Assembly (NCBI RefSeq): GCF_001029505.1 | Contig: NZ_LEKH01000002.1 | Coordinates: 1-64,000, forward strand | Source: Rubrobacter aplysinae | Lineage (GTDB): Bacteria > Actinomycetota > Rubrobacteria > Rubrobacterales > Rubrobacteraceae | DNA length: 64,000 bases | Reading direction: 5' to 3' | Shown: positions 1 to 64,000 of the stretch, piece by piece | Layout: each line of letters starts with the position of its first letter | Numbering within the stretch: the stretch's first letter is position 1 | Made by a program: the position numbers and the translations under genes | Notes under the pieces: generated by a model | What the model saw: only the letters and a program-made list of their open reading frames with translations | Databases searched by the model: none | What the model was told of the DNA's origin: nothing

Positions 1-1
1 G

Positions 2-724
2 GCGGAGGCGGAGAGGTTCGGGGCAGAGGTGTCGGGGCTGTCTTCGAGCGGCGAGCGGAGGCTCAGGATCTCGGCCAGCTACACCATCGGGGAGTATCTG
101 CTTCCCGGCTGGATCGACGCCTTCCAGCACCGGATGCCCGAGGTGGTTACCGAGCTCGTGGTCGGTAACTCCGAGGCCGTGCTCGGCGAGTTCACCTCCG
201 GCGGGGCAGGTCTGTGCTTCATAGAGAGCGGGCACGCCGCAGACGACCGCGACGGGGGACCGGAGCTGGAGCGGACGCCGGTGGCCTGGGACAGGCTCCT
301 GCTCGCCGTCGCCCCGCATCACCGCTGGGCAAAACGCGAAAGCGTGGAGGCAAGAGAGCTTCTGGAGGAGCCATTTATCTCGCGCGAGTCCGGGTCCGGC
401 ACGCGAGTCGTCGCCGAGCATGCCTTCCAGAAGGCCGGGCTCGCACCGCCCGAGCCCGCGATGGAGCTCGCGAGCACAAGCTCCATAAAGCGGACGCTCG
501 CCGCCGGCCACGGCTACGCCCTGCTCTCCGGCTACGTTATCCGGGACGAGCTCTCGCGGGGAGAGCTAGCCTCGCCCGAGGCCGCGGGGTTGGACCTGCG
601 GCGTTCGCTGGATCTCGTCCGCTCCCCGGGACACCCGCCCTCTCCCCTGGCCGAGTCGTTTCTGGAGACGATGGAGCTACGCTCCGGCCTCGGCCAGGGT
701 ACGGGACAGACCGGGCCTTTCTAA
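2..724 (+). CDS. LysR-family transcriptional regulator, 5' truncated by window edge
   Basis: The reading frame is open from the first bases of the window, so the N-terminal winged helix-turn-helix lies outside it. What remains is about 240 residues with the layout of a LysR substrate-binding domain of the CysB-like periplasmic-binding fold: an early strand and helix (RLRISASYTIGEYLLP), a central stretch with RESGSGTR, and a late segment (GHGYALLSGYVI) typical of the second lobe. The family binds DNA as tetramers and responds to small-molecule effectors. The effector and targets cannot be told here because the upstream neighbour is not visible. It is followed directly by the ileS promoter and leader, which appear to be a separate unit. 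Confidence 0.85.
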   Translation, partial: AEAERFGAEVSGLSSSGERRLRISASYTIGEYLLPGWIDAFQHRMPEVVTELVVGNSEAVLGEFTSGGAGLCFIESGHAADDRDGGPELERTPVAWDRLLLAVAPHHRWAKRESVEARELLEEPFISRESGSGTRVVAEHAFQKAGLAPPEPAMELASTSSIKRTLAAGHGYALLSGYVIRDELSRGELASPEAAGLDLRRSLDLVRSPGHPPSPLAESFLETMELRSGLGQGTGQTGPF

Positions 725-746
725 CCTCTCTCCGAGAGCTTATAAT
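719..746 (+). promoter_or_regulatory. Probable ileS promoter
   Basis: A perfect TATAAT lies at 741-746, just after the LysR stop codon. The best -35 candidate is weak (TTCTAA at 719-724, 16 bases upstream). Transcription would start near 753, immediately before the T-box leader. Confidence 0.5.
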
Positions 747-752
747 CTCCCG

Positions 753-1080
753 TACGGTAGAACAAAAAAGCGAAGACGGGAACGAGTAGGGCGGCGGTAG
801 TCCGAACCAGCGAGCCGGGGGCGGTGGAAAGCCCGGCGCGGACCCCGCCCGAAGATCCTCCCCGAGCCGCCGGACCGAAAGCGGAGACGAGGCGCAGCTC
901 CTGTGCCTGTATCAGACGTAGAGTAGGTCTGGACGTAAGCGCCACGTTACGGCGGACGGGCGTCCGGCGCGCCCGAAAGAGGCCCGGCAGAGCCGGGCAA
1001 GCAGGGTGGTACCGCGAGGGCGTAGCCCCCGTCCCTGCGGCGGAGCGCAGTTCGGCTCCCCGCGGAGGCGGGGGCTTTTA
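753..1080 (+). promoter_or_regulatory. T-box riboswitch leader of ileS (tRNA-Ile specific)
   Basis: The conserved T-box sequence AGGGTGGTACCGCG is at 1003-1016. Upstream is a stem I region (about 791-875) whose arms GGCGGCGG and CCGCCGG can pair. The specifier context GAAG-ATC-CTCCCCGAG places an AUC (Ile) codon at 855-857. The variable base of the T-box bulge, T1010, complements the A discriminator of the tRNA-Ile(GAT) gene found at 29734-29808, so both tRNA contacts agree. Known T-boxes bind uncharged tRNA and switch expression of the downstream synthetase gene. Here the leader ends in a terminator-like hairpin, so transcriptional control is likely. Confidence 0.9.
1025..1080 (+). terminator. 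Conditional terminator of the ileS T-box
   Basis: GCCCCCGTCCCTGCGG at 1025-1040 can pair with CCGCGGAGGCGGGGGC at 1059-1074, followed by a short T-run (CTTTTA). The CGTCCC element typical of the 3' side of T-boxes is inside the left arm. Because the T-run is short, a role in hiding the ribosome site cannot be excluded, but the ileS start is 45 bases further on. Confidence 0.7.
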
Positions 1081-1124
1081 CACATTCGACGTACATATTC
1101 GACGCACTCGAACGGAGGACCACG

Positions 1125-4100
1125 ATGACTTTCGAGAAGGTACGGGCGCAGGTGGACTTCCCGGAGCTCGAGCAGGAGATGCTCGGGCTCTGGAATCGTA
1201 TAGGGGCTTTCGAGAAGTCCGTCGAGAACCGCCCAAAGGACAACCCGTTCGTGTTCTACGAGGGGCCGCCGACCGCCAACGGCCGCCCCGGATTCCACCA
1301 CGCGCTGGCGCGGGCCTTCAAGGACCTGATCCCCCGCTACAAGACCATGCAGGGCTACCGCGTGGAGCGCAAGGGCGGCTGGGACTGCCACGGCCTGCCC
1401 GTCGAGCTAGAGGTAGAGAAGGAGCTCGGGCTCTCCGGTAAGGACGAGATCGAGGGCTACGGCGTCGAGGAGTTCAACAAGCTCTGCAGAGACTCCGTGT
1501 TTCGCTACGTCGGCGAGTGGCGCCGCATGAGCGACCGGCTCGGCTTCTGGGCCAACATGGACGACGCCTACTGGACGCTGGAAAACTCCTACATGGAGAG
1601 CGTGTGGTGGTCGCTCAAGCGCCTGTACGAGCACGACCTCCTGTACGAGGGCTACAAGGTCACCGCGCACTGCCCGAGGGACCAGACCTCACTCTCCTCC
1701 GCCGAGGTCGCGATGGGCTACGAGGACGTAACCGACCCCAGCGTCTACGTCCGGCTACCGCTCGAAGACGACCCCGACACGAGCCTCCTAATCTGGACCA
1801 CGACGCCGTGGACGCTGGTCTCCAACACGGCCGCCGCTGCTCACCCCGGTATCGAGTACGCAACCGTCCGGGCCAACGGAGAGAAGCTCATCCTCGCCCG
1901 TGACCTGCTGGACGCGGTTATCGGAGAAGGTAATTACGAGGTGCTCGAAGAGCACACCGGCGAGGAGCTCGCGGGCAAGAAGTACCGCCGCCCGTTCGAC
2001 TACCTGCCCGTAGAGGACTCGGAAAACCTGTTTACCGTGGTGCTCGGTCCGCACGTCACCACCGCAGAGGGCACCGGGCTCGTCCACACGGCCCCGGCCT
2101 ACGGCGAGGACGACGCCAGGATGGGCCGCGTCTACGGCCTACCCACCCTGCACCCGGTAGAGAGCGACGGCACCTTCGACGGGCGCGTCGGAGAGTTTAC
2201 CGGGATATTCGTCAAGGACGCCGACCCCGGCCTCACCGAGGAGCTGCGCGAGAAGGGTGTGCTGTACCGCGCAGAGGACTACGAGCACGCCTACCCTCAC
2301 TGCTGGCGCTGCGGCACGCCCCTGCTCTACTACGCAAAGAAGGCCTGGTACGCCCGCACCACCGCCGTGCTCGACACGCTGCTGGAAGAGAACGAGAAGA
2401 TCGGCTGGGTCCCGGAGAACGTGAAGTGGGGCCGCTTCGGGGACTGGCTCAGGAACAACGTGGACTGGGCACTGTCACGGGAGCGGTACTGGGGCACGCC
2501 CTTGCCGGTGTGGCGCACCGAGTCCGGTGCGATCGTGGTAGTCGGTAGCGCCGGGGAGCTGCGGGAGCTGGCCATAGACCCGGTGCCGGACGACCTGCAC
2601 CGCCCGTACATAGACGACGTGCGCATCAGGCACCCCGAGACCGGCGAGGAGGCGCACCGGGTGCCCGAGGTCCTCGACGCCTGGTTCGACTCCGGCAGTA
2701 TGCCCTATGCCCAGTGGGGCTACCCCAACGAGGAAGGCTCCGAGGAGGAGCTTGCCCGCAGCTTCCCGGCGGACTACATCTGCGAGGCCGTGGATCAGAC
2801 GCGGGGCTGGTTCTACTCGCTGCTGGCGTGCTCGACGATGCTATTTGGAGAGAGCTCGTACAGGAACTGCCTGGTGCTCGGCCACGTCCTGGACCCCGAG
2901 GGCAAGAAGATGTCCAAGAGCCGGGGCAACGTGGTGGACCCGTGGGAGGTCTTCGAGCGTCACGGGGCCGACGCGCTGCGGTGGGCGCTGTACACCGCGA
3001 CGAGCCCCGGAAACCCGCGGAGGTTCAGCCAGGATCAGGTCGAGGAGGCGACCCGCAAGTACCTCCTGACCCTGTGGAACACGTACTCCTTCTTCGTCAC
3101 CTACGCCCGCATAGACGGCTTCGAGCCGGAGAAAGACTACATCCAGCCCGCCGAGCGCAGCCTCATGGACCGCTGGGCGCTCTCGGAATTGCAGCTCACC
3201 ATAGAGCGCGTCACCGAACGCATGGAAGAGTACGACGTTACCGCCGCCGGCCGGGCGATAGGCGAGTTCGTGGACGAGCTCTCCAACTGGTACGTCCGCC
3301 GCAGCCGCCGCCGTTTCTGGAAGGGCGAGGACGACACGGATAAAAAAGCCGCCCACTCGACGCTGTACGAGTGCCTGGTCGCCGTTACCAAGCTGACCGC
3401 GCCTTTCACCCCGTTCGTCGCCGAAGCGCTGTATCAGAACCTGGTGGTGAACGCGGAGAGCGGCGCGCCAGAGAGCGTGCACATGGCCGACTGGCCCCGG
3501 TTGGACGAGGGCCTCGTGGACCGGGAGCTCTCCGGGCGGATGGGTCACACCCGCCGGGTGGTTGCGCTCGGGCGGGCGGCGCGCAACGCGACCGCCATAA
3601 AGACCCGTCAGCCCCTGCCGGAGGTCGTGGTCGTACCCGGCGAGCGGGAGCCGGAGGGCTTCCAGGAGGGCGTGGAGAGCCTGGCCGAGATCGCGACCGA
3701 CGAGCTGAACGTCAAGCGCATCTCCTTCGGCGAGACCGGAGACGTTACGGCGTACGCGCTGAAGCCGAACCTCTCGGTCGTCGGGCCGAAGTACGGGAAG
3801 CTGGCGCCCGCGATCCGGTCATCGCTCGCCGACGCGCCGCCGGAAGAAGGCGCACGGGCCGCCGCCGGGGAGCCGGTTACGATAACCGCTGACGGAGGGA
3901 CGGTTACGCTCACGCCGGAGGAGCTGCTGGTAGAGCCGACAGAGCGCGAGGGCTACGCCCTGGAGCGCGAGGGGAGCCTGACGGTTGCGCTCGACACCCG
4001 GATGGACGAGAGGCTGGTGGACGAAGGGCTCGTGCGGGAGCTGGTACACGGTGTACAGAATCTGCGGCGCGACCGGGGGTTCGAGATCGAGGAGTCTATA

Positions 4101-4298
4101 TCGGTCAGGCTGTCGGGCAGCGAGCGGATGACCGGGCTGCTCTCCGATGAGTCCGGCGGCTGGGGAGAGTACTTCAAGGGAGAGGTGCTCGCCCGCGAGC
4201 TGAGCCTCGACGGCGAACGAGAGACTCCCTCCGTCGTTACGCACGAGCTGGAGATAGAGGGTGAGCCGGTGAGGGTGAGCCTCTCGCGGGTAGCGTAG
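1125..4298 (+). CDS. ileS: Isoleucyl-tRNA synthetase, type 2, with altered HIGH motif
   Basis: Charges tRNA-Ile with isoleucine in the cytoplasm. At 1057 residues it is long, in the range of the eukaryote-like IleRS2 group. The Rossmann fold begins near residue 40 with GPPTANG; the class I signature that should read HXGH is instead G56-F57-H58-H59. The KMSKS loop is intact at residues 595-599. The editing (CP1) domain lies between, with the zinc-ribbon-like CWRCG just before the tryptophan-rich LLYYAKKAW segment. The C-terminal third is the anticodon-binding region. ATG at 1125 has GGAGG about 8 bases upstream. It is preceded by its own T-box leader. IleRS2 enzymes are known for low mupirocin sensitivity. 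Identification is certain; the motif change is plain in the sequence. Confidence 0.97.
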   Translation: MTFEKVRAQVDFPELEQEMLGLWNRIGAFEKSVENRPKDNPFVFYEGPPTANGRPGFHHALARAFKDLIPRYKTMQGYRVERKGGWDCHGLPVELEVEKELGLSGKDEIEGYGVEEFNKLCRDSVFRYVGEWRRMSDRLGFWANMDDAYWTLENSYMESVWWSLKRLYEHDLLYEGYKVTAHCPRDQTSLSSAEVAMGYEDVTDPSVYVRLPLEDDPDTSLLIWTTTPWTLVSNTAAAAHPGIEYATVRANGEKLILARDLLDAVIGEGNYEVLEEHTGEELAGKKYRRPFDYLPVEDSENLFTVVLGPHVTTAEGTGLVHTAPAYGEDDARMGRVYGLPTLHPVESDGTFDGRVGEFTGIFVKDADPGLTEELREKGVLYRAEDYEHAYPHCWRCGTPLLYYAKKAWYARTTAVLDTLLEENEKIGWVPENVKWGRFGDWLRNNVDWALSRERYWGTPLPVWRTESGAIVVVGSAGELRELAIDPVPDDLHRPYIDDVRIRHPETGEEAHRVPEVLDAWFDSGSMPYAQWGYPNEEGSEEELARSFPADYICEAVDQTRGWFYSLLACSTMLFGESSYRNCLVLGHVLDPEGKKMSKSRGNVVDPWEVFERHGADALRWALYTATSPGNPRRFSQDQVEEATRKYLLTLWNTYSFFVTYARIDGFEPEKDYIQPAERSLMDRWALSELQLTIERVTERMEEYDVTAAGRAIGEFVDELSNWYVRRSRRRFWKGEDDTDKKAAHSTLYECLVAVTKLTAPFTPFVAEALYQNLVVNAESGAPESVHMADWPRLDEGLVDRELSGRMGHTRRVVALGRAARNATAIKTRQPLPEVVVVPGEREPEGFQEGVESLAEIATDELNVKRISFGETGDVTAYALKPNLSVVGPKYGKLAPAIRSSLADAPPEEGARAAAGEPVTITADGGTVTLTPEELLVEPTEREGYALEREGSLTVALDTRMDERLVDEGLVRELVHGVQNLRRDRGFEIEESISVRLSGSERMTGLLSDESGGWGEYFKGEVLARELSLDGERETPSVVTHELEIEGEPVRVSLSRVA

Positions 4299-4481
4299 AA
4301 AGAAACCTGGAGCGGAGGAGCCGGATCGTACCCGGGGTATTAGGCGTTTTAGGGTACTGACCATCCAAAGCGGGTATGATGTAGCCTTCGAGCAAGCCAG
4401 GAGCGGCGGAAAGCAGCGCAGAGCAGAGAGCTACGAGCGGCGCTTCAGAGCTTGTGGCCCGACACAGAGGGAGGTAGCAAC

Positions 4482-4976
4482 TTGCCGGACAAGAAGACCA
4501 AGGCTCGGATCAAGGCACAGGCCAAGGGCCGGGCGAAGAAGCTAAAGGCGGAGGCGAAGAAGAAGGGCAAGAACGCGGAGTCGGCGCTCTCGGGTGCCTC
4601 GGTCAGCGCCCTGCTCGCCGGTAGCAAGCCGGTCGCCGAGAGGCTGCTGTACGACGACGAGCTGAGGGATAACATCCGCACCTTCCTGGAGTCGGCGCAG
4701 AAGATCCTGGACGAGCTCTCGGACGAGAAGCCGTCACAGATTGTGGCCCGTCTCTGGGACGACGACAAGCTCCGCACCCAGGTAGAGTCGGCGGCGGAGG
4801 CCGCGCAGCAGGGCTCGAAGAGGGTCCGCGGCCAGAACCCGGACAAGGGCGGAAACTTCGGCAAGGTGTTCCTGGTGATCTCGGCGATCGTCGCGTTCTT
4901 GATGATCAACCCGCGCACCGGCCCGGAGGCCCGCCGCATAACCAAGGACATCTACCAGGCGGTCAGCTCTAACTAG
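4482..4976 (+). CDS. Hypothetical lysine-rich protein with C-terminal membrane segment
   Basis: I do not recognise the family. The N-terminal 35 residues are very rich in lysine and alanine and probably form a basic helix. The middle is helical and acidic, and a single hydrophobic segment (KVFLVISAIVAFLMI) lies near residues 126-140, followed by a short tail. I chose the TTG at 4482 because GAGGGAGGT ends 6 bases upstream; an in-frame ATG at 4452 has no such site. The 3' end overlaps by 8 bases the end of the convergent gene to the right. A membrane-anchored, nucleic-acid-contacting protein is possible but only inferred from charge. Confidence 0.7.
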   Translation: MPDKKTKARIKAQAKGRAKKLKAEAKKKGKNAESALSGASVSALLAGSKPVAERLLYDDELRDNIRTFLESAQKILDELSDEKPSQIVARLWDDDKLRTQVESAAEAAQQGSKRVRGQNPDKGGNFGKVFLVISAIVAFLMINPRTGPEARRITKDIYQAVSSN

Positions 4977-5574
4977 GGGGGCTAGAAGAGCTAGAGGGCC
5001 GTATCTCTTCGGGGCTTACCGGGGGGTATATCTTCCCCACCTCTAGATCCAGCGCCCGGGCCGCGCCCGCCTCGTCCGAGGCGACCAGGGAGCGCCGTAG
5101 ACGGAGGAGACCGTCTACGATCTCCTCTCTGGCGCGCCCGGCCCTGTTTCTGGCGCTGTCGCTCGGTATGCCCTGTATCTCCAGGCGCTCCGCCTGGTCT
5201 CTTTTGCGGGCCGCCCGCTCCACGCTGGTCGCGTTCTGCTCCAGGAACTCCCGGAGCGCGGCCACGGCCCGTTCCCGTTCGGCCTCGCCTACCCCGGCGC
5301 CGACGCTCTCGACGGGAGGACGATGTGCGGCCTCCCCGTCTAGCTCCGGGTTGATCCCACGCTCTGTCGAGTACGTAATGCTTTCCGAGTCCCCGGAGTC
5401 TGTTGCGGAACGCTCCGCGGCGTCTTTCGAGACTCCCGGCTCTTTCCGCACGGGTCCGCCCTGGTTCGGACCCCGGCGGAAACGTGAGATCAGACGCCCG
5501 ACGGCGCCCCGGAGTCTCGCCGGGTAACGCCGGGGATCAAGATACTTGAAAGGTGGTAGGCTCCCCTCGCTCAT
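4969..5574 (-). CDS. Hypothetical charged helical protein
   Basis: About 201 residues from ATG at 5574. The N-terminus is basic (RRYPARLRGAVGRLISRFRRG), the middle is low complexity and acidic, and residues about 95-185 look like a helical bundle or coiled coil (repeated RxxAERxE patterns). There is no signal peptide. No family is recognised. Its start codon shares bases with the start codon of the divergent lipoprotein gene. TAATAT at 5582-5587 on this strand ends 7 bases before the ATG, so leaderless translation is possible. A longer in-frame start (up to 5700) would run through the opposite gene and is less likely. Confidence 0.5.
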   Translation of the reverse strand: MSEGSLPPFKYLDPRRYPARLRGAVGRLISRFRRGPNQGGPVRKEPGVSKDAAERSATDSGDSESITYSTERGINPELDGEAAHRPPVESVGAGVGEAERERAVAALREFLEQNATSVERAARKRDQAERLEIQGIPSDSARNRAGRAREEIVDGLLRLRRSLVASDEAGAARALDLEVGKIYPPVSPEEIRPSSSSSPPS

Positions 5575-6205
5575 GAGACCCATATTAAACCGCACAAGAG
5601 TGTTCTTTGTGATCCTGCTCTCACTGACCTTCGCCGCAGGGTGCTCTTCGGACCCGCGGGTGGAGGCAAACGACGCCGTCGAACGGGCGAACGAGGACAT
5701 CTCGGCCCACGACGAGCTCTTCGACGAGGCCCGTGGCTCCTACTCCGAATCCCGGCAGGCGGTCCGGGATGGTAGCGGCGATGGAAACGATTCCGAGGGC
5801 TCCGGGGAAACACGGGAAAGTACCGGATCTGAAAGCCCGGCGGCGCGGGGAGCCTCCGAGGCGCGTAACAAGCTACAGGACGCCCGCGGCCGGCTACAGG
5901 AGGGCCGGGAGGAGATCTCGGGCATCCAGGAGCTGGAGGTCTCGGATAGTCTCATGCGTTACTCGCGCACGCTGGAAGGTGCCATCTCCGCGCAGATGAG
6001 GGCCGAGGAGCGGGAGATCTCCTTCTACGAGATCCTGGCAGAAGATCCGAGCCTGGAGGACAACCGCGACCGGGCGACGGAGCTGCTGGACGAGGCGCGT
6101 CAGGCGTACACGGAGGCCGAGAACGGCTACCAGGAGGCGGCGGAGATAGCGGGCTCCAGCCCGGAGATCACCGCCCCCGGGAGTGGCGGCTCTACCGGAA
6201 GCTAG
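5573..6205 (+). CDS. Putative secreted lipoprotein, unknown function
   Basis: Residues 1-24 form a lipoprotein signal: basic N-terminus (MRPILNRTR), hydrophobic core (VFFVILLSLTF) and lipobox AAGC with the cysteine at about residue 24. The mature part is about 185 residues, helical, strongly acidic, with a Ser/Gly/Asp-rich linker near residues 60-90 and regular Glu/Ala/Arg heptads after that, ending in a Gly/Ser tail. No enzyme motif is visible. No clear ribosome site precedes ATG 5573; an in-frame TTG at 5546 is an alternative. The gene ends in a CTAG shared with the stop of the convergent mutM. Confidence 0.7.
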   Translation: MRPILNRTRVFFVILLSLTFAAGCSSDPRVEANDAVERANEDISAHDELFDEARGSYSESRQAVRDGSGDGNDSEGSGETRESTGSESPAARGASEARNKLQDARGRLQEGREEISGIQELEVSDSLMRYSRTLEGAISAQMRAEEREISFYEILAEDPSLEDNRDRATELLDEARQAYTEAENGYQEAAEIAGSSPEITAPGSGGSTGS

Positions 6206-7044
6206 GCGTCTGGAGCGTCCGGAGACGTTAGCGGCTGGCACGCGGGACAGACGTGCGTCCCGCGGCCGGCCACCTTGAGCTTCACGATCTCCGCGCCGCA
6301 GGCCGGACAGGGGTCGCCCTCCCGGTCGAAGACGCGTAGCTGGTGCTGGTACTTTCCCGTCTCCCCGAAGGCGTCGTGGTAGGAGTCGAAGGTCGTGCCC
6401 CGGGCCTCGATGGCGCGCCCCAGGATGTCGAGAATGGCGGCGTGGAGCGTCTCCGTCTCCCGCGGCGTGAGCGTGTCCGCCTTGCGCGCCGGGTGTACCC
6501 CGGCGGCGAAGAGAACCTCGTCCACGTAAATGTTCCCGAGCCCGGCGACGAGCGACTGGTCGAGCAGGAGGCCCTTGATCGCGGCCCGGCGACCAGAGAA
6601 AGCCGCCGTCAGATAGCCGGCCGTGAACTCCGGCGAGAAAGGGTCCGGGCCGAGACGGGAGATCAGGGGGTGCCCGTCCACCCCGGCGGGCTCGTACAGG
6701 TCGAAGTAGCCGAGCCAGAGCCGGGTAAAGCCCAGAACCACACCACCTTCGAACTCCAGCATCACCGTGTTCATCCGGTCCGGCTCTTGCCAGACGGGAA
6801 AGCCTAGGACGCGGCCCGAGATCACGAGATGCACGACCCCCACCACCTCGCCGAAGTCGAGAACGATGATCTTGCCCCGCCTTGAAGTCCCCCGCAGAGT
6901 CTGGCCGACGAGCTTCGCCGGGAATCCTTCGACCCCGGCGTTCGACACGTCGTCGTCCGAGATGCCGGCGCACACCACCCGGCGTCCCGCCGCCAGCGAG
7001 GCGACGTCGCGCGAGATCACGGTAACCTCCGGTAGCTCCGGCAC
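6202..7044 (-). CDS. mutM: Formamidopyrimidine-DNA glycosylase
   Basis: Removes oxidised purines such as 8-oxoguanine from DNA and nicks the abasic site. Translation from GTG 7044 gives the PELPEV N-terminus, so proline 2 (the catalytic Schiff-base residue) and glutamate 3 are in place. The conserved lysine is in RRGKIIVL near residue 58. The helix-two-turn-helix segment (GLGNIYVDEVLFAAGVHP) is near residue 165, and the C-terminal zinc finger has CPAC and CPACQ pairs. At 280 residues it has normal length. The GTG start overlaps the TAG stop of the upstream HAD gene by one base (TAGTG), pointing to translational coupling. Confidence 0.95.
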   Translation of the reverse strand: MPELPEVTVISRDVASLAAGRRVVCAGISDDDVSNAGVEGFPAKLVGQTLRGTSRRGKIIVLDFGEVVGVVHLVISGRVLGFPVWQEPDRMNTVMLEFEGGVVLGFTRLWLGYFDLYEPAGVDGHPLISRLGPDPFSPEFTAGYLTAAFSGRRAAIKGLLLDQSLVAGLGNIYVDEVLFAAGVHPARKADTLTPRETETLHAAILDILGRAIEARGTTFDSYHDAFGETGKYQHQLRVFDREGDPCPACGAEIVKLKVAGRGTHVCPACQPLTSPDAPDA

Positions 7045-7931
7045 TACGTCTCCAACCCTGTGCCGCAACCGTCCAGAACATCCTCCAGAAAGCGGGCCAC
7101 GCCGTCCTCTTCGACCGGTGGCGCGACGGCGTCGGCGGCGAGCCGGACTTCCTCCGTACCGCCGACGGCCACCCCGAGCCCGGCGAACCGGAGCATGTCC
7201 GCGTCGTTGTCGGCGTCACCGAAGGCCGCGGTGCGGGCGGGGTCTATCCCCCACTCCCCGCACAGGAACGACAGGGAGCGAGACTTCGTGCCCTCCAGCG
7301 CCCCGACCTCGACGTAGTGCGGCAGGCTCCGGGTCACGAAGGCGCGCCCGGAGAACGCCTCCCGGGCCTCGTCCAGCCACTTCTCGACCCGGTCCGGGCT
7401 GTCCACCAGCACGACCCTGATCGGGCTCTCCCCGGAGTATTCCAGCCACCCCGAAAGGTCGTCCACGATCCGCACCCCGGGCTCGTCCTCGGACCTCAGC
7501 CTCTCCAGGACGGTCGGCCGCCCGGCGGATTCGGGGGGAAGCAGGATCTCACCGTCCGTCAGAATCCGGGCGTGGACCCCGCGGCTCTCGGCCCAACGGA
7601 GCATCTCTGAGGCGAGACCGGGATCCAGCGCCCGGCGCAGCAGCGTCCGGCCATCCAACCGGCGGACCATCGAGCCCCCGTAGCAGATCACGGGCTCCTC
7701 ATTCCGGAACCCGAGCCGCTCTGCGTGCTCGCGGGCGGTCTCGAATCGCCTGCCGGTGGCGACCACGAGCCGCGAGCCGCGCTCCCGCAGCCTGCGCAAA
7801 GCCTTGACGGAAGAGGCGGTGATCTCTAGCTCCCGGCTCAGGAGAGTGCCGTCGAGATCAAACGCAACCACGCCAAAAGGAGACCGGCCGTTACCCGCCT
7901 TTCTACGATACTCAATTGGGCTTTCGGACAT
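7044..7931 (-). CDS. Cof-type HAD-superfamily phosphatase
   Basis: A 295-residue HAD hydrolase of the Cof/type IIB group. Motif I is FDLDGTLL with the nucleophile Asp25 and the acid Asp27. Motif II is in LVVATGR. The cap domain follows the DGEIL region, and motif III/IV reads FGDADNDADML near residue 237. The group dephosphorylates sugar phosphates, pyridoxal phosphate or flavin intermediates; the substrate here cannot be inferred. It is the first gene of a two-gene unit with mutM, sharing a stop/start overlap. Confidence 0.93.
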   Translation of the reverse strand: MSESPIEYRRKAGNGRSPFGVVAFDLDGTLLSRELEITASSVKALRRLRERGSRLVVATGRRFETAREHAERLGFRNEEPVICYGGSMVRRLDGRTLLRRALDPGLASEMLRWAESRGVHARILTDGEILLPPESAGRPTVLERLRSEDEPGVRIVDDLSGWLEYSGESPIRVVLVDSPDRVEKWLDEAREAFSGRAFVTRSLPHYVEVGALEGTKSRSLSFLCGEWGIDPARTAAFGDADNDADMLRFAGLGVAVGGTEEVRLAADAVAPPVEEDGVARFLEDVLDGCGTGLET

Positions 7932-8442
7932 TACCGGATTCCTTGTCTGCGCCTTGACTGTGCCTTGACTGTGTGGAGACCGGGGAACATTATTGCAGGT
8001 AAAGGCGGGAGTTCACAGGAATCCACAGAAGCTCGATACCGCTGGCAAACCTGTAGCCGAGTCCGGCGGCCCTGACCCCGTTACCCGAGTGGAGCAGACG
8101 GTACTCGAACCCGTGACCTCTACCGTGCGAAAGCAAACTTGATCCGGACCTGGGTCTCCTATTCGCCGCCCTCTCTCATCGTATGGGACGTAAGCGGGAG
8201 GAACGATGAAAATGAGCCTGACCACGTAGGGGACGGTTCACTAAAGCAGGAAGGCTGGCCGAAAAGCCTCGCCATCCTCTGATACAAGGGCACAGAAACC
8301 CGGCTCCACGAGGTAGAGACGGAGCGGTTGCGGCAATTCGTGCGAGGTAGTCCGGCACACCCACAAAGCGTACAAAAGTATGCAAAAACACAACAAAGGC
8401 GCTATAAATAGGGCGCAGGCTAACCAAAGGAAAGGGTGAGCC
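7932..8442. other. Intergenic region with tRNA-Ala remnant and acn promoter region
   Basis: No convincing gene. It contains a perfect tandem copy of an 11-base unit (GCCTTGACTGT, 7951-7972), the tRNA-Ala 3' half fragment at 8090-8134, and an A/T-rich segment at 8360-8412 with TATAAA at 8403-8408 that could be the -10 element of the aconitase gene. It is the inferred left boundary of the island. Confidence 0.6.
8090..8134 (-). other. tRNA-Ala 3'-half fragment (candidate att site)
   Basis: On the minus strand this reads as the 3' half of a tRNA-Ala: anticodon-loop 3' side, variable region, T arm and 3' acceptor arm. Aligned without gaps against 28805-28848, 38 of 44 bases match, including an 18-base identical run at the T arm. 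Similarity stops in the anticodon loop, and no 5' half follows. The anticodon reads CGC rather than TGC, and one T-stem pair is broken. It lies in the same orientation as the intact tRNA-Ala at 28804-28876. Confidence 0.65.
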
Positions 8443-10431
8443 ATGACGGACAGCCTCGTAGCCAAGATCTTCAAGGATCACCTCCGTAGCGGCAGCTTCG
8501 AGCCCGGCGAGGAGGTGGGGCTGGGTATAGATCAGGCGCTCCTCCAGGACGCTACGGGCACGATGGCCGCGCTACAGTTCGAGCGGATGGGCGTCGACCG
8601 GGTACAGGTTCCGTATGCCGTGCAGTACGTAGACCACAACGTGATTCAGCTAGACTTCAAGAATCCCGACGATCACCTCTTTCTGCAGGCTTTCGCCGCG
8701 AAGTACGGCGTGCATTACAGCCGGCCCGGAAACGGTATCTGCCACTACCTGCACGTCGAGCGGGCCGCCCGGCCCGGCGCGACCCTGGTGGGCGCGGATT
8801 CTCACACCACTTCCTCCGGCGCTCTGGGCTCCATAGCCATCGGCGCGGGGGGTATAGACGTGGCGCTGGTGATGGCCGGACAGCCCTTCGAGCTGCCGGT
8901 GCCGCAGGTCGTGGGCGTAGAGCTCACGGGGCGGCTATCCGACTGGGTGACGCCGAAGGACGTGATCCTGGAGCTGTTGCGGCGGCGCGGGGTGCGCGGC
9001 GGCAAGGGCTACATCTTCGAGTTCTACGGCGAGGGCGTGGAGACGATAGACGTCACGGGCCGGACGACCATCTGCAACATGATCGCCGAGCTCGGCGCTA
9101 CCACCGGCATCTTCCCTTCCGACGAGCGCACCCGCGAGTGGCTGACCGCCCAGCAACGTCCCGAGGACTTCGTGGAGCTCGCCGCCGAGGAGGGGGCCGA
9201 GTACGACGAGCACGAGCACATCGCCCTTGACGAGCTCGAGCCCCTGATAGCCATGCCCCACTCGCCCGGCAACGTCGTACCTGTGCGGGAGGTCGCCGGC
9301 AGAGAGGTGGCCCAGGTGTGCATCGGCAGCTCCGTGAACTCCGGCTTCGAGGATCTGGCGATAGCCGCCGCCGTGCTGCGGGGCGAAAGAGTGCATCCGG
9401 GCCTGGTGATGACCGTGACACCGGGGTCGCGTCAGATCCTGGACGCCCTCACCCGCACCGGCGTGTACTCGGACCTCGTGGTCGCCGGAGCCCGGATGCT
9501 GGAGCCCGTGTGCGGCCCGTGCGTCGGGATGGGTCAGGCCCCGCCGAGCGACTCCGTGAGCGTCAGGACCTTCAACCGCAACTTCCCCGGGAGGTCCGGC
9601 ACCATCACGGACCAGGTATGCCTCTCCAGCCCGCCCACGGCTGTCGCCACCGCGCTGAAAGGAGTAATTACAGACCCCCGGGATCTCGGCGAGTACCCGG
9701 AGCTGCCCACCCCGCCGGCTGAGCCCGCGGTGGACGACGCCCAGATCCTGGCCCCGGCCCCGCTGGAGGAGGCTTCGGGCATCGAGATTCCGCGCGGACC
9801 GAACATAAAGCCCCCGCCCGAGGCGTCTGAGCTTCCCGAGGAGCTTACGGCAACCGTGACCATCGTGGTCGACGACGACGTCTCCACCGGCGACCTCGCC
9901 CCCGACGGGGTGGAGGTGATGAGCTTCCGCTCCAACGTGCCGGAGATAGCCGAGTACACCCTCCGCCGCTTCGACCCCGACTATCCGGCCAAGGCGCGGG
10001 AGATGGCCCCCGGCTACATCGTCGGCGGGCACAACTACGGTCAGGGTAGCAGCCGCGAGCACGCCGCCCTCGCCCCGCTACAGCTCGGCGTGCGGGCCGT
10101 GCTCGCAAAGAGCTTCGCCAGGATCCACCGCCGGAACCTGATCTCCCAGGGCATCCTGCCGCTCGTCTTCGCCGACGAGTCCGACTACGACCGCTTCGAG
10201 CAGGGCCAGAGCTGGACGCTCTCCGGCCTCCGCGAGCGACTTGAAGGCGACGTCCGGGAGCTGCCGTTGCGCTCCGGCGGCGAAGAGGTGACGCTGCTTG
10301 CAGAGCTCTCTCGGCGCGAGCGCGACATCCTGCTCGCCGGCGGCGTGCTGCGCAAGCTCCGCGAAGGCGGTACCCAAAGTACCCAGGAAACTGCGGGCAG
10401 CTCCACCGGGCGTGACGAGGTCGGCGAGTAG
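8443..10431 (+). CDS. acn: Aconitate hydratase (Aquifex-type)
   Basis: Interconverts citrate and isocitrate in the TCA cycle. At 662 residues it is the shorter, single-chain aconitase group, not the roughly 900-residue AcnA. Order: catalytic domains 1-3 (to about residue 430), with DHN near residue 65 and ADSHTT near residue 120; then a linker rich in Pro/Ala; then the swivel domain with VGGHNYGQGSSREHAA. Two cluster cysteines are in CGPCVGMGQ near residue 352. Where related enzymes often read IGSCTN, this protein reads IGSSVN, preceded by a cysteine (VCIGSS). The ATG at 8443 has AAGGG about 10 bases upstream. It faces away from the minus-strand catabolic genes. Confidence 0.85.
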   Translation: MTDSLVAKIFKDHLRSGSFEPGEEVGLGIDQALLQDATGTMAALQFERMGVDRVQVPYAVQYVDHNVIQLDFKNPDDHLFLQAFAAKYGVHYSRPGNGICHYLHVERAARPGATLVGADSHTTSSGALGSIAIGAGGIDVALVMAGQPFELPVPQVVGVELTGRLSDWVTPKDVILELLRRRGVRGGKGYIFEFYGEGVETIDVTGRTTICNMIAELGATTGIFPSDERTREWLTAQQRPEDFVELAAEEGAEYDEHEHIALDELEPLIAMPHSPGNVVPVREVAGREVAQVCIGSSVNSGFEDLAIAAAVLRGERVHPGLVMTVTPGSRQILDALTRTGVYSDLVVAGARMLEPVCGPCVGMGQAPPSDSVSVRTFNRNFPGRSGTITDQVCLSSPPTAVATALKGVITDPRDLGEYPELPTPPAEPAVDDAQILAPAPLEEASGIEIPRGPNIKPPPEASELPEELTATVTIVVDDDVSTGDLAPDGVEVMSFRSNVPEIAEYTLRRFDPDYPAKAREMAPGYIVGGHNYGQGSSREHAALAPLQLGVRAVLAKSFARIHRRNLISQGILPLVFADESDYDRFEQGQSWTLSGLRERLEGDVRELPLRSGGEEVTLLAELSRRERDILLAGGVLRKLREGGTQSTQETAGSSTGRDEVGE

Positions 10432-10820
10432 GACGAGTAGCCCACCAGGGGTAATGTCCAGTACCTACCCACCCTCGCAGTCGCCGGCCCAATGGATATA
10501 CGTGACGGCCGTCAGATCGGGCTCTTTCTCCGGCGCTTCACGAAGTAACCGGCGACCCGGGTCGCGCCTGTACGCGGCTCAGGTAGTCGTAGAAACCGCT
10601 GGCGGCGAGCCCCTCGCCCACGAGCTCGCCGCCGAGCACGAACAGCAGCCGCTTCTCCGTGCAGGGCAGGGTGGGTTCCCGTCACCGAGAACGCGCACAC
10701 CGTCCGGTCAGCCCAAGTATGCGTAGGCCAGGCTACGCTCCGGTAGTCGGTGTTGGGGCCGGACGGGCTCTGCCCGTGGGTGGCCGAGCCCCGAGCCGAA
10801 AGAGCCCGAACTATTCATGA
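10432..10820. other. Convergent intergenic region with possible gene remnant
   Basis: About 390 bases between the ends of acn and the symporter gene. On the minus strand a frame ending at 10538 (about 10538-10663) reads like protein (KRLLFVLGGELVGEGLAASG then FYDYLSRV) but has no start or upstream domain, which suggests the C-terminal stump of a lost gene. I do not recognise the family. No clear terminator was found. Confidence 0.3.
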
Positions 10821-12512
10821 CTATTCATCACCGGCCTTCCCCGGGACACTGGAGTAGAGGTCTCTTACAAAGTAGACGAGCAGCAGCACCACGCTAACGC
10901 AGAGGGCCACGACGGAGAGACCGACGACGTAGGGCCACATGCCAGGCCTGCCTATGGCAAAGAAGAACGCCACGCAGAACGTAACCGCCAGGGCTAGCCA
11001 GGGCAGATCAGGCTTCAGGTTCAGTCTCAGGCGGCTGACGTCTACCGCAGAACTCTCGCGCCGGGTCAGGAGAGTCCCCGCTACAAGGCCGATAATGGAG
11101 AACACTATGCCAACGAGCAGGGGCTCCGAGACCAACCCGAAGGCCTCACATATTATCGTGGAGCCCCCGCCGAGGATCATCGCAGTCAGGGCTCCGGAGG
11201 AGTTCGCCCGCCTCCAGTAGAGCCCGGCCAGTATCGGGACGAAGGTGGCCCCGGCAAAGATCTGCTGCGTGGTGAGTAGTAGCTCAAGTATGGAAGGGGT
11301 CACGAGCGCGGCTACCGTGCTCGCCGTCCCTATAACCACTATGCTCCAGCGGGTAATGCCAAGGCCTCTGGATTCCGAGATCCCCTCTCCCTCACCTCCC
11401 TCGTCTGCGGCGGTGTATGAGTCGCGCTGCCCTCTCTCGACGATGTCCCGGGAGACGTGGATACCCGCGCCGAGCAGGTTCGAGTCAACGGTGGACATCG
11501 CGGCGCCGAGGATGCCGGTCACGACGATCATTCCCACCACCGGATTTATTACCTCTAGGGCCATCACCGGGAACACCGTTTCCGGGTTCTCGAGGCCCGG
11601 CCTCAGGGCGGCTCCAAGCGTCCCTACCATGGCTAGCGAGAACGCGGCGAAGAGCCCGACGAACAGGACCATCAAGAGGCTTATACGCCTTATGAGAGCG
11701 GCGCTCCGGGCGGCGTAGACTCGCTGTATCTGGGTCTGTGAGATCGTGTTCAGCGGCATGAATGTTATCGCCCAGACGATCACCACCAGGAGGGTAACGC
11801 CCTGGGTGAGGCTTAGCGTATCCGCCCCCAGGCGGCTCGATATCTCGGAAGTTCCCGCAGAGAATGACGAGAGGAACCCGGCCTCCGGCGCCAGGGCCGG
11901 AAAGCCGAAGGCCACGACGAGCGCGAGGCCGGCGACCATGATGATCGTCTGCACCCAGTCGGTTATCGCAACGCCCCACAAACCGCCGAAGGCCGTATAG
12001 ACGATGGTTACGACCGAGGTGATGACTACCGCGAGCGTCGTGTTGATGCCGAGCAGGGTGTTGACGATCAGTCCTATACCCAAGATGCTGCCGCCCGCAC
12101 CGCCCACGAGTGCGATCAGGGAGAAGAAGGTAACGACGAAGGCGGCGGGCCGGTTGTAGCGGAGCTCTATCATGTCCGGCAGGGTGAACACCCTGTGCTC
12201 CGAAGCTATCTTGCGTATCTTGCCCGAGATGAAGAACAGCAAGAAATAAGCAGAGCCCGCCGCGGCCAGGAGCCAGATGGTGGAGAACCCTCCCGAGTAG
12301 ATCTGGCCCGAGAACCCCATGTACGTGTTAGCCCCGACCACCGTGGAGAATATGGTGGCAAAGAGCACGGCTCCACCCATGCTAGAGGACGCCACGTAGA
12401 AATCCGACTTGCTCTGCTGCCGGCGGGCGAGCACGAAGCCCACGCCGAGCAGCAGGATCAGGTACACGACCGGTATCAAAAGCAAGGAGGAGCTTACACC
12501 GGCCTGGCTCAT
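10821..12512 (-). CDS. Sodium:solute symporter (SSS family)
   Basis: A 563-residue integral membrane protein with about 13 hydrophobic segments. The SSS pattern is present: an N-terminal helix followed by a basic loop (ARRQQSKSDFYVASSSMGG), then a segment with the GANTYMGFSG motif, and a core with WLLAAAGSAYFLLFF. These carriers import sugars, amino acids, carboxylates or nucleosides with Na+. The substrate is not determined by sequence. Its ATG overlaps the TGA of the M42 peptidase gene (ATGA, 12509-12512), so the two are translated together and may handle related compounds. Confidence 0.9.
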   Translation of the reverse strand: MSQAGVSSSLLLIPVVYLILLLGVGFVLARRQQSKSDFYVASSSMGGAVLFATIFSTVVGANTYMGFSGQIYSGGFSTIWLLAAAGSAYFLLFFISGKIRKIASEHRVFTLPDMIELRYNRPAAFVVTFFSLIALVGGAGGSILGIGLIVNTLLGINTTLAVVITSVVTIVYTAFGGLWGVAITDWVQTIIMVAGLALVVAFGFPALAPEAGFLSSFSAGTSEISSRLGADTLSLTQGVTLLVVIVWAITFMPLNTISQTQIQRVYAARSAALIRRISLLMVLFVGLFAAFSLAMVGTLGAALRPGLENPETVFPVMALEVINPVVGMIVVTGILGAAMSTVDSNLLGAGIHVSRDIVERGQRDSYTAADEGGEGEGISESRGLGITRWSIVVIGTASTVAALVTPSILELLLTTQQIFAGATFVPILAGLYWRRANSSGALTAMILGGGSTIICEAFGLVSEPLLVGIVFSIIGLVAGTLLTRRESSAVDVSRLRLNLKPDLPWLALAVTFCVAFFFAIGRPGMWPYVVGLSVVALCVSVVLLLVYFVRDLYSSVPGKAGDE

Positions 12513-13576
12513 TGGGCGAGGCTTTCGAGATAGCGGAGCAGGAGCTCGGTCATCGCCGCAACGTCGCGCATCGAGACCACCTCGTGGGCGTGCACGTACC
12601 GTGTCGGCAACAAGAGAGCCCCCGCGGCGGTCCCGGCACGCTCGAGCTGTATCGCCGCCGCGTCCGTGGAGCCGGCCATGAATACCTCCGGCTGAAAGGG
12701 AATATCATGCTCCCGGGCGACGCTCTTCATGCCGCGCGCAACCTCGGGATCGGAAATGATCCCTATATGGGAGCCCGAAAGCCGGTCCATCATCTTTATC
12801 CCGGGGCCCGCGTCCAGGGTGGTTATCGCCTCGCGCGTCTCGGACCCCGGCAGGTCGTTTGCGACCGTTATATCGAGGGCCACGGCGTAGTCGGGGTCTA
12901 TGGAGTAGGCCGCGGTCCTCGCCCCGCGGAGGCCGACCTCCTCCTGGGTGGTGAAAGCGAAGTACAGGTCGGGCAGGGCGGCGGCCTCAGGCCCGCTCTC
13001 CGAGATCCTGCGCATGGCCTCAAGCTGGATCAGCACGAGCGCCCGGTCGTCCAGCGCCTTGGCCATGAGTCTGTGACGGCCGAGCCTGCGGAACTCGTAG
13101 TCGATTGAGACCGTGTTTCCGATCTCGAGCCCCATCTCTTCAGCCTCTTGCTTGGTAGAGGCCCCGACGTCTATAAAGAACTCGTCTATCTCCGGGAGGG
13201 TCTCTATAGCCTGGGGCCGTCCGGGCTTCATGTGATTTATGAGTCCGGGCACCAGGCTACCGTCATCGGTCTTTACCGTGCAGGCCCGGGCGAAGAGGTT
13301 CTGTGGTCGGTGACCCCCGACCGGCGCGAAGAAGAGAAAGCCCCGCTCGTCTATGTGACTGACCATGAGACCGATCTCGTCCAGGTGGGCCGCTACCATG
13401 ACCCTCGGACCATCGCCGGGTACGTGGGCGATCACGTTCCCCAGAGTATCCGTTCGGACCTCGGGCGTATAGCCCTCGGCCTCACGGCGCACCTCCGCCG
13501 CCAGCGTCCCCTCGTAGCCGGAGACGGCGTGGGCGCCGCAGAGATCTCCGAGACGGTCGATCAACAACTCGTCCAT
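12509..13576 (-). CDS. M42-family metallopeptidase / SgcX-FrvX-like
   Basis: About 355 residues of the M42 (glutamyl/leucyl aminopeptidase) family. The co-catalytic metal sites are visible: AAHLDEIGLM (His and Asp), then KALDDR with the bridging Asp, TTQEEVGLRGA with the catalytic Glu pair, and a late His (RYVHAHEVV). M42 enzymes are cytoplasmic self-compartmentalised aminopeptidases. In E. coli the M42 gene sgcX sits in a sugar operon with sgcQ, and here a SgcQ relative is about 7 kb upstream. ATG 13576 is chosen. A TTG at 13585, 3-5 bases after GGAGGGGGA, is an equally reasonable start. Confidence 0.9.
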   Translation of the reverse strand: MDELLIDRLGDLCGAHAVSGYEGTLAAEVRREAEGYTPEVRTDTLGNVIAHVPGDGPRVMVAAHLDEIGLMVSHIDERGFLFFAPVGGHRPQNLFARACTVKTDDGSLVPGLINHMKPGRPQAIETLPEIDEFFIDVGASTKQEAEEMGLEIGNTVSIDYEFRRLGRHRLMAKALDDRALVLIQLEAMRRISESGPEAAALPDLYFAFTTQEEVGLRGARTAAYSIDPDYAVALDITVANDLPGSETREAITTLDAGPGIKMMDRLSGSHIGIISDPEVARGMKSVAREHDIPFQPEVFMAGSTDAAAIQLERAGTAAGALLLPTRYVHAHEVVSMRDVAAMTELLLRYLESLAQ

Positions 13577-13778
13577 ATTCTCCAATGCTCCCCCTCCGCG
13601 GTCAGAACGGGCCACGTCTCTCCGCGTTGGCCCGTGTACTCAGCTTGCTCGTACAACATACAGGTCCCCTGGGGGCCTACGCCAGGCAACCAGACCCTCG
13701 CTCCTCCCCATCACAAATCCCTATCTGGGAACATGGTCCGTAGACCGCAGGCGGTTCGGTGGAGCACTCAATGAAACG

Positions 13779-15209
13779 CTATCTGACCCGCCTGGAACCC
13801 TCGACCTTATGGTATTCATCGCCCATGAGGGTTCTTACAGCCTGTCTATCCCGGCCCTCCTTTGGTGCGAGCGCGTATATCCCGGTGCCGAGCAGCACCC
13901 ACACGGCGAGTATCGCGTACTCCTGGGGCCAGATCAGGGACATCCCGGTGCCGGGTATCAGGGTAAACACGATGATTAGAACGGCCGCGACGCCTCCGAT
14001 CAGCGGTAGCCACGAGAGGCGTACGTGGTAGGGGCTATCCACGTCCGGATAGCGCCGGCGCACCCGGTACATGCACAGTACCGCCATAAACCAGGCGAGC
14101 CCTATATACACGCCGCCCGTGTCCAGGAACCAGGTTATGGCCCCCTGCCCGAGCCAGCCCAGCCCAAGAGCCAGTGACAGAGTGAAGATCAGGGCGTTCA
14201 CAGGGGTGCCGCGCCGCTCGTTTATCGTGGCGAACATCGCGGGGAAGAGACCGGCGCGGGCGAGGGCGACCATTATCCGCGAGGTGGCTACGAAGAGCGC
14301 GAGGAAGCTGGTGACGAGTCCGAGAACGGAGATCGCGTAAGCCCCCCAACCGAGAGCCGGGAAACCGGCGATCCGGTAGGCATCTATGGTCCCCTGCTCG
14401 AGCTGGGCGGTCCTCTGCCAGGGGATCACCCAGGCGGAGGCTAGCAGGACCAAGCAGTAGAACGTGCCGGCCACCACAATGGTCGCGACCACCACACGGC
14501 CGATGTTCCGGGGCCGGAGATTGGCGTCCTCGGCCAGGATCGCTACCAGGGAGAACCCTGTAAGAAAGGTCATGGCCGGCAGCACGAAGCGCAGGGTCTG
14601 CGGCACCGGAGAGCCATCCTGGGCGTACGGCGGCCAGAAGTTCGAGGGGCTGCCGGATGAGAAGCCGACGACGGCGAGAATCGCCCCGATGAACAGGATG
14701 ACTCCGAACAGCAGTAGCTGGGTGTTGCCCCCGAGGCGCATGCCGTACGCGTTGATCCCGCACACGGAAGCCGCAAGTAGAACTCCTACGGCGAGTACCG
14801 GGAGGTACACGGTGGTGTCGGCTATCGTGTACAGCGGTATCGTGGTCAGGAATGGGAAGAGGTCCGCAAGCAGGAACCCGCTGGCGGTGACGTAGAAAGC
14901 CAGAGAGCTAACGTAGGCACCTATGAGCAGCCAGCCGACGATGAAGGCAACCCTGCGGTTGAACCCGAGATAACCGTAGACGACCTCCCCGCCGGCCCGG
15001 GGGAACTTGGCGGCGAGCTCCGCGTAGGAGAGGGCGACGAGCCCGGCCAGGATCGCGCCGAGCGCCAGGCCGAAGATCATCCCGCCCGCGCCGTAGTCGG
15101 AGAAGAAGATGCCGTTCGTGTAGATCCAGCTCGTTCCGATCACCCCGGCGGCCCCGAGCGCAATCAGCGTTAGCGGACCGAGGCTCTTTCTTAGATCGTT
15201 CGTGGCCAC
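13779..15209 (-). CDS. APC-family amino acid permease
   Basis: A 476-residue membrane protein with 12 predicted helices. The first helix carries the glycine-rich GAAGVIGTSWIY segment typical of APC (amino acid-polyamine-organocation) carriers, and helix 6-8 segments (FSLVAILAEDANLRPRNIGR) also fit. The GTG start at 15209 follows AAGGAG by 6 bases. It is separated from the GATase-like gene upstream by about 120 bases and from the M42 gene downstream by about 200 bases, so it may be the tail of the GntR-controlled operon or a separate unit. Substrate unknown. Confidence 0.9.
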   Translation of the reverse strand: MATNDLRKSLGPLTLIALGAAGVIGTSWIYTNGIFFSDYGAGGMIFGLALGAILAGLVALSYAELAAKFPRAGGEVVYGYLGFNRRVAFIVGWLLIGAYVSSLAFYVTASGFLLADLFPFLTTIPLYTIADTTVYLPVLAVGVLLAASVCGINAYGMRLGGNTQLLLFGVILFIGAILAVVGFSSGSPSNFWPPYAQDGSPVPQTLRFVLPAMTFLTGFSLVAILAEDANLRPRNIGRVVVATIVVAGTFYCLVLLASAWVIPWQRTAQLEQGTIDAYRIAGFPALGWGAYAISVLGLVTSFLALFVATSRIMVALARAGLFPAMFATINERRGTPVNALIFTLSLALGLGWLGQGAITWFLDTGGVYIGLAWFMAVLCMYRVRRRYPDVDSPYHVRLSWLPLIGGVAAVLIIVFTLIPGTGMSLIWPQEYAILAVWVLLGTGIYALAPKEGRDRQAVRTLMGDEYHKVEGSRRVR

Positions 15210-15329
15210 GATAATCTCCTTCCCGTACGACGCTTACCGACGCTTACCCGGGCACTACCCTAGACTCCCCAGTCTGACGATAAGCGTAGGGACGCGCAGG
15301 GACGACGCGAGCATCCGGAACCACAGGAC

Positions 15330-16073
15330 TCAAGCATCCAGCCATCTCACGGCCTGGTCCCAGATCCTGCCATACCCCTCCCATGAGGTGAACGGGTCGG
15401 GGCACCAGTGCGGTGCTATGTCAGAGGTCCATGCGAGCGTCCTGCCACCGCCGTACTCGCCGCACACCAGCAGGGGATCCCCGCCTACCTCGGCCAACAC
15501 CGAAGCCCCGGGCTTGGCCTCTACCCGGTTGTAGCCGAGCAGCACGGGCCACTCGCCCTCTACGCCCTCGAGTATCTGGTGATCCGGCTGACGCACGTCC
15601 GCCACCACGCCCTCGGGGGTCTCCACCCGGTCGTCGTAGGGGGAGATGGATACCGGGAGCGCCTCTTCAATCGGAGTACGATAATAGAATGCGCCGGCGT
15701 TGATACCCTGGAAAGAGTAGTAGCCGCCGCACATGACGAGCGCGCCGCCGTCGTAGGTCCAGTCCTGGACCATCTTCAGCCTGTTAGCTGTCGGCTTTCC
15801 ACGCAAAAACGTATCCGGGTGCAGGAGCAAGGTGTTGGCCCCGATGTCCGAGAGGACGAGCACGTCCACCCCGGAAAGACCCTCTCTTTCGAGCGGGAAC
15901 CCTTCCTGCGCCTCGTGGGCCGGCATCCAGACGACCTCGTGACCGGCATTCTGCAGCGCATCTCTCAAAGGTCCTATGCCGGTCTCGATCATCGCGTCGG
16001 TAAAGTTATCGAACCCCTTGTAGTGGGTACGATTGGTGATCCAGGATTCTCCGACGACCATCACTCGGCTCAT
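15330..16073 (-). CDS. Glutamine amidotransferase-like protein (PF07090 type)
   Basis: A 247-residue protein of the class I glutamine-amidotransferase-like fold. It opens with a Rossmann-type strand (MSRVMVVGES), then VDVLVLSDIGAN, then a nucleophile-elbow-like LVMCGGYYSFQGI around residue 117, and late tryptophan- and proline-rich segments (ARTLAWTSDIAPHW-like). Proteins of this type are often found with ribose-type ABC importers and BtpA proteins. It starts 2 bases after the stop of the phosphotriesterase-family gene, so the two are surely co-transcribed. True amidotransferase activity is doubtful because no synthase partner is encoded nearby. Confidence 0.75.
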   Translation of the reverse strand: MSRVMVVGESWITNRTHYKGFDNFTDAMIETGIGPLRDALQNAGHEVVWMPAHEAQEGFPLEREGLSGVDVLVLSDIGANTLLLHPDTFLRGKPTANRLKMVQDWTYDGGALVMCGGYYSFQGINAGAFYYRTPIEEALPVSISPYDDRVETPEGVVADVRQPDHQILEGVEGEWPVLLGYNRVEAKPGASVLAEVGGDPLLVCGEYGGGRTLAWTSDIAPHWCPDPFTSWEGYGRIWDQAVRWLDA

Positions 16074-16075
16074 CT

Positions 16076-17113
16076 TTATCTACCTCCGGTAAGAGCTTTT
16101 CTAGGGTTTTCGGTTACCAGCAGGGCCAGCTCCCGCTCCGTGAAGCCGTGCCGTCTTAGCCGAGGCAGGAAGTTTTCGAGTACGTGGGCGTAGCCGGTAC
16201 CACCGTAGCGGACGAGCTGTATCTTGACGAACACGTCCTGTGAGAGCAGGATGCTGCCAAAGAACCCGGCCTCCTTGAGACCCGCGAGCGCCCGCGCGTT
16301 CTCCCCATCCGAAGGCGACTGGGCCTGCTGGTCGGCGTAAAAGAAGTCCATACCGATCATGTCGTACTCAAGCCAGGCTCCCCGGCCTGCGAGGTTGATC
16401 TGGTACTCAGGGTCGCCGCCGCTCGGGTTCATGTGGCACAGGATAGTGTTCGTAAGATCACCGCCCTCTTCCTCAACGGTATCCAGCACGCGGCCGGCGA
16501 GACGCTCCCAGCCCGGGAGGTGTACCTCCAGGGGCGCGCCCGTACGACTCTGGGCTCGGGCGGCCCCACGGAGAACTTTCTCCTCCTCGGCGGTGAAGTC
16601 GGCGGAGATCCCGATCTCGCCGATGATGCCGGCCTTAACACCGCGCACGCCCTCCTGGATGTCGCGCTCGATCTCGTCCGCAACGTCCCCCGCTGACATA
16701 GTGGCGACCCACTTAGGGTGCGACTGCTCCAGATAGTAGCCCGCGCCCATGACGATGTGCAGACCCGTGGCGCGCGAGATGCGTTTGAGGGCCTCGGGGT
16801 CTCTTCCTATGCCCCGGCAGGTGGGGTCGACGACCGTACCGCCGCCGGCCAGCCGGAAGCGCGAGATCTCCTCCACGGCCGCGTCTTCGTCCAAAAGCTG
16901 GCAGTTATCCCGGCAAAGGAAGGGCTCGTTCTTTAGCGTACCCAGCATGTCCATAGAGACCGGACGGCGTGCGAGTGCGCGCCGCGAGGCCTCTTCCGGC
17001 TCCTCGAACCACGGTGTGGCGTCGACCATGAGATGCTCGTGAGTCAGCGTTACGCCGAGCTCGGCGGAGTCCACCGGCCCGAGCACCGTATTTACCTCTG
17101 CTACCTGCGACAT
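16076..17113 (-). CDS. Phosphotriesterase-family metal-dependent hydrolase
   Basis: A 345-residue amidohydrolase-superfamily TIM barrel. Metal ligands visible: H25 and H27 in THEHLMVD, a candidate carboxylated lysine in GVKAGIIGEIG near residue 150, histidines in VHLPGWE and CHMNPSGGD, and the late aspartate in LSQDVFVK. True phosphotriesterases are rare in this family; relatives include sugar-lactone and sugar-phosphate-lactone hydrolases and N-acyl-amino compound hydrolases. Its place between a sugar-type ABC importer and a PfkB kinase favours lactone or amide hydrolysis in catabolism. It begins 12 bases after the permease gene. Confidence 0.88.
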   Translation of the reverse strand: MSQVAEVNTVLGPVDSAELGVTLTHEHLMVDATPWFEEPEEASRRALARRPVSMDMLGTLKNEPFLCRDNCQLLDEDAAVEEISRFRLAGGGTVVDPTCRGIGRDPEALKRISRATGLHIVMGAGYYLEQSHPKWVATMSAGDVADEIERDIQEGVRGVKAGIIGEIGISADFTAEEEKVLRGAARAQSRTGAPLEVHLPGWERLAGRVLDTVEEEGGDLTNTILCHMNPSGGDPEYQINLAGRGAWLEYDMIGMDFFYADQQAQSPSDGENARALAGLKEAGFFGSILLSQDVFVKIQLVRYGGTGYAHVLENFLPRLRRHGFTERELALLVTENPRKALTGGR

Positions 17114-17125
17114 CCTATACCTCCC

Positions 17126-18121
17126 TCATCTGCCTAGGCGGCTGAAGATCTTCGTGTTGGCCCAGATGGCGAGCAGCAGCACGACGCCCTGGGCAACGGG
17201 CACGGCGAACGGCGAGACGCGCATGAGGATCAGGCCGTTGCTTATGACCGCTATCGTGAGCGCTCCGAGTACCGCGCCTATCACCGTGCCACGTCCACCG
17301 AAGATCGAGGTACCTCCCAAAACGACGGCCGCGATGACCTCGAGCTCCAGGGCGACGGCGGCGTTCGCCGAGCCCGAGGTCAGCCGGGCGGCGAAGATCA
17401 TGCCGCCGAGGGCGGCGGCCGCCCCGGTGAGCATGAAAGCCGAGAGCTTCACGAGCCTCGTGTTCACCCCGGCTCTTCGCACGGCCTCCTCGTTCGAACC
17501 TATCCCGGTGATGTACTGACCGTACTTGGTGCGGTTCATCAGCACCCAACCCACGAGGACGACCACGGCGGCTATGATCGCCGGGACCGGAATAGGCCCG
17601 ACCTGCCCCTGGCCAAGCACGACGAAGAGTTTGCTGGAGTCTATAGAGATCGAGTACCCTTGCGTGAGAAGCTGGGCGACCCCGCGCCAAGCGGTGAGCC
17701 CCGCGAGGGTGACGATCAGAGCTGGTATCCCCTGGTAGGCGGTGAACCAGCCGTGGATGACGCCCGCGCCGATCCCGAGGCCGAGCATAGCGATTATCGT
17801 GAGCCAGGTCGGGTTCCCGAACGCGAGCATCGAGGCCGAGAGCGCCCCGGTAAGGGCCACGAGCGAGCCGACGGAGAGATCTATCCCCGAGCTTGTTATG
17901 ACGAAAGTCATGGCCACGGCGAGTATGAGGGTCGGCGCGTACTGCCGGAGAATATTCAGCGCGTTGCCCGTGGTAAAGAAGGCGTCAGTGGTTACGGAGA
18001 ACACGACAATCAAGATCCCGAGCATCGCTAAAACACTAAGGATCTGGGCGTTCTTTAAGAGCAGGGCCTTTACCCGCTCCCGGCGCTCGCCCTTACCGGA
18101 TTCTCTCTCAGCGGCTATCAT
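17126..18121 (-). CDS. Ribose-type ABC transporter permease
   Basis: A 331-residue inner membrane protein of the RbsC/BPD_transp_2 family, with about 9-10 hydrophobic segments, the ITSSGIDLSVGS signature, the cytoplasmic loop RTKYGQYITGIGSNEEAVRRAG, and LGGTSIFGGRGTV near the end. It pairs with the ATP-binding gene immediately upstream (ATGA overlap at 18118-18121) and the binding lipoprotein before that. It is the second ribose-type permease of the window and only distantly like the one at 24635, so substrates probably differ. Confidence 0.92.
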   Translation of the reverse strand: MIAAERESGKGERRERVKALLLKNAQILSVLAMLGILIVVFSVTTDAFFTTGNALNILRQYAPTLILAVAMTFVITSSGIDLSVGSLVALTGALSASMLAFGNPTWLTIIAMLGLGIGAGVIHGWFTAYQGIPALIVTLAGLTAWRGVAQLLTQGYSISIDSSKLFVVLGQGQVGPIPVPAIIAAVVVLVGWVLMNRTKYGQYITGIGSNEEAVRRAGVNTRLVKLSAFMLTGAAAALGGMIFAARLTSGSANAAVALELEVIAAVVLGGTSIFGGRGTVIGAVLGALTIAVISNGLILMRVSPFAVPVAQGVVLLLAIWANTKIFSRLGR

Positions 18122-18885
18122 GCGGCCTCCGCTCCGCCGCCGACTATCGCCTGCACGAGTTGCTCCATGCTCGTGGAGGAGGTGTCGAGATCGGCGACAT
18201 TCGTTCCCTCGTACATGACCGCGATCCTGTCGCAGACCTTGAAAAGGTCCTGGAGTCGGTGGGTTATGAGGATCACGGAGACACCCGTACTCGCAACCTC
18301 CTGTGTGAGTTCTAGAACCTGCTCGACCTCCTTGACCGCGAGCGCGGCCGTGGGCTCGTCCAGGATCAGCACCCGGGGGTTAAACGAGAGCGCCCGGCCT
18401 ATCGCCACGGACTGACGCTGGCCGCCGGAGAGGTTAGCTACGGGCACGTCGGTGTACTGGATCCTGATGCCCAACGAGTCCAGCGCCTCGGCGGCCTCCC
18501 GGTGCATCTTGCGCCGGTCGACAAACCCCCACAAGCCTCCCCATCTGGGCTCCCGGCCAAGGAACAGGTTGCCGGCCACGTCGAGCTCCTCGCACAGCGA
18601 GAGATCCTGGTAGACCATCTCTATGTGCTCTGCCCGGGCGTCCCTGGGGTGGGAGAACCTCACCTCCTTTCCGTCCAGCAGTATCGAACCCGAGTCGGGG
18701 GCCTGAGCCCCCGACAGGATCTTCATCAGCGTGCTCTTGCCGGCTCCGTTGTCACCGACCAGGCCGAGTACCTCCCCGGGCGCCAAGGAGATGTTCACCC
18801 CCTGTAGGGCCTGGACGGCGCCGAAGCTCTTCTTTATGTCCCGCAGCTCTATGCGGGATAGCGTGTTATCTGCGGCAGTATCCAT
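18118..18885 (-). CDS. Sugar-type ABC transporter ATP-binding protein (single domain)
   Basis: A 255-residue ATPase with one nucleotide-binding domain: Walker A GDNGAGKST, Q-loop MVYQDLSLCEEL, signature LSGGQRQSVAIGRAL, Walker B RVLILDEPTAA and the H-loop ITHRL. Most ribose-type importers use a fused two-domain ATPase of about 500 residues; the single-domain form works as a homodimer, as known for fructose-type (Frc) and some other importers. It lies between the binding protein (2-base gap) and the permease (4-base overlap). Confidence 0.93.
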   Translation of the reverse strand: MDTAADNTLSRIELRDIKKSFGAVQALQGVNISLAPGEVLGLVGDNGAGKSTLMKILSGAQAPDSGSILLDGKEVRFSHPRDARAEHIEMVYQDLSLCEELDVAGNLFLGREPRWGGLWGFVDRRKMHREAAEALDSLGIRIQYTDVPVANLSGGQRQSVAIGRALSFNPRVLILDEPTAALAVKEVEQVLELTQEVASTGVSVILITHRLQDLFKVCDRIAVMYEGTNVADLDTSSTSMEQLVQAIVGGGAEAA

Positions 18886-18887
18886 GG

Positions 18888-19910
18888 CTACTCGAACAAG
18901 CTCCTGAACTGGTCGACGTTCTCGTCCGTTGCTATCGTGATCGGGATGTTCTCCGTCTCTGGGACCTCGTTGCCCTGTACGAGGTCCACAGAGAACTGTA
19001 CGGCGGTCTCGCCTTCGGCCCGCGGGTCCTGCTGCACGACGGCCTCGACGAAGCCATCGTCAATACCGCGTATCGCCTGGGCGCTCAGGTCCCAGCCGAA
19101 CTGGGGAATACCCGTGGCATCCTGTGATCGGGCCGCGGCGACCGTGCCGATAAGTGCGGGCTCGCCGGTGGAGTACACGGCGTCCATGTTCGGATTCGCG
19201 GTGAACAGGTTCTCCGCAGCCTGTTGAGCCTGCTCCTGCTGATTCTCGCCGTCAACCACCTGCACGATCTCGTGTCCGGCCTCCTGGACGGTCTCCTCGA
19301 ACGCATCCTCGCGCGTGATTTGTATGGTCGAGTTCAGCGCGCTAACGAGACCGATCTGTGCAGACTCTATATCCTGCTCTTCGGCCCAGTCGTTAAAGTA
19401 CGAGCCCATCTGGGCGGCGGCATCCGAGTTATCGACACCGATCTGAGCATCTACCGCCGGGTTGTCGACGACGGCGTCTATGGCGACTACTGGAATGCCG
19501 GCCTCCTCAGCGTCCTCTATAGCCGGCTGGATACCTTCGGTATCTATGGCTACCACCGTGATTGCGTCCACGCCCTGCTCTACGTAGTTCTGTATGGCAT
19601 TATTCTGAGCGGCAGGCTCGTCATTGGCGTTAAATACCGTGAGAGACGCATTCGCCTCCTCAGCAGCTTGCTCGGCCCCTGCAACCATTTCGGTGAAGAA
19701 CAGGGCCTCAAGGTTAATGGTCACCATGGCAATCTCCGGCCCGTCGCCTTGTACTCTCTGCTCCTCATCGCCTTCTTGGCTAGCCTGATCTCCGCCACCT
19801 GATCCGCCTTCGTCCTGGCTCTCCGGCGGCGCGGCGCACCCGGCGCCCACCACCGCCGCGAAGAGCGCGGCTACCGCCACCAGCGTCCACAGCTTCATCG
19901 TCCTGGTCAT
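18888..19910 (-). CDS. Sugar-type ABC transporter substrate-binding lipoprotein
   Basis: A 340-residue extracytoplasmic binding protein. The signal peptide ends in the lipobox VGAGC with Cys25, followed by an acidic Gly/Ser/Gln linker. The mature protein has the two-lobe Peripla_BP_4 layout: EIAMVTINLEALFFTEMVAGAE at the start, VDAITVVAIDTEGIQPAIEDA, IPVVAIDAVVDNPAV, and QFGWDLSAQAIRGIDDG near the hinge. It delivers ligand to the permease and ATPase directly downstream. Sequence differences from the ribose-operon binding protein at 23599 imply a different ligand. Confidence 0.92.
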   Translation of the reverse strand: MTRTMKLWTLVAVAALFAAVVGAGCAAPPESQDEGGSGGGDQASQEGDEEQRVQGDGPEIAMVTINLEALFFTEMVAGAEQAAEEANASLTVFNANDEPAAQNNAIQNYVEQGVDAITVVAIDTEGIQPAIEDAEEAGIPVVAIDAVVDNPAVDAQIGVDNSDAAAQMGSYFNDWAEEQDIESAQIGLVSALNSTIQITREDAFEETVQEAGHEIVQVVDGENQQEQAQQAAENLFTANPNMDAVYSTGEPALIGTVAAARSQDATGIPQFGWDLSAQAIRGIDDGFVEAVVQQDPRAEGETAVQFSVDLVQGNEVPETENIPITIATDENVDQFRSLFE

Positions 19911-19947
19911 GCTTCCCCTTTCCCTCTCGTGGCTTCCCGGCTCCGGA

Positions 19948-20850
19948 CTAGCTCGCCTCGATCAAGCCCACCACCTCTCCTCTGTACGGCACCTGTCCTC
20001 TTGCTCCCGCCGCGCCCACGGAGATCGCGGCTGCGGCCGCCGCGAACCTACCGGCTCTCTCCGTGTCCCCACCCTCCACCCACTCCGCGAGGAACGCCGC
20101 GGCGAACACGTCGCCAGCCCCGGTGGCGTCCACCACCTCGACCTCCGGAGTCGAGACTCTCCAGCAGCCGCTGCCGTCGGCCACGACCGCGCCCGCTCCT
20201 CCGAGGGTCACGGCAGCCGCCGTAACGCCCTGGCCGGTAATCTGGTCAGCGGCTTCTTCCGGGTCCTCCGCCAGAGCCTCCGCCAGGCCCGCATTCAAGA
20301 AAGCGACGTCCAGGGCCTCAGCGATCTCGGGCAGCTTCGCCGCAAGCTCGCCGGGCTCTATGCCGTCGAGATCCGCGGAGGTTACGAACCCGGCCCGGCG
20401 CGCCTGACGGAGAACCGAAAGCCCGTCCGCGAGCCGGTAGCCGTCGACGTGCAGACACTTCCGCCGCTCGGGACTCTCAACCAACGCGGCGCGTAGAGGT
20501 TGGTAGTCGAAAGCCAGGGGCTCGCTCACTATCGCCCTGTCACCCTCCGGACCGAGGAGTATCAGGGAGGTCGTCGTGGAACCTTCGGAGGCGGTCATTG
20601 CGCTCGTGTCCACCCCGAATCTGGCCAGCTCCGCGACCGCCTCTTCCCCGCCCGTATCCGGTCCCACGCCACCGAAGAAGCGGACCTCCATGCCGAGCCT
20701 GGAGGCCGCGCAAGCCATGTTCGCCGTCATGCCTCCCGGAGAGCGCGAGATCCTCCCGGCGGTCACGCGTTCCCCGAAGCCCGGTATCCGCCCGAGCTCC
20801 GCCGTTACGTCCACGTTGACGTAGCCGGCGGCGAGCAGCAGGGGCCTCAC
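19948..20850 (-). CDS. PfkB-family carbohydrate/nucleoside kinase
   Basis: A 300-residue ribokinase-fold kinase from GTG 20850. N-terminal substrate region: YVNVDVTAELGRIP and RSPGGMTANMACAASRLG (the GG-x-N motif). The C-terminal signature VVDATGAGDVFAAAF near residue 240 holds the catalytic aspartate and anion hole. The start codon overlaps the stop of the BtpA gene (GTGA, 20847-20850). PfkB kinases phosphorylate sugars, sugar acids or nucleosides. In this operon it would trap the imported compound, and it could also cover for the broken ribokinase in the neighbouring ribose operon. Confidence 0.92.
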   Translation of the reverse strand: MRPLLLAAGYVNVDVTAELGRIPGFGERVTAGRISRSPGGMTANMACAASRLGMEVRFFGGVGPDTGGEEAVAELARFGVDTSAMTASEGSTTTSLILLGPEGDRAIVSEPLAFDYQPLRAALVESPERRKCLHVDGYRLADGLSVLRQARRAGFVTSADLDGIEPGELAAKLPEIAEALDVAFLNAGLAEALAEDPEEAADQITGQGVTAAAVTLGGAGAVVADGSGCWRVSTPEVEVVDATGAGDVFAAAFLAEWVEGGDTERAGRFAAAAAAISVGAAGARGQVPYRGEVVGLIEAS

Positions 20851-21686
20851 AGACTCCCCACCCTGTCCATCAGCCGCTTGACACGCTCGACGGAGACCGG
20901 GCTCCACCACTTGCCGGTCTCTTTCAGAGAGCTCGCCACTATCGCCCCGTCCGCGATCTCCATGATCTCCGAAACGTTTTCCAGGGAGATGCCGCTTCCC
21001 ACGATTACCGGCAAGCTCGCCGCCTCCTTGATAGCCGACAACTCGCCGAGTTCGGCGGCCCCGCCCGTGCGCTCTCCGGTCGCTATAAGCACGTCCGAGT
21101 CAAAGAACTCGGCGTCGCGGACCTGCTCCTCCAGGGTGCGGTCCGCTACTATCGCGTGGCTGCCGTGCTTTACGTGGACGTCGGTGAAGAACTTGATGTC
21201 GTCCTCGGCCCGGAGCATCGAACGGTAGCGTGTCGCCTGCGGCGCGGCGCCCTCGATGAACCCTTCATTCGCGACGTACGCGTTCACCCACTGGTTAGCC
21301 CTTACGAAGGTCGCCCCGGCGGCCTTGGCCACAGCCAGCGCGCACTCCGTTCCGTTGGCGAGCACGTTGATCCCCACGGGCAGCGCCACCTCCTCGCGCA
21401 CCCTGAGGCTCATGGCCGACATCGCCGCCGCGGTCTCTAACCCGATGTCCCCGGGCTTGGCGAACGGCAGATCCCAGTGGTTCTCGACTACGAGCCCTTG
21501 GACCCCGCCATCCCGGTAGCGCAGACCTTCCTCAACGGCGAACCGGTAAATATCATCCAGGCTCTCACCCCGGTAGCCGGGCGCGCCCGGGAGAGCCTTG
21601 CTGTGTATCACCCCGATGATCTTCTTAGCGCCATCGGTGCCGAACAGCCCGTGTAGGGCATCTTCCTTCTGCGGGAATACGCTCAC
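20847..21686 (-). CDS. BtpA/SgcQ-family protein
   Basis: A 279-residue TIM-barrel-like protein of the BtpA family. Typical segments: IIGVIHSKALPGAPGYRG at the start, DGGVQGLVVENHWDLPF, ALPVGINVLANG, ATFVRANQWVNAYVANEGFIEG and LPVIVGSGISLENV at the end. BtpA was first linked to photosystem I stability in cyanobacteria. In other bacteria such proteins (E. coli SgcQ) sit in sugar operons and are probably enzymes on phosphorylated sugars or nucleosides, but the reaction is not established to my knowledge. The gene starts the sugar operon after gntR and overlaps the kinase gene by 4 bases. Confidence 0.9.
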   Translation of the reverse strand: MSVFPQKEDALHGLFGTDGAKKIIGVIHSKALPGAPGYRGESLDDIYRFAVEEGLRYRDGGVQGLVVENHWDLPFAKPGDIGLETAAAMSAMSLRVREEVALPVGINVLANGTECALAVAKAAGATFVRANQWVNAYVANEGFIEGAAPQATRYRSMLRAEDDIKFFTDVHVKHGSHAIVADRTLEEQVRDAEFFDSDVLIATGERTGGAAELGELSAIKEAASLPVIVGSGISLENVSEIMEIADGAIVASSLKETGKWWSPVSVERVKRLMDRVGSL

Positions 21687-21709
21687 CTAACCCCCTCATC
21701 CGTTACATG

Positions 21710-21979
21710 CTAGAGGATGTCGCCCGTGCTCCGCGCCATCTCCAGTGCATTGTTTAGCTTGCTCTCCTCATACTTGTCTTCGGCCAAGTGAACCTGCGGA
21801 ATAGAGCTACCCTCAGGGCTCCATACCGAGCGGCCAAGCTCCCGGCGCTCAGTATCGAACCCCGGGTTTCGCAGCCGTCTCGCGGGCCGTTCGGCTATGC
21901 AGGCGTGTCTCTTCGTACCCGCTGGGCATGCACGGCTTTCGGTTAGGCCCCGGGCGGTCTCCTCGGACAGCCTGACCAT
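21710..21979 (-). CDS. Small hypothetical protein between gntR and btpA
   Basis: An 89-codon frame beginning 6 bases after the gntR stop, with a weak purine-rich site (GGGGTATAGGA). The product is basic in its first half and acidic near its end (EDKYEESKLNNALEMA); I recognise no family. It fills the 300-base gap between gntR and btpA. It could be a small real protein, the eroded end of a gene, or an untranslated spacer. Codon composition is less regular than in its neighbours, so confidence is low. Confidence 0.25.
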   Translation of the reverse strand: MVRLSEETARGLTESRACPAGTKRHACIAERPARRLRNPGFDTERRELGRSVWSPEGSSIPQVHLAEDKYEESKLNNALEMARSTGDIL

Positions 21980-21985
21980 GACTTC

Positions 21986-22732
21986 CTATACCCCGAGTTC
22001 CAAGCGGAAGGTATAGGCATCCGTCCTGTAGATGATCGTCGCGTACTCGACAGGCCGTTCGTCCGACTCGTAGACCGTGCGCCGAACCTGGAGTGCCAGG
22101 GCGACTTCGTGTGTATCGAGCTTGCCAGCCTGAGAAGCATCGAGCATTACGGGCTCCACAATCTCCTCAGCCCTCGCCAGCGAGCACCCGGCGGCCTGGA
22201 CCGCTGTATACAGAGACCCTGATTCCAGCGCACCACGCGTGAAGCGCTCCGGAGCATTACTAACCAGCCAGCTTGGCAGATACGATACGTGCATACCCAC
22301 GGGAGACCCATCAGCGAGCAGCACGCGCTCTAGTAGAAAGGCCCTGCGCCCCGCCACCCCGAGCCTATCGGACACCTCGGGCGGAGCGAACGTCTCCTTT
22401 GCCTCTAGGGTTCGGTACTCGGCACTCAGGCCGAGGGCTGACATATTCTCTCCAAAGCCTGAAAGCCTGGTTATCCTCTCGACCTTGGGCTCTCGTTGGC
22501 GAACGTACGTGCCCTTGCCAGGCACACGCTCTACGAGCGCCTTTTGCTCGAGCTCCGAGAGCGCCTGCCGGATCGTTATGCGGCTGACGCCGAACTCCGT
22601 GCCCAGCCCGGCCTCCGAGCCCAGGTGCCTCCCCTCGGTAACCACCCCGTCATGGATTCGGAGCTGGAGCACCTCGGCGATCTGCCGGTACAGTGGCATC
22701 GCCCGATTTGGCTGAATCTCAGTCAGTAGCAT
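21986..22732 (-). CDS. GntR-family transcriptional regulator (HutC/UTRA type)
   Basis: About 248 residues. The N-terminal winged helix (MPLYRQIAEVLQLRI, LGTEFGVSRITIRQALSEL, VPGKGTYV) is followed by a UTRA effector domain (residues about 95-240). HutC-type GntR proteins sense sugar phosphates, amino sugars or histidine intermediates. It is the first gene on the strand that continues into the BtpA-kinase-ABC operon, so it very likely controls that operon and itself. The ATG at 22732 directly follows AAGGAG with no spacer, which is unusual; the actual initiation codon might be slightly downstream. Confidence 0.9.
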   Translation of the reverse strand: MLLTEIQPNRAMPLYRQIAEVLQLRIHDGVVTEGRHLGSEAGLGTEFGVSRITIRQALSELEQKALVERVPGKGTYVRQREPKVERITRLSGFGENMSALGLSAEYRTLEAKETFAPPEVSDRLGVAGRRAFLLERVLLADGSPVGMHVSYLPSWLVSNAPERFTRGALESGSLYTAVQAAGCSLARAEEIVEPVMLDASQAGKLDTHEVALALQVRRTVYESDERPVEYATIIYRTDAYTFRLELGV

Positions 22733-22748
22733 CTCCTTTCCGTATGTA

Positions 22749-22783
22749 CTGTTATAACAGGTAATGCGCAAGGTACGCAAGCC
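22749..22783 (-). promoter_or_regulatory. gntR promoter with palindromic operator
   Basis: Read on the minus strand, TTGCGT and TATAAC form -35 and -10 elements separated by 18 bases. The -10 lies inside a perfect 12-base palindrome, CTGTTATAACAG (22749-22760), which fits the GTN(n)AC-type sites of GntR regulators. Binding there would block the polymerase, giving autoregulation of gntR and the operon behind it. Confidence 0.6.
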
Positions 22784-22833
22784 TTGCGTTGTTTTCCGGT
22801 ATGGGGTTCTAGCTTACGGCGGTGACGCAGAGC

Positions 22834-23223
22834 TCAGAAGGGAACTCCACAATACAGGATGACGTTTGAGTAGGGGATGTCCGCCCCGGTTCGGACCACG
22901 AGCTTCGCTCCTCGGCCCCGGCGCTTGAGCTCCTCATGCGGCACGATATCGAGTACAGGCAGCCTATCTACCAGAAGCTGGTGAGTTGCGTACCCGCCTT
23001 CGGCGGCCTCCATGGCCGCGGTCGCGCGCTCCACGATGAGCTCCCGGAGTATGCCGTCGAGTACCGTCTTAAAAGTGGGCGTCCCGAACTCGAAAGCCAG
23101 ATCCACCACCTCGGGACCGCTCGGAAGCGGCAGGCCTGCGTCGCATATCAGCAGCCCGTCAGTGTGTCCGAGACGGGCAAGAGCCCCGGAGAGCTGTGCG
23201 TTTATAATTCCGCCTCGCTTCAC
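22834..23223 (-). CDS. rbsD: D-ribose pyranase
   Basis: A 129-residue RbsD/FucU-family mutarotase that speeds interconversion of beta-pyranose and beta-furanose forms of D-ribose. Recognisable segments: MKRGGIINAQLSGALARLGH with the catalytic His20, ICDAGLPLP, and the C-terminal RTGADIPYSNVILYCGV. The GTG start overlaps the stop of the rbsK remnant (GTGA, 23220-23223). It is the last gene of the ribose operon and appears intact. Confidence 0.95.
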   Translation of the reverse strand: MKRGGIINAQLSGALARLGHTDGLLICDAGLPLPSGPEVVDLAFEFGTPTFKTVLDGILRELIVERATAAMEAAEGGYATHQLLVDRLPVLDIVPHEELKRRGRGAKLVVRTGADIPYSNVILYCGVPF

Positions 23224-23594
23224 AGGCTCTCGACCTCCTCGGCCGTAGGCAACGAGTCCCGGGCCCCGGCTCTGGTGATCGCCAGCGCTCCCGCCCGGGC
23301 CGCGCAGCGAACGCTTTGTGGTAGATCGCAGGCCGAGGCCAGTGTACAGGCGGGCGCCCCGACGGAGGTGTCGCCCGCGGCGGTCGTGTCGATCACGGGG
23401 ACCGTCGGGGTCGGCGCATGCTCTATGAGGTCGCTCTGCGCGAGCAAGGCCCCAGAGTCTCCAAGAGTTAGAACCACCGACCGCGGACCCAGGCCGAGTC
23501 CGGCGCCCGTGATGGTCTCCCCGGGCTCCGGGCGGCGGGCCACCCGGAGCACGAAGTCCTGGTTTATAGAGCCCACGACGAGTACGTCGGCCAA
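23220..23594 (-). pseudogene. rbsK: Ribokinase with large in-frame internal deletion
   Basis: From TTG 23594 the product is only about 124 residues, while ribokinases have about 300. The N-terminus (VLVVGSINQDFVLRVARRP, then PGETITGAG) is followed directly by sequence that normally lies near residue 215 (VVLTLGDSGALL), then the catalytic DTTAAGDT motif and the normal C-terminus. The missing part includes the GGKGAN substrate-binding motif, the lid and much of the core. The frame is kept, so translation into rbsD continues. It is very unlikely to act as a kinase. The TTG start lies 4 bases after the rbsB stop. Confidence 0.85.
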
Positions 23595-23598
23595 AGGA

Positions 23599-24582
23599 TC
23601 AGCCGCCGCTCGTGGAGCCCGAGTCGAGATACTCCTCGACGTTCTCTTCGGTGACAAGCTCCACATCTACGGGGATCTCGCTCTCCACACTCTCACCGTC
23701 GATAGCGGAGACCGCGTTCTCGACGCCGAGCTCGCCGATGCGGCGGGGATTCTGGGCCACGCTGGCGTGCATGTCGCCATCCTGAATGGCCTGCAACCCA
23801 TCATCGGTGGCGTCGAATCCTACGACCGTGACCTCGTCGCCGGCCCGGTCCCCGAGCGCCCGGACCGCGCCAAGAGCCATCTCGTCGTTCTGGGCGAAGA
23901 CGCCCTTGAGGTCCGGGTTAGCCTGGATAATGTTCTGCATGACGTTAAGACCTTCGTCCCGGTCATAATCAGCGGACTGGCTCGCCACGACCTCGACTGC
24001 GTCCTGGTCCGAGATCGCCTGCTCAAACCCCTTGCCACGCTCGCGGGTCGAGGAGGTTCCGGGCGTTCCCTCCAGCTGGGCTACCGGACCGGACTCGACT
24101 ACCTGAATAAGCTCCTCGCCAGCCTGGCGCCCGCCCGCGACGTTGTCAGAGGAGATGGTCGTGACGAGCTCTCCGCCCGCGGGCTCCCGATCGAGAGCCA
24201 GGACGGGTATATCGGCGTTATCCGCCTGCTCTATAGCGGGGACTATGGCCTCAGCATCCACGGGGTTAACCAGTATTGCGTCCACCTGCTGGGTGACGAA
24301 GTTCTGTATGTCGTTCTGCTGCTGGGAAGCGTTGTCCTGCGCATTGCCGACAACGAGCTCGTAGTCCGAATCATCGGCGGCTGCCTGGGCTCCATCACGC
24401 AGGTCGACGAAGAAAGGATTATCCAGGGTGGATACCGAGAGCGCGATCTGTCCGCCACCGCCTCCCGAGCCCCCTCCGTTGCTGTCGCCCGATCCGCTAC
24501 CGCAGCCCGCAGCCACGCCCAGCACGAGCAATAGCGCCGCCACCGCTCCCAGTATCCGCTTTAAGCTCCACGCTATAGTCAA
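23599..24582 (-). CDS. rbsB: Ribose-type ABC transporter substrate-binding lipoprotein
   Basis: A 327-residue RbsB-like protein starting at TTG 24582 (AAGGAG 5-6 bases upstream). Signal peptide and lipobox GVAAGC with Cys27, then a Gly/Ser linker. The mature part shows the RbsB pattern: IALSVSTLDNPFFVDLRDGA, NAQDNASQQQNDIQNFVTQQ, VDAILVNPVDAEAIVPAIEQ, IPVLALDREPAGGE, and GVFAQNDEMALGAVRAL. Operon context with rbsA, rbsC and rbsD supports D-ribose or a close pentose as ligand. Confidence 0.92.
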   Translation of the reverse strand: MTIAWSLKRILGAVAALLLVLGVAAGCGSGSGDSNGGGSGGGGGQIALSVSTLDNPFFVDLRDGAQAAADDSDYELVVGNAQDNASQQQNDIQNFVTQQVDAILVNPVDAEAIVPAIEQADNADIPVLALDREPAGGELVTTISSDNVAGGRQAGEELIQVVESGPVAQLEGTPGTSSTRERGKGFEQAISDQDAVEVVASQSADYDRDEGLNVMQNIIQANPDLKGVFAQNDEMALGAVRALGDRAGDEVTVVGFDATDDGLQAIQDGDMHASVAQNPRRIGELGVENAVSAIDGESVESEIPVDVELVTEENVEEYLDSGSTSGG

Positions 24583-24634
24583 CCTTGCTCCTTTCCGTCT
24601 TTACATCTTTAGATGCCTTCACTTCTCCCGGCTC

Positions 24635-25582
24635 CTATTTCCGGCGCCGGCGCAGGGTATCCGTCATGACCGCCAGGGCTATCACCGTACCTATAATCAC
24701 CTGCTGCCAGAAAGAGGAGACGTTTAGCAGATTAAGCCCGTTCCGGAGTACGCCCAGGATGAGCGCCCCAACGAATGTCCCGGAGGCCGAGCCTACACCG
24801 CCCGCAAGGCTCGCCCCGCCTATGACCACGGCGGCAATGGCATCCAGCTCGAACGTGAACCCGGCCTGTGGCTGGCCGGAGGCAAGCCGCCCGGTGGAGA
24901 GCACCCCGGCCACTCCTGCGAAGAGCCCGGAGAGCGTGTACACGAACAGCTTCTGGCGGATGACGTTTATCCCCGAGAGCCCGGAAGCCTCCTCGTTGCC
25001 GCCGATCGCGTACATACAACGTCCCGGGTACGTGCTGCGCAGTATCACGGCCGTGAGGGCGAACATGAACAGCAGCACGATTACCGGCAACGGGATGAAG
25101 CCGAACAGATCCCCGGCGCCGAGGGTCTGAATAGCCTCGGGTATCGGGTTGATCGGGGTGCCGCCAGAGATCACGAGCGCGAGCCCCCGGGCGACGCTCA
25201 GCATTGCGAGCGTGGCTATGAACGGGGGTAGCCGCCCGTAGGCTATGAGGAGACCGTTCACGAGCCCGGCTGCCCCACCGGCCCCGAGACCGGCGGCCAC
25301 AGCCACCGGCCACGGCATTGAGGCCTCGACAGAAGACCAGGCGAAGACGATTCCCGAGAGCGCGAGCACGCTGCCGACCGAAAGGTCTATGCCACCCGAG
25401 ATAATGACGAACGTTACGCCGAAGGCGAGGATGGCGATGACCGCGATCTGGGTGCCGACATTGAACAGGTTGTTGAACGTCAAGAACACCGGCGAGAGGC
25501 TCGCCATGACGATGCAGAGAATGATTAGCCCGCCCAGAGGCCCGCCCCTGGAGAGCAGCCCCCTCAGCCTCTCCCTACTCAA
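24635..25582 (-). CDS. rbsC: Ribose-type ABC transporter permease
   Basis: A 315-residue membrane protein of the RbsC family with about 8-10 hydrophobic segments, the VIISGGIDLSVGSVLAL signature, the coupling loop RSTYPGRCMYAIGGNEEASGL, and GGASLAGGVGSASGT near the end. The TTG start at 25582 lies inside the rbsA end (8-base overlap), so expression is coupled. Confidence 0.93.
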   Translation of the reverse strand: MSRERLRGLLSRGGPLGGLIILCIVMASLSPVFLTFNNLFNVGTQIAVIAILAFGVTFVIISGGIDLSVGSVLALSGIVFAWSSVEASMPWPVAVAAGLGAGGAAGLVNGLLIAYGRLPPFIATLAMLSVARGLALVISGGTPINPIPEAIQTLGAGDLFGFIPLPVIVLLFMFALTAVILRSTYPGRCMYAIGGNEEASGLSGINVIRQKLFVYTLSGLFAGVAGVLSTGRLASGQPQAGFTFELDAIAAVVIGGASLAGGVGSASGTFVGALILGVLRNGLNLLNVSSFWQQVIIGTVIALAVMTDTLRRRRK

Positions 25583-27071
25583 CGGCGCTCTCCTCCTGCG
25601 CGGTAGCCAGGCTCATCACCCGCTCCTGCGTCGCCTCCTCCGGCGTTAGCTCGCCGCTTATCCTGCCCCCGCTCATTACCAATATGCGGTCGCTCATCCC
25701 CAGCACCTCTGGGAGTTCGCTGGAGATCATGAGTATCCCCGCGCCGCGCTCGGTTAGCTCGTTCATCAGCTCGTAGATCTCCACCTTGGCCCCCACGTCC
25801 ACGCCCCGGGTCGGCTCGTCCATGATTAGGACCTCGGACTCTGCCAGCAGCCACTTCCCGATGACCACCTTCTGCTGGTTGCCGCCGGAGAGGTAGCGGA
25901 TCTCCTGCTCGGGGCTCGGGGTGCGCACGCCGAGGTCCTCGATCATGCCCTCTGCCTTCCGCCTCTGGCCCCGACGGTCTACGAACCCGAGCCGGGCTCC
26001 CTCTCCGAGTGTCGCGAGCCCGAGGTTCTCCGCGACTGAGAGTGGCGGCACTATACCCTGCCCCCGCCGATCCTCGGAGATTAGCCCCAGCCCCCGGCGC
26101 TTCGCCTCGGAGGGGTCGGCCCGCCGCAAGGGCTCACCGAGGGCGCGAACCTCCCCGACGTCCACGGGGTCGGCCCCGAAGATCGCCCGCGCAAGCTCGG
26201 TACGCCCGGCGCCCACCAGGCCGGCGATCCCGAGAACCTCTCCAGAGTAGAGCTCGAGGGAGACGTCCTCGAGGATACCCTCGCGGCTCAGACCCCGGAC
26301 CTCGAGAATGGCGTCTCCACGCTCCGGCCTGCGGCGCGGGAACTGGTCCTCTATAGAGCGGCCGACCATAAGCCTCACGAGCTCGTCCGCGGAGGTACTC
26401 GCGGGCACGGTCTCCACCACGGCCCCGTCTCGCATGACCGTCGCCCGGTCTCCGAGCTCGGAGATCTCCTCCAGGTGGTGGGAGATGAACACTATGCCGA
26501 CACCTTCGTCTCTGAGTCCGCGGACGATCCCGAACAGGCGCTCGACCTCGTTACCGGAGAGTACGGCCGTGGGCTCGTCCATGATGAGGACCCGTGCTTC
26601 AGTGGACAGCGCCTTGGCTATCTCGACCATCTGGCGCTGGGCGACCCCGAGTTCTGAGACCCGCGTCTCGGGCCGGATGTCGAGGCCTATCCTCTCCAGT
26701 ACCTCTCGGCAGTCCGCGTAAAGCTTCTTTCGGCGCAAGAAGCCGAGCCGCCGCGGCTGGCGTCCGAGAAAAACGTTCTCCGCCACAGTCATCTCCGGGA
26801 CCAGGTTGAACTCCTGGTAGATCGTGGAGATCCCGAGCTCCTGTGCATAGGAGGCTGAGGTTATGCCCACGGGCTCTCCGTCGAGCGTGATCTCACCCCC
26901 GTCCGGCCTGTATGCGCCGGAGAGCATCTTAATGAGCGTGCTCTTACCCGCCCCGTTCTCCCCCAAAAGTACGTGAACCTCGCCGCGCTCTAGCTCGAAA
27001 TCCACGCTGTCGAGCGCGAGCACGCCCGGGAATCGCTTGGTAATAGCCCTCATCTCGAGCAGCGAGCTCAT
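25575..27071 (-). CDS. rbsA: Ribose-type ABC transporter ATP-binding protein (two domains)
   Basis: About 498 residues with two ABC domains. Domain 1: Walker A GENGAGKST, signature LGVAQRQMVEIAKAL-like, Walker B RVLIMDEPTA. Domain 2 has the usual degenerate P-loop GLVGAGRTE and the signature LSGGNQQKVVIGKWL. This is the standard RbsA arrangement. ATG 27071 overlaps the TGA of the LacI-family gene (ATGA, 27068-27071), so rbsR and rbsA are one transcript. Confidence 0.95.
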   Translation of the reverse strand: MSSLLEMRAITKRFPGVLALDSVDFELERGEVHVLLGENGAGKSTLIKMLSGAYRPDGGEITLDGEPVGITSASYAQELGISTIYQEFNLVPEMTVAENVFLGRQPRRLGFLRRKKLYADCREVLERIGLDIRPETRVSELGVAQRQMVEIAKALSTEARVLIMDEPTAVLSGNEVERLFGIVRGLRDEGVGIVFISHHLEEISELGDRATVMRDGAVVETVPASTSADELVRLMVGRSIEDQFPRRRPERGDAILEVRGLSREGILEDVSLELYSGEVLGIAGLVGAGRTELARAIFGADPVDVGEVRALGEPLRRADPSEAKRRGLGLISEDRRGQGIVPPLSVAENLGLATLGEGARLGFVDRRGQRRKAEGMIEDLGVRTPSPEQEIRYLSGGNQQKVVIGKWLLAESEVLIMDEPTRGVDVGAKVEIYELMNELTERGAGILMISSELPEVLGMSDRILVMSGGRISGELTPEEATQERVMSLATAQEESAVE

Positions 27072-28087
27072 GCCCTCCTCCTCTCCGCTCCCTTCGGGGC
27101 CGCGCACGAGCCCCGCACCATTAGCTCGGCTGTGGCTATGTAGGAGTCGGGTCTCGCTCCACCCTCTACCATCTGTAGCAGCATCCTCGCCGCCTCCGCG
27201 CCGATCTCCCGCGTGGGCTGGACGATGGCCGTAAGCGGCGGGTCCAGAAGCTCGAACCAGCTAACGTCGTCGAAGCTGGCTACGGAAATGTCCTCGGGCA
27301 TGGATAGGCCGGACTCCCTGAGGCTCTGCAGGGCTCCTAGCGCCATGAGGTTATTCGCGGCGAACACCGCGGTCGGCGGCTCCGGCAGGTCCAGCAGCTC
27401 GCGCATGGCGAGGGCCCCGCTCTCGCGCCGGAAGCTACCAGCCCTTGTGTACTCTTCTCCCACCGGAACGCCTGCCGCGGTCGCAGCCTCGACAAAGGCC
27501 TCTAGCCGCTCGCTCCCGGACACGACGCTCCCGGGACCCGAGATGATCGCGAGCCTAGTGTGCCCGAGACCCGCCAGCTGCTCCACGAGCCGCCCGATCG
27601 CCCGCCTGCCGTCGGCGCGCACGACCGGCGCCTCCAAACCCTCGATGGAGCGGTCCACGAAGACGAGCGGAGTCTCCGAGACGGAGACCTCGGCGAGCAG
27701 CGGTGACTCTCCCCGGGCCGGGCTGACGATAAAGCCATCCACCCGCTTTTGTAGAAGCGCGTCAATGTATCGCTCCTCCTTCTCCGGGTCCTCGTCGGCG
27801 TTGCCGATGATCACGCTGTAGCCTCGCTCGGCCGCCGCGTCCTCCACGGCCCGCGCCACGGAGGTGAAAAACGGGTTCACGATGTTCGAGACCACGAGCC
27901 CCAGGGTGCCCGTACTCTCTACCCGGAGGGACTTCGCAAGGGCGTTGGGCCTGTAGTCCAGTCTCCCGGCGACCCCCAGCACCCGCTCGCGCATCTCCTC
28001 GCTAACCGGGTTACGGCCGCTCATAACGCGCGAGACGGTCGCGGTGGATACGCCAGCCTCTCGGGCTACGTCTTTGATGGTCGTCAC
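27068..28087 (-). CDS. rbsR: LacI-family regulator of the ribose operon
   Basis: A 339-residue LacI-type repressor. Helix-turn-helix: TIKDVAREAGVSTATVSRVM at the N-terminus, hinge helix YRPNALAKSLR near residue 50, then a periplasmic-binding-like effector domain (GLVVSNIVNPFF, RVDGFIVSPA, HTRLAIISGPG, AVFAANNLMALGAL, VASFDDVSWFELLDPPLTAI). GTG 28087 follows AGGAGG by about 10 bases. Being the first gene of rbsR-A-C-B-K'-D with a palindrome in its promoter, it probably represses itself and the operon and is relieved by ribose. Confidence 0.93.
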   Translation of the reverse strand: MTTIKDVAREAGVSTATVSRVMSGRNPVSEEMRERVLGVAGRLDYRPNALAKSLRVESTGTLGLVVSNIVNPFFTSVARAVEDAAAERGYSVIIGNADEDPEKEERYIDALLQKRVDGFIVSPARGESPLLAEVSVSETPLVFVDRSIEGLEAPVVRADGRRAIGRLVEQLAGLGHTRLAIISGPGSVVSGSERLEAFVEAATAAGVPVGEEYTRAGSFRRESGALAMRELLDLPEPPTAVFAANNLMALGALQSLRESGLSMPEDISVASFDDVSWFELLDPPLTAIVQPTREIGAEAARMLLQMVEGGARPDSYIATAELMVRGSCAAPKGAERRRA

Positions 28088-28115
28088 TGAGCACTCACCT
28101 CCTATCCCAGCGCGT

Positions 28116-28144
28116 AGTGTAATGGTTTACGTAAACGATTACAA
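28116..28144 (-). promoter_or_regulatory. rbs operon promoter with LacI-type operator in the spacer
   Basis: On the minus strand, TTGTAA (28139-28144) and TACACT (28116-28121) are separated by exactly 17 bases. The spacer is filled by GTTTACGTAAAC (28125-28136), a perfect 12-base palindrome that extends to a 20-base inverted repeat with 9 of 10 arms matching (28121-28140). The central CG is typical of LacI-family operators. A bound repressor would exclude RNA polymerase. Confidence 0.8.
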
Positions 28145-28548
28145 AAGAAGATTTTTCGTATAACCTCAAACTGAGTCTGGCGCTTGCCGCCGTGCGGACC
28201 GCACAAAAGACTGGGCACCACGTGCTGAAGACTCGCTACGAGCACGGCGCACTCGAGGCTGGCTGCCATGGGGCCTATGCCGTCCCAGCGCTAGGCCATC
28301 TCGTGCGTGAGAGGCGCTACCCGCAGATAGCACGAGTAGCAGTCGTTAGGTAATCCACCTTGTATTACTGAGCCAGTCTATTCCGTACCCCAAATACGTC
28401 CAAACCCTATACCTGCTCAACACCATTATTAACACTAGAACATTACTATTGTGAAAGTGACGCAAGCGCTTACACTCCAGAAAATGACTCTTCTCTCACA
28501 CGGGCCAATCTAAACGAGCATCATCTTTACAAAGTTCTCGAGTAAATT
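28145..28548. other. Intergenic region, partly A/T-rich, possible lost-gene debris
   Basis: About 400 bases with no complete gene. A plus-strand frame (28174-28353) looks protein-like (LALAAVRTAQKTGHHVLKTR, then EHGALEAG) but has no credible start or family. From 28360 to 28510 composition drops in GC. A second LacI-operator-like promoter, pointing right, is at 28449-28476. Confidence 0.4.
28449..28476 (+). promoter_or_regulatory. Orphan LacI-operator-type promoter
   Basis: TTGTGA (28449-28454) and TACACT (28471-28476) are 16 bases apart, and the spacer carries GCAAGCGCTTAC (28462-28473) with the AAGCGCTT palindrome common in LacI-family operators. The layout copies the rbs promoter but on the opposite strand. 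No intact gene lies downstream, only the integrase remnant, so the controlled gene seems to have been lost. Confidence 0.45.
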
Positions 28549-28746
28549 GTGAGAGGGAGGTGGAGTAGTTCATCTCGAAATCGTAGTAACAGAGATGGCA
28601 CAACCACCAAGCGTAAGGATGGCAGGTGGGAGGCCCATTATGTAGTCGACACAATCCCTGGTCCGAAGCGCAAAAGTATTTACGTCAAGACTTTGGAGGA
28701 AGCATGGTGGAGACTGAGCGCGTTGTCGTCAGACAGCCTCGGTTAG
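28549..28746 (+). pseudogene. Tyrosine integrase N-terminal remnant
   Basis: Sixty-five codons, of which the last 50 resemble the N-terminal arm-binding domain of phage-type integrases (DGTTTKRKDGRWEAHYVVD, GPKRKSIYVKTLEEA). Normal integrases of this type have about 370-400 residues; the core-binding and catalytic (R-H-R-Y) domains are absent. It ends 57 bases from the 3' end of tRNA-Ala and points towards it, the classical position of an island integrase. The product is not functional as a recombinase. Confidence 0.7.
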
Positions 28747-28803
28747 GTTATCAAGTTTCTTTTCCAATCGGAGTATTTAGCGTATCTATGAACGTTTGTA
28801 AAG

Positions 28804-28876
28804 TGGAGCCGACGGGACTCGAACCCGTGACCTCCGCCGTGCAAAGGCGGCGCTCTCCCAACTGAGCTACGGCCCC
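28804..28876 (-). tRNA. tRNA-Ala (anticodon TGC)
   Basis: Folds as a complete 73-base cloverleaf on the minus strand: acceptor GGGGCCG paired with CGGCTCC, D arm with AGCTCAGTTGGGAGAGC, anticodon stem CCGCC/GGCGG with loop TTTGCAC, T arm CGGGTTCGAGTCCCG, discriminator A. CCA is not encoded. The 3' end faces the putative island. Confidence 0.97.
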
Positions 28877-29021
28877 GAAAGGGGGCTAAAGCCAAGCCCA
28901 GAGTCTACGCGCCCAGAGCTTTGGGTTCAACTTCCCATCGCTTCGCACGGGCCGGGGTAGCGGATACAATACGGTTTGTGAGTTTGTTGGGAGTTTAAAT
29001 CCGTCGAGGAGAGGTGGACAG

Positions 29022-29264
29022 GTGGCGCTATACGAGTACAAGTGCGGAAGCTGTGAAGGCAAGTTCGATCTCATGCGCTCGATGGGGTCCGCTGACGAGC
29101 CTGCCGAGTGCCCGGAGTGCGGGGCCTCGGAGGCGCGGCGGCTGGTCTCCAGCTTCGCCTCGGTCACGCCCGGCGATTCGGCGCTCTCCAGCAACCCCGT
29201 GATGGACGCCCGGGTAGCCTCCGGTGGCGGCGGTGGCTGTTGCGGAGGCTCTTGCTGCTCGTAG
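29022..29264 (+). CDS. FmdB-family zinc ribbon protein
   Basis: An 80-residue protein from GTG 29022 (GAGGAGAGGTGG upstream). It begins MALYEYKCGSCEGKFD and has a second CPECG pair, making a CxxC/CxxC zinc ribbon as in FmdB/CxxC_CXXC_SSSS proteins. The C-terminal tail is rich in glycine and has two CC pairs (GGCCGGSCCS), a metal-binding-looking addition. The role of this small family is not established; transcriptional or metal-related functions have been suggested. It precedes the DUF309 gene on the same strand. Confidence 0.9.
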   Translation: MALYEYKCGSCEGKFDLMRSMGSADEPAECPECGASEARRLVSSFASVTPGDSALSSNPVMDARVASGGGGGCCGGSCCS

Positions 29265-29322
29265 CATCTCGCAGCACTCCGCCACGTCTCGCCGCCGGTA
29301 CGCCGGGCCCTCAGGCAAAGCC

Positions 29323-29703
29323 TTGAGCCAACCCCTGCCGGATCTCGCGCTGCGAGGAATAGAGGAGTTCAACCGGGGCCGGTTCTTCGAGTGTCACGAG
29401 TACCTTGAGGACGCCTGGAGGGAGGAATCGGGCAGGATACGTTACCTCTACCAGGGCATCTTGCAGGTGGGGGTCGGCTTCTACCATCAGCAGAACGGCA
29501 ACTGGAAGGGTGCGACCGGGCTGCTACGCAGCGGTATCGCGCGTCTGGAGGAGTTCGAGCCCGAAACCTCGGGCATAGACGTAGCGGAGCTCCGCCGGGC
29601 GTCGGAGCGTTGTCTGGCGGAGATCGAAAGCCTCGGCCGCGAAAAGGTATCCGAGTTCGACCGCTCGCTCATACCAATGGTAGAGCGCGTCTCACGGAGA
29701 TAG
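29323..29703 (+). CDS. DUF309 family protein
   Basis: About 126 residues from TTG 29323. The family hallmark is the N-terminal helix FNRGRFFECHEYLEDAWREE with the conserved His-Glu pair, followed by YLYQGILQVGVGFYHQQNGN. DUF309 proteins are small helical bundles of unknown function, possibly metal-dependent. The start is uncertain: an in-frame opening extends to 29224 across the end of the zinc-ribbon gene, but the domain begins after the chosen TTG. It lies between the zinc-ribbon gene and tRNA-Ile. Confidence 0.8.
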   Translation: MSQPLPDLALRGIEEFNRGRFFECHEYLEDAWREESGRIRYLYQGILQVGVGFYHQQNGNWKGATGLLRSGIARLEEFEPETSGIDVAELRRASERCLAEIESLGREKVSEFDRSLIPMVERVSRR

Positions 29704-29733
29704 AGGAGAACCGTGATGCGGGTGCTCGGAGGG

Positions 29734-29808
29734 TGGGCCTGCCTGGATTTGAACCAGGGACCTCCACTTTATCAGAGTGGCGCTCTAACCGAACTGAGCT
29801 ACAGGCCC
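29734..29808 (-). tRNA. tRNA-Ile (anticodon GAT)
   Basis: A 75-base cloverleaf on the minus strand: acceptor GGGCCTG/CAGGCCC, D arm TAGCTCAGTTCGGTTAGAGC, anticodon loop CTGATAA, T arm CTGGTTCAAATCCAG, discriminator A, CCA not encoded. Its anticodon and discriminator match the two tRNA-contact sites of the ileS T-box leader in this window. Confidence 0.97.
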
Positions 29809-30006
29809 TTAGACACGGCCAAGCCATATGGGCCCGTCCGCCGGGTAAATTTACAACACGAGGCCGCACGTGACAAGCGCCGGGCGGGGACCAGCCAAAT
29901 TGAAGGCTCCAGGTCGGGGAAGTACAATCGTCCCGATACCGGAGACCGGTTACGGTGGGGGCGTACGAGATGACGCCCCGCTCGGTTTGAGAGGAGATTA
30001 CAGTTA

Positions 30007-30516
30007 GTGAGCGCCAACGGCTTCACCCGGATGTCAATCTACGGCATAAACTTGGATCTTTTCAGCTCTAGCCCGATCGTGATCCTCAAGGTCGAGGAGG
30101 AGAACCGTTATCTGCCGATCTGGATCGGCCAGCCGGAGGCGCGTTCGATTCTCATGAAGCTCCAGAGTCAGGAGTTCTCCCGGCCCCTGACCCACGACCT
30201 CGCGGTCACCCTGGTCTCGGAGCTGGGCGGGACGCTCGAAAGCGTGACCGTCACCCAGCTCAAAGACTCCACCTTCTTCGCCAATATAAGGCTGGAGATC
30301 GGGGGACGCTTCGTAGACGTGGACTCCCGCCCGTCGGACGCCATGGCACTGGCCGTCCGCTCGGGGGCCGAGATCTTCGCCGCCGACGAGGTCATAGAGG
30401 AGGCCGCCGTCGAGTTCGAGGAGGCGATGGAAGAGACGCCAGAGGACGAGGTCGTGGACAAGTTCAAGGACTGGATGGACCGGATCACGCCGGACGATTT
30501 CCAGCAGGGCAGGTAG
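30007..30516 (+). CDS. Bifunctional nuclease family protein (DUF151)
   Basis: A 169-residue protein of the BFN/DUF151 family, from GTG 30007 with GAGGAG about 10 bases upstream. The domain covers about residues 8-135: VILKVEEENRYLPIWIGQPEA, SRPLTHDLAVTLVSELGG, and RPSDAMALAVRSGAEIFAADEV. The tail is acidic (EEAMEETPEDEVVDKFKDW). Plant and bacterial relatives have been described as nucleases acting on RNA and DNA; the fold is common in actinobacteria, where the role is unknown. A bidirectional terminator follows at 30525. Confidence 0.92.
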   Translation: MSANGFTRMSIYGINLDLFSSSPIVILKVEEENRYLPIWIGQPEARSILMKLQSQEFSRPLTHDLAVTLVSELGGTLESVTVTQLKDSTFFANIRLEIGGRFVDVDSRPSDAMALAVRSGAEIFAADEVIEEAAVEFEEAMEETPEDEVVDKFKDWMDRITPDDFQQGR

Positions 30517-30524
30517 GCCAGACC

Positions 30525-30550
30525 GGGGTAGGCAGTATCCAGCCTACCCC
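30525..30550. terminator. Bidirectional terminator hairpin
   Basis: GGGGTAGGC (30525-30533) pairs perfectly with GCCTACCCC (30542-30550) around an 8-base loop, followed by TCTTCCTC. It sits between the convergent nuclease-family gene and the RtcB-like transcription unit. Confidence 0.7.
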
Positions 30551-30693
30551 TCTTCCTCACGCTCCAGCCGCTCGTTGAACCTGTTGAACCTGCCGAGCCT
30601 TTCAAGACCAATGGTAACCAGGGCCCTCGCTCCAGGCGACGACGCCCCAATGAGACCTGTAACGCGGCGCTCCATGCCGAGGGTAGCGGCCAT
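30544..30693 (-). CDS. Possible 49-residue protein
   Basis: A short frame from ATG 30693, preceded by GGGGAG at 6 bases, lying 76 bases after the RtcB-like gene and ending in the terminator stem. The product (MAATLGMERRVTGLIGASSP and a basic, Asn/Arg-rich end) is not recognised. Codon bias resembles a real gene over the first 35 codons. It may be a genuine small protein or the stump of a longer gene. Confidence 0.3.
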   Translation of the reverse strand: MAATLGMERRVTGLIGASSPGARALVTIGLERLGRFNRFNERLEREEEG

Positions 30694-30769
30694 ACAGAGC
30701 TCCCCGGCGGCGTACACGCCGTGTTGTCCGGCGTCTTCCGGCTCAAGCGGCCTTCCCGGGAACTCGCCT

Positions 30770-31867
30770 CTACTCCCCGAGGTCTCCGGGTGGCCGGAGT
30801 CGGGTGATCCTTTTGAGCGTCCCGGCCTCTTCCCACGGCCAGCGGTCTCCGGCTCCGGGGGAGAAGGGCGGGGCGCTCTGGAGCATCGCGCCGGTACCAC
30901 AGGCGAGCGCGTCTCCGCACACCAGCGGCTCTCCCGGCCCCAGCCGGGCCAGTGCGTTGCGGTGTACCATCGCACCGTCGCACTCCTCGATGCCCCCGAT
31001 GATCCACTGAGCAGCCGGGATCAGACCTCCCGCCACCTCCCTCATCGCCCGGCGCAGCGCGTAGACCAGGAGCGAGAGGCGGGCTATAGCATAGTTCGTG
31101 GCGGCCCCGACGGCCGCAGTGAGGTCTGCCGCCTCTCCGGTTCCGGCGGGCGCGGCGACGAGCCGCTCGGAGTCTCCGAAATCCCGCGACAGTATCCGCT
31201 GCCGGTGACCCTCCAGGGCGATCCTCCCGAGCTCGGAGGAGCCCACCGACGCCGAGAAGACAAGCGCCCCCTTGTAGACTCCCGTCTCCTCCGCCGCCTC
31301 GGAGTCGAACACTTCCCCGACCACCATAGCCCGCACCGGATCACCGCCTCTCGGATTCCACTCCCGTCCTCCGGCGGAGACGGCCCGGCCCCCTAGCGCG
31401 TCGGGCTCGCCCCAGACGACGGGGCTTCCGAGAAGGTCGAGATCCTCTTCTTCTATGAAACCCTCTTCGGCGGCCCAGCGGCCCCCGGACTCGCACGCCG
31501 CGTAGACTGCGGCGTCGTCGAGGGCCGGTATCGGGATCTCGGCGAGGCGCCGCTCTAGCAGCCGGGAGAGCCCATCCGGCGTGAGCCCGAGCTTTTCTAC
31601 CGGCGAGGAGGCGACGAGCAGCACCCCGGCGCGGGGCGCGGAGACAAGGCCGGGGGCTACATGGGAGCTAGAGGATACGGACCAGCCGCCGCCGTGGGGC
31701 GAGGCGGCTGCGTAGACCGGCCCCTCGACCCCCGGCAGCCGGGTGGCGGCTTCGATCCCGGAGCGCAGGCGAGGATAGGAAAGTACCGACTCGTCCGGGC
31801 CGTAGAGAAGGCCCTCTGCCTCCTCGCCCTCGATGCGCCACTCGTAGTCGCCGCTCCTCTCGGCCAC
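30770..31867 (-). CDS. Diverged RtcB-like protein, probably lacking ligase residues
   Basis: A 365-residue protein, short for RtcB (about 480). The RtcB pattern can be followed: RLPGVEGPVYAAASPHGGGW near residue 45 where RtcB has its DIHxGYG segment, AVGAATNYAIARLSLLVYALRRAMREV (RtcB AAANxAxxNR), WIIGGIEECDGAMVHRNALAR (RtcB HNxxxxE...HRKGATR), GDALACGTGAMLQ (RtcB PGSMGTxSY) and a C-terminal RITRLRP (RtcB ARLRPLGVVKG). The cysteine/aspartate of GYDINCG and most metal histidines are not seen; the histidine of HRKGATR survives as HRN. RNA ligation is therefore doubtful. It follows the carboxylase alpha gene by 9 bases, on the same strand. Confidence 0.55.
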   Translation of the reverse strand: MAERSGDYEWRIEGEEAEGLLYGPDESVLSYPRLRSGIEAATRLPGVEGPVYAAASPHGGGWSVSSSSHVAPGLVSAPRAGVLLVASSPVEKLGLTPDGLSRLLERRLAEIPIPALDDAAVYAACESGGRWAAEEGFIEEEDLDLLGSPVVWGEPDALGGRAVSAGGREWNPRGGDPVRAMVVGEVFDSEAAEETGVYKGALVFSASVGSSELGRIALEGHRQRILSRDFGDSERLVAAPAGTGEAADLTAAVGAATNYAIARLSLLVYALRRAMREVAGGLIPAAQWIIGGIEECDGAMVHRNALARLGPGEPLVCGDALACGTGAMLQSAPPFSPGAGDRWPWEEAGTLKRITRLRPPGDLGE

Positions 31868-31876
31868 GGGTACGGG

Positions 31877-33649
31877 CTACTCCAGGACGACCAGGGGCTC
31901 ACCCGAGCCCACGGTCTGCCCGGCGGCGACGTTGACCGCGGAGACCGTACCGCCGCGGCCCGCCCGGACCTCGGACTCCATCTTCATCGCCTCCAGCACG
32001 CATACGGGATCGTCGGCTGAGACCTCCTGCCCCTCCTCGACCAGCACACGCAGGATCGTGCCCTGCATCGGAGCCGTGACGGCCCCTTCCGAGGTGGCGA
32101 TGGAACGACCCGACCCGCCCGAGCCCCGGCGCCTGGGCGGCCCGGCGCCGGCCCCCGCCCCGTTACCCGCCGGAGCGCCGAAGTCGTCTGGGTTATCGGC
32201 GTAGAGCTTCACCTTGAAGAGTCGGCCGTTCACCTCGGCGTCTACCTCGCGCACGCTCTTTTCGTCTTTATCCGGGGAGGCGGCAGAGTCAGGCGCTGGC
32301 TCCATGGAGAGGTGCTCCATCCTCTCCTCGACGTAGCGGGTGGTGTACTCGCCCGAGACGAAGACCTCGTCGTCCAGCAACGCCGTGAAGAACGGCAGAG
32401 TGGTCGAGATCCCCTCCACCCGGAACTCGGCTATAGCCCGCCGCAGACGACCCAGAGCGCCTTTTCTATCCGCGCCGCGCACGATCAGCTTCGCGAACAG
32501 CGGATCGTAGGACTCCGATACCTCGCCGGGACCGCGCAGCGAGGAGTCAACCCGGATACCCGGCCCCGACGGTTCCTCGTACACGCTCACCGGACCGGGG
32601 CTCGGGATGAATCCCGCCGCCGCGTCCTCGGCGTTGAGCCGCACCTCGATGGCGTGACCCCGGTGCACCACGTCCTCCTGCGCGAATGGCAAGGGCTCAC
32701 CGGCGGCTATTCGCAGGCCGGTCTCGACGATGTCCACCCCGGTAACCTCCTCGGTCACGGGATGCTCGACCTGAACCCGGGTGTTCATCTCCAGGAAGTA
32801 GAACTCCTCATCCTGCAAGAGAAACTCGACCGTACCGAGCGAGTCGTAGTCGACGGCTTCCGCCGCGCCGACCGCCGCTTTGCCCATCTTCTCTCGCATC
32901 TCGGGCGTGAGCGCCGGTGAGGGACACTCCTCCAGGAGCTTCTGGTGGCGGCGCTGGATGGAGCAGTCGCGCTCGCCGAGGTGGACGGCGTTGCCGTGCT
33001 TGTCGCGCAAGACCTGGATCTCGATGTGCCTCGGCGCGGGCAGGTATCGCTCGATGTACACCGCGCCATCGCCGAAATACGCCTCACCCTCCCGGCTCGC
33101 CCGCTCGAACGCGATCTCGGCCTCGGAGGAGTCGTTCGCCACGGCGAATCCCTTGCCTCCACCACCCGCGCTGGCCTTGACCGCCACCGGGTAGCCGTGC
33201 TCCTCGCCGAACGCGATGACCTCCTTGGAGGACTCCGCGGGATCTGCGGTGCCGGGTATGGTAGGGACCCCGGCGGCGGACATTATGCGCCGGGACTCAA
33301 CCTTCGAGCCCATCGAGTCTATCGCCTCCGGGTGAGGGCCGACCCAGGTCATCCCCGCCTCGGATACCGCCCGCGCAAAGGGCGCGCTCTCGGCCAGGAA
33401 TCCGTAGCCCGGATGCACCGCCTCCGCACCGCTCCGCGATGCCACTTCTAAAAGCTTGTCTATATTCAGGTAGCTCTCGGCAGCCGGTGTCGGGCCGACG
33501 TGGTACGCCTCGTCGGCCAACACGGTATGAAGGGCCTCACGGTCGGAGTCGGAGTACACGGCGACGCTGGCGACGCCCATCTCGCGCAGGGCGCGGATGA
33601 TGCGGACCGCGATCTCACCCCGGTTTGCGACCAGAACCTTAGAAAACAT
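31877..33649 (-). CDS. Acyl-CoA carboxylase alpha subunit (biotin carboxylase + BCCP)
   Basis: A 590-residue fused subunit. Biotin carboxylase domain from FSKVLVANRGEIAVRI, ATP-grasp with KASAGGGGKGF and MNTRVQVEHPVTEE, then a less conserved linker and a C-terminal biotinyl domain with VLEAMKMES, whose lysine carries biotin. It carboxylates biotin with ATP and bicarbonate; the beta subunit transfers CO2 to acetyl- or propionyl-CoA. Such fused alpha chains with separate beta and epsilon chains are typical of actinobacterial acyl-CoA carboxylases. Substrate choice depends on the beta chain. Confidence 0.95.
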   Translation of the reverse strand: MFSKVLVANRGEIAVRIIRALREMGVASVAVYSDSDREALHTVLADEAYHVGPTPAAESYLNIDKLLEVASRSGAEAVHPGYGFLAESAPFARAVSEAGMTWVGPHPEAIDSMGSKVESRRIMSAAGVPTIPGTADPAESSKEVIAFGEEHGYPVAVKASAGGGGKGFAVANDSSEAEIAFERASREGEAYFGDGAVYIERYLPAPRHIEIQVLRDKHGNAVHLGERDCSIQRRHQKLLEECPSPALTPEMREKMGKAAVGAAEAVDYDSLGTVEFLLQDEEFYFLEMNTRVQVEHPVTEEVTGVDIVETGLRIAAGEPLPFAQEDVVHRGHAIEVRLNAEDAAAGFIPSPGPVSVYEEPSGPGIRVDSSLRGPGEVSESYDPLFAKLIVRGADRKGALGRLRRAIAEFRVEGISTTLPFFTALLDDEVFVSGEYTTRYVEERMEHLSMEPAPDSAASPDKDEKSVREVDAEVNGRLFKVKLYADNPDDFGAPAGNGAGAGAGPPRRRGSGGSGRSIATSEGAVTAPMQGTILRVLVEEGQEVSADDPVCVLEAMKMESEVRAGRGGTVSAVNVAAGQTVGSGEPLVVLE

Positions 33650-33689
33650 CGCTTACCGCCTCCGCCCGTATTATAGCCGCTCCGACCAA

Positions 33690-33917
33690 CTACAACGCCC
33701 TCCCCCAGTTAGCCGTGTCAAGGAGGGGCCACAGCGACCCCTCGATCCGCATATCTCCCGGCAGCGGACGACCCAACCGGCCCGCCACCTCCCACCGGCT
33801 GCGCCTCGTCTGCTCCGGCGCACCTAACGCTCCTCCTCCGCCTCTCAGCGACTCGATGGCCGCCACTATGGCGACGGCCTCCTCGGGCGTGGGCGCGGGC
33901 TCTATCTCGGGTCTCAA
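33690..33917 (-). CDS. Acyl-CoA carboxylase epsilon-like subunit
   Basis: A 75-residue protein from TTG 33917, six bases after the beta-subunit stop. It begins MRPEIEPAPTPEEAVAIVAA, has a Gly-rich centre and then SRWEVAGRLGRP, matching the layout of actinobacterial epsilon chains (a helix of the EExxAIxAAL type and a later SxWxxxGR motif). Epsilon chains raise activity or stabilise the alpha-beta complex. The assignment rests on this pattern and on the position between beta and alpha genes. Confidence 0.7.
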   Translation of the reverse strand: MRPEIEPAPTPEEAVAIVAAIESLRGGGGALGAPEQTRRSRWEVAGRLGRPLPGDMRIEGSLWPLLDTANWGRAL

Positions 33918-33923
33918 TAGTAC

Positions 33924-35498
33924 CTAGAGCGGGATGTTTCCGTGCTTGCGCGACGGACGCTCGGGGCGCTTGGTGCGGATCATCTGCAGCGCCGCTATGA
34001 GGTAGGGCCGCGTCTCGCGCGGGTCTATAACGTCGTCGAGGTAGCCCATCTCGGCGGCGACCATCGGGTTGTTGAACCGCTCCTCGTAGTCCTGTATGAG
34101 CCGCTCTCGCTCGGCATCGGGATCCTCTGCCTCGGCTATCTGGCGCCGGAAGATGATCCCGACCGCAGCACTAGCTCCCATCACCGCGATCTCACCCGTC
34201 GGCCACGCCACGTTCACGTCGGCCCCGATGTGCTTGGAGCACATCACGTCGTACGCCCCGCCGTACGCCTTGCGTGTGATGACCGTGACCTTCGGCACCG
34301 TAGCCTCGGAGTAGGCGTAGAGTAGCTTCGCGCCGTGGCGGATGATGCCGCCCCACTCCTGATCCGTACCCGGCATGAAGCCCGGCACGTCCACGAAGGT
34401 TATGAGCGGGATGTTGAACGCGTCGCAGAACCTCACGAACCTAGCCGCCTTCACGCTGGCGTCTATGTCCAGCGTCCCGGCGAGCACCATCGGCTGATTC
34501 CCGACCACCCCTACGGCGTGACCGTCAAGCCGCGCGAACCCCACGACGATATTCTGGGCGTGGCCCTCGGCAACCTCGTAGAAGTCGCCGTCGTCCACCG
34601 TGAGCTCGATGGCGGTGCGGATGTCGTAGGGCTTCTGGGCCGAGTCCGGCACCAGCTCCGCGAGCCCTTCTTCGCGGCGCTCGGGGTCGTCTGATGGGAT
34701 ATAGTACGGCGCGCCTTCGAGGTTGTTCTCGGGCAGGAAAGACATCAGGTAACGCACGTCTTCCAGGCAGGTCTCCTCGTCGGGCGAGGCGAAGTGGGCG
34801 ACGCCAGACTCTGTGTTGTGGGTCGTGGCTCCTCCGAGCTCTTCCTGCGTCACGTCCTCACCGGTGACGCTCTTTATTACGTCCGGTCCCGTGATGAACA
34901 TGTGGCTGGTCTCCTCGACCATATAGATGAAGTCCGTCATCGCCGGGGAGTAGACCGCGCCGCCGGCGCACGGCCCCATGACCACGCTTATTTGCGGTAT
35001 CACACCCGAGGCCTGCACGTTGCGGTGGAAGATGTCGGCGTAGCCGGCGAGCGAGACGACACCCTCCTGGATGCGAGCGCCGCCGGAGTCGTTGATCCCG
35101 ACGACCGGGCATCCGGTGGAGATCGCGAGGTCCATCACCTTGCAGATTTTTTGCGCGTAGATCTCACCCAACGAGCCGCCGAAAACCGTAAAGTCCTGAC
35201 TAAACACGCAGACCTTGCGACCATCGATCTCGCCGTACCCGGTAACCACCCCGTCTCCGAGCGGCCGGTTCTCCTCCAAGCCGAAGTTGTACGAACGATG
35301 CACCCGGTAGCGGTCGAGCTCTACGAACGTGCCCTCGTCTAGCAGAAGCTCGATGCGCTCGCGGGCGGTGAGCTTACCCTTCTCGTGCTGGCGTTCGACC
35401 GCCTTCCCGGAGGATGGATGCGCCGCGGTCTCCCGGAGGCTCTCCAGACCCTCGATCTTTCCTGCCGTAGTGCCTTCCCCTAGTCTCTCATTCTGCAT
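33924..35498 (-). CDS. Acyl-CoA (propionyl-CoA type) carboxylase beta subunit
   Basis: A 524-residue carboxyltransferase. Two crotonase-like domains: the N-terminal one with [17 protein letters not shown] and [19 protein letters not shown], the C-terminal one with [20 protein letters not shown] and [13 protein letters not shown]. The length and motifs fit the PccB/AccD5 group, which uses propionyl- or acetyl-CoA. I use ATG 35498 (MQNERLGEG). It heads the operon beta-epsilon-alpha on the minus strand and is divergent from the small gene at 35615. Confidence 0.95.
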
Positions 35499-35614
35499 GG
35501 TCCAGAATTCTAGCACTGTGCGGGGCTGGTTTTATACGGGTGGTAGTCTCAAACGGCTCACGGCCGGATACACTCGGGTAGACGTTCGGGAAGTAGTATC
35601 AATGAGGAGAGTAG

Positions 35615-35935
35615 ATGGATAAGCAACAAAAAACCTGGGCCAGCGAGGAAGCTCTAAAAAATCTGGAGAGCCTGACCCGGCTGGACTGGGACCGGGACGA
35701 GCTACCTGATGGCGTCCGGGAGTTACTGGAGACGTACGAGGCGGCGATACCGCAGTTGGTCACCGAGATCCGGAGCCTGCGCATGGATCTGCTGGACAAG
35801 CTCCGCGAGGAGCGGCGCGGAAAACGGGGCCATCAGCCAGAGGGAGAGGAGCCGGAGAGCGAGGGCTCCGGCTCCTCGGACGGCTATGAGGATCTAGCAG
35901 ATTTCGCCCGGCGGCTGGGGCTGGAGCAGCGGTAG
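35615..35935 (+). CDS. Small acidic helical protein, unknown
   Basis: A 106-residue protein, ATG preceded by GAGGAG at 5 bases. Residues 1-70 look like two or three amphipathic helices (ALKNLESLTRLDWDRDELP, RELLETYEAAIPQLVTEIR), then a Glu/Ser/Gly-rich disordered stretch and a final short helix (DLADFARRLGLEQR). No family is recognised. It is divergent from the carboxylase operon. Confidence 0.65.
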   Translation: MDKQQKTWASEEALKNLESLTRLDWDRDELPDGVRELLETYEAAIPQLVTEIRSLRMDLLDKLREERRGKRGHQPEGEEPESEGSGSSDGYEDLADFARRLGLEQR

Positions 35936-35999
35936 TGGCGAGGTAGTGGCGGACCGCCGCCCCGCTGCCTCCTGACCCAGGGCCCGTCTGGGCTCACGG

Positions 36000-36260
36000 A
36001 GGCAACCACGGCATTAGCGAGGCGACGATTACCATAGACCTTTAATTTCTCTGGCTCCCCGCGGTGGTGCTCCGGGAACTCGTCCCGCGGTGACGGAGCG
36101 TGGCCGAACCACCTGCGCAAGGCGATGCTCGAGTCAAGCTCCTTCCTCCACTCGGATAGGCCGGCCTCCTGTTTTGGTACGCCCCTCGCCTCCGACAAGC
36201 AGGATGCGTCCACCGCCCGAGCCCCGGTCCTCTTCGTGGATGCGCCCGGTGCTTACCTGG
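36000..36260 (-). pseudogene. DUF488-family gene remnant
   Basis: Pieces of a DUF488 protein are readable: RGVPKQEAGLSEWRKEL followed by SSIALRRWFGHAP and DEFPEHH (36064-36186), with an N-terminal-like piece EDRGSGGGRILL just upstream in another frame and a C-terminal-like VYGNRRLANAVV just downstream. Intact DUF488 proteins have about 120 residues with a longer stretch between these parts. Start, frame and middle are all lost, so it is not functional. Confidence 0.6.
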
Positions 36261-36284
36261 TTATTCGCCGTCTTCTCTATCATC

Positions 36285-36709
36285 TTACGAGCGCTTGTAG
36301 GTGAGCACCCGGCCCCACAGGCTCTTGGTGCCCTGATGCCGCGTCTCGGGGCCTCTAGCTCGATGATCCGGGAGTGGTCCACGAAGAGGCTCACCTCCGG
36401 GCCGTAGTTCTTTACGTACCACTCAAAGACCTCGGGGTCCGCGGCCTCGAACATTACTTTCTTGAGGCCCAGGGAGTTTATGACCTCGGCCGGCACGTCC
36501 GTGCGCCAGTTCTGTACGCTCTCGGTTATCTCCTTTAGCGCATCCTCCGGCATCAGGGTGAAAGCCCCGCCGGCGAACTTCAGAGAGTCCACGTAAGGAC
36601 CCATCGTCTCCAGCACGTCGGACAGGTAACGCTTGCCCACGACCGAGTAGTACGGGCCCCGGATCTCGGTGAGCCCGTGCTGACGGAGCTTCTCTTCACG
36701 CTCGTTCAT
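36285..36709 (-). pseudogene. comA: Phosphosulfolactate synthase (ComA family) pseudogene
   Basis: The N-terminal end (GLTEIRGPYYSVVGKRYLSD, VDSLKFAGGAFTLMP) and the C-terminal part (WRTDVPAEVINSLGLKKVMF, WYVKNYGPEVSLFVDHSRI) are well kept, but about 110 residues of the barrel are missing between KEI and TESVQNW. Near the end, one base is missing at about 36324, so the expected tail (GTKSLWGRVLTYKR) is only found in another frame, ending at TAA 36285-36287. The family joins phosphoenolpyruvate and sulfite. The gene is dead by both deletion and frameshift. Confidence 0.8.
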
Positions 36710-36851
36710 CCGCAAGAACCTGAAAGCCGTCTCGCTCGTCTCGTTAGCATTGGTTGAATTAGCTGGAGTGGGTTACGGGTGGTCTTCGAGCTGTACAGTT
36801 TGGAAGAATGTCTGGAGCAGGCGGAGCCAGCTTGTTGGTAGTCTTCTGTAC

Positions 36852-37466
36852 ATGACGCTTTATCTGCTGGATCTGTTCGGGGTGGCCGTTTTCGCGGTGA
36901 GCGGCGCGCTGAGAGCCGGACAGAAGCAGATGGATCTCTTCGGCGTGCTGGTGATCGCGGTAATCACGGCGATCGGTGGCGGCACGGTGCGGGACGTCTT
37001 GCTGGGGAAACAGCCGATCTTCTGGATCTCCGACGTCACTTATCTGTCGGTAATACTCTTGGCTGCAGTGATTACCGTGGCGTACGGCCATTTCAGAGAA
37101 CCGCCTCGCGGCGCACTCCTCACGGCCGACGCCTTCGGGCTGGCGGTCTTCACGGTGATAGGGGCACAGGCCGCGGCGCAGGCCGCGGTACCCGTACCGA
37201 TAGTCGTCATCATGGGGACCATCACGGGCGTGGTTGGCGGGGTCATGCGCGACGTGCTGTGCGCGGAGGTGCCGCTGATCCTACGGCGCGAGATCTACGC
37301 CACCGCCTCCATAGCCGGCGGCGTAGTCTACATTCTCCTGATCCAGCTGTTCCCCGGAAATCCCGGCGCCACGATTATCCCCGTGGCCATAGTCTTTATA
37401 CTGCGGCTCGTCGCCATCCGGTTCGACGTCCACATACCATCGTTTTCTCCGAGGCGCGGGAAATAA
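36852..37466 (+). CDS. UPF0126 / TRIC-like membrane protein
   Basis: A 204-residue protein with seven hydrophobic segments and the double glycine-rich signature of the YicG/UPF0126 family, each repeat with GGGTVRDVLLG and GGVMRDVLC. Bacterial members are related to TRIC-type monovalent cation channels; some have been linked to glycine transport. ATG 36852 begins the first helix (MTLYLLDLFGVAVFAVSGAL); an earlier in-frame start would add a polar, unconserved leader. Confidence 0.9.
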   Translation: MTLYLLDLFGVAVFAVSGALRAGQKQMDLFGVLVIAVITAIGGGTVRDVLLGKQPIFWISDVTYLSVILLAAVITVAYGHFREPPRGALLTADAFGLAVFTVIGAQAAAQAAVPVPIVVIMGTITGVVGGVMRDVLCAEVPLILRREIYATASIAGGVVYILLIQLFPGNPGATIIPVAIVFILRLVAIRFDVHIPSFSPRRGK

Positions 37467-37548
37467 CCGCCGATGCTGCCGACGAAGTTGACGTTGCAGG
37501 TTAACGCTGTAGTTTGAAACGCCCGACGACGGAGCGAGCCTTCCTCAC

Positions 37549-38663
37549 TCAGGCACCGTCTGGGTTCCGGGACGACGCTTCCTCCAGGGCGGAGAGGGCC
37601 TGAGCCTGGTTCATGCCGGTGCTACGGAGCAGGTCCACGGCCGCCGAGCGGACCTGGCCCACGAGGATGCTGACGGCGAGGTCGTGACGGCCTTCGAGAG
37701 CCTTCGTCGCACCCCGCGCCGCCTCCAACGCGAACCGCTGCGCCTCCTCCGCCCCTCCCGGTCCTCCAGGTAATCGGCCAGCGCCCGCACCGCCCGCGAG
37801 AGGTCCAGGATGGCCTCTGGCATCGAAGACGGGACCGGAGCCCCGCGCCTTATGGCGTTGGCAGCACCGCGGGCCAGGACCCGGGTGTTGATCACGGCCA
37901 GCTCTATCCTTATGCTCGCGCCGGCGTAGAGTTCCAGGTGCTTTATGGACCTGCGCCGGGTCGGAGAGAGACGGGAGATCTCGTAGCCGTCAGAGAGCGC
38001 CTCGTCGAAGTCTCTCACCCGGTGGTCGAGCTTCCGGGCTTTTTTCAGGGCTGCCTCGGAATGATCCAAGTCCTCCTCTTCGAGAGCCTCGGCTATCTCT
38101 TCGAGTACGGCGACCAGTTTCCGAAAGATAGGCTCGGCGGCCTTCTCGACCAATCGCACCGGGTTCATGGGAAAAAGATAGCTTACCGCCAGGGCAACCC
38201 CGCCGCCCACCAGGGCGTTGAAGAAGCGGTCGGGGGTAAAGCCCGAGTCCGGAGGTAGCAGGGCGATCACCAGTATCGCCGAGATCGCAGCCTGGTTTAC
38301 CAGCAGGCTCCTCCCACCGAAGAATACGGCGGCCACCATGGCAAGCGCGGCCACGACTCCTAGCTGAACCGCGCCAACGCCGATAATCCGCGCGATGACA
38401 TCGGCTATCGCGAGCCCCAAAGCGACACCGATAGCCACCTCGACCGCGCGTCTACCCCGCTGGCCGGGGGCCAACCCGATCGTGACGACAGTCGCTATGG
38501 GAGCGAAGAAGGGCTGCGCGTTGCCCAGCACCACGGCTGCGAGAAAGTAGGAGAGGCTCGCGGCAACCGAGGTCTGGAGTATGGGCCAGAGGTTGGCCGC
38601 GAGCCGCCCGGTCCCCGAGGAAAGATACCGGCCCACCTCCGGTAGCGGGTCCGTGGCCCTCAT
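37549..38663 (-). CDS. FUSC-type (aromatic acid exporter-like) membrane protein, frameshifted near 3' end
   Basis: Residues 1-165 hold about five hydrophobic segments (SLSYFLAAVVLG, FFAPIATVVTIGLAPGQRG, VVAALAMVAAVFFGG); the rest is a cytosolic helical domain. Uninterrupted reading ends at 37611 with an Arg-rich tail that is plainly out of frame. Shifting by one base in the CCCC run at 37752-37755 restores a regular helical C-terminus (ALEAARGATKALEG, VRSAAVDLLRSTGMNQ) ending at TGA 37549-37551. Either a real one-base deletion or a sequencing error in a homopolymer. Confidence 0.75.
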
Positions 38664-38756
38664 GATCCCGCCTCCCCCCTTCCGCGCTACCTAACCTTCC
38701 AGTTCAATAATATCATTTATATCATCTTCGTCGCCGCATCCAGAATACCGCGCTTT

Positions 38757-40031
38757 TCAGCGGAGGGGGTGGAACGGGGTGAGCTCGGCGGGGGTGCGGC
38801 CGGTGGTGATCGTCTCGGCCATCAGCTCTCCGGTGAGCGGTCCCAGGACTATGCCCCACATACCGTGTCCGCCCGCGACGAACACCCGCGACGAGTTGGT
38901 CGGGCCTATGAGCGGCAAGCCGTCGGAGGTGCAGGGCCGGGACCCCACCCACTCGTCCGTGCGCTGCTCGAAGTCCACGCCACGTAGCAGGGGCCGGAGG
39001 GTTTCGATGATCGCGTTTACGCGGCGCGGGTCGAGCGACTCCTCCGGCGCCCGGAACTCCATCATGCCCGCCACCCGCAGCCGGTCCCCGAGAGGCGTGC
39101 AGGTCGTACGCTGGGCCGAGAAGTACAGAGGACCGGAGGGCATGCCGGCGCCCAGGCTCTCGGCAGGTACGCTGAAGCTGTAGCCTCGTCCGGCCTGCAC
39201 GACGGACCTGACCCCGAACTTGCGGGCGAGCGGGTTCAGCCACGCACCGTTGGCCAGCACCACGGCGTCGTACTTTCGCGTCTCTTGCGTCTCACCGTCC
39301 GAGGTTTGCACGGCAACCCCGGCGCCTTCTTCCCGGACCTCGTGCACGCCCACGCCTTCTTTGAGATCTGCGCCGCGGCCGCGGACGGCGTCGGCCAGGG
39401 CCTGCATGTAACGAACGGGGTCGATGAACCGCTGGCCTCGGACCCTGACCGCGGCCTTTACCTCATCCGAGAGCGCCGACTCTATCTCGCGGGCCTCGTC
39501 CCCGTTTAGCATCTCGTACTCCACATCCTGGCCGGCGGCCCGGACATGGTGCAGCTCTTGCGCCAGGGCTTTCTGGTCTTCCACCGACACGTGGCATCCC
39601 AGAAACGATTCCGCCTCGTGGACTTCCTCGGCAACCCCGCCCGTGGTGAGGGCGTCGAAGGCGTCCAGAGACCGGCGGTTTACGGCGGCGTAGGCACTCA
39701 TCGCCAGCCGCCACTTGCGGCTGGTGCAGTGCCGGGCAAACCCGAGAAGAAACCGCCAAAGACGCGGGTCCGCCCGGGGAGGGACATAAACCGGCGACGA
39801 TGAGTCCAGCATGGCCCGTAGGCCGTAGCGGAGCACCGAAGGCTCCGGCAGCGGGGTAGTCAGAGCGGGGGTAAGCCAGCCCGCATTACCCCAGGAGGAC
39901 CCGGCGGCGACGTGATCCCGCTCAAGAACCGTGACCTGCACGCCCCGCTCCTGCAGAAACCAGGCGGTGGCCAGCCCCGGCATCCCGGCTCCGATAACCG
40001 CGACGTGCTCAGGCCGCGCAGAAGCAGCCAT
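38757..40031 (-). CDS. dadA: D-amino-acid dehydrogenase (FAD-dependent)
   Basis: A 424-residue DAO-superfamily oxidoreductase. Dinucleotide-binding motif VIGAGMPGLATAWFL with ERD after the second strand; DadA-specific GSSWGNAGWLTPAL; GRGYSF in the middle; and the C-terminal GTSDGLPLIGPT-like and GGHGMWGIVLGPLTGELMAE flavin-binding end. DadA oxidises D-alanine and other D-amino acids to keto acids and passes electrons to the quinone pool. A GTG at 40034 directly before the ATG is an alternative start. Confidence 0.9.
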   Translation of the reverse strand: MAASARPEHVAVIGAGMPGLATAWFLQERGVQVTVLERDHVAAGSSWGNAGWLTPALTTPLPEPSVLRYGLRAMLDSSSPVYVPPRADPRLWRFLLGFARHCTSRKWRLAMSAYAAVNRRSLDAFDALTTGGVAEEVHEAESFLGCHVSVEDQKALAQELHHVRAAGQDVEYEMLNGDEAREIESALSDEVKAAVRVRGQRFIDPVRYMQALADAVRGRGADLKEGVGVHEVREEGAGVAVQTSDGETQETRKYDAVVLANGAWLNPLARKFGVRSVVQAGRGYSFSVPAESLGAGMPSGPLYFSAQRTTCTPLGDRLRVAGMMEFRAPEESLDPRRVNAIIETLRPLLRGVDFEQRTDEWVGSRPCTSDGLPLIGPTNSSRVFVAGGHGMWGIVLGPLTGELMAETITTGRTPAELTPFHPLR

Positions 40032-40171
40032 CACAGACTACCCTCAAAATCCCTAAAAGTGGTCCGCGCCACCGTGTCTTCTCCCGGCCGGCCGTTCATC
40101 CGCGCACCGGACGGAAGCCGCCAAACGCTTTTACACCAAAAAACCATGCGTCCTCCTACTTTGCACATAAG

Positions 40172-40513
40172 CTATTTACCGGGACTCCACATATTCCGGA
40201 CCCACAACGCCAGAAACCCAACACTCGCAACGAACAGTATGGTGTTGACCACCGCCGCGAACGAAAACGCCCCGCCGAGGAGGCCGAAGACGCCGCGCAG
40301 CGCACCGAGCGACAGCAACAACCCTAGGCCGGCTGCGGCATACAGCCCGTAGGAACGCCATCTCGGCTGCATCGACACCAGCCCGGCCAACGATAGCGGG
40401 ACCCCGATGAACGCCGGGATCAAAGCCGTCACACTCTGCCGACCCATGGCGAAGTAAGAGATCACCCCGGTCAAAACCAGGACTACGCCAAACCCTAACG
40501 TCAGCCGAGACAT
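40172..40513 (-). CDS. Small four-helix membrane protein, unknown
   Basis: A 113-residue protein from ATG 40513, with GGAGGAG 6-7 bases upstream. Four hydrophobic segments cover nearly the whole chain (GFGVVLVLTGVISYF, ALIPAFIGVPLSLAGLV, YAAAGLGLLLSLGAL, VVNTILFVASVGFLALWV). Small proteins of this shape are common in bacteria and usually unnamed. Confidence 0.75.
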   Translation of the reverse strand: MSRLTLGFGVVLVLTGVISYFAMGRQSVTALIPAFIGVPLSLAGLVSMQPRWRSYGLYAAAGLGLLLSLGALRGVFGLLGGAFSFAAVVNTILFVASVGFLALWVRNMWSPGK

Positions 40514-40899
40514 GGATCTCCTCCTACACTCCGGACTCACTGCCACAACTCCTGTAATCGCAGCCTCGATAATAACATACACACAGTATGAATTTTAAAG
40601 AGGAGCCCCGCGCGACGACGTAGGCGTCAAGGACGGTAGAGGGACATCACGAGCAAACTGCGGGTCGCGACGGAGCCAGCGTATCGGTGTGACAGCGGGG
40701 GCTGAGGTGTTACGCGGCAGGCAATCATGGCGAGAATGTACCGGAGTATTCGAGGCACGGGGTAGTGGCTGGGGCGTGCGGGCGGGTGCCCCGGACGATA
40801 CGTTGGGCGGGCTGATCCACGGCCTAGAGCACTACACGGAGACCGCCCCCCTACTGTCGTGAGGCTACCCTTTTCCCCGGAGCATTATGTACGGAAGTC
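40514..40899. other. Intergenic region with possible small gene or remnant
   Basis: On the plus strand a 51-codon frame from GTG 40707 to TGA 40862 has protein-like composition (CTGVFEARGSGWGVR, DDTLGGLIHGLEHYTETAP), but no family was recognised and no strong ribosome site is present. It is followed by a strong hairpin at 40900. The rest (40514-40700) shows nothing recognisable. Confidence 0.3.
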
Positions 40900-40949
40900 G
40901 AGAAAACTTCGTGGGAACGGCTTTCGGGCCGTTCCCACGAAGTTTTCTC
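40900..40949 (+). terminator. Very long perfect hairpin, terminator-like
   Basis: A 22-base left arm (40900-40921) and right arm (40928-40949) are perfectly complementary around a 6-base loop (TTTCGG). T-runs follow on the plus strand (GTTTTT and CTGTTTTT). On the minus strand it lies just after sucB but lacks a T-run there. It would terminate plus-strand transcription from the small frame at 40707, and could also stabilise the 3' end of the sucA-sucB message. Confidence 0.75.
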
Positions 40950-40977
40950 TATGTTTTTGCTCTGTTTTTCTCTGGGA

Positions 40978-42363
40978 CTAACCTTCGAGCAGCAGCGACT
41001 CCGGGTCTTCGATGAGCTCTTTGATGCGTACGAGGAAGCTCACGGCTCCGCGGCCGTCCACAACGCGGTGGTCGTAGGAGAGGGCAAGGTACATCATCGG
41101 GCGTATCTCGACCTGCCCGTCCACGGCGACCGGGCGCTCCTGGATCTTGTGCATCCCGAGTATCGCGGACTGGGGCGCGTTCAGGATAGGGGTCGAGATC
41201 AGGGAGCCGAAGATGCCGCCGTTGGTAATGGTGAACGTGCCACCCTGGAGATCCTGGAGCCCGAGCTTGCCGTCCCGGGCCTTCGTTGCGAGGTCCCCGA
41301 TCTCCTGCTCTATCCCGGCGAAGCTCAGGTTATCCGCGTCGCGGACGACCGGGACCACGAGGCCCTCTTCGGTGTTCACCGCCATGCCGATGTCGTAGTA
41401 GTTCTTGTACACGAGCTCGGTGCCCTGGAGCTCGGCGTTGATCTCGGGGAACGACTTGAGCGCCCCGATGGACGCCTTGGTGAAGAAGCTCATGAAGCCG
41501 AGCTTCACTCCGGTGCGCTCCTGGAAATCGTCCTTGCGGCGCTTCCTAAGCTCCATAACCGCCGACATGTCCACCTCGTTGAAGGTGGTGAGCATCGCCG
41601 CGTTCTGCTGCGCCTCCACGAGCCGCTGGGCGATGGTCTGCCGCCGGCGCGAGAGCCTGACGCGCTCCTCAAGGTGAGCCCGGCCATCCTCCGATGGCGC
41701 GGGGGCCGCCGACTGGCCGTCGCCCGAGGGCTGCGTAGAAGCTGGCGCGGACGCCGGAGCCTCCTGGGCAGCCTGCCCGCCACCGGACTGCGACCGGATC
41801 AGGCGCTCCACGTCCTCCTTGGTGATGCGGCCGCCCGTGCCGGAGCCGGAGGTGCTGGCGAGGTCTATCCCGTATTCCTCGGCCAGCTTCCGCACCGCCG
41901 GAGATGCCCTGCCGCTCACCTCCTCTGGCTCGCGGTGGCCGTTGGCCTCGGAGCCCTCCGTCCCGGCCGCACCGGTCTCTCCGGTTGTACCGGCGGTTGC
42001 CGCGGAGGAGCTCTGCTGGCTCTCTTGGGCGCCCTGCTCGGGCTCCCCGGAGCCGCCGGACGATTCGGCTTGTTCGTCTTTTTCGGACTGGGCGTCTCCC
42101 CCGCCGGACTCGCCCGAGGATTGGCCGGAGCCCTCGCCGATGGTACCGAGCGCCTCGCCGACGGTCACCTCGTCACCTTCGGGGTGGGAGATCTTCTCCA
42201 GCACCCCGTCCTCTTCGGCCTCGACCTCGAAGTTGATCTTGTCGGTCTCGAGCTCCACGAGGGTCTCGCCGGCGCTTACCGCCTCGCCCTCCTGTTTCAT
42301 CCACTGCCCGACCGTCGCCTCGGTTACCGACTCCCCGAGCTCCGGTACGTGGATTTCAGGCAC
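40978..42363 (-). CDS. sucB: 2-oxoglutarate dehydrogenase E2, dihydrolipoyl succinyltransferase
   Basis: A 461-residue E2. Lipoyl domain at 1-80 with [17 protein letters not shown], whose lysine is lipoylated; a long Ser/Gly/Gln/Glu linker; the peripheral subunit-binding domain ([20 protein letters not shown]) near residue 155; and the catalytic core ending in [15 protein letters not shown] with the active-site His and Asp. It moves succinyl groups to CoA in the TCA cycle. GTG 42363 follows GAGAGGTGAG. It is the second gene of the sucA-sucB operon. Confidence 0.95.
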
Positions 42364-42457
42364 GTCTCACCTCTCCTTGTATGTAATTTACTCCAGACAC
42401 CCTGCTCTGGAACCCGTCTCGATCTCGTGGCCCGGCCAATGGTACGGCTAACGCGGC

Positions 42458-45340
<2,883 letters not shown>

Positions 45341-45847
45341 ACCGGATCACACCCTCACGTCGCTGTTCTCGTTGTTTTCTCTTTGGTCTTTCTGGTCTTC
45401 TTGAGCACGATGTCGTCTTTGGCATCCTCTGTGAGCCGTGCGGACCGGAAGCGGCTCTTCCGATGACGCTGGGCCGGGTTGCGCCGACGGTCTTCAAGCT
45501 CTTTATGCTCTTCTCCAGGACCCGTAAAACCTCCTGTTCCCCTGCATCATAACGCATATGACGCGGCTCGGGCCAAGCTCCGGCCGGGCCTCATAGAGAC
45601 CGCCCGTAAAGCCCACCGCAAGGCGCTCACAGGGCTCCGCATCCATCCGCCAGCGTCTCGTCGAAACATACTATGTGTACTAATGCGCGGGGGCTCGGCA
45701 TCCCACACGGGCTTTTGCCTCTCTGACCTCTCTAACGGTACCTTACCTCCGGGTTACTCTAGGTTAGTATATGGGCCTTATGGACCCGTCCGGCCGGAGC
45801 CGGGGAGTAACGGAGCTATCACGGAGCGGTTAGAGAGCGGAGGGATT
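45341..45847. other. Long divergent intergenic region between sucA and the PLP enzyme
   Basis: About 500 bases between divergent starts. TAGTAT near 45766 with TTACCT 16 bases upstream could be a promoter for the PLP-enzyme gene. I looked for a SAM-type riboswitch, which would suit a sulfur amino acid gene, and saw no convincing core. An open frame runs through part of the region but has no gene-like composition. Confidence 0.4.
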
Positions 45848-47086
45848 TTGGCACGTTTCGAGACCCGGGCGGTACACGCCGGGGAGCACAGGATCGGGCA
45901 CGCCGCGGACGGCGAGGCCGCAGATGGCGAGGCCGGGGGCCGGGGAGACTTTGCCCCGATCTCGACCCCAATCTACGCCTCGACGACCTTCTCTCACCAC
46001 GACATGGAGCAGACCGACCGCATACTCGGCGGCGAGGAGGCGGGCTATAGCTACGCCCGCTACGACAACCCGACGGTCGCCGCCCTGGAAGAGGCGCTCC
46101 GCACCCTGGAAGATCCGGAAGAGGAGCGCGAGACCGCCGCCTTCGCGTTCTCCTCCGGGATGGCGGCGATGCACACCGCCCTGACCGCCGCCGAGGTCGG
46201 CTCCGGGGCGACGGTGCTCGCCGCCGAGCAGCTCTACGGCTCGACCGCCACCCTCCTCTTGCAGATATTCGGGGCCTCGGGCGTGGATACGAAGTTCGTG
46301 GACGTCTACGACGTGGAGGCCGTGGAGAGAGCGGTCGCCGAGCACTCCCCGCGCGCGCTGGTTATAGAGTCCATCTCGAACCCGCTGCTGCGCGTCGCCG
46401 ACGTGCCGCGGCTGGCGGAGGCGGCCCACGCAGGCGGGGCGGCCCTGATCGTGGACAACACCTTCGGCACGCCGTACCTGCAGCGGCCGCTCGCGCTCGG
46501 CGCGGACATCGTGGTCCACTCGGCCACCAAGTACCTCGCCGGGCACGGGGACGTCTCCGCCGGGGCGGCGGCCGCCGTGCCCCCGTACGCGGGGGCCGTG
46601 GAAGGGGTCCGCAAGCTCACCGGCGGCATCCTCGGGCCGTTCGAGGCGTGGCTCACCCTGCGCGGCATGAAGACTCTGCCCCTGCGCATGCAGCGCCAGT
46701 GCGAGAACGCGCGGGAGATCTCGAACCGTCTCACGGCGGTGCCCGGTATCGTCCGGGTCAATCACCCCGCGCTCAAAGGCCACCCGGACGCGGAGCTTGC
46801 GCCGGAGATGCTCTCCGACACCGGCGGCCTCCTTTCGTTCGAGCTGGAGGGTGGCCGGGAGGCCGCGTTCCGCTTCCTGAACGCGCTACAGCTCTGCGTC
46901 CGCGCCCCGAGCCTCGGGGACGTGTACACCCTGATCACACACCCGGCCACCTCCTCCCACCGCGAGCTGCCCGCCTCCCGCCGCGAGCGCCTCGGGGTGA
47001 AGGAGGGCCTCATAAGGGTCTCCGCCGGCATCGAGCACCCCGGGGACATCGCCGAGGACATAGAGCAGGCGTTACAAAAAGTATAG
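45848..47086 (+). CDS. Cys/Met-metabolism PLP enzyme (cystathionine gamma-synthase / methionine gamma-lyase type)
   Basis: A 412-residue fold-type I PLP enzyme from TTG 45848, chosen because GGAGG ends 4-5 bases upstream and the conserved ETRAVHAGE begins just after it. Features: TPIYASTTF, YSYARYDNPT, FSSGMAAMHTAL, VIESISNPLLRVADV, IVDNTFGTPYLQRPL, and SATKYLAGHGD with the PLP lysine. These enzymes make or break cystathionine, homocysteine or methionine C-S bonds; motifs alone do not separate them. A short Ala/Asp/Gly repeat (AADGEAADGEAGG) near residue 19 is an insertion. Confidence 0.9.
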   Translation: MARFETRAVHAGEHRIGHAADGEAADGEAGGRGDFAPISTPIYASTTFSHHDMEQTDRILGGEEAGYSYARYDNPTVAALEEALRTLEDPEEERETAAFAFSSGMAAMHTALTAAEVGSGATVLAAEQLYGSTATLLLQIFGASGVDTKFVDVYDVEAVERAVAEHSPRALVIESISNPLLRVADVPRLAEAAHAGGAALIVDNTFGTPYLQRPLALGADIVVHSATKYLAGHGDVSAGAAAAVPPYAGAVEGVRKLTGGILGPFEAWLTLRGMKTLPLRMQRQCENAREISNRLTAVPGIVRVNHPALKGHPDAELAPEMLSDTGGLLSFELEGGREAAFRFLNALQLCVRAPSLGDVYTLITHPATSSHRELPASRRERLGVKEGLIRVSAGIEHPGDIAEDIEQALQKV

Positions 47087-47174
47087 CGGCGAGTCGGCAA
47101 CCGGCGGAGCAACGTCCACGGCGGTGATCCCTCACCCGTTGGCTCCGGACGGCGGGTAGTAGAATCCCACTGGT

Positions 47175-48269
47175 ATGAAATACGCAACGGCCAGACCCGG
47201 CGGACGCCCGGCGAGAGCGGGAATTTCCGCGATTCTCGGAGGTTTCCTGGCGGCCCTGATCCTGTATTCGCTCGCGCTGGCTTTCGGCGTGACGGACGAA
47301 GCATACGCCCAGGACGGCGGCGCGGATGAGGTCTACGTCGCGGACATATCCCAGACCACGGGGCGCGGGGACCAGCTCACCGGAGACAGCGTGGACTATC
47401 TGGAGCGTGTGATCTCCGACGCCCAGGATGCGGACGCCGCCGTCGCCGTGGAGCTAAACACCCTCGGCGGCCGGGTAGATCTTACAGAGGAGATGGTGAA
47501 CGCCATGAGCGGCGCGGAGGATACGCCGGTCTTCGTCTACGTGCCGCCGAACGCGCGGGCGGTCAGCGCCGGAACCTTCCTCCTCATGGCGTCGGACGTG
47601 GCGGCTATGGGCCCCCAGAGCCGTACCGGCTCGGCCACCCCGATCCGCTCGACCGGCGCGGACATAACCGGGGACCTCGGCAAGAAGACCACCAACGACG
47701 CGGTCTCCCTCATAACGGGCCTCGCCTCGGCCCACGACCGCAACGAGGAGTGGGCAGAGAAGGCGGTGCGCGAGGCGGCCTCGGTCAACTCCGAGGAGGC
47801 GCTGGACATGAACATCGTCGAGTACGTCGAGCCGGGTCTACGGGGGGTACTGGAAGCCGCCGACGGCGAGACGGTCGAGCCGAAGGGGATCACGCTGGAC
47901 ACCGCCGACGCCGAGATCGTGCAGCAGTCCCTGACCTTCTCGGAGCGCTTCGGATTCTCGAAGTGGTTCGTCATCGTGCCGGGGGTGCTGGGGGTTCTGG
48001 GGCTCGTCGGCACGGTGTACGCGGCGGTGCGCTCCAGCCGCCAGAAGGTCACGGTCGGGACGGAGAGCATGATCGGGGAGATCGGGGACGTCCGCTCGCC
48101 GGTCGCCCCCGGCTCGCCCGGCATCGTCTTCGTCCACGGTGAACGCTGGAAGGCGTTTACGGAGAGCAAGGACTCGCCGCCGCTGCAGGTCGGCGCGGAG
48201 GCCGAGATCGTCGAGTTTCGGCGGGGCGGTATCGCCGTCCGGGGCTCAGACGAGTCAGCCTCCGGCTAG
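47175..48269 (+). CDS. NfeD-type membrane serine protease (ClpP-like)
   Basis: A 364-residue protein. An N-terminal membrane segment (ILGGFLAALILYSLALAFG) leads to a ClpP/SppA-like domain: VYVADISQTTGRGD, AVELNTLGGRVDLTEEMV, and ARAVSAGTFLLMASD with the catalytic serine near residue 132. A second membrane segment (WFVIVPGVLGVLGLVGTVYAA) is followed by an NfeD OB-fold (VGTESMIGEIGDVRSP, VFVHGERWKA). Long NfeD proteins usually have four to five helices in the middle; here there seems to be only one. They act in membrane protein turnover, often with stomatin partners; none is seen nearby. Confidence 0.85.
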   Translation: MKYATARPGGRPARAGISAILGGFLAALILYSLALAFGVTDEAYAQDGGADEVYVADISQTTGRGDQLTGDSVDYLERVISDAQDADAAVAVELNTLGGRVDLTEEMVNAMSGAEDTPVFVYVPPNARAVSAGTFLLMASDVAAMGPQSRTGSATPIRSTGADITGDLGKKTTNDAVSLITGLASAHDRNEEWAEKAVREAASVNSEEALDMNIVEYVEPGLRGVLEAADGETVEPKGITLDTADAEIVQQSLTFSERFGFSKWFVIVPGVLGVLGLVGTVYAAVRSSRQKVTVGTESMIGEIGDVRSPVAPGSPGIVFVHGERWKAFTESKDSPPLQVGAEAEIVEFRRGGIAVRGSDESASG

Positions 48270-48330
48270 GCGCGAACCCGGGCGCGAACGCCGGCCTATT
48301 CCCCCTGCTCCCCTACTCTCCTTCCACGCC

Positions 48331-49221
48331 TCAGGTGTCCTGCGTGTCGTCCACCTCGCGGTATACCTCGGCGTTTATCTCCGCACCGAACAACACCACC
48401 GCCGCCGAGATAAAGAAGTAGAGCAACAGGATTATCACGGCCGCTATAGAGCCGTAGGTCGCGCTGTAGCTGGAGAAGTTGCTCACGTAGAACGAGAACC
48501 CCAGAGAGGCCGCTATCCACACGAGCACGGCTACTATCGCGCCGGGGGTTATGAGCCTAAACGGGTGGTCGAAGTACGGGAACAGGCCGTACACGAGGGC
48601 GAGTATCGTGATGATCAGGACCACCGCCAACGGTATGCGCGCCCAGGTCCACAGGGTGACGAGCGTGCCGCCGCCGAAGCCTATCTGCTGAGAGACCCAC
48701 TGCACCGCCGAGCCGCCGACGAGTATCAGGCCGACCGCGGCTATTATCATCACCGCGAGCAGCAGGGTGTACAGGAGCGAGAGCGGAAACTTCTTCCACG
48801 CCGGCCGCTCGGCCTCCACGTCGTAGGCGACGTTCATCGCGTGCATCGTCATCCTGACCGCCGAAGACGCGGACCACAGCGCGATTATGGCCCCGAAGGA
48901 GAGGACACTGCCCGCGGCCTGACTCCTGACCTGGCTTACTATGCCCTCGATCAGGCTGAAAGCCGTGCCCGGCATCACGGTTTCGGCCTGCTGGAGCAAG
49001 GTGTCGAAGAGCCCGGGTATCCTCAACATCCCCAAGAGCGACAACAAGAAGATGATAAACGGGAACAACGAGAAGAACACCTGATACGCGACGGCCGCCG
49101 CGTAGGTAAGCATGTCGTCCGCGCTGAACTCCTTCACGGAGCGCACGAGAACGTGCCACGCCGACCTGCTCTTCGGCTTTTCCGAAACGTTGGTGCCACT
49201 CGTGCTGTCCGCAGTGCTCAT
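48331..49221 (-). CDS. YihY/BrkB-family membrane protein
   Basis: A 296-residue membrane protein with six hydrophobic segments and the family pattern: a short basic N-terminus, DMLTYAAAVAYQVFFSLFPFII, FGAIIALWSASSAVRMTMHAMN, and FYVSNFSSYSATYGSIAAVIILLLYF with an acidic end (GAEINAEVYREVD). Formerly called ribonuclease BN, the family is now viewed as inner membrane proteins of unclear function. A 10-base tandem repeat (ATCTCTCTAC) lies upstream at 49252-49280. Confidence 0.93.
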   Translation of the reverse strand: MSTADSTSGTNVSEKPKSRSAWHVLVRSVKEFSADDMLTYAAAVAYQVFFSLFPFIIFLLSLLGMLRIPGLFDTLLQQAETVMPGTAFSLIEGIVSQVRSQAAGSVLSFGAIIALWSASSAVRMTMHAMNVAYDVEAERPAWKKFPLSLLYTLLLAVMIIAAVGLILVGGSAVQWVSQQIGFGGGTLVTLWTWARIPLAVVLIITILALVYGLFPYFDHPFRLITPGAIVAVLVWIAASLGFSFYVSNFSSYSATYGSIAAVIILLLYFFISAAVVLFGAEINAEVYREVDDTQDT

Positions 49222-49466
49222 GTGTTATGCCACCCCACTCCCCGTCTTTTGTATCTCTCTACATCTCTCTACATCTCTGCGCTCCGCGCCATTATGACCT
49301 TATGGCTTTCCGGCGCCTCTCGTCCGGCGGGCTCGGCCGGAGGGCTTTCCCGCGGTTTCCTCGCGGCGAGGCACCGCCATTACATCTTTGATCGCAACTC
49401 TCCCATCCCTACCTCTTAAGCTCCCGGATAAAACCTCTCCCGGCGAAAGAGAGGCCGGATAGCACG

Positions 49467-50336
49467 CTATGGCGTGATGGTCCGGCCTCCGCTGCGTCCG
49501 GCTAACCGATGATAGACGAGACCGTAGTAAAAGTCCCCGGTCGCAGCCTGGCGCTCCAGGGTCTCCTCCCACTCGGCGCGCTCCTCGGGGGTGATGCGCC
49601 CGTCGTGCAGAGCGGCGTCGGCGAGCCCGGCCACTAGGCCCCGGGTGTAGGGCAGATACTCCTCGTCGGTCCACAGAAACGACCTGCGGGGGATGAGCGT
49701 AAGCCCGGCGTCCCGCAAGAGCGGCCGCAGGCCGAGGGCCATCGTCGTGTCGAGGTCGCGGGCGTCCTTGGCGTAGATCCGTTGGAAGAGGTCGTGACGC
49801 GGGAAGCTCACCGAGTCGCTGCTGAGATCCTGCTCGACGAACGCCAGTACCCCGCCCGGAGCCAGCCGCGAAGCGAGGTCGTGCACGAGCGCGGCGGTCT
49901 GCGTATCGTCCAGGTACGGCACCAGCACCGAGGAGAGGATCAGGCCAAAAGGCCCGTCCCCCTCGAACGGGAACTCCCCCGGCACGGTCGCGTCCCACCT
50001 CCCGAGGCGCAGGTTCTCCAGGTCTCCGGCCCGCTCTGTGGTGTACGCGGCGTAGGAGAGCATCCCGGCGCTCTTGTCCGCGGCGTACACCGCCGAGCCC
50101 GGCAGCCGGCGGGCGACGCGGCGCGAGAGGGCGGCGGTGCCGCAGCCAACCTCCAGCACCCGCTCCGGCGCGGGCTCGAGAAGCGGCGCGACCAACTCCT
50201 CGAACAACGCCGCCGAGGCCGGGGCCTCGGCGCGGTCCTCCATGCGGCGCGCGGCGGCGAGAGCCTCGCCGCTAACGTCGAGATCCCGATAGTCCGGGAT
50301 GCCCGCTATACCGCGCCGGGGGTCTCCGCTTTTCAC
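49467..50336 (-). CDS. SAM-dependent methyltransferase (class I)
   Basis: A 289-residue protein from GTG 50336 (TGAGGAG upstream). The SAM-binding core starts with RVLEVGCGTAALSRRVA (motif I) near residue 60, an acidic residue after strand 2 (VYAADKSAGML), motif II/III GPFGLILSSVLVPYL and LAPGGVLAFVEQDL. The C-terminal part is helical. The substrate is unknown; the core is of the UbiE/Methyltransf_25 type. Confidence 0.9.
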   Translation of the reverse strand: MKSGDPRRGIAGIPDYRDLDVSGEALAAARRMEDRAEAPASAALFEELVAPLLEPAPERVLEVGCGTAALSRRVARRLPGSAVYAADKSAGMLSYAAYTTERAGDLENLRLGRWDATVPGEFPFEGDGPFGLILSSVLVPYLDDTQTAALVHDLASRLAPGGVLAFVEQDLSSDSVSFPRHDLFQRIYAKDARDLDTTMALGLRPLLRDAGLTLIPRRSFLWTDEEYLPYTRGLVAGLADAALHDGRITPEERAEWEETLERQAATGDFYYGLVYHRLAGRSGGRTITP

Positions 50337-50401
50337 GAACTCCTCACGGGCTCTCCACGCTCCCGGTGGAAGCCTTTACCTCTGGGGCTCGCCGGATGCT
50401 G

Positions 50402-52456
50402 CTAGATCTCGTCGAGCTGGCGGGCGAGCTCTTCCGGCTCGGTGGTCGGGCTCTGGCAGACGTAGCCCTCGCACACGTAGACGGTGGCCCTACCGTCCCG
50501 CGTCTCACGCCCGGCGAGCAGCGGCACCAGGGCCGGGGCCTCGTCGTCCTCCGGCGCGCATCCGGCCACCACGGAGTTCGGCAGGTAGCGTCCGTACACG
50601 ACGTCCGCGAGCGCCCGGGTCTCACCGGCATCCGGCTCGCCCACCAGCGCCACCTCGGCCGTGCGCGAGACGGAGAAGTCCAGGGCGCAGAGCAGGCGTC
50701 CGAAGCCCGCCGGCACCTTCTCCATGCCGCCGGCGAGGTCCGAGAGCACCCGTTCGGAGACCTCACGGTAGTCGTCCCGGTCCAGCAGCAGTGACAGCCG
50801 CAGCAGCGTCTCCGTGGCCAGCGAGTTGCCGGAGGGCGCGGCGGTGTCGTACAGGTCCCGGGGACGGGTGAGGAGCTCCTCGTGATCCACCGGCGTGTCG
50901 TAGAACGCGCCGCGCCCGGCGTCCCAGAAAAGCTTCAGCATCCGGTCCGCGAGATCCCGGGCCGCGGCCAGCCACCGCAGCTCGGAGGTAGCCTCATACA
51001 GCGCCGCGAGGCCGTCCGCGACGGCGGCGTAGTCCTCGAGGTAGGCGTCTATCCGGGCCTCGCCATCCTTGTAGGAGCGGCGCAGCCTGCCGTCGTCCAT
51101 CATCTTCTGCAGCAGGAATTCTCCGAGCTCCGTGGCGGCCCGCCGATATCGCTCCTCGCCCGTAACCCCGGCGGCCAGCGCCAGCGCCCGCAGGGCGAGG
51201 CCATTCCAGGAGGCCAGCACCTTCTCGTCGCGGGCCGGGCGTACCCGCTCCCCCCGCTCTGAAAGCAGCGTGCCCCTTATGCTGGAGATACGCTCCTCTA
51301 GCTCGGCCGGATCCAACCCAAGCTCGGCGGCGACGGCCTCGGCCGACCGCTGGAGGTAGAGTATGTTCTTGCCCTCGAAGTTGCCCCTTTCGGAGACGCC
51401 CCAGTAAGTAGCGGCGACACGGGCGTCCTCCGCGCCGAGCGCCTCCTGCAGCTCCTGCGGCGTCCACACGTAGAACTTGCCTTCCACGCCCTCGGAGTCG
51501 GCGTCCTCGGCGGAGTAGAGGCCGCCCTCGGGGGAGCGCATGTCGCGCAGGAGGTAGTCCAGGGTCTCGGTGGCGGTGCGGCGGTACGGCTCTTTTCCGG
51601 TCGCCTGGTAGGCCTCCAGGTATAGCCGGGCGAGCAGGGCGTTGTCGTAGAGCATCTTCTCGAAGTGGGGCACGAGCCACTGCGCGTCGGTGGAGTAGCG
51701 GGCGAAGCCGCCGCCGAGCTGATCGTAGATGCCGCCGCGAGACATGGCAGTAAGCGTGGTCTCTACCGCCCTTAGCGCGTCCTCGTCACCGGTGCGCCGG
51801 TGGTGGCGGAGCAGCACCTCGAGGTTCATCGGCTGCGGAAACTTGGGCGCGCCGCCGAAGCCGCCGAGCTTGAGGTCGGCCTCGGACAGGAGGCTCTTTG
51901 CGGCGCTCTCGAAGAGCCGCTCCCCGCTCTCGTCGGCCTCGGGCATCGCGGCCTCGGCGGCGGAGCGCAGGAAGTCGCGAACCTGGCCTGCGCTGGCGTC
52001 CACCTCGTCGCGGCGGGTCTCGTAGGCGCTCGCGATGGACTGCAAGAGCTGCGTAAAGGCCGGCATGTTGCCGTACTGGCGCGGCGGGAAGTAGGTGCCG
52101 CCGTAGAACGGCGTGCCGTCCGGGGTGAGAAAGACGGTCATCGGCCAGCCGCCGCTGCGGGTAAGGGCCTGGACGGCCTGCATGTACAGCGAGTCTATGT
52201 CCGGGCGCTCCTCGCGGTCCACCTTGACGTTTACGAAGTGCTCGTTCATCAGGGCGGCGGTCGCCTCGTCCTCGAAGGACTCCCGCTCCATGACGTGGCA
52301 CCAGTGGCAGGCCGAGTATCCGACGGAGAGCAGGATTGGCTTATCCTCGTCGCGCGCGCGGGCGAGCGCCTCCTCACCCCACGGGTACCAGTCCACCGGG
52401 TTGTCCGCGTGCTGCAGGAGATAGGGGCTCGTCTCCCGCGCCAGCCGGTTCGCCAT
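50402..52456 (-). CDS. Thioredoxin-like DUF255 protein (YyaL/spermatogenesis-associated 20 family)
   Basis: A 684-residue protein. It opens with the family signature ([20 protein letters not shown]), then a thioredoxin-like domain with [16 protein letters not shown] in which CHWC replaces the usual CxxC, then an (alpha/alpha)6-barrel region like N-acylglucosamine epimerases ([45 protein letters not shown]). Length is normal. The family is widespread from bacteria to mammals; its reaction is not established. Confidence 0.94.
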
Positions 52457-52520
52457 GACCAGGAAACCTCCGTGTAAGGGTTAATGTCCTCTTAGCGTCT
52501 CCGGGTCAACGTACCACACG

Positions 52521-52552
52521 GGCCCTCCGGTGAAACGGCCCTCCGGTGAAAC
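52521..52552. repeat. Tandem duplication of a 16-base unit
   Basis: GGCCCTCCGGTGAAAC occurs twice in direct succession upstream of the DUF255 gene start, between divergent genes. No function is apparent; it may be a recent slippage duplication. Confidence 0.7.
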
Positions 52553-52679
52553 GGGCAAAGAGAGGCGAAAGAGCCGTGTAAGAGACGTATACTGGTTTCC
52601 GTGGCCCCGGGCGGCGGGTAACCCTCCGCCCGTACACACGACGTTATACACCGTATACGCGAGCTAGCGGAGGTAAGAA

Positions 52680-53048
52680 GTGACGGAGAACGGCGCGACG
52701 ACCGGCAGGATAGAGTCCACGATCTCGGCCCTCAAAGAGGGCGCGATGCAGGTGGCGCTGGACAAGGCGCGCGGGGAGGTCGCAGGGTGGCGGCAGACGC
52801 TCCAGGACTCCGGCGAGCAGCAGCTGATCCCCATCTCGGACAACCTGGCCGCGCTCGAGACCCAGCTCTCGATGGACCCGCTCGACGGCCCGGCGATCGG
52901 GCGCATGATGCGGACCCTGGCCGGGCAGACCCGCGAGGTGGCCTCCGGCGACCTCGCCGGCGCCGGCGCCGGTAACGTCCCCGACAGGCTCGAAAGCCTC
53001 GCCGGGCTCCTGGACCGTGAGGGATCCTCCATCTCAGACGCCGGCTAA
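52680..53048 (+). CDS. Small helical protein, unknown
   Basis: A 122-residue protein from GTG 52680 with GGAGGT 5-7 bases upstream. The sequence is helical (ESTISALKEGAMQVALDKAR, SDNLAALETQL, RMMRTLAGQTREVASG) with no cysteine, signal peptide or membrane segment. It looks like a compact soluble helical bundle. No family is recognised. Confidence 0.7.
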   Translation: MTENGATTGRIESTISALKEGAMQVALDKARGEVAGWRQTLQDSGEQQLIPISDNLAALETQLSMDPLDGPAIGRMMRTLAGQTREVASGDLAGAGAGNVPDRLESLAGLLDREGSSISDAG

Positions 53049-53210
53049 CCGGCCGCTGGGGCCGTGTCCCCTCCACGCGTCGTATAGGCCGGAGTTTGCC
53101 GGAATCCGGGCGACACGGGGTGCGGCCTCTGGTATCTTTGGCCCTTAGAGGTCGTCCGGAACGGCCACCCTGTGAGACCTATAGAGACCTATAAAAAGAG
53201 AGGAGTAAGC

Positions 53211-54254
53211 ATGGAAGCGAAGGACGTGAGCCGGCTAGAAGGCACGGCCCGGGAGATGGTCGCGCCCAGGAAGGGCATACTCGCCGCCGACGAGAGCTAC
53301 GGCACCATAAACAAGCGGTTCACCGCCGTCGGCATCGAGGACTCCGAGGACAACCGCCGGGCGTACCGCGAGATGCTGTTTACCGCAGACGGCGTCGGGA
53401 ATTACCTGTCGGGTGTGATCATGTTCGACGAGACCATTCGTCAGAAGTCCTCCGACGGTCGCCCGTTTGCGAAGGTCCTGGAGGAGCAGGGCGTCCTGCC
53501 CGGCATCAAGGTGGATCAGGGCGCGAAGGACATGGCTCTCTCCCCCGGTGAGAAGCTGACCGAGGGTCTGGACGGGCTGCGCGAGCGCCTGGCCGAGTAC
53601 GTCGATATGGGCGCCCGCTTCACCAAGTGGCGCGCCGTCATCACCATAGACGACGGCATCCCCACCCGGCGCTGCATAGACGCCAACGCCCACGTCCTGG
53701 CCCGCTACGCCGCGCTCGTGCAGGAGGCCGGGATGGTCCCCATAGTGGAGCCCGAGGTGCTGATAGACGGCACCCACTCCATAGACGACTGCTACGAGGC
53801 AACCCTCGCCACGCTCCACTCGACCTTCGACGAGATCCACAAGCAGAACGTCGAGCCGCGTGGCCTGATCCTCAAGCCGAACATGGTGATCTCGGGCAAG
53901 GACGCCTCTAACCGCGCCGACGTGGACACCGTGGCCCGCTACACGCTGGAGTGCCTCTTGCGCACGGTGCCGGCGGCGGTGCCGGGCATCGCGTTCCTCT
54001 CGGGCGGACAGTCCGACCGCGAGGCGACGGCGCACCTCGACTCGATGAACCGTCAGGCGGCGGAGATGGGCGGCCTGCCGTGGGAGGTTACCTTCTCCTA
54101 CGCCCGCGCCCTGCAGGACCTGCCGATGCGGACCTGGAAGGGCGACGACTCGAACGCCTCCGAGGCCCAGCGTATCTTCCTGCACCGGGCGAAGATGAAC
54201 AGCCTCGCCCACGCCGGAGAGTACGACGAGAACCTGGAAGAGAGCGCCGCGTAG
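53211..54254 (+). CDS. Fructose-bisphosphate aldolase, class I
   Basis: A 347-residue class I (Schiff-base) aldolase of the animal/plant-like type. GKGILAADESYGTINKRF-like start (residues about 20-35), KVDQGAKDM, FTKWRAVITI, VPIVEPEVLIDG, GLILKPNMVISG with the Schiff-base lysine near residue 222, and FLSGGQSDREATAHLD. It splits fructose 1,6-bisphosphate in glycolysis or runs in reverse in gluconeogenesis. ATG 53211 follows AGAGGAG by 6 bases. A strong terminator follows at 54314. Confidence 0.96.
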   Translation: MEAKDVSRLEGTAREMVAPRKGILAADESYGTINKRFTAVGIEDSEDNRRAYREMLFTADGVGNYLSGVIMFDETIRQKSSDGRPFAKVLEEQGVLPGIKVDQGAKDMALSPGEKLTEGLDGLRERLAEYVDMGARFTKWRAVITIDDGIPTRRCIDANAHVLARYAALVQEAGMVPIVEPEVLIDGTHSIDDCYEATLATLHSTFDEIHKQNVEPRGLILKPNMVISGKDASNRADVDTVARYTLECLLRTVPAAVPGIAFLSGGQSDREATAHLDSMNRQAAEMGGLPWEVTFSYARALQDLPMRTWKGDDSNASEAQRIFLHRAKMNSLAHAGEYDENLEESAA

Positions 54255-54313
54255 GGCAACGTAGGACGGGCTACGCGGGGTAAATGCTCCCGGCGCAGCC
54301 GGGTTGAATCCGG

Positions 54314-54347
54314 GTTAAAGGGGCGGCCTTCCGGCCGCCCCTTTAAC
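54314..54347. terminator. Bidirectional terminator
   Basis: GTTAAAGGGGCGGCC (54314-54328) and GGCCGCCCCTTTAAC (54333-54347) form a perfect 15-base stem with a TTCC loop, giving A- and T-rich flanks on both strands. It lies between the convergent aldolase and STAS genes. Confidence 0.85.
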
Positions 54348-54371
54348 GTCCGCGGTAGGCGGGGTCTCCGC

Positions 54372-54719
54372 TCAGGAGGCCTTGCGGGTGATACCGGTAA
54401 TACCGGAGGCACCGGAGACGGCGGGCTCGAAGCTCATGCGGTCCTCGAGCCCGCAGGAGTGGACGCTAGCCATCACCTGCCAGGACGGGGAGCAGAGCGA
54501 GAGCCTGGGATACGAAAGGAGGGCCTCGGAGAGCTCGCGCATCGTGCGGACGTCGGCGAAGGCAACCCCGGAGAGGTCTACCGACACGGCGCGGCCGCTT
54601 GCCGCTTCCCGCCGGAGCACGTCGGACAGATCACGCAGGCTGTCGATGTCGAACTCGCCGTAGAGCTCGATCACCCGCACGCCGCCTCTCTGGCTCAAGT
54701 TGATCTCATACAAAGGCAT
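54372..54719 (-). CDS. STAS-domain protein, anti-sigma antagonist-like, without the usual serine
   Basis: A 115-residue STAS protein. The pattern INLSQRGGVRVIELYGEFDI, DLSDVLRREAASGRAVSVDL, SGVAFADVRTMREL matches SpoIIAA/RsbV-type antagonists, but the position of the phosphorylated serine (normally DSSG after the fourth strand) reads DVRT. Without that serine, switching by kinase phosphorylation seems unlikely; the threonine three residues on may replace it or the protein may be a constitutive binder. It lies divergent from the ECF sigma gene. Confidence 0.8.
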   Translation of the reverse strand: MPLYEINLSQRGGVRVIELYGEFDIDSLRDLSDVLRREAASGRAVSVDLSGVAFADVRTMRELSEALLSYPRLSLCSPSWQVMASVHSCGLEDRMSFEPAVSGASGITGITRKAS

Positions 54720-54826
54720 GACGCGTCCCCCTAGGGCTTTCGGTACCGATGTTTGCCGTTATTTCTCCTGCCACTCTCTAAGACGAGTTCCGGGCCCTTC
54801 GGGTTACAGGCTATGGCGGTTTCGGG

Positions 54827-54847
54827 GGAAATTTTTCTCAAATTTCC
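54827..54847. promoter_or_regulatory. Inverted repeat upstream of the ECF sigma gene
   Basis: GGAAATTT (54827-54834) and AAATTTCC (54840-54847) form a perfect 8-base inverted repeat with a 5-base spacer, a sharp A/T island in GC-rich DNA between the divergent STAS and sigma genes. It could be a regulator-binding site. Confidence 0.4.
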
Positions 54848-54995
54848 TCCTCCGAGCCCGCTGCGGGGTGATCCAGCCGCCCCCGTCGAGCGTGTCGGGC
54901 TGCTCCAAAAGACGCGACTTCTGTTATTTTGCGCTGGTGAACGGCGCTTCTCACAACACGGAGAGCCGGAGAACCGGCCCCGACGGCTCCCCCGG

Positions 54996-55610
54996 ATGAG
55001 CGTGGAGGAGTACGGCCTGATACACCGCGCCTCCCGGGGCAACGTCGAGGCGTTCACCCAGCTGGTACGCCAGCACTCGGACTTGGTGTACCGGGTGGCG
55101 CTGCGCATCCTGGGGCCCGAGACGGCGAAGGACGCCAGCCAGGAGGTCTGGGTGCGGGTGTGGAAGGCCCTCGAGGACTTCCGGGCGGATAGCGCCTTCA
55201 GCACCTGGCTGTACAAGGTCACGGTCAACACCTGCCTCTCGGAACTGCGGCGTGAGCGGGGCCGTACCGAGCGCGAGGAGGAGCACCGCGAGATCCTCTC
55301 CCACCTGCAGGATCCGGACGGCGCGGGCGACCCCGAAGCCGCCGCGCTCGGCCGGGAGCGTCAGGAAGAGGCGATCCGGTACCTCCAGGAGCTGCGCCCG
55401 GATCACCGGGCCGCGCTCGTGCTGCGTCATCTGGAGGGGCTGAGCTACGCCGAGATCTCGGACGTTCTGGAGGTGCCGGAGGGCACGGCCAAGGGCTGGG
55501 TCTCGCGGGGGCGGACGGCCATGTTCGTGATGCTCTCCCAGAACGGCGGAGACGGCGCGACCGATGGAACCCAGAGCGGGTTCGCGAACGGACGAGGGGG
55601 TGAATCATGA
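54996..55610 (+). CDS. ECF-family RNA polymerase sigma factor
   Basis: A 204-residue sigma factor. Region 2 covers about residues 10-85 (FTQLVRQHSDLVYRVALRIL, ASQEVWVRVWKAL, FSTWLYKVTVNTC), and region 4 about 125-180 (LRPDHRAALVLRHLEGLSYA, ISDVLEVPEGTAKGWVSRGR). It ends with a Gly/Asn-rich tail. I chose ATG 54996; the frame is open upstream to 54753 but is not conserved-looking. Its last four bases (ATGA) are the start of the next gene, which is probably its anti-sigma factor. Confidence 0.93.
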   Translation: MSVEEYGLIHRASRGNVEAFTQLVRQHSDLVYRVALRILGPETAKDASQEVWVRVWKALEDFRADSAFSTWLYKVTVNTCLSELRRERGRTEREEEHREILSHLQDPDGAGDPEAAALGRERQEEAIRYLQELRPDHRAALVLRHLEGLSYAEISDVLEVPEGTAKGWVSRGRTAMFVMLSQNGGDGATDGTQSGFANGRGGES

Positions 55611-55936
55611 TCCCCGAAGAGCGCTGGGAGGCGCTGGAGATGATCGGGGCCTACGCCGCCGGAGAGCTCGAAGGCGCGGAGGCCCGTGAGGTGGAGCGGC
55701 TCATCACCGGGAGCACGGATCATCAGGAGCTGGCCCAGGCATACGTGCGGATGCTGACGCTGCTGTCCGTGATCGGACAGGAGGCGCCGGGGGCGCCGGA
55801 GGAGGTTATGAGCCACGCCATCCGCCGCGCCTACGTCTCCGCCTTCTTCCGGCAAGCGGAGGCCCTCCTGGGCGGCCTCGGGAGGTCGTACGCGTCGGCG
55901 CTCATCTACTATCTCGGCCTGCGCGGCAACGGATAA
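55607..55936 (+). CDS. Putative anti-sigma factor, soluble, without zinc motif
   Basis: A 109-residue protein overlapping the sigma gene by 4 bases (ATGA). The N-terminal 40 residues (ALEMIGAYAAGELEGAEARE, VERLI) have the helical pattern of anti-sigma domains, in which LxxYxxGEL is common, but the HxxxCxxC zinc motif is absent. There is no clear membrane helix, although the end (LGRSYASALIYYLGLRG) is mildly hydrophobic. The role as anti-sigma factor is inferred from position and this motif. Confidence 0.65.
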   Translation: MIPEERWEALEMIGAYAAGELEGAEAREVERLITGSTDHQELAQAYVRMLTLLSVIGQEAPGAPEEVMSHAIRRAYVSAFFRQAEALLGGLGRSYASALIYYLGLRGNG

Positions 55937-55983
55937 GAGAGCTAACAGAAGCTAACGGGAACTACCAGTGGTTACCGAGGAGG

Positions 55984-56823
55984 ATGGTTTTGACGAATAA
56001 CATCGGGAGTCTGTCCGGCGATCTCCTGCCCCGAATGCTGGGGGCCGTGGTGGTGCTAGCCGTCGCCCTGCTCGGGGCCCGGCTGTTGCAGAATCTCCTG
56101 CTGCGGCTCCTCGAACGCGCCGGCCTCGACGACCTGGCCGAGCGCACGGGGGCCTCGGGCTCGCTGTGGCGCCTGGGCTACGGCGGCGGACCGTCCCGGC
56201 TGCTCTCGGTAGCGGCGTTCTGGGGAGTCGTCCTGGCCGGGGCGGCGGGGGCCGTGAGCATGCTCGGTATCCCCTCCCTGCAGCAGACCATGGACCGGCT
56301 CGTCAGCCTCTCGGGGGAGATACTGATAGCGATAGCAATCCTCATAGCCGGTGCCATGACCGCGGGCTGGCTCTCGGAGCTCGTATCCCGGCAGGCGGGC
56401 CGCGCCGGTCTACGGGGACAGGAGCTTTTCCGCCGGGGCGTGTTCGTCTCGGTGCTGGCGGTCGCGGGGCTTCTGGCCGCCGGTCAGCTAGGGCTCGACA
56501 CCGCGATCTTGCTCCTGATAGCGGCGGTCGTCCTCGCCTCCCTGGGACTCACCACCGCGCTGGCCCTCGGGCCGGGCCTCGTCCCGCTCTCGGGCAACAT
56601 AGCCGCCGGACGCTACGTGCAGGAGGACCTGTCGGTGGGCGACGAGATCCGGGTCGAAGGCGTGGAGGGCGCGATCTATGAGCTGGGCCACTCCTCGGTT
56701 ACCCTGCGCTCGGAGGACGGCTACCTCTACCGCCTTCCGAACCGCATGCTCCTTGAGAGCGTGGTCCGCAAGCGCGCCCCCGAGGACGAGCGGGAAGGTC
56801 GAGAAGGGAGCCGCGAAGGATAG
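55984..56823 (+). CDS. MscS-like membrane protein
   Basis: A 279-residue membrane protein with four or five hydrophobic segments and a C-terminal beta domain (VQEDLSVGDEIRVEGVEGAI, VTLRSEDGYLYRLPNRMLLE) like the MscS beta domain. It resembles the short, TM-rich proteins annotated as mechanosensitive ion channel or conserved TM helix proteins. GAGGAGG lies directly before ATG 55984 and 6 bases before TTG 55990, so TTG 55990 may be the true start. It lies 47 bases after the putative anti-sigma gene and may be the target of the same stress response. Confidence 0.75.
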   Translation: MVLTNNIGSLSGDLLPRMLGAVVVLAVALLGARLLQNLLLRLLERAGLDDLAERTGASGSLWRLGYGGGPSRLLSVAAFWGVVLAGAAGAVSMLGIPSLQQTMDRLVSLSGEILIAIAILIAGAMTAGWLSELVSRQAGRAGLRGQELFRRGVFVSVLAVAGLLAAGQLGLDTAILLLIAAVVLASLGLTTALALGPGLVPLSGNIAAGRYVQEDLSVGDEIRVEGVEGAIYELGHSSVTLRSEDGYLYRLPNRMLLESVVRKRAPEDEREGREGSREG

Positions 56824-56858
56824 ATCATCCGGGAACCGGCCCGGGTAGCAGATAACGC

Positions 56859-57791
56859 CTAGAGCCTGCCGACCGACTCCAGCAGGAGCTCCATGATCCT
56901 ATCGGCGTCGAGGTCCACGGCGACGTCCGCGTTCGGGGGCTTACCGGATACGCCGTCCACGTCACAGACGGTCTCGCCGGTAGTATGCTCCCCGGCGCAC
57001 TCCACCTCTACCCGCATCGGGCGCGTGGTGAGCACGCCGGGCTCGATGGCCGCCGCAACCGCGACGGCGTCGTGTACCGGGCTCGGCTCGCCGCTCTTCG
57101 GGCTCCACTCCGGCTCGACGAGCAGGTCCGCCGCCACGGCCCCGACGTCTCCCAGCGAGCGCAGCCGCCGCAGATGCTCCTCCCCGACGAGCGCCCGGCG
57201 GGTAACATCCAGGCCGACCATCGTGATCGGGAGCCCGCTGCCAAAGACGACGGCCGCGGCCTCCGGGTCCACGTAGACGTTGAACTCCGCGGCGGCCGTC
57301 GTGTTCCCGGGCCCGACGCTCCCGCCCATCAGGATCACCCGCCGTACCTTCTCCCCCAACCCCGGATTCCGCCGTACGAGGGCCGCGACGTTGGTGAGCG
57401 GCCCTATGGGGATCAGGGTCACGGGCTCCGGGGAAGCCTCTATAACCTCCTCCATCAGGGCAACCGCGTCTTCAGGAGCGGCCCCGGAGACCGGCTCCGG
57501 CATCTCGAGGCCGCCGGATACCTCCAGACCGCTCTCGCCGTGGACGTGCTCCGCGGTCACCAGGCTCCGGCACAGCGGCCCCGCAGCCCCGGCGGCGACG
57601 GGTATATCAGAACGCCCGATCAGGGCCAGCACCCTGAGGGCGTTGCGGGTGGTCTTGTCTACCGGGACATTGCCGGCGACGGTGGTCACCGCCCGCACCT
57701 CGATGCTCTTCTGGCCCGCGCCACAGGCGAGCATGAGCGCCACCGCGTCATCCCTGCCGGGGTCGGCGTCTATTATTACCGGGGGCGTCAC
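56859..57791 (-). CDS. Inosine-uridine preferring nucleoside hydrolase family
   Basis: A 310-residue nucleoside hydrolase from GTG 57791. The metal-binding N-terminus IIDADPGRDDAVALMLA carries the conserved Asp cluster; later LIPIGPLTNVAALVRRNP, VILMGGSVGPGNTTAAAEFNVYVDPEAA, and the late VHDAVAVAAAI with the final metal aspartate. It splits ribonucleosides into base and ribose. The ribose operon 30 kb away could use the product, but no direct link is seen. Confidence 0.95.
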   Translation of the reverse strand: MTPPVIIDADPGRDDAVALMLACGAGQKSIEVRAVTTVAGNVPVDKTTRNALRVLALIGRSDIPVAAGAAGPLCRSLVTAEHVHGESGLEVSGGLEMPEPVSGAAPEDAVALMEEVIEASPEPVTLIPIGPLTNVAALVRRNPGLGEKVRRVILMGGSVGPGNTTAAAEFNVYVDPEAAAVVFGSGLPITMVGLDVTRRALVGEEHLRRLRSLGDVGAVAADLLVEPEWSPKSGEPSPVHDAVAVAAAIEPGVLTTRPMRVEVECAGEHTTGETVCDVDGVSGKPPNADVAVDLDADRIMELLLESVGRL

Positions 57792-57836
57792 GCGTCTACG
57801 CCGGAGCGGCCCGCCCGGGGACCGTACCGGGGGCTG

Positions 57837-59198
57837 TTACTCGGACCAGCCGCCGACACGGACATCGTTGTAGCCCTTGGTGCTCGCCTCTGGCGGCGGG
57901 TAGCTGTACAGGTCCTCATACAGCAGGCCCTCGCGGAGCACCTCACCGTCTTCCTTGACCGTCTTGTAGGTGCTCCACTTGATCCCACGGTCCGTGTCCT
58001 TGAAGTCCTGCTCCGAGCGCATCTCCACTTCTTTGCCGTTAGGCTGGCCCCAGATCTCGGCCTTCAGGATGCCCTTGTCCGTTATGTACTCCCGGATCAA
58101 GATGTTCGAGTCCGTGGTGTTCTCGAACTTCATGTCGAGCTCCGGGATGCCGGCCCCGCCGAACCACACCGTCGCGTCGAAGCCGGGCCTTATGTACGGC
58201 AGCACCGTGTAGTGGGCGTTACGCTCCACGATGTCCAGCCCGGCGTGCTGCGCGGCCATGTACACGGTCGAGGTGACCTGGCACAGCCCGCCTCCGAGGG
58301 CCGAGGTCTCCCCGCCGTCGGCGAACACCTTAGCCTTTTTGTAGTCGAGGCCCGCGATGTGATCGTTCATGGAGAACACCTCGCCAGGCTCCAGAACCGT
58401 ACCGTTCACGGCGCCCGACGAGATCTCGAGGTTCTTCTTGCGGGCCTCCGAGTCGGAGTAACGGTAGTCCGTCTCGAACTCCCCGAGCTTCGTGTCCGGG
58501 GCCCGGCCTTCGAGCTCCGAGGCGGTCTCGTCCGGCGCGACGCTCTTCGTGGCGAGCGTTACCTGCCCTTCGAGCTCCGGCAACGCCTCGTCCAGGTTCT
58601 CGAGCGTCTGCCGGGGGGCTAGCTCCTGACCCTCCTGGCCTTCCAGCACCTCCATCTCGCCCGAGCCCGAGGTGTCGTAGCTGGCGTCCTCCGGTTGCTG
58701 GGACACCTCGCTAGAGAAGCCGGAGATGGCCTCCTCCGCGGCTCCCCGGTCGTAGGAGACGACCGCCGGTATCGAGACCCCGGCGGAGGAGCCCCGCAAG
58801 GCCTGGAAGTTACGCTCCAGAAACCCACCGTCACGGCCGACGGCGTAGGCTTTCTCGACGCTCTTTCCGGCGTCGAGGTTTACCCCGAGGTCCTCTGCAG
58901 AGACCACCCCGGCGTCCCCGCCGTCCGGGCCCTTAAGGCTTATCCGCCCGAGGTTCTCGGAGGCCTTGCTCTGTAGCGCCTCGCGGGCCTCGGCCTTGCT
59001 CATGCCGCCCACGTCCACGCCCCCGACCTCGACGCCGCGCCTGATACCCCCGTCGTTCCCGGCGAACCCGAGCGCCACCAGCATGATCAGCACGAGCAGC
59101 AGCGCGAGCAGCACCAGCCCCATTATCCGCCTCCGCCGCCGGAATCCCGAGGTCCCTGAATACCGCCGGAGCAGATCCCCCCAGCGGGCCTTTTTCAT
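57837..59198 (-). CDS. VanW-family protein
   Basis: About 453 residues from ATG 59198 (GTG 59228 is an alternative). A basic N-terminus and one membrane segment (GLVLLALLLVLIMLVALGF) are followed by an extracellular part: a PG_binding_4-like region (GVDVGGMSKAEAREALQSK), then the VanW domain (LEPGEVFSMNDHIAG, ALGGGLCQVTSTVYMAAQHA, VERNAHYTVLPYIRPGFDATVW). VanW-domain proteins accompany glycopeptide resistance genes in some bacteria but are also common cell-surface proteins elsewhere; no other van gene is near, so a cell-wall role is inferred. Confidence 0.92.
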   Translation of the reverse strand: MKKARWGDLLRRYSGTSGFRRRRRIMGLVLLALLLVLIMLVALGFAGNDGGIRRGVEVGGVDVGGMSKAEAREALQSKASENLGRISLKGPDGGDAGVVSAEDLGVNLDAGKSVEKAYAVGRDGGFLERNFQALRGSSAGVSIPAVVSYDRGAAEEAISGFSSEVSQQPEDASYDTSGSGEMEVLEGQEGQELAPRQTLENLDEALPELEGQVTLATKSVAPDETASELEGRAPDTKLGEFETDYRYSDSEARKKNLEISSGAVNGTVLEPGEVFSMNDHIAGLDYKKAKVFADGGETSALGGGLCQVTSTVYMAAQHAGLDIVERNAHYTVLPYIRPGFDATVWFGGAGIPELDMKFENTTDSNILIREYITDKGILKAEIWGQPNGKEVEMRSEQDFKDTDRGIKWSTYKTVKEDGEVLREGLLYEDLYSYPPPEASTKGYNDVRVGGWSE

Positions 59199-59228
59199 TC
59201 GGGACGTATCTTTGCCTCTATAGGACAC

Positions 59229-59609
59229 TCAGCCTCGCTCTTCGATGATGTGCCTCCCGGGGAACGGACCACGGAGCACCGGTCAAGGTAGGCCCGGCCC
59301 CGCGCGTTCCCTCTTTGCGCTCTCTACAGAGACACATATTAAAACCGACCCGGCGAGTCTGCCAGAGCAGCCGACGCCGCACATCCGCACGATCGCCGCA
59401 AAATGCCTCTCCAGTGCCTCCCCAGAACTCCCCGAAACCTCCCCATGCCGCCCTCTCCAGCCCCTCTGTAGTGTAGATCATTACACCCGAAACCCCATTA
59501 TGTGTGTTATGAATATAGTTGGGCGCAGAGCCTGCCCGAGGCAACACGGGAATCTCCGGCGCGGCCACCGGGCCGGGGCTCTCGACAGGAGTATTTACAG
59601 GAGAGTTTG
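59229..59609. other. Intergenic region upstream of the acyl-CoA synthetase/acetyltransferase gene
   Basis: About 380 bases between divergent genes. GTGTA and TACAC arms at 59471-59486 form a small inverted repeat, and A/T-rich stretches near 59497-59519 (TTATGAATATAG) could hold a -10 element. Neither is strong. Nothing else is recognised. Confidence 0.35.
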
Positions 59610-62354
59610 ATGGTACAGACCAGAGGTTCCAAGAACACCGACCCGGCGCACGACGTACTCGGCTACGAGCGGCAGCCGCTCGACGCCATCTTCAAGCCCG
59701 AGACGGTCGCCGTGATCGGGGCTTCAGAGCGCGAGGGCAGCGTCGGGCGGACGCTGATGTGGAATCTGATCTCGAACCCCTTCGGCGGCACGGTGTATCC
59801 CGTAAACCCCAAGCGGCAGAACGTGATGGGCATCCGGGCCTACCCGAGCATCGGCGAGGTGCCCGAGCGGGTGGACCTCGCCGTAATAGTCTCCCCCGCC
59901 CCGAGCGTGCCCGGCATCATCTCCGAGTGCGTCGACGCCGGGGTATCCGGCGCAATCGTCATCTCCGCCGGGTTCCGCGAGGTCGGCGAGGAGGGCGCGG
60001 AGCTAGAGCGCCGGGTCATGCAAGAGGCCCGGCGCGGCGACATGCGCGTCGTGGGGCCGAACTGCCTCGGCCTGATGAACCCCATCCTGGGCATGAACGC
60101 GACCTTCGCCGGGGCGATGGCGAACCCCGGCAGCGTCGGCGTGCTCAGCCAGAGCGGGGCACTCCTGACCTCCATTTTGGACCGCAGCTTCGCGGAGAAC
60201 GTCGGGTTCTCGGCGTTCGTCAGCGTCGGCTCGATGATGGACGTTGGCTGGGGAGATCTAATCTACTACCTCGGCGACGACCCGAAGACCAAATCCATCG
60301 TCGTGTACATGGAGTCCATACAGGACGCCCGATCGTTCCTCTCCGCCGCCCGCGAGGTCGCCCTCACCAAGCCGATCATAGTTATAAAGGCCGGCCGCAC
60401 CGAGGCCGCCGGAGAGGCCGCCGCCTCCCATACCGGCGCGCTCGCGGGCTCTGACGAGGTGCTCGACGCCGCCTTCCGCCGCAGCGGCGTGTTGCGGGTG
60501 GAGTCCATCTCCGAGCTCTTCGACATGGCAGAGGTGCTCTCCAAGCAGCCGCGCCCCAAGGGTCCGCGGCTCACGGTACTCACGAACGCCGGCGGCCCCG
60601 GCGTTCTGGCTACGGACGCGCTGGTCGAGGGCGGCGGCGAGCTTGCCCGCATCTCCGACGGCACGATGGAGGAGCTAAACGGCTTCCTCCCGGCCCCCTG
60701 GAGCCACGGCAACCCCATAGACGTGCTCGGGGACGCAAACCCCGACCGCTACGCCCAGGCTCTGGAGACCGCCTCGGACGACCCGGACAGCGACGGGATG
60801 CTCGTAATCCTGACGCCCCAGGACATGACCGACCCCACCGGGACCGCCGAAAAGCTCGCCCCCTACGCCCGCTCCTCTAAAAAGCCCGTGATCGCGAGCT
60901 GGATGGGCGGCCCAAACGTCGCCGAGGGCAAGGAGATACTGAACCAGGCCGGCATCCCGACCTTCGACTACCCGGACACCGCCGCCCGCGCCTTCGACAA
61001 CATGTGGCGCTACACCTACAACCTGCGCGGTATCTACGAGACACCCTCACTCGCCGTCGAGGAGGACGTGGGCCGCGAGATGGCCCGGCGCATGATCGAT
61101 GACGCCCGGGACGCGGGCCGCACGCTGCTTACCGAGGCCGAGTCCAAGAGCCTGCTGGGCTCCTACAGCATCCCGACCACCGAGACCCGCGTAGCCACGA
61201 GCGCCGACGAGGCCGTCGAGCAGGCCGGGAGGATGGGCTATCCGGTGGTGCTGAAGCTGCACTCGGAGACGATCACCCACAAGACCGACGTCGGCGGCGT
61301 GGAGCTGAACCTCGCCGACGCCGGAGCCGTGAGCGCCGCCTTCGAGCGGATACGCGGCGCCGTTACCGAGGACGGCTTCGACGGCGTCACCGTGCAGCCC
61401 ATGGTCTCGACCCGGGGCTACGAGCTGATCCTGGGCTCAAGCCTCGACCCGCAGTTCGGGCCCGTCGTGCTCTTCGGAAGCGGCGGCTCGCTGGTGGAGG
61501 TGTACCGCGACCGGGCGCTGGCCCTGCCGCCGCTCAACACCACCCTCGCCCGCCGCATGATGGAGGGCACCCGCATCAGCGAGGCCCTGAAGGGCGTGCG
61601 CGGCCAGGAGCCGGTGGACGAGGCCGCACTCGAAGGGCTGCTGGTGCGCTTCTCGCAGCTCGTCGTCGAGCAGCCCCGGATAAAGGAGATAGACATAAAC
61701 CCGCTGCTCGCCTCGGGTGAAGGGCTCCTGGCTCTGGACGCCCGGGTGGTATTACACGAGCCCGACGCGGAAGAAGAGAACCTGCCAAAGCCCGCGGTAC
61801 GCCCTTATCCGGTGCAGTACGTGCAGGAGGTGGAGCTGGCGGACGGAGAGCGCGCGACGGTGCGCCCGATCCGGCCCGAAGACGAGCCGCTGATGGTCAA
61901 GTTCCACGAGTCGCTCTCGGAGCGCAGCATCTACATGCGCTACTTCCACATGATGAACCTCGACCAGCGCACGGCCCACGACCGCCTGACCCGCATCTGC
62001 TTTATAGACTACGACCGCGAGATGGCGCTGGTGGCCGAGCGCCGCAACCCCGAAACTGGGGAGCGCGAGATCATGGGCGTGGGCCGTCTCTCACGGCAGG
62101 GCGGCTCCCCGGAGGAGGCCGAGTACTCCATCCTCATCAGCGACGCCTTCCAGCGCCGGGGCCTCGGCACGCTCCTTTTGGAGCGGCTGCTGGAGGTCGG
62201 GCGGGAAGAAGGCCTGAAGAAGATAACCGCCGAGATCCTGTACGACAACCGCGCCATGCAGGGCATCTCCCGCAAGGTGGGCTTCAAGCTCCGCCGCGAC
62301 ACCGAGGAAGGCGTCTTCAAGGCGGAGCTCGACCTGTTACAGCCGGCGGCGTAG
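59610..62354 (+). CDS. ADP-forming acyl-CoA synthetase fused to GNAT acetyltransferase (Pat/YfiQ-like)
   Basis: A 914-residue protein with the ACD-type layout: CoA-binding domain (residues about 25-130, [20 protein letters not shown]), succinyl-CoA-ligase-like domains with [13 protein letters not shown] carrying the catalytic histidine region near residue 275, ATP-grasp (residues about 500-720, [21 protein letters not shown]), then a GNAT domain (residues about 745-910, [20 protein letters not shown] and [17 protein letters not shown]). Related enzymes acetylate lysines of acetyl-CoA synthetase or act as ADP-forming synthetases. ATG 59610 follows GGAGAG. Confidence 0.92.
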
Positions 62355-62465
62355 CCGACGTAGCCGGCGTAGCCAGCGTCCCGGCTCCCGTCGGGCTATG
62401 ATCCCCGGCAATGCCGCCGGCCGTCCACATAAAGCCAGCTCCCGGAGTGCCCGGCCGTAGGCCCG

Positions 62466-63362
62466 ATGGCCGTTAGCCCCCCGCAGCGTCCGGCGTACGC
62501 CCTGCTCGTGGTCGCGGCGGCCTCTCTGTGGGGCACCACCGGGACCGCCCAGGCGCTCGCGCCCGCCGGTGCAAACCCGGTGGCGGTCGGCGCGGTGAGG
62601 GTGCTGATAGGCGGGGCCGCGCTGGTGACCTTCGCGCTGCTCGGCGGGCTCCTCTCGCGCGGCGGGTCACCGGTCAAGGCAGGCGCCGCGTGGGCCCCCG
62701 GGGCGGTAGCCGCCGCCGCGCTGGGCGTCGCGCTGTATCAGCCGCTGTTCTTCGCCGGGGTCGCCCTCTCCGGGGTCTCCGTCGGGACGGTGGTCGCAAT
62801 CGGCAGCGCACCGGTCATGGCCGGGCTCGTCGGCTTCGCGGCACTCGGAGAGCGTCCCGGAGGACTGTGGGCGGTGGCGACCGTTCTGGCAGTGGCGGGC
62901 TGCGGGCTCTTGTTGGGCTCCGGCGGTCCGGTAGAGGTATCTGTGACGGGGGTGCTGTGCGCACTGGGCGCCGGGCTCTGCTACGGCTCCTACGCCACGG
63001 CAAGCAAGGTGCTCCTGGACCGCGGCGTGCCGCAGTCCTCGGTCATGGCCGCCGCCTTCGGGCTCGGGGGCGCGCTGCTGGTACCGGCGTTGTTCTTCGT
63101 GGACCTCGGCTGGCTCGTGGAGCCCTCCGGCGTGGCCGCGGCGCTGCACCTGGGTCTGATCGCGACGGCCGTGGCCTATCTGCTCTTCGCCAGGGGCCTC
63201 TCGGGACTGCCGGTCGCAACCGCCGCGACGCTCTCGCTCGCCGAGCCGCTCACCGCCGGCGCGCTCGGATTCTTGCTGCTGGGAGAGCGGCTGCCGCCCG
63301 TCGCGTTGGTCGGCGCGACGCTACTCCTGGGCGGGCTGTTCGCCGCCTCCCGGGAGGAATGA
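62466..63362 (+). CDS. EamA/DMT-family transporter
   Basis: A 298-residue carrier with ten hydrophobic segments in two EamA repeats. Repeat 1 begins LLVVAAASLWGTTGTAQAL; repeat 2 begins VTGVLCALGAGLCYGSYATA; both end with the conserved GE motif before the last helix (ALGERPGG, LLGERLPP). Such transporters export metabolites or amino acids. It is convergent with azlD, 13 bases away. Confidence 0.92.
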   Translation: MAVSPPQRPAYALLVVAAASLWGTTGTAQALAPAGANPVAVGAVRVLIGGAALVTFALLGGLLSRGGSPVKAGAAWAPGAVAAAALGVALYQPLFFAGVALSGVSVGTVVAIGSAPVMAGLVGFAALGERPGGLWAVATVLAVAGCGLLLGSGGPVEVSVTGVLCALGAGLCYGSYATASKVLLDRGVPQSSVMAAAFGLGGALLVPALFFVDLGWLVEPSGVAAALHLGLIATAVAYLLFARGLSGLPVATAATLSLAEPLTAGALGFLLLGERLPPVALVGATLLLGGLFAASREE

Positions 63363-63375
63363 CTCAGGGCGATGT

Positions 63376-63708
63376 TCAGAGCAGGCCGGTGAGATACCGG
63401 AACAGGTACAGCGCCGCCATGCCACAGGCCACCGTGAGCAGGGGGCTCCTGGTGCGCCAGGCGACCAGCGCGGCGACCGCCCCGGCCAGCAGACGCTCGT
63501 TGCCCAGGGAAAGGTCGAGCGTGCCCTGCTGGTAGAAGATCGCCGGGGTAACCAGCGCGCACAGGGCGGCCGCCGGGAGCAGCCTCAGGGCGCGCCTCGG
63601 GAGCGTCCCGAGCTCGACCTTTCCCGCGAGCGCGATGAAGGAACTCCTGAGCGAGAACGTTATGATCCCGGCGGCGAGGATCACCAGCCACAGCGTCGGG
63701 CCGCTCAT
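63376..63708 (-). CDS. azlD: Branched-chain amino acid exporter small subunit
   Basis: A 110-residue protein with four hydrophobic segments (LWLVILAAGIITFSLRSSF, RALRLLPAAALCALVTPAIF, AGAVAALVAWRTRSPLLTVACGMAALYLF), fitting AzlD/BrnE. AzlD and AzlC together export branched-chain amino acids and analogues. Its ATG overlaps the azlC stop (63705-63708). Confidence 0.9.
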   Translation of the reverse strand: MSGPTLWLVILAAGIITFSLRSSFIALAGKVELGTLPRRALRLLPAAALCALVTPAIFYQQGTLDLSLGNERLLAGAVAALVAWRTRSPLLTVACGMAALYLFRYLTGLL

Positions 63709-64000
63709 CGTCCGCCCCTACCGGGAAAAGGCCAGGCCAGACCGGCCAGGATTCCGGCGAGGATCGCGGCGATCAGACCCAGGTTCAGCGGCAGCCCGGC
63801 CCCGAGCAGGGCGACCGTCCCGGCCCCGAGTGCCGCGACCACGCTCGCGCGGTCGGTCAGCGCGGGGAACAGCAGGGCGAGGAACACGAGCGGAATAGCG
63901 AAGTCGAGCTCCAGAGCCTCCGGCACCCTTGCGCCCAGTATCACCCCGGCGACGGTGCCGACCTGCCACACCGCCCACAGCGGGAGAGCCGCGCCGACGA
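63705..64000 (-). CDS. azlC: Branched-chain amino acid exporter large subunit, 5' truncated by window edge
   Basis: The frame is open to the window end, so only the C-terminal 98 residues are seen. They match the AzlC end: LPLWAVWQVGTVAGVILG, LDFAIPLVFLALLFPAL, and the final helix LGLIAAILAGILAGL. It is upstream of azlD with a 4-base overlap, the normal order. Confidence 0.88.
   Translation of the reverse strand, partial: VGAALPLWAVWQVGTVAGVILGARVPEALELDFAIPLVFLALLFPALTDRASVVAALGAGTVALLGAGLPLNLGLIAAILAGILAGLAWPFPGRGGR

Follow-up and report, generated by a model that had tools for sequence, protein, structure and literature searches.

A GXHH-type signature, GFHH, in the predicted housekeeping isoleucyl-tRNA synthetase of Rubrobacter aplysinae and its family

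The ileS gene of Rubrobacter aplysinae, located in the 64,000-nucleotide stretch of DNA analysed here (the window), encodes an isoleucyl-tRNA synthetase (IleRS) in which the HXGH signature of class I synthetases is replaced by Gly-Phe-His-His. In textbooks, this signature is given as HIGH. We consider it very likely that the enzyme is the sole, housekeeping IleRS of this bacterium, that it belongs to type 2 (IleRS2), and that it carries the known GXHH form of the motif, in which His58 would, by analogy, support catalysis and exclude mupirocin. The finding holds but is largely ordinary, because it concerns a described motif variant that is fixed in the family and resides in a housekeeping enzyme; the initial annotation had overstated its importance. 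The features are compiled in Table 1.

Table 1. Features of the ileS locus and the matching tRNA gene (positions in the window)
Feature	Position	Strand	Details
T-box leader (RF00230)	764..1039	+	74 bits (E 2.9e-16) over the full model, 1-219
T-box specifier codon	855..857	+	AUC (Ile), after GAAG
T-box element AGGGTGGTACCGCG	1003..1016	+	predicted partner of the tRNA ACCA end: TGGT, 1007-1010
Terminator-like hairpin, then Ts	1024..1079	+	hairpin 1024-1076, -44.6 kcal/mol, z -5.9
GGAGG, likely Shine-Dalgarno of ileS	1114..1118	+	
ileS, type 2 IleRS	1125..4298	+	1057 aa; sole ileS found in the genome
Class I HXGH signature, in GXHH form	1290..1301	+	GGA TTC CAC CAC; Gly-Phe-His-His, residues 56-59
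KMSKS signature	2907..2921	+	residues 595-599, intact
tRNA-Ile	29732..29808	-	anticodon GAU, matches the AUC specifier

Signature and type of the enzyme

With the ATG at 1125 as start of the frame, GGATTCCACCAC at positions 1290-1301 translates into G56-F57-H58-H59, which sits inside the segment FYEGPPTANGRPGFHHALARAFKD of the protein. In an alignment of 71 rows, comprising IleRS sequences and the ValRS-like frame of the same genome as outgroup, GFHH shares its columns with HLGH, HMGH and HYGH of canonical enzymes, and in the alignments with PDB entries it coincides with HVGH of P. megaterium IleRS2. A pattern scan of the whole 1057-residue protein revealed a single G/AxHH and no HxGH, HxGT or HxGN. 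Codons, frame and alignment thus agree with the initial annotation, which had described GFHH at the HXGH site with the first and third positions exchanged and KMSKS intact; the alignment with characterised IleRS2 enzymes that it had proposed leads to the same result. The protein therefore belongs to the G/AXHH group of IleRS2, in which G/A-X-H-H replaces HXGH and KMSKS is kept.

The type 2 identity, already implied by the initial annotation, is assigned from the C-terminal domain and from the closest relatives. The TIGR00392 model for isoleucyl-tRNA synthetases matches with 945.8 bits (cut-off 621.4), and the domains detected are tRNA-synt_1, Anticodon_1 and a C-terminal DUF5915 (residues 855-1055). 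Among solved structures, P. megaterium IleRS2 (951-965 bits) and T. thermophilus IleRS2 (916 bits) come closest, and IleRS1 structures score far lower at approximately 383-405 bits (PmIleRS1 392, SaIleRS1 405); in the tree, the protein is separate from the IleRS1-like rows. The top PDB match, 8c8w, displays G-V-H-H at the motif and the next two entries below it H-V-G-H, which identifies 8c8w as the engineered GVHH mutant of P. megaterium IleRS2. This best solved relative aligns over residues 7-1002 with the motif in the same columns, although its motif is engineered whereas that of the Rubrobacter enzyme is natural. The overall combination of a type 2 enzyme, a swapped motif, an intact KMSKS and a housekeeping role resembles the non-canonical G/AXHH IleRS2 of S. 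griseus and D. radiodurans (PMC10485003). Unlike in the printed G/AXHH enzymes, the X position is Phe.

Mupirocin and the spread of the exchanged motif

G/AXHH was defined by Brkic et al. (Nat Commun 2023) as the mupirocin hyper-resistance form of IleRS2 (PMC10485003). Among 163 prokaryotic IleRS2, 86 carry G/AXHH and 77 HXGH, and none of the IleRS1 carries G/AXHH (PMC10485003). The initial description of HXGH as almost invariant thus fails for type 2 IleRS, in which the exchanged and the canonical form are about equally frequent. Converting the motif of DrIleRS2, TtIleRS2 and PmIleRS2 from one form to the other, in either direction, shifts the mupirocin Ki approximately 175- to 820-fold, at a modest to mild catalytic cost (PMC10485003). 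The Ki of the D. radiodurans enzyme (ALHH) falls from 6.6 mM to 8.1 µM with HVGH, and GVHH raises the Ki from 0.20 to 35 µM in T. thermophilus IleRS2 and from 1.08 to 460 µM in P. megaterium IleRS2 (PMC10485003). These experiments bear out the link between GXHH and very strong mupirocin resistance that the initial annotation had drawn. In the structures, the third His is located where the first His would otherwise be, and it clashes with mupirocin (PMC10485003).

By analogy with the GVHH mutant of P. megaterium IleRS2, His58 of the Rubrobacter enzyme would act at the transition state in place of the absent first His. In IleRS2 the tip of helix alpha-1 is shifted, which would give His58 space beside the adenine of ATP, and the bulk of this residue would sterically keep mupirocin out. 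Hyper-resistance, i.e. a very high Ki for mupirocin, is predicted on these grounds; its level is not readable from the motif alone, because the Ki extends from 35 µM in GVHH-TtIleRS2 to 6600 µM in DrIleRS2. The printed list for X contains Ile, Val, Leu, Met and Tyr, and Phe was not among the assayed enzymes (PMC10485003). Phe at X of the Rubrobacter enzyme falls outside this list, and other GXHH enzymes in our census and alignment carry Val, Ile, Leu, Ala, Thr or Ser. The occurrence of Phe, Ala, Thr and Ser suggests that the printed list reflects a sampling limit.

Compared with named relatives, the protein shares 79% identity with that of Rubrobacter sp. MGR_bin231 and 74% with that of R. taiwanensis, which indicates a placement inside or beside Rubrobacter. 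Our census covered 397 genomes of Actinomycetota: 186 contain the pattern PTANGxP[G/A]xHH and 50 the canonical PxANGxPHxGH, searched in slightly degenerate form, and none of these 50 belongs to the Rubrobacteraceae. PTANGxPGFHH was found in 35 genomes of the census, namely 34 of the 39 Rubrobacteraceae drawn and one genome of another family (f2). The remaining five Rubrobacteraceae genomes are incomplete and have either an IleRS match without its N-terminus or no IleRS match, and a further member of the family outside the drawn set (G025) also has GFHH. GFHH is therefore fixed in the Rubrobacteraceae, being present in every N-terminus recovered, and this family-wide conservation indicates that it is presumably functional. 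The rarity of the swapped motif that the initial annotation had implied does not hold for a form that is already in the literature, fixed in a family and found in nearly half of the genomes sampled from the phylum. One Rubrobacteraceae ileS match (L034, G007:C188) is reported with an internal TAG.

A FastTree phylogeny, computed with the motif columns removed and long branches flagged, served only to judge the grouping of the Rubrobacteraceae and the dispersal of GFHH, not the deep branching order. In it, the 34 rows from the Rubrobacteraceae fall into a single clade with a support of 100. A second GFHH outside the family occurs in a genome of family f7 (G056), where the slightly different context SANAPPGFHH explains why the pattern missed it, so that at least two cases exist outside the Rubrobacteraceae in Actinomycetota. 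GFHH requires three changes on the tree; among GXHH enzymes, Phe at X thus has more than one origin.

GXHH is also found in Gemmatimonadota and in a Latescibacterota MAG. This breadth, added to the frequency within Actinomycetota, spans lineages without obvious common exposure to mupirocin and fits a motif that arose or was kept for a reason other than the drug, such as drift in the permissive active site of IleRS2 or an adjustment of ATP use, with resistance as a by-product; the only mild catalytic cost points in the same direction (PMC10485003). We give this explanation a little less than an even chance, since the effect on drug binding itself is well demonstrated (PMC10485003). It addresses why the motif was selected rather than the identity of the protein, and it is thus compatible with a sole housekeeping IleRS2 of the GXHH form.

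Further motif variants were observed among the relatives. Two genomes of one genus in family f26 (G186 and G273) each contain two full-length IleRS of approximately 39% identity, one with GVHH and one with HYGH: L126 (GVHH, + strand, frame from 1665) pairs with L127 (HYGH, - strand), and L128 (GVHH) with L129 (HYGH). A third genome of this genus (G263) has an HYGH pattern match only. These enzymes possibly represent a natural pair of swapped and canonical forms in one cell, or else contamination. In an IleRS-like protein of Candidatus Latescibacterota (L046, QNCW01000013.1), both signatures are altered, with GVHH and with EMHKS in place of KMSKS. The last residue of KMSKS is changed in some Actinomycetota GXHH enzymes, giving KMSKH in L056 and L051 and KMSKR in L123. 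HXGT, in which the fourth His is replaced by Thr (HAGT, HLGT, HHGT), occurs in L065 and L067, which are IleRS1-like, and in L044 (Saccharibacteria).

A single ileS and its T-box leader

The genome (3.19 Mb, 33 contigs, 98.94% complete) was searched with the IleRS protein and with TIGR00392, and ileS was the only full-strength match. The other hits are weak, with best scores of 103 and 131 bits, and lie in separate class I synthetase-like ORFs of 883, 916 and 493 residues, for which the names ValRS-like and LeuRS-like rest on weak matches and frame lengths. These searches found no second ileS in the 98.94%-complete genome, and an IleRS1 would have shown up, because IleRS1-like genes from elsewhere in the phylum score approximately 325-430 bits with the same query. 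The claim that this is the only IleRS, made initially for the window, thus extends to the whole genome. Being the sole ileS and preceded by an Ile-specific T-box, the gene is assigned as the housekeeping copy and not an accessory resistance copy, as had been proposed.

The MupA and MupB models do score 864 and 854.6 bits, as might be seen with an acquired mupirocin-resistance gene residing alongside a normal ileS, but MupA and MupB are also type 2 IleRS, which accounts for these values. Both scores stay far below the curated exception threshold of 1900 bits, whereas TIGR00392 passes its own; the genome has no second ileS, and the spread of the gene is vertical and family-wide within one clade. 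An acquired copy is hence highly improbable, and a MupA/MupB-type gene was ruled out by the sub-cut-off scores, the single copy and the clade. That GFHH is a sequencing or assembly error, or a misalignment that hides a true HXGH elsewhere, has next to no probability, because the same four residues recur in 35 Rubrobacteraceae genomes and the protein lacks HxGH.

The leader of ileS stays below the RF00230 gathering score of 93 bits and is consequently not picked up by a default scan. It is the only T-box match in the genome and combines an Ile specifier, appropriate for the downstream gene, with the element AGGGUGGNACCGCG; the tRNA-Ile (GAU) has A as discriminator base, as pairing with TGGT would require. 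From these elements we call it T-box-like, a probable GC-rich member under the curated score. This agrees with the tRNA-Ile T-box placed ahead of ileS by the initial annotation, and uncharged tRNA-Ile would control ileS through antitermination. The AUC specifier and the T-box element recur in most Rubrobacteraceae loci examined, among which L008, L020 and L037 gave no match for the T-box element.

A T-box with an Ile (AUC) specifier before ileS is also known from other Actinobacteria (Seliverstov et al. 2005, PMC1262725), and this was the only publication in the library searched that came up for Rubrobacter together with isoleucyl-tRNA synthetase. Whereas the actinobacterial ileS T-boxes hide the Shine-Dalgarno sequence (PMC1262725) and are described as translational (PMC1262725, PMC7583486), the terminator-like hairpin of Rubrobacter ends 37 bases 5' of GGAGG and excludes it. 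The Rubrobacteraceae leader therefore looks like the transcriptional (terminator) type. In family f19 genomes (6-10 Mb, GAHH), the 3' hairpin seems by eye to include GGAGG, which fits the translational ileS T-boxes of Actinobacteria (PMC1262725, PMC7583486).

Implications for the Rubrobacteraceae

GXHH has already been described (PMC10485003), so the Rubrobacter enzyme adds a member to a known kind, and the picture drawn by Brkic et al. (PMC10485003) stays unchanged. What looks new is Phe, and also Ala, Thr and Ser, at X, and a T-box of apparent terminator type that would not sequester the Shine-Dalgarno sequence. It is unlikely that GFHH constitutes a distinct family-fixed subclass in which the aromatic X alters ATP or drug binding and which is coupled to a transcription-terminating ileS T-box. 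A recently described change in a core catalytic motif, one linked to resistance, now extends to the whole family Rubrobacteraceae, and the X position of G/AXHH appears freer than printed. For Rubrobacter, an environmental genus, this predicts intrinsic high-level resistance to mupirocin.

Follow-up and report, generated by a model that had tools for sequence, protein, structure and literature searches.

Work on RtcB treats it as an RNA ligase with a strict need for metal and GTP, and its archease-associated members include PH1602 of Pyrococcus horikoshii, TTHA1785 of Thermus and human RTCB. In the respective reports, the metal ligands of the human enzyme are given as D119, C122, H227, H259 and H353, with mutation of any one of them abolishing ligation (PMC10944509), the guanylylated residue of the Pyrococcus enzyme as His404 (PMC10630183), and R237 of the Thermococcus enzyme as a residue that binds RNA phosphates (PMC12135372). 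As to genomic context, the RtcB passages of PMC6514570 describe RtcB in active repair operons only.

Here we describe a gene, given the working name rtcBL, in a stretch of 64,000 nucleotides from Rubrobacter aplysinae (positions 1 to 64,000 of contig NZ_LEKH01000002.1; hereafter the window). Judging from the residues that its product has lost, rtcBL very probably encodes a pseudoenzyme. An earlier note on this DNA had suggested a pseudoenzyme or an RtcB fold turned to another use within a metabolic operon, a suggestion supported by the predicted RtcB fold of the product, the absence of the catalytic residues from 25/25 aligned orthologs and the retention of the gene pair with a carboxylase at 30/32 testable loci. 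Our literature search, in which subscription journals were thinly covered, recovered neither an RtcB pseudoenzyme nor an RtcB in Rubrobacter. In our view, rtcBL adds to a known fold a new branch that looks inactive, and is not a new kind of system; a conserved branch devoid of the catalytic residues would show this fold and its chemistry separated by nature.

The locus and its gene neighborhood

The features of the locus are collected in Table 1. The product of accC, the gene preceding rtcBL, combines a biotin carboxylase with a biotin carrier domain according to its Pfam matches, and a GGAG lies within the final codons of this gene. The distance of 9 bases between rtcBL and the carboxylase alpha gene, as reported in the earlier note, is correct, with the alpha-chain frame ending at 31877; this spacing suggests translational coupling of the two genes.

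Table 1. Features around rtcBL in the window; gene names are working names
Feature	Position	Strand	Properties
Bifunctional-nuclease-domain protein gene, next downstream of rtcBL, convergent	30007..30516	+	PF02577
rtcBL, gene for the putative RtcB-fold pseudoenzyme	30770..31867	-	365 aa/365 codons, GTG start
Spacer from accC stop to rtcBL start	31868..31876	-	9 bases
accC, acyl-CoA carboxylase alpha chain	31877..33649	-	590 aa; Pfam PF00289, PF02786, PF02785, PF00364
accCT, acyl-CoA carboxyltransferase chain, upstream	33924..35516	-	530 aa; Pfam PF01039, E 1e-202
tRNA-Ala (TGC), downstream of rtcBL	28803..28876	-	
tRNA-Ile (GAT), downstream of rtcBL	29732..29808	-	
Open frame with ComA (phosphosulfolactate synthase) matches	36134..36715	-	193 aa

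Two further observations concern the surroundings. A tRNA-Ile gene accompanies 18 of the 20 scanned loci of this bacterial family. The ComA-like frame gives two separate matches to its family, which spans 243 positions, and on this alignment its middle part seems to be missing.

Homology to RtcB and the predicted fold

The Pfam model for RtcB (PF01139) matches residues 67-280 of rtcBL with an E-value of 1.8e-7 and a score of 31.2 bits (curated cut-off, 27), and 19 of 25 orthologs match it at E 0.01 or better. A phmmer search with rtcBL recovers the Thermus RtcB structure (PDB 2epg) at E 2.3e-11, while a profile built from the 25 orthologs recovers it at E 3.5e-18 and Pyrococcus RtcB at 6e-18. 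A profile-profile comparison with an alignment of five of the eight canonical RtcB loci of the same family was likewise positive (probability 98.3, E 1.6e-14). An AlphaFold2 model computed with the 25 orthologs as input has a mean pLDDT of 91.2 and a pTM of 0.92. Foldseek matched this model to 16 PDB chains at E <=0.001, every one of them an RtcB structure, and VIA-align superimposed it on 2epg with Z 41.0 and 2.5 A over 356/365 residues, and on Pyrococcus RtcB with Z 37.8. Overall, RtcB structures score Z 36-41 across 355-359 residues; folds other than RtcB reach Z 5.1 at most.

On the basis of these searches and of the model, rtcBL is assigned as a true RtcB homolog that is predicted to retain the entire RtcB fold. 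The likeness to RtcB along much of the chain, which had been noticed by eye, is thus confirmed by Pfam, phmmer, profile and structural comparisons, and the predicted fold, for which an unrelated one had been named as the refuting outcome, is that of RtcB. The shortening estimated in the earlier note at about 115 residues also holds: rtcBL has 365 residues and the 28 canonical RtcBs compared have 471-489, a difference of ~110-120.

Loss of the catalytic residues

Active-site positions were compared between 25 rtcBL orthologs and 28 canonical RtcBs, eight of them belonging to the family itself and 20 to genomes elsewhere in the phylum. The orthologs come from 34 loci, of which L021, L024, L025 and L028-L030 were set aside as partial, frameshifted or bearing a masked run; the hits in G026, G061 and G062 are also outside the alignment. 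H203, H234 and H329 of the Pyrococcus protein are what we take, via shared motifs, to be the equivalents of H227, H259 and H353 in the human protein.

The five metal ligands and the guanylylated histidine are conserved in 28/28 canonical RtcBs, whereas these residues and the RNA-binding arginine are absent from 25/25 rtcBL orthologs. The position of His329 is occupied by tryptophan in all 25 (Trp288 in the window protein), and that of His234 by Arg in 12, Ser in four, Asp in four, Gly in three, and Glu and Trp in one each; the position of His203 shows nine residue types. The segment around His404, i.e. the guanylylation loop, is deleted in all 25, and the arginine of the GSRG motif (Thermococcus R237) is replaced by Gly in 21, Glu in three and Ser in one. 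The placement of the DxxC motif (human D119 and C122) varies with the method: MAFFT aligns it with Leu/Ala, while hhalign assigns the Asp to a deleted stretch and the Cys to residue 80, which is Arg in 18 orthologs, Cys in three and another residue in four. Under L-INS-i, E-INS-i and hhalign placement alike, no conserved Asp or Cys is found at this motif among the 25. A D..C pair occurs in two of them, at residues 142 and 171, both distant from the canonical place.

Alignment-free motif searches agree, with GNH, HxGSR and HG[AR]G detected in 0/25 rtcBL orthologs as against 28/28 canonical proteins. The C-terminal Lys-Gly shows the same split (28/28 versus 0/25). Across the 111 near-invariant columns of canonical RtcB, rtcBL retains 19, with 74 altered and 18 deleted. 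According to the earlier note, the DxxC and most of the histidine ligands are not seen in the window protein; mapping the ligands onto the 25 orthologs bears this out and extends it to all five metal ligands, together with the guanylylated histidine, in each of the 25.

Phyletic distribution

rtcBL is present in 34 of the 39 genomes analyzed from the class, all of which belong to one family, Rubrobacteraceae, and in 20 of the 22 that are of good quality. G010 and G022, both at least 96% complete, lack it. A profile search of 396 phylum genomes found no rtcBL outside the family: apart from small fragments of split genes, rtcBL scores at least 138 bits, and outside-family matches reach at most 71 bits and, as judged from open-frame length, are canonical RtcB. 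A pattern-limited scan across 84,980 species genomes yielded 24 loci; the records that contain them are named Rubrobacter or Rubrobacteraceae, apart from a few named only Actinobacteria or Actinomycetota.

Association with the acyl-CoA carboxylase

At 30 of the 32 testable loci, accC lies directly upstream of rtcBL on the same strand. Among all 34 loci, two are cut by a contig end and two (in G002 and G014) have neither accC nor accCT at this place. The gap between accC and rtcBL measures 1-46 bases in 27 of the 30 pairs and 102-243 in the other three, and the nuclease-domain gene is convergent to rtcBL at 27/34 loci. In G002 the upstream position is taken by a divergent gene that reads as amino-acid-dehydrogenase-like.

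Genome-wide, G002 and G014 have no ortholog of accC (best match a paralog at 53%) or of accCT (best paralogs at 36-37%). The reverse situation obtains in G010 (99% complete), which has accC (72%), accCT (83%) and the nuclease-domain gene; ortholog queries detected no rtcBL remnant in the ~400 bases that separate its carboxylase genes from the latter (hits at E 0.025 or worse). G022 has neither rtcBL nor the carboxylase genes. G002, G014 and G022, which belong to one genus, are without both of the orthologous carboxylase genes kept by most of the family. A second carboxylase is present in G002 and G014 too, and could act there as a substitute partner.

Since three genomes dissociate the two genes, G002 and G014 with rtcBL and no orthologous carboxylase and G010 with the carboxylase and no rtcBL, an obligate carboxylase subunit is rejected as a role for rtcBL. 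The operon of accC and rtcBL is old and mostly kept, with neither gene needing the other everywhere. On conservation of the pair among relatives, which the earlier note had proposed as a check, the linkage is strong but not obligate.

Evolutionary rates were compared at the 18 of 34 loci where rtcBL, accC, accCT and the nuclease-domain gene are all present at 90% length. Mean protein distances are 0.78 (rtcBL), 0.29 (accC), 0.15 (accCT) and 0.20 (nuclease-domain gene), so that rtcBL evolves ~2.7 times faster than accC and five times faster than accCT. When the remaining two genes are controlled for, covariation is seen between rtcBL and accC (partial r 0.35, permutation p 0.001), between accC and accCT (partial r 0.36, p 0.002) and between accC and the nuclease-domain gene (partial r 0.24, p 0.017). 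Because genes with no known link thus also covary somewhat, the covariation of rtcBL with accC lends weak support to a functional link.

Functional interpretation

Taken together, the probable explanation is that rtcBL is an RtcB-derived pseudoenzyme which serves as a non-catalytic binding protein, with the carboxylase as its first candidate partner. Its origin would lie in an old duplicate of an RtcB RNA ligase of the archease type, with the fold retained and the chemistry lost. A site that has no ligands and a tryptophan inside would hold neither Mn nor GTP and would not support RNA ligation; we infer from this that the protein is non-catalytic and acts through binding, most likely by surface docking to a partner protein. 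The candidate to consider first would be the biotin-dependent acyl-CoA carboxylase to which accC, the gene immediately upstream, contributes the alpha chain; this enzyme is favored because of the linkage at 30/32 loci, the tight spacing and the rate covariation. Because of the exceptions in G002, G014 and G010, we put this partner forward only tentatively. The more specific proposal that rtcBL was recruited, in this one family, as a carboxylase subunit with a role in regulation or assembly is doubtful; if true, it would be the first RtcB-fold pseudoenzyme and would tie an RNA-repair fold to the control of lipid or propionate metabolism. The gene supplies a concrete candidate for a carboxylase partner in Rubrobacter.

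The main rival is that the RtcB fold carries a new enzyme, in which a different, metal-free active site has replaced the old metal site and perhaps acts on acyl-CoA or a related metabolite. It owes this rank to the invariance of His221, Arg224, Arg273 and other residues: there are 32 invariant columns among the 25 orthologs, many of them charged (His221, Arg224, Glu245, Asp248, Arg273, Arg303, Glu346) and stable down to 40% identity to the window protein. The operon shared with a metabolic enzyme points the same way. As the newly conserved polar residues (His221 in 25/25, His69 and Cys125 each in 21/25, with Arg224, Arg273, Asp248 and Glu346) could form a new site, a complete loss of activity is not established. 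Yet the most conserved feature of the old site is a bulky tryptophan, which looks like filling, the rate of rtcBL relative to accC and accCT is unusual for a metabolic enzyme, and structure comparison revealed no relationship to another fold. On balance, we consider a new enzyme unlikely.

A regulator of true RtcB, or a sensor that still binds broken RNA ends but does not ligate them, would be in keeping with the RtcB ancestry of rtcBL and with its retained VHR motif (His in 24/25, Arg in 25/25). The genomic co-occurrence does not favor such a pairing. With a Pfam match of >100 bits taken as the call for canonical RtcB, 15 of the 39 genomes have both rtcBL and canonical RtcB, 19 rtcBL only, three canonical RtcB only and two neither, the last being 60% and 79% complete. 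Thus, no canonical RtcB was detected in 19/34 carriers of rtcBL, several of them incomplete drafts but among them the window's genome, which is 98.9% complete, and the role of RtcB regulator is rejected on this count. Binding of RNA is made unlikely by the lost arginine and by the charge of rtcBL: its orthologs are strongly acidic, with a pI of 4.3-5.1, a net charge of -15 to -38 and 0-4 lysines, as against 5.5-9.3, -14 to +11 and 6-44 in canonical RtcB. Either form of this reading is very unlikely.

Decay of rtcBL into a functionless pseudogene would account for its fast evolution, its absence from G010 and G022 and a frameshifted copy (L111) in G023, probably Rubrobacter marinus. In G023, however, the upstream carboxyltransferase gene is split into two overlapping frames as well, and the frameshift is therefore suggestive of sequencing errors. 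Full-length open frames in 25 orthologs and a dN/dS of 0.16-0.36 in the 14 closest pairs lead us to reject decay as highly improbable, and the invariant columns and the confident predicted fold also speak against it. The median pN/pS across all 300 pairs is 0.54, with silent sites mostly saturated, and the pair from G002 and G014, the genomes without the orthologous carboxylase, has a dN/dS of 0.26. By these substitution patterns, rtcBL is a maintained gene under purifying selection.

That rtcBL is still a functional RtcB-type ligase using substitute metal ligands, as one might argue from the retained fold and the conservation of His69, His221, His302 and Cys125 in 21-25/25 orthologs, is scarcely credible, given that two orthologs have no cysteine at all, the guanylylation loop is gone throughout and none of the conserved histidines in the 25 orthologs aligns with a ligand position.

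Comparison with known systems

Two kinds of canonical RtcB occur in the family: those with an adjacent archease gene (L031-L038) and those with a GVDIACRMR motif and no archease (L040-L045). Archease itself is found in 10/39 genomes. Some canonical genes of one genus, L044 (G031:C189) and L047/L059 (G035:C102), carry long in-frame inserts that look like inteins from their sequence; the two different insertion sites, just ahead of the Cys in GVDIA-C and after HHNF, both lie at metal-ligand motifs.

The RtcB proteins of the GVDIACRMR type, found in some genomes of the family, belong to the same Pfam family as rtcBL and have the ligand motifs that rtcBL lacks. The rtcBL profile matched RtcBs of the archease type, but gave no second match in genomes with the GVDIACRMR type only (e.g. 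G029 and G020); rtcBL is therefore nearer to the archease type.

With the archease-associated enzymes of Pyrococcus, Thermus and human, rtcBL shares the fold, sequence homology, the VHR motif and the 19/111 retained columns. It differs from them in being ~115 residues shorter, in having lost the metal ligands, the guanylylated histidine, the RNA-binding arginine and the Lys-Gly end, in its lower pI and in its place in a carboxylase operon, and no archease was found in the window's genome. As rtcBL nonetheless exceeds the Pfam cut-off for RtcB, this genome, in which no real RtcB was found, might be annotated as encoding an RNA ligase that it lacks, a caution for annotators.

Actinobacterial acyl-CoA carboxylases have epsilon accessory subunits, short peptides unrelated to RtcB. 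Compared by description only, their likeness to rtcBL is that of a small extra gene beside the carboxylase genes.
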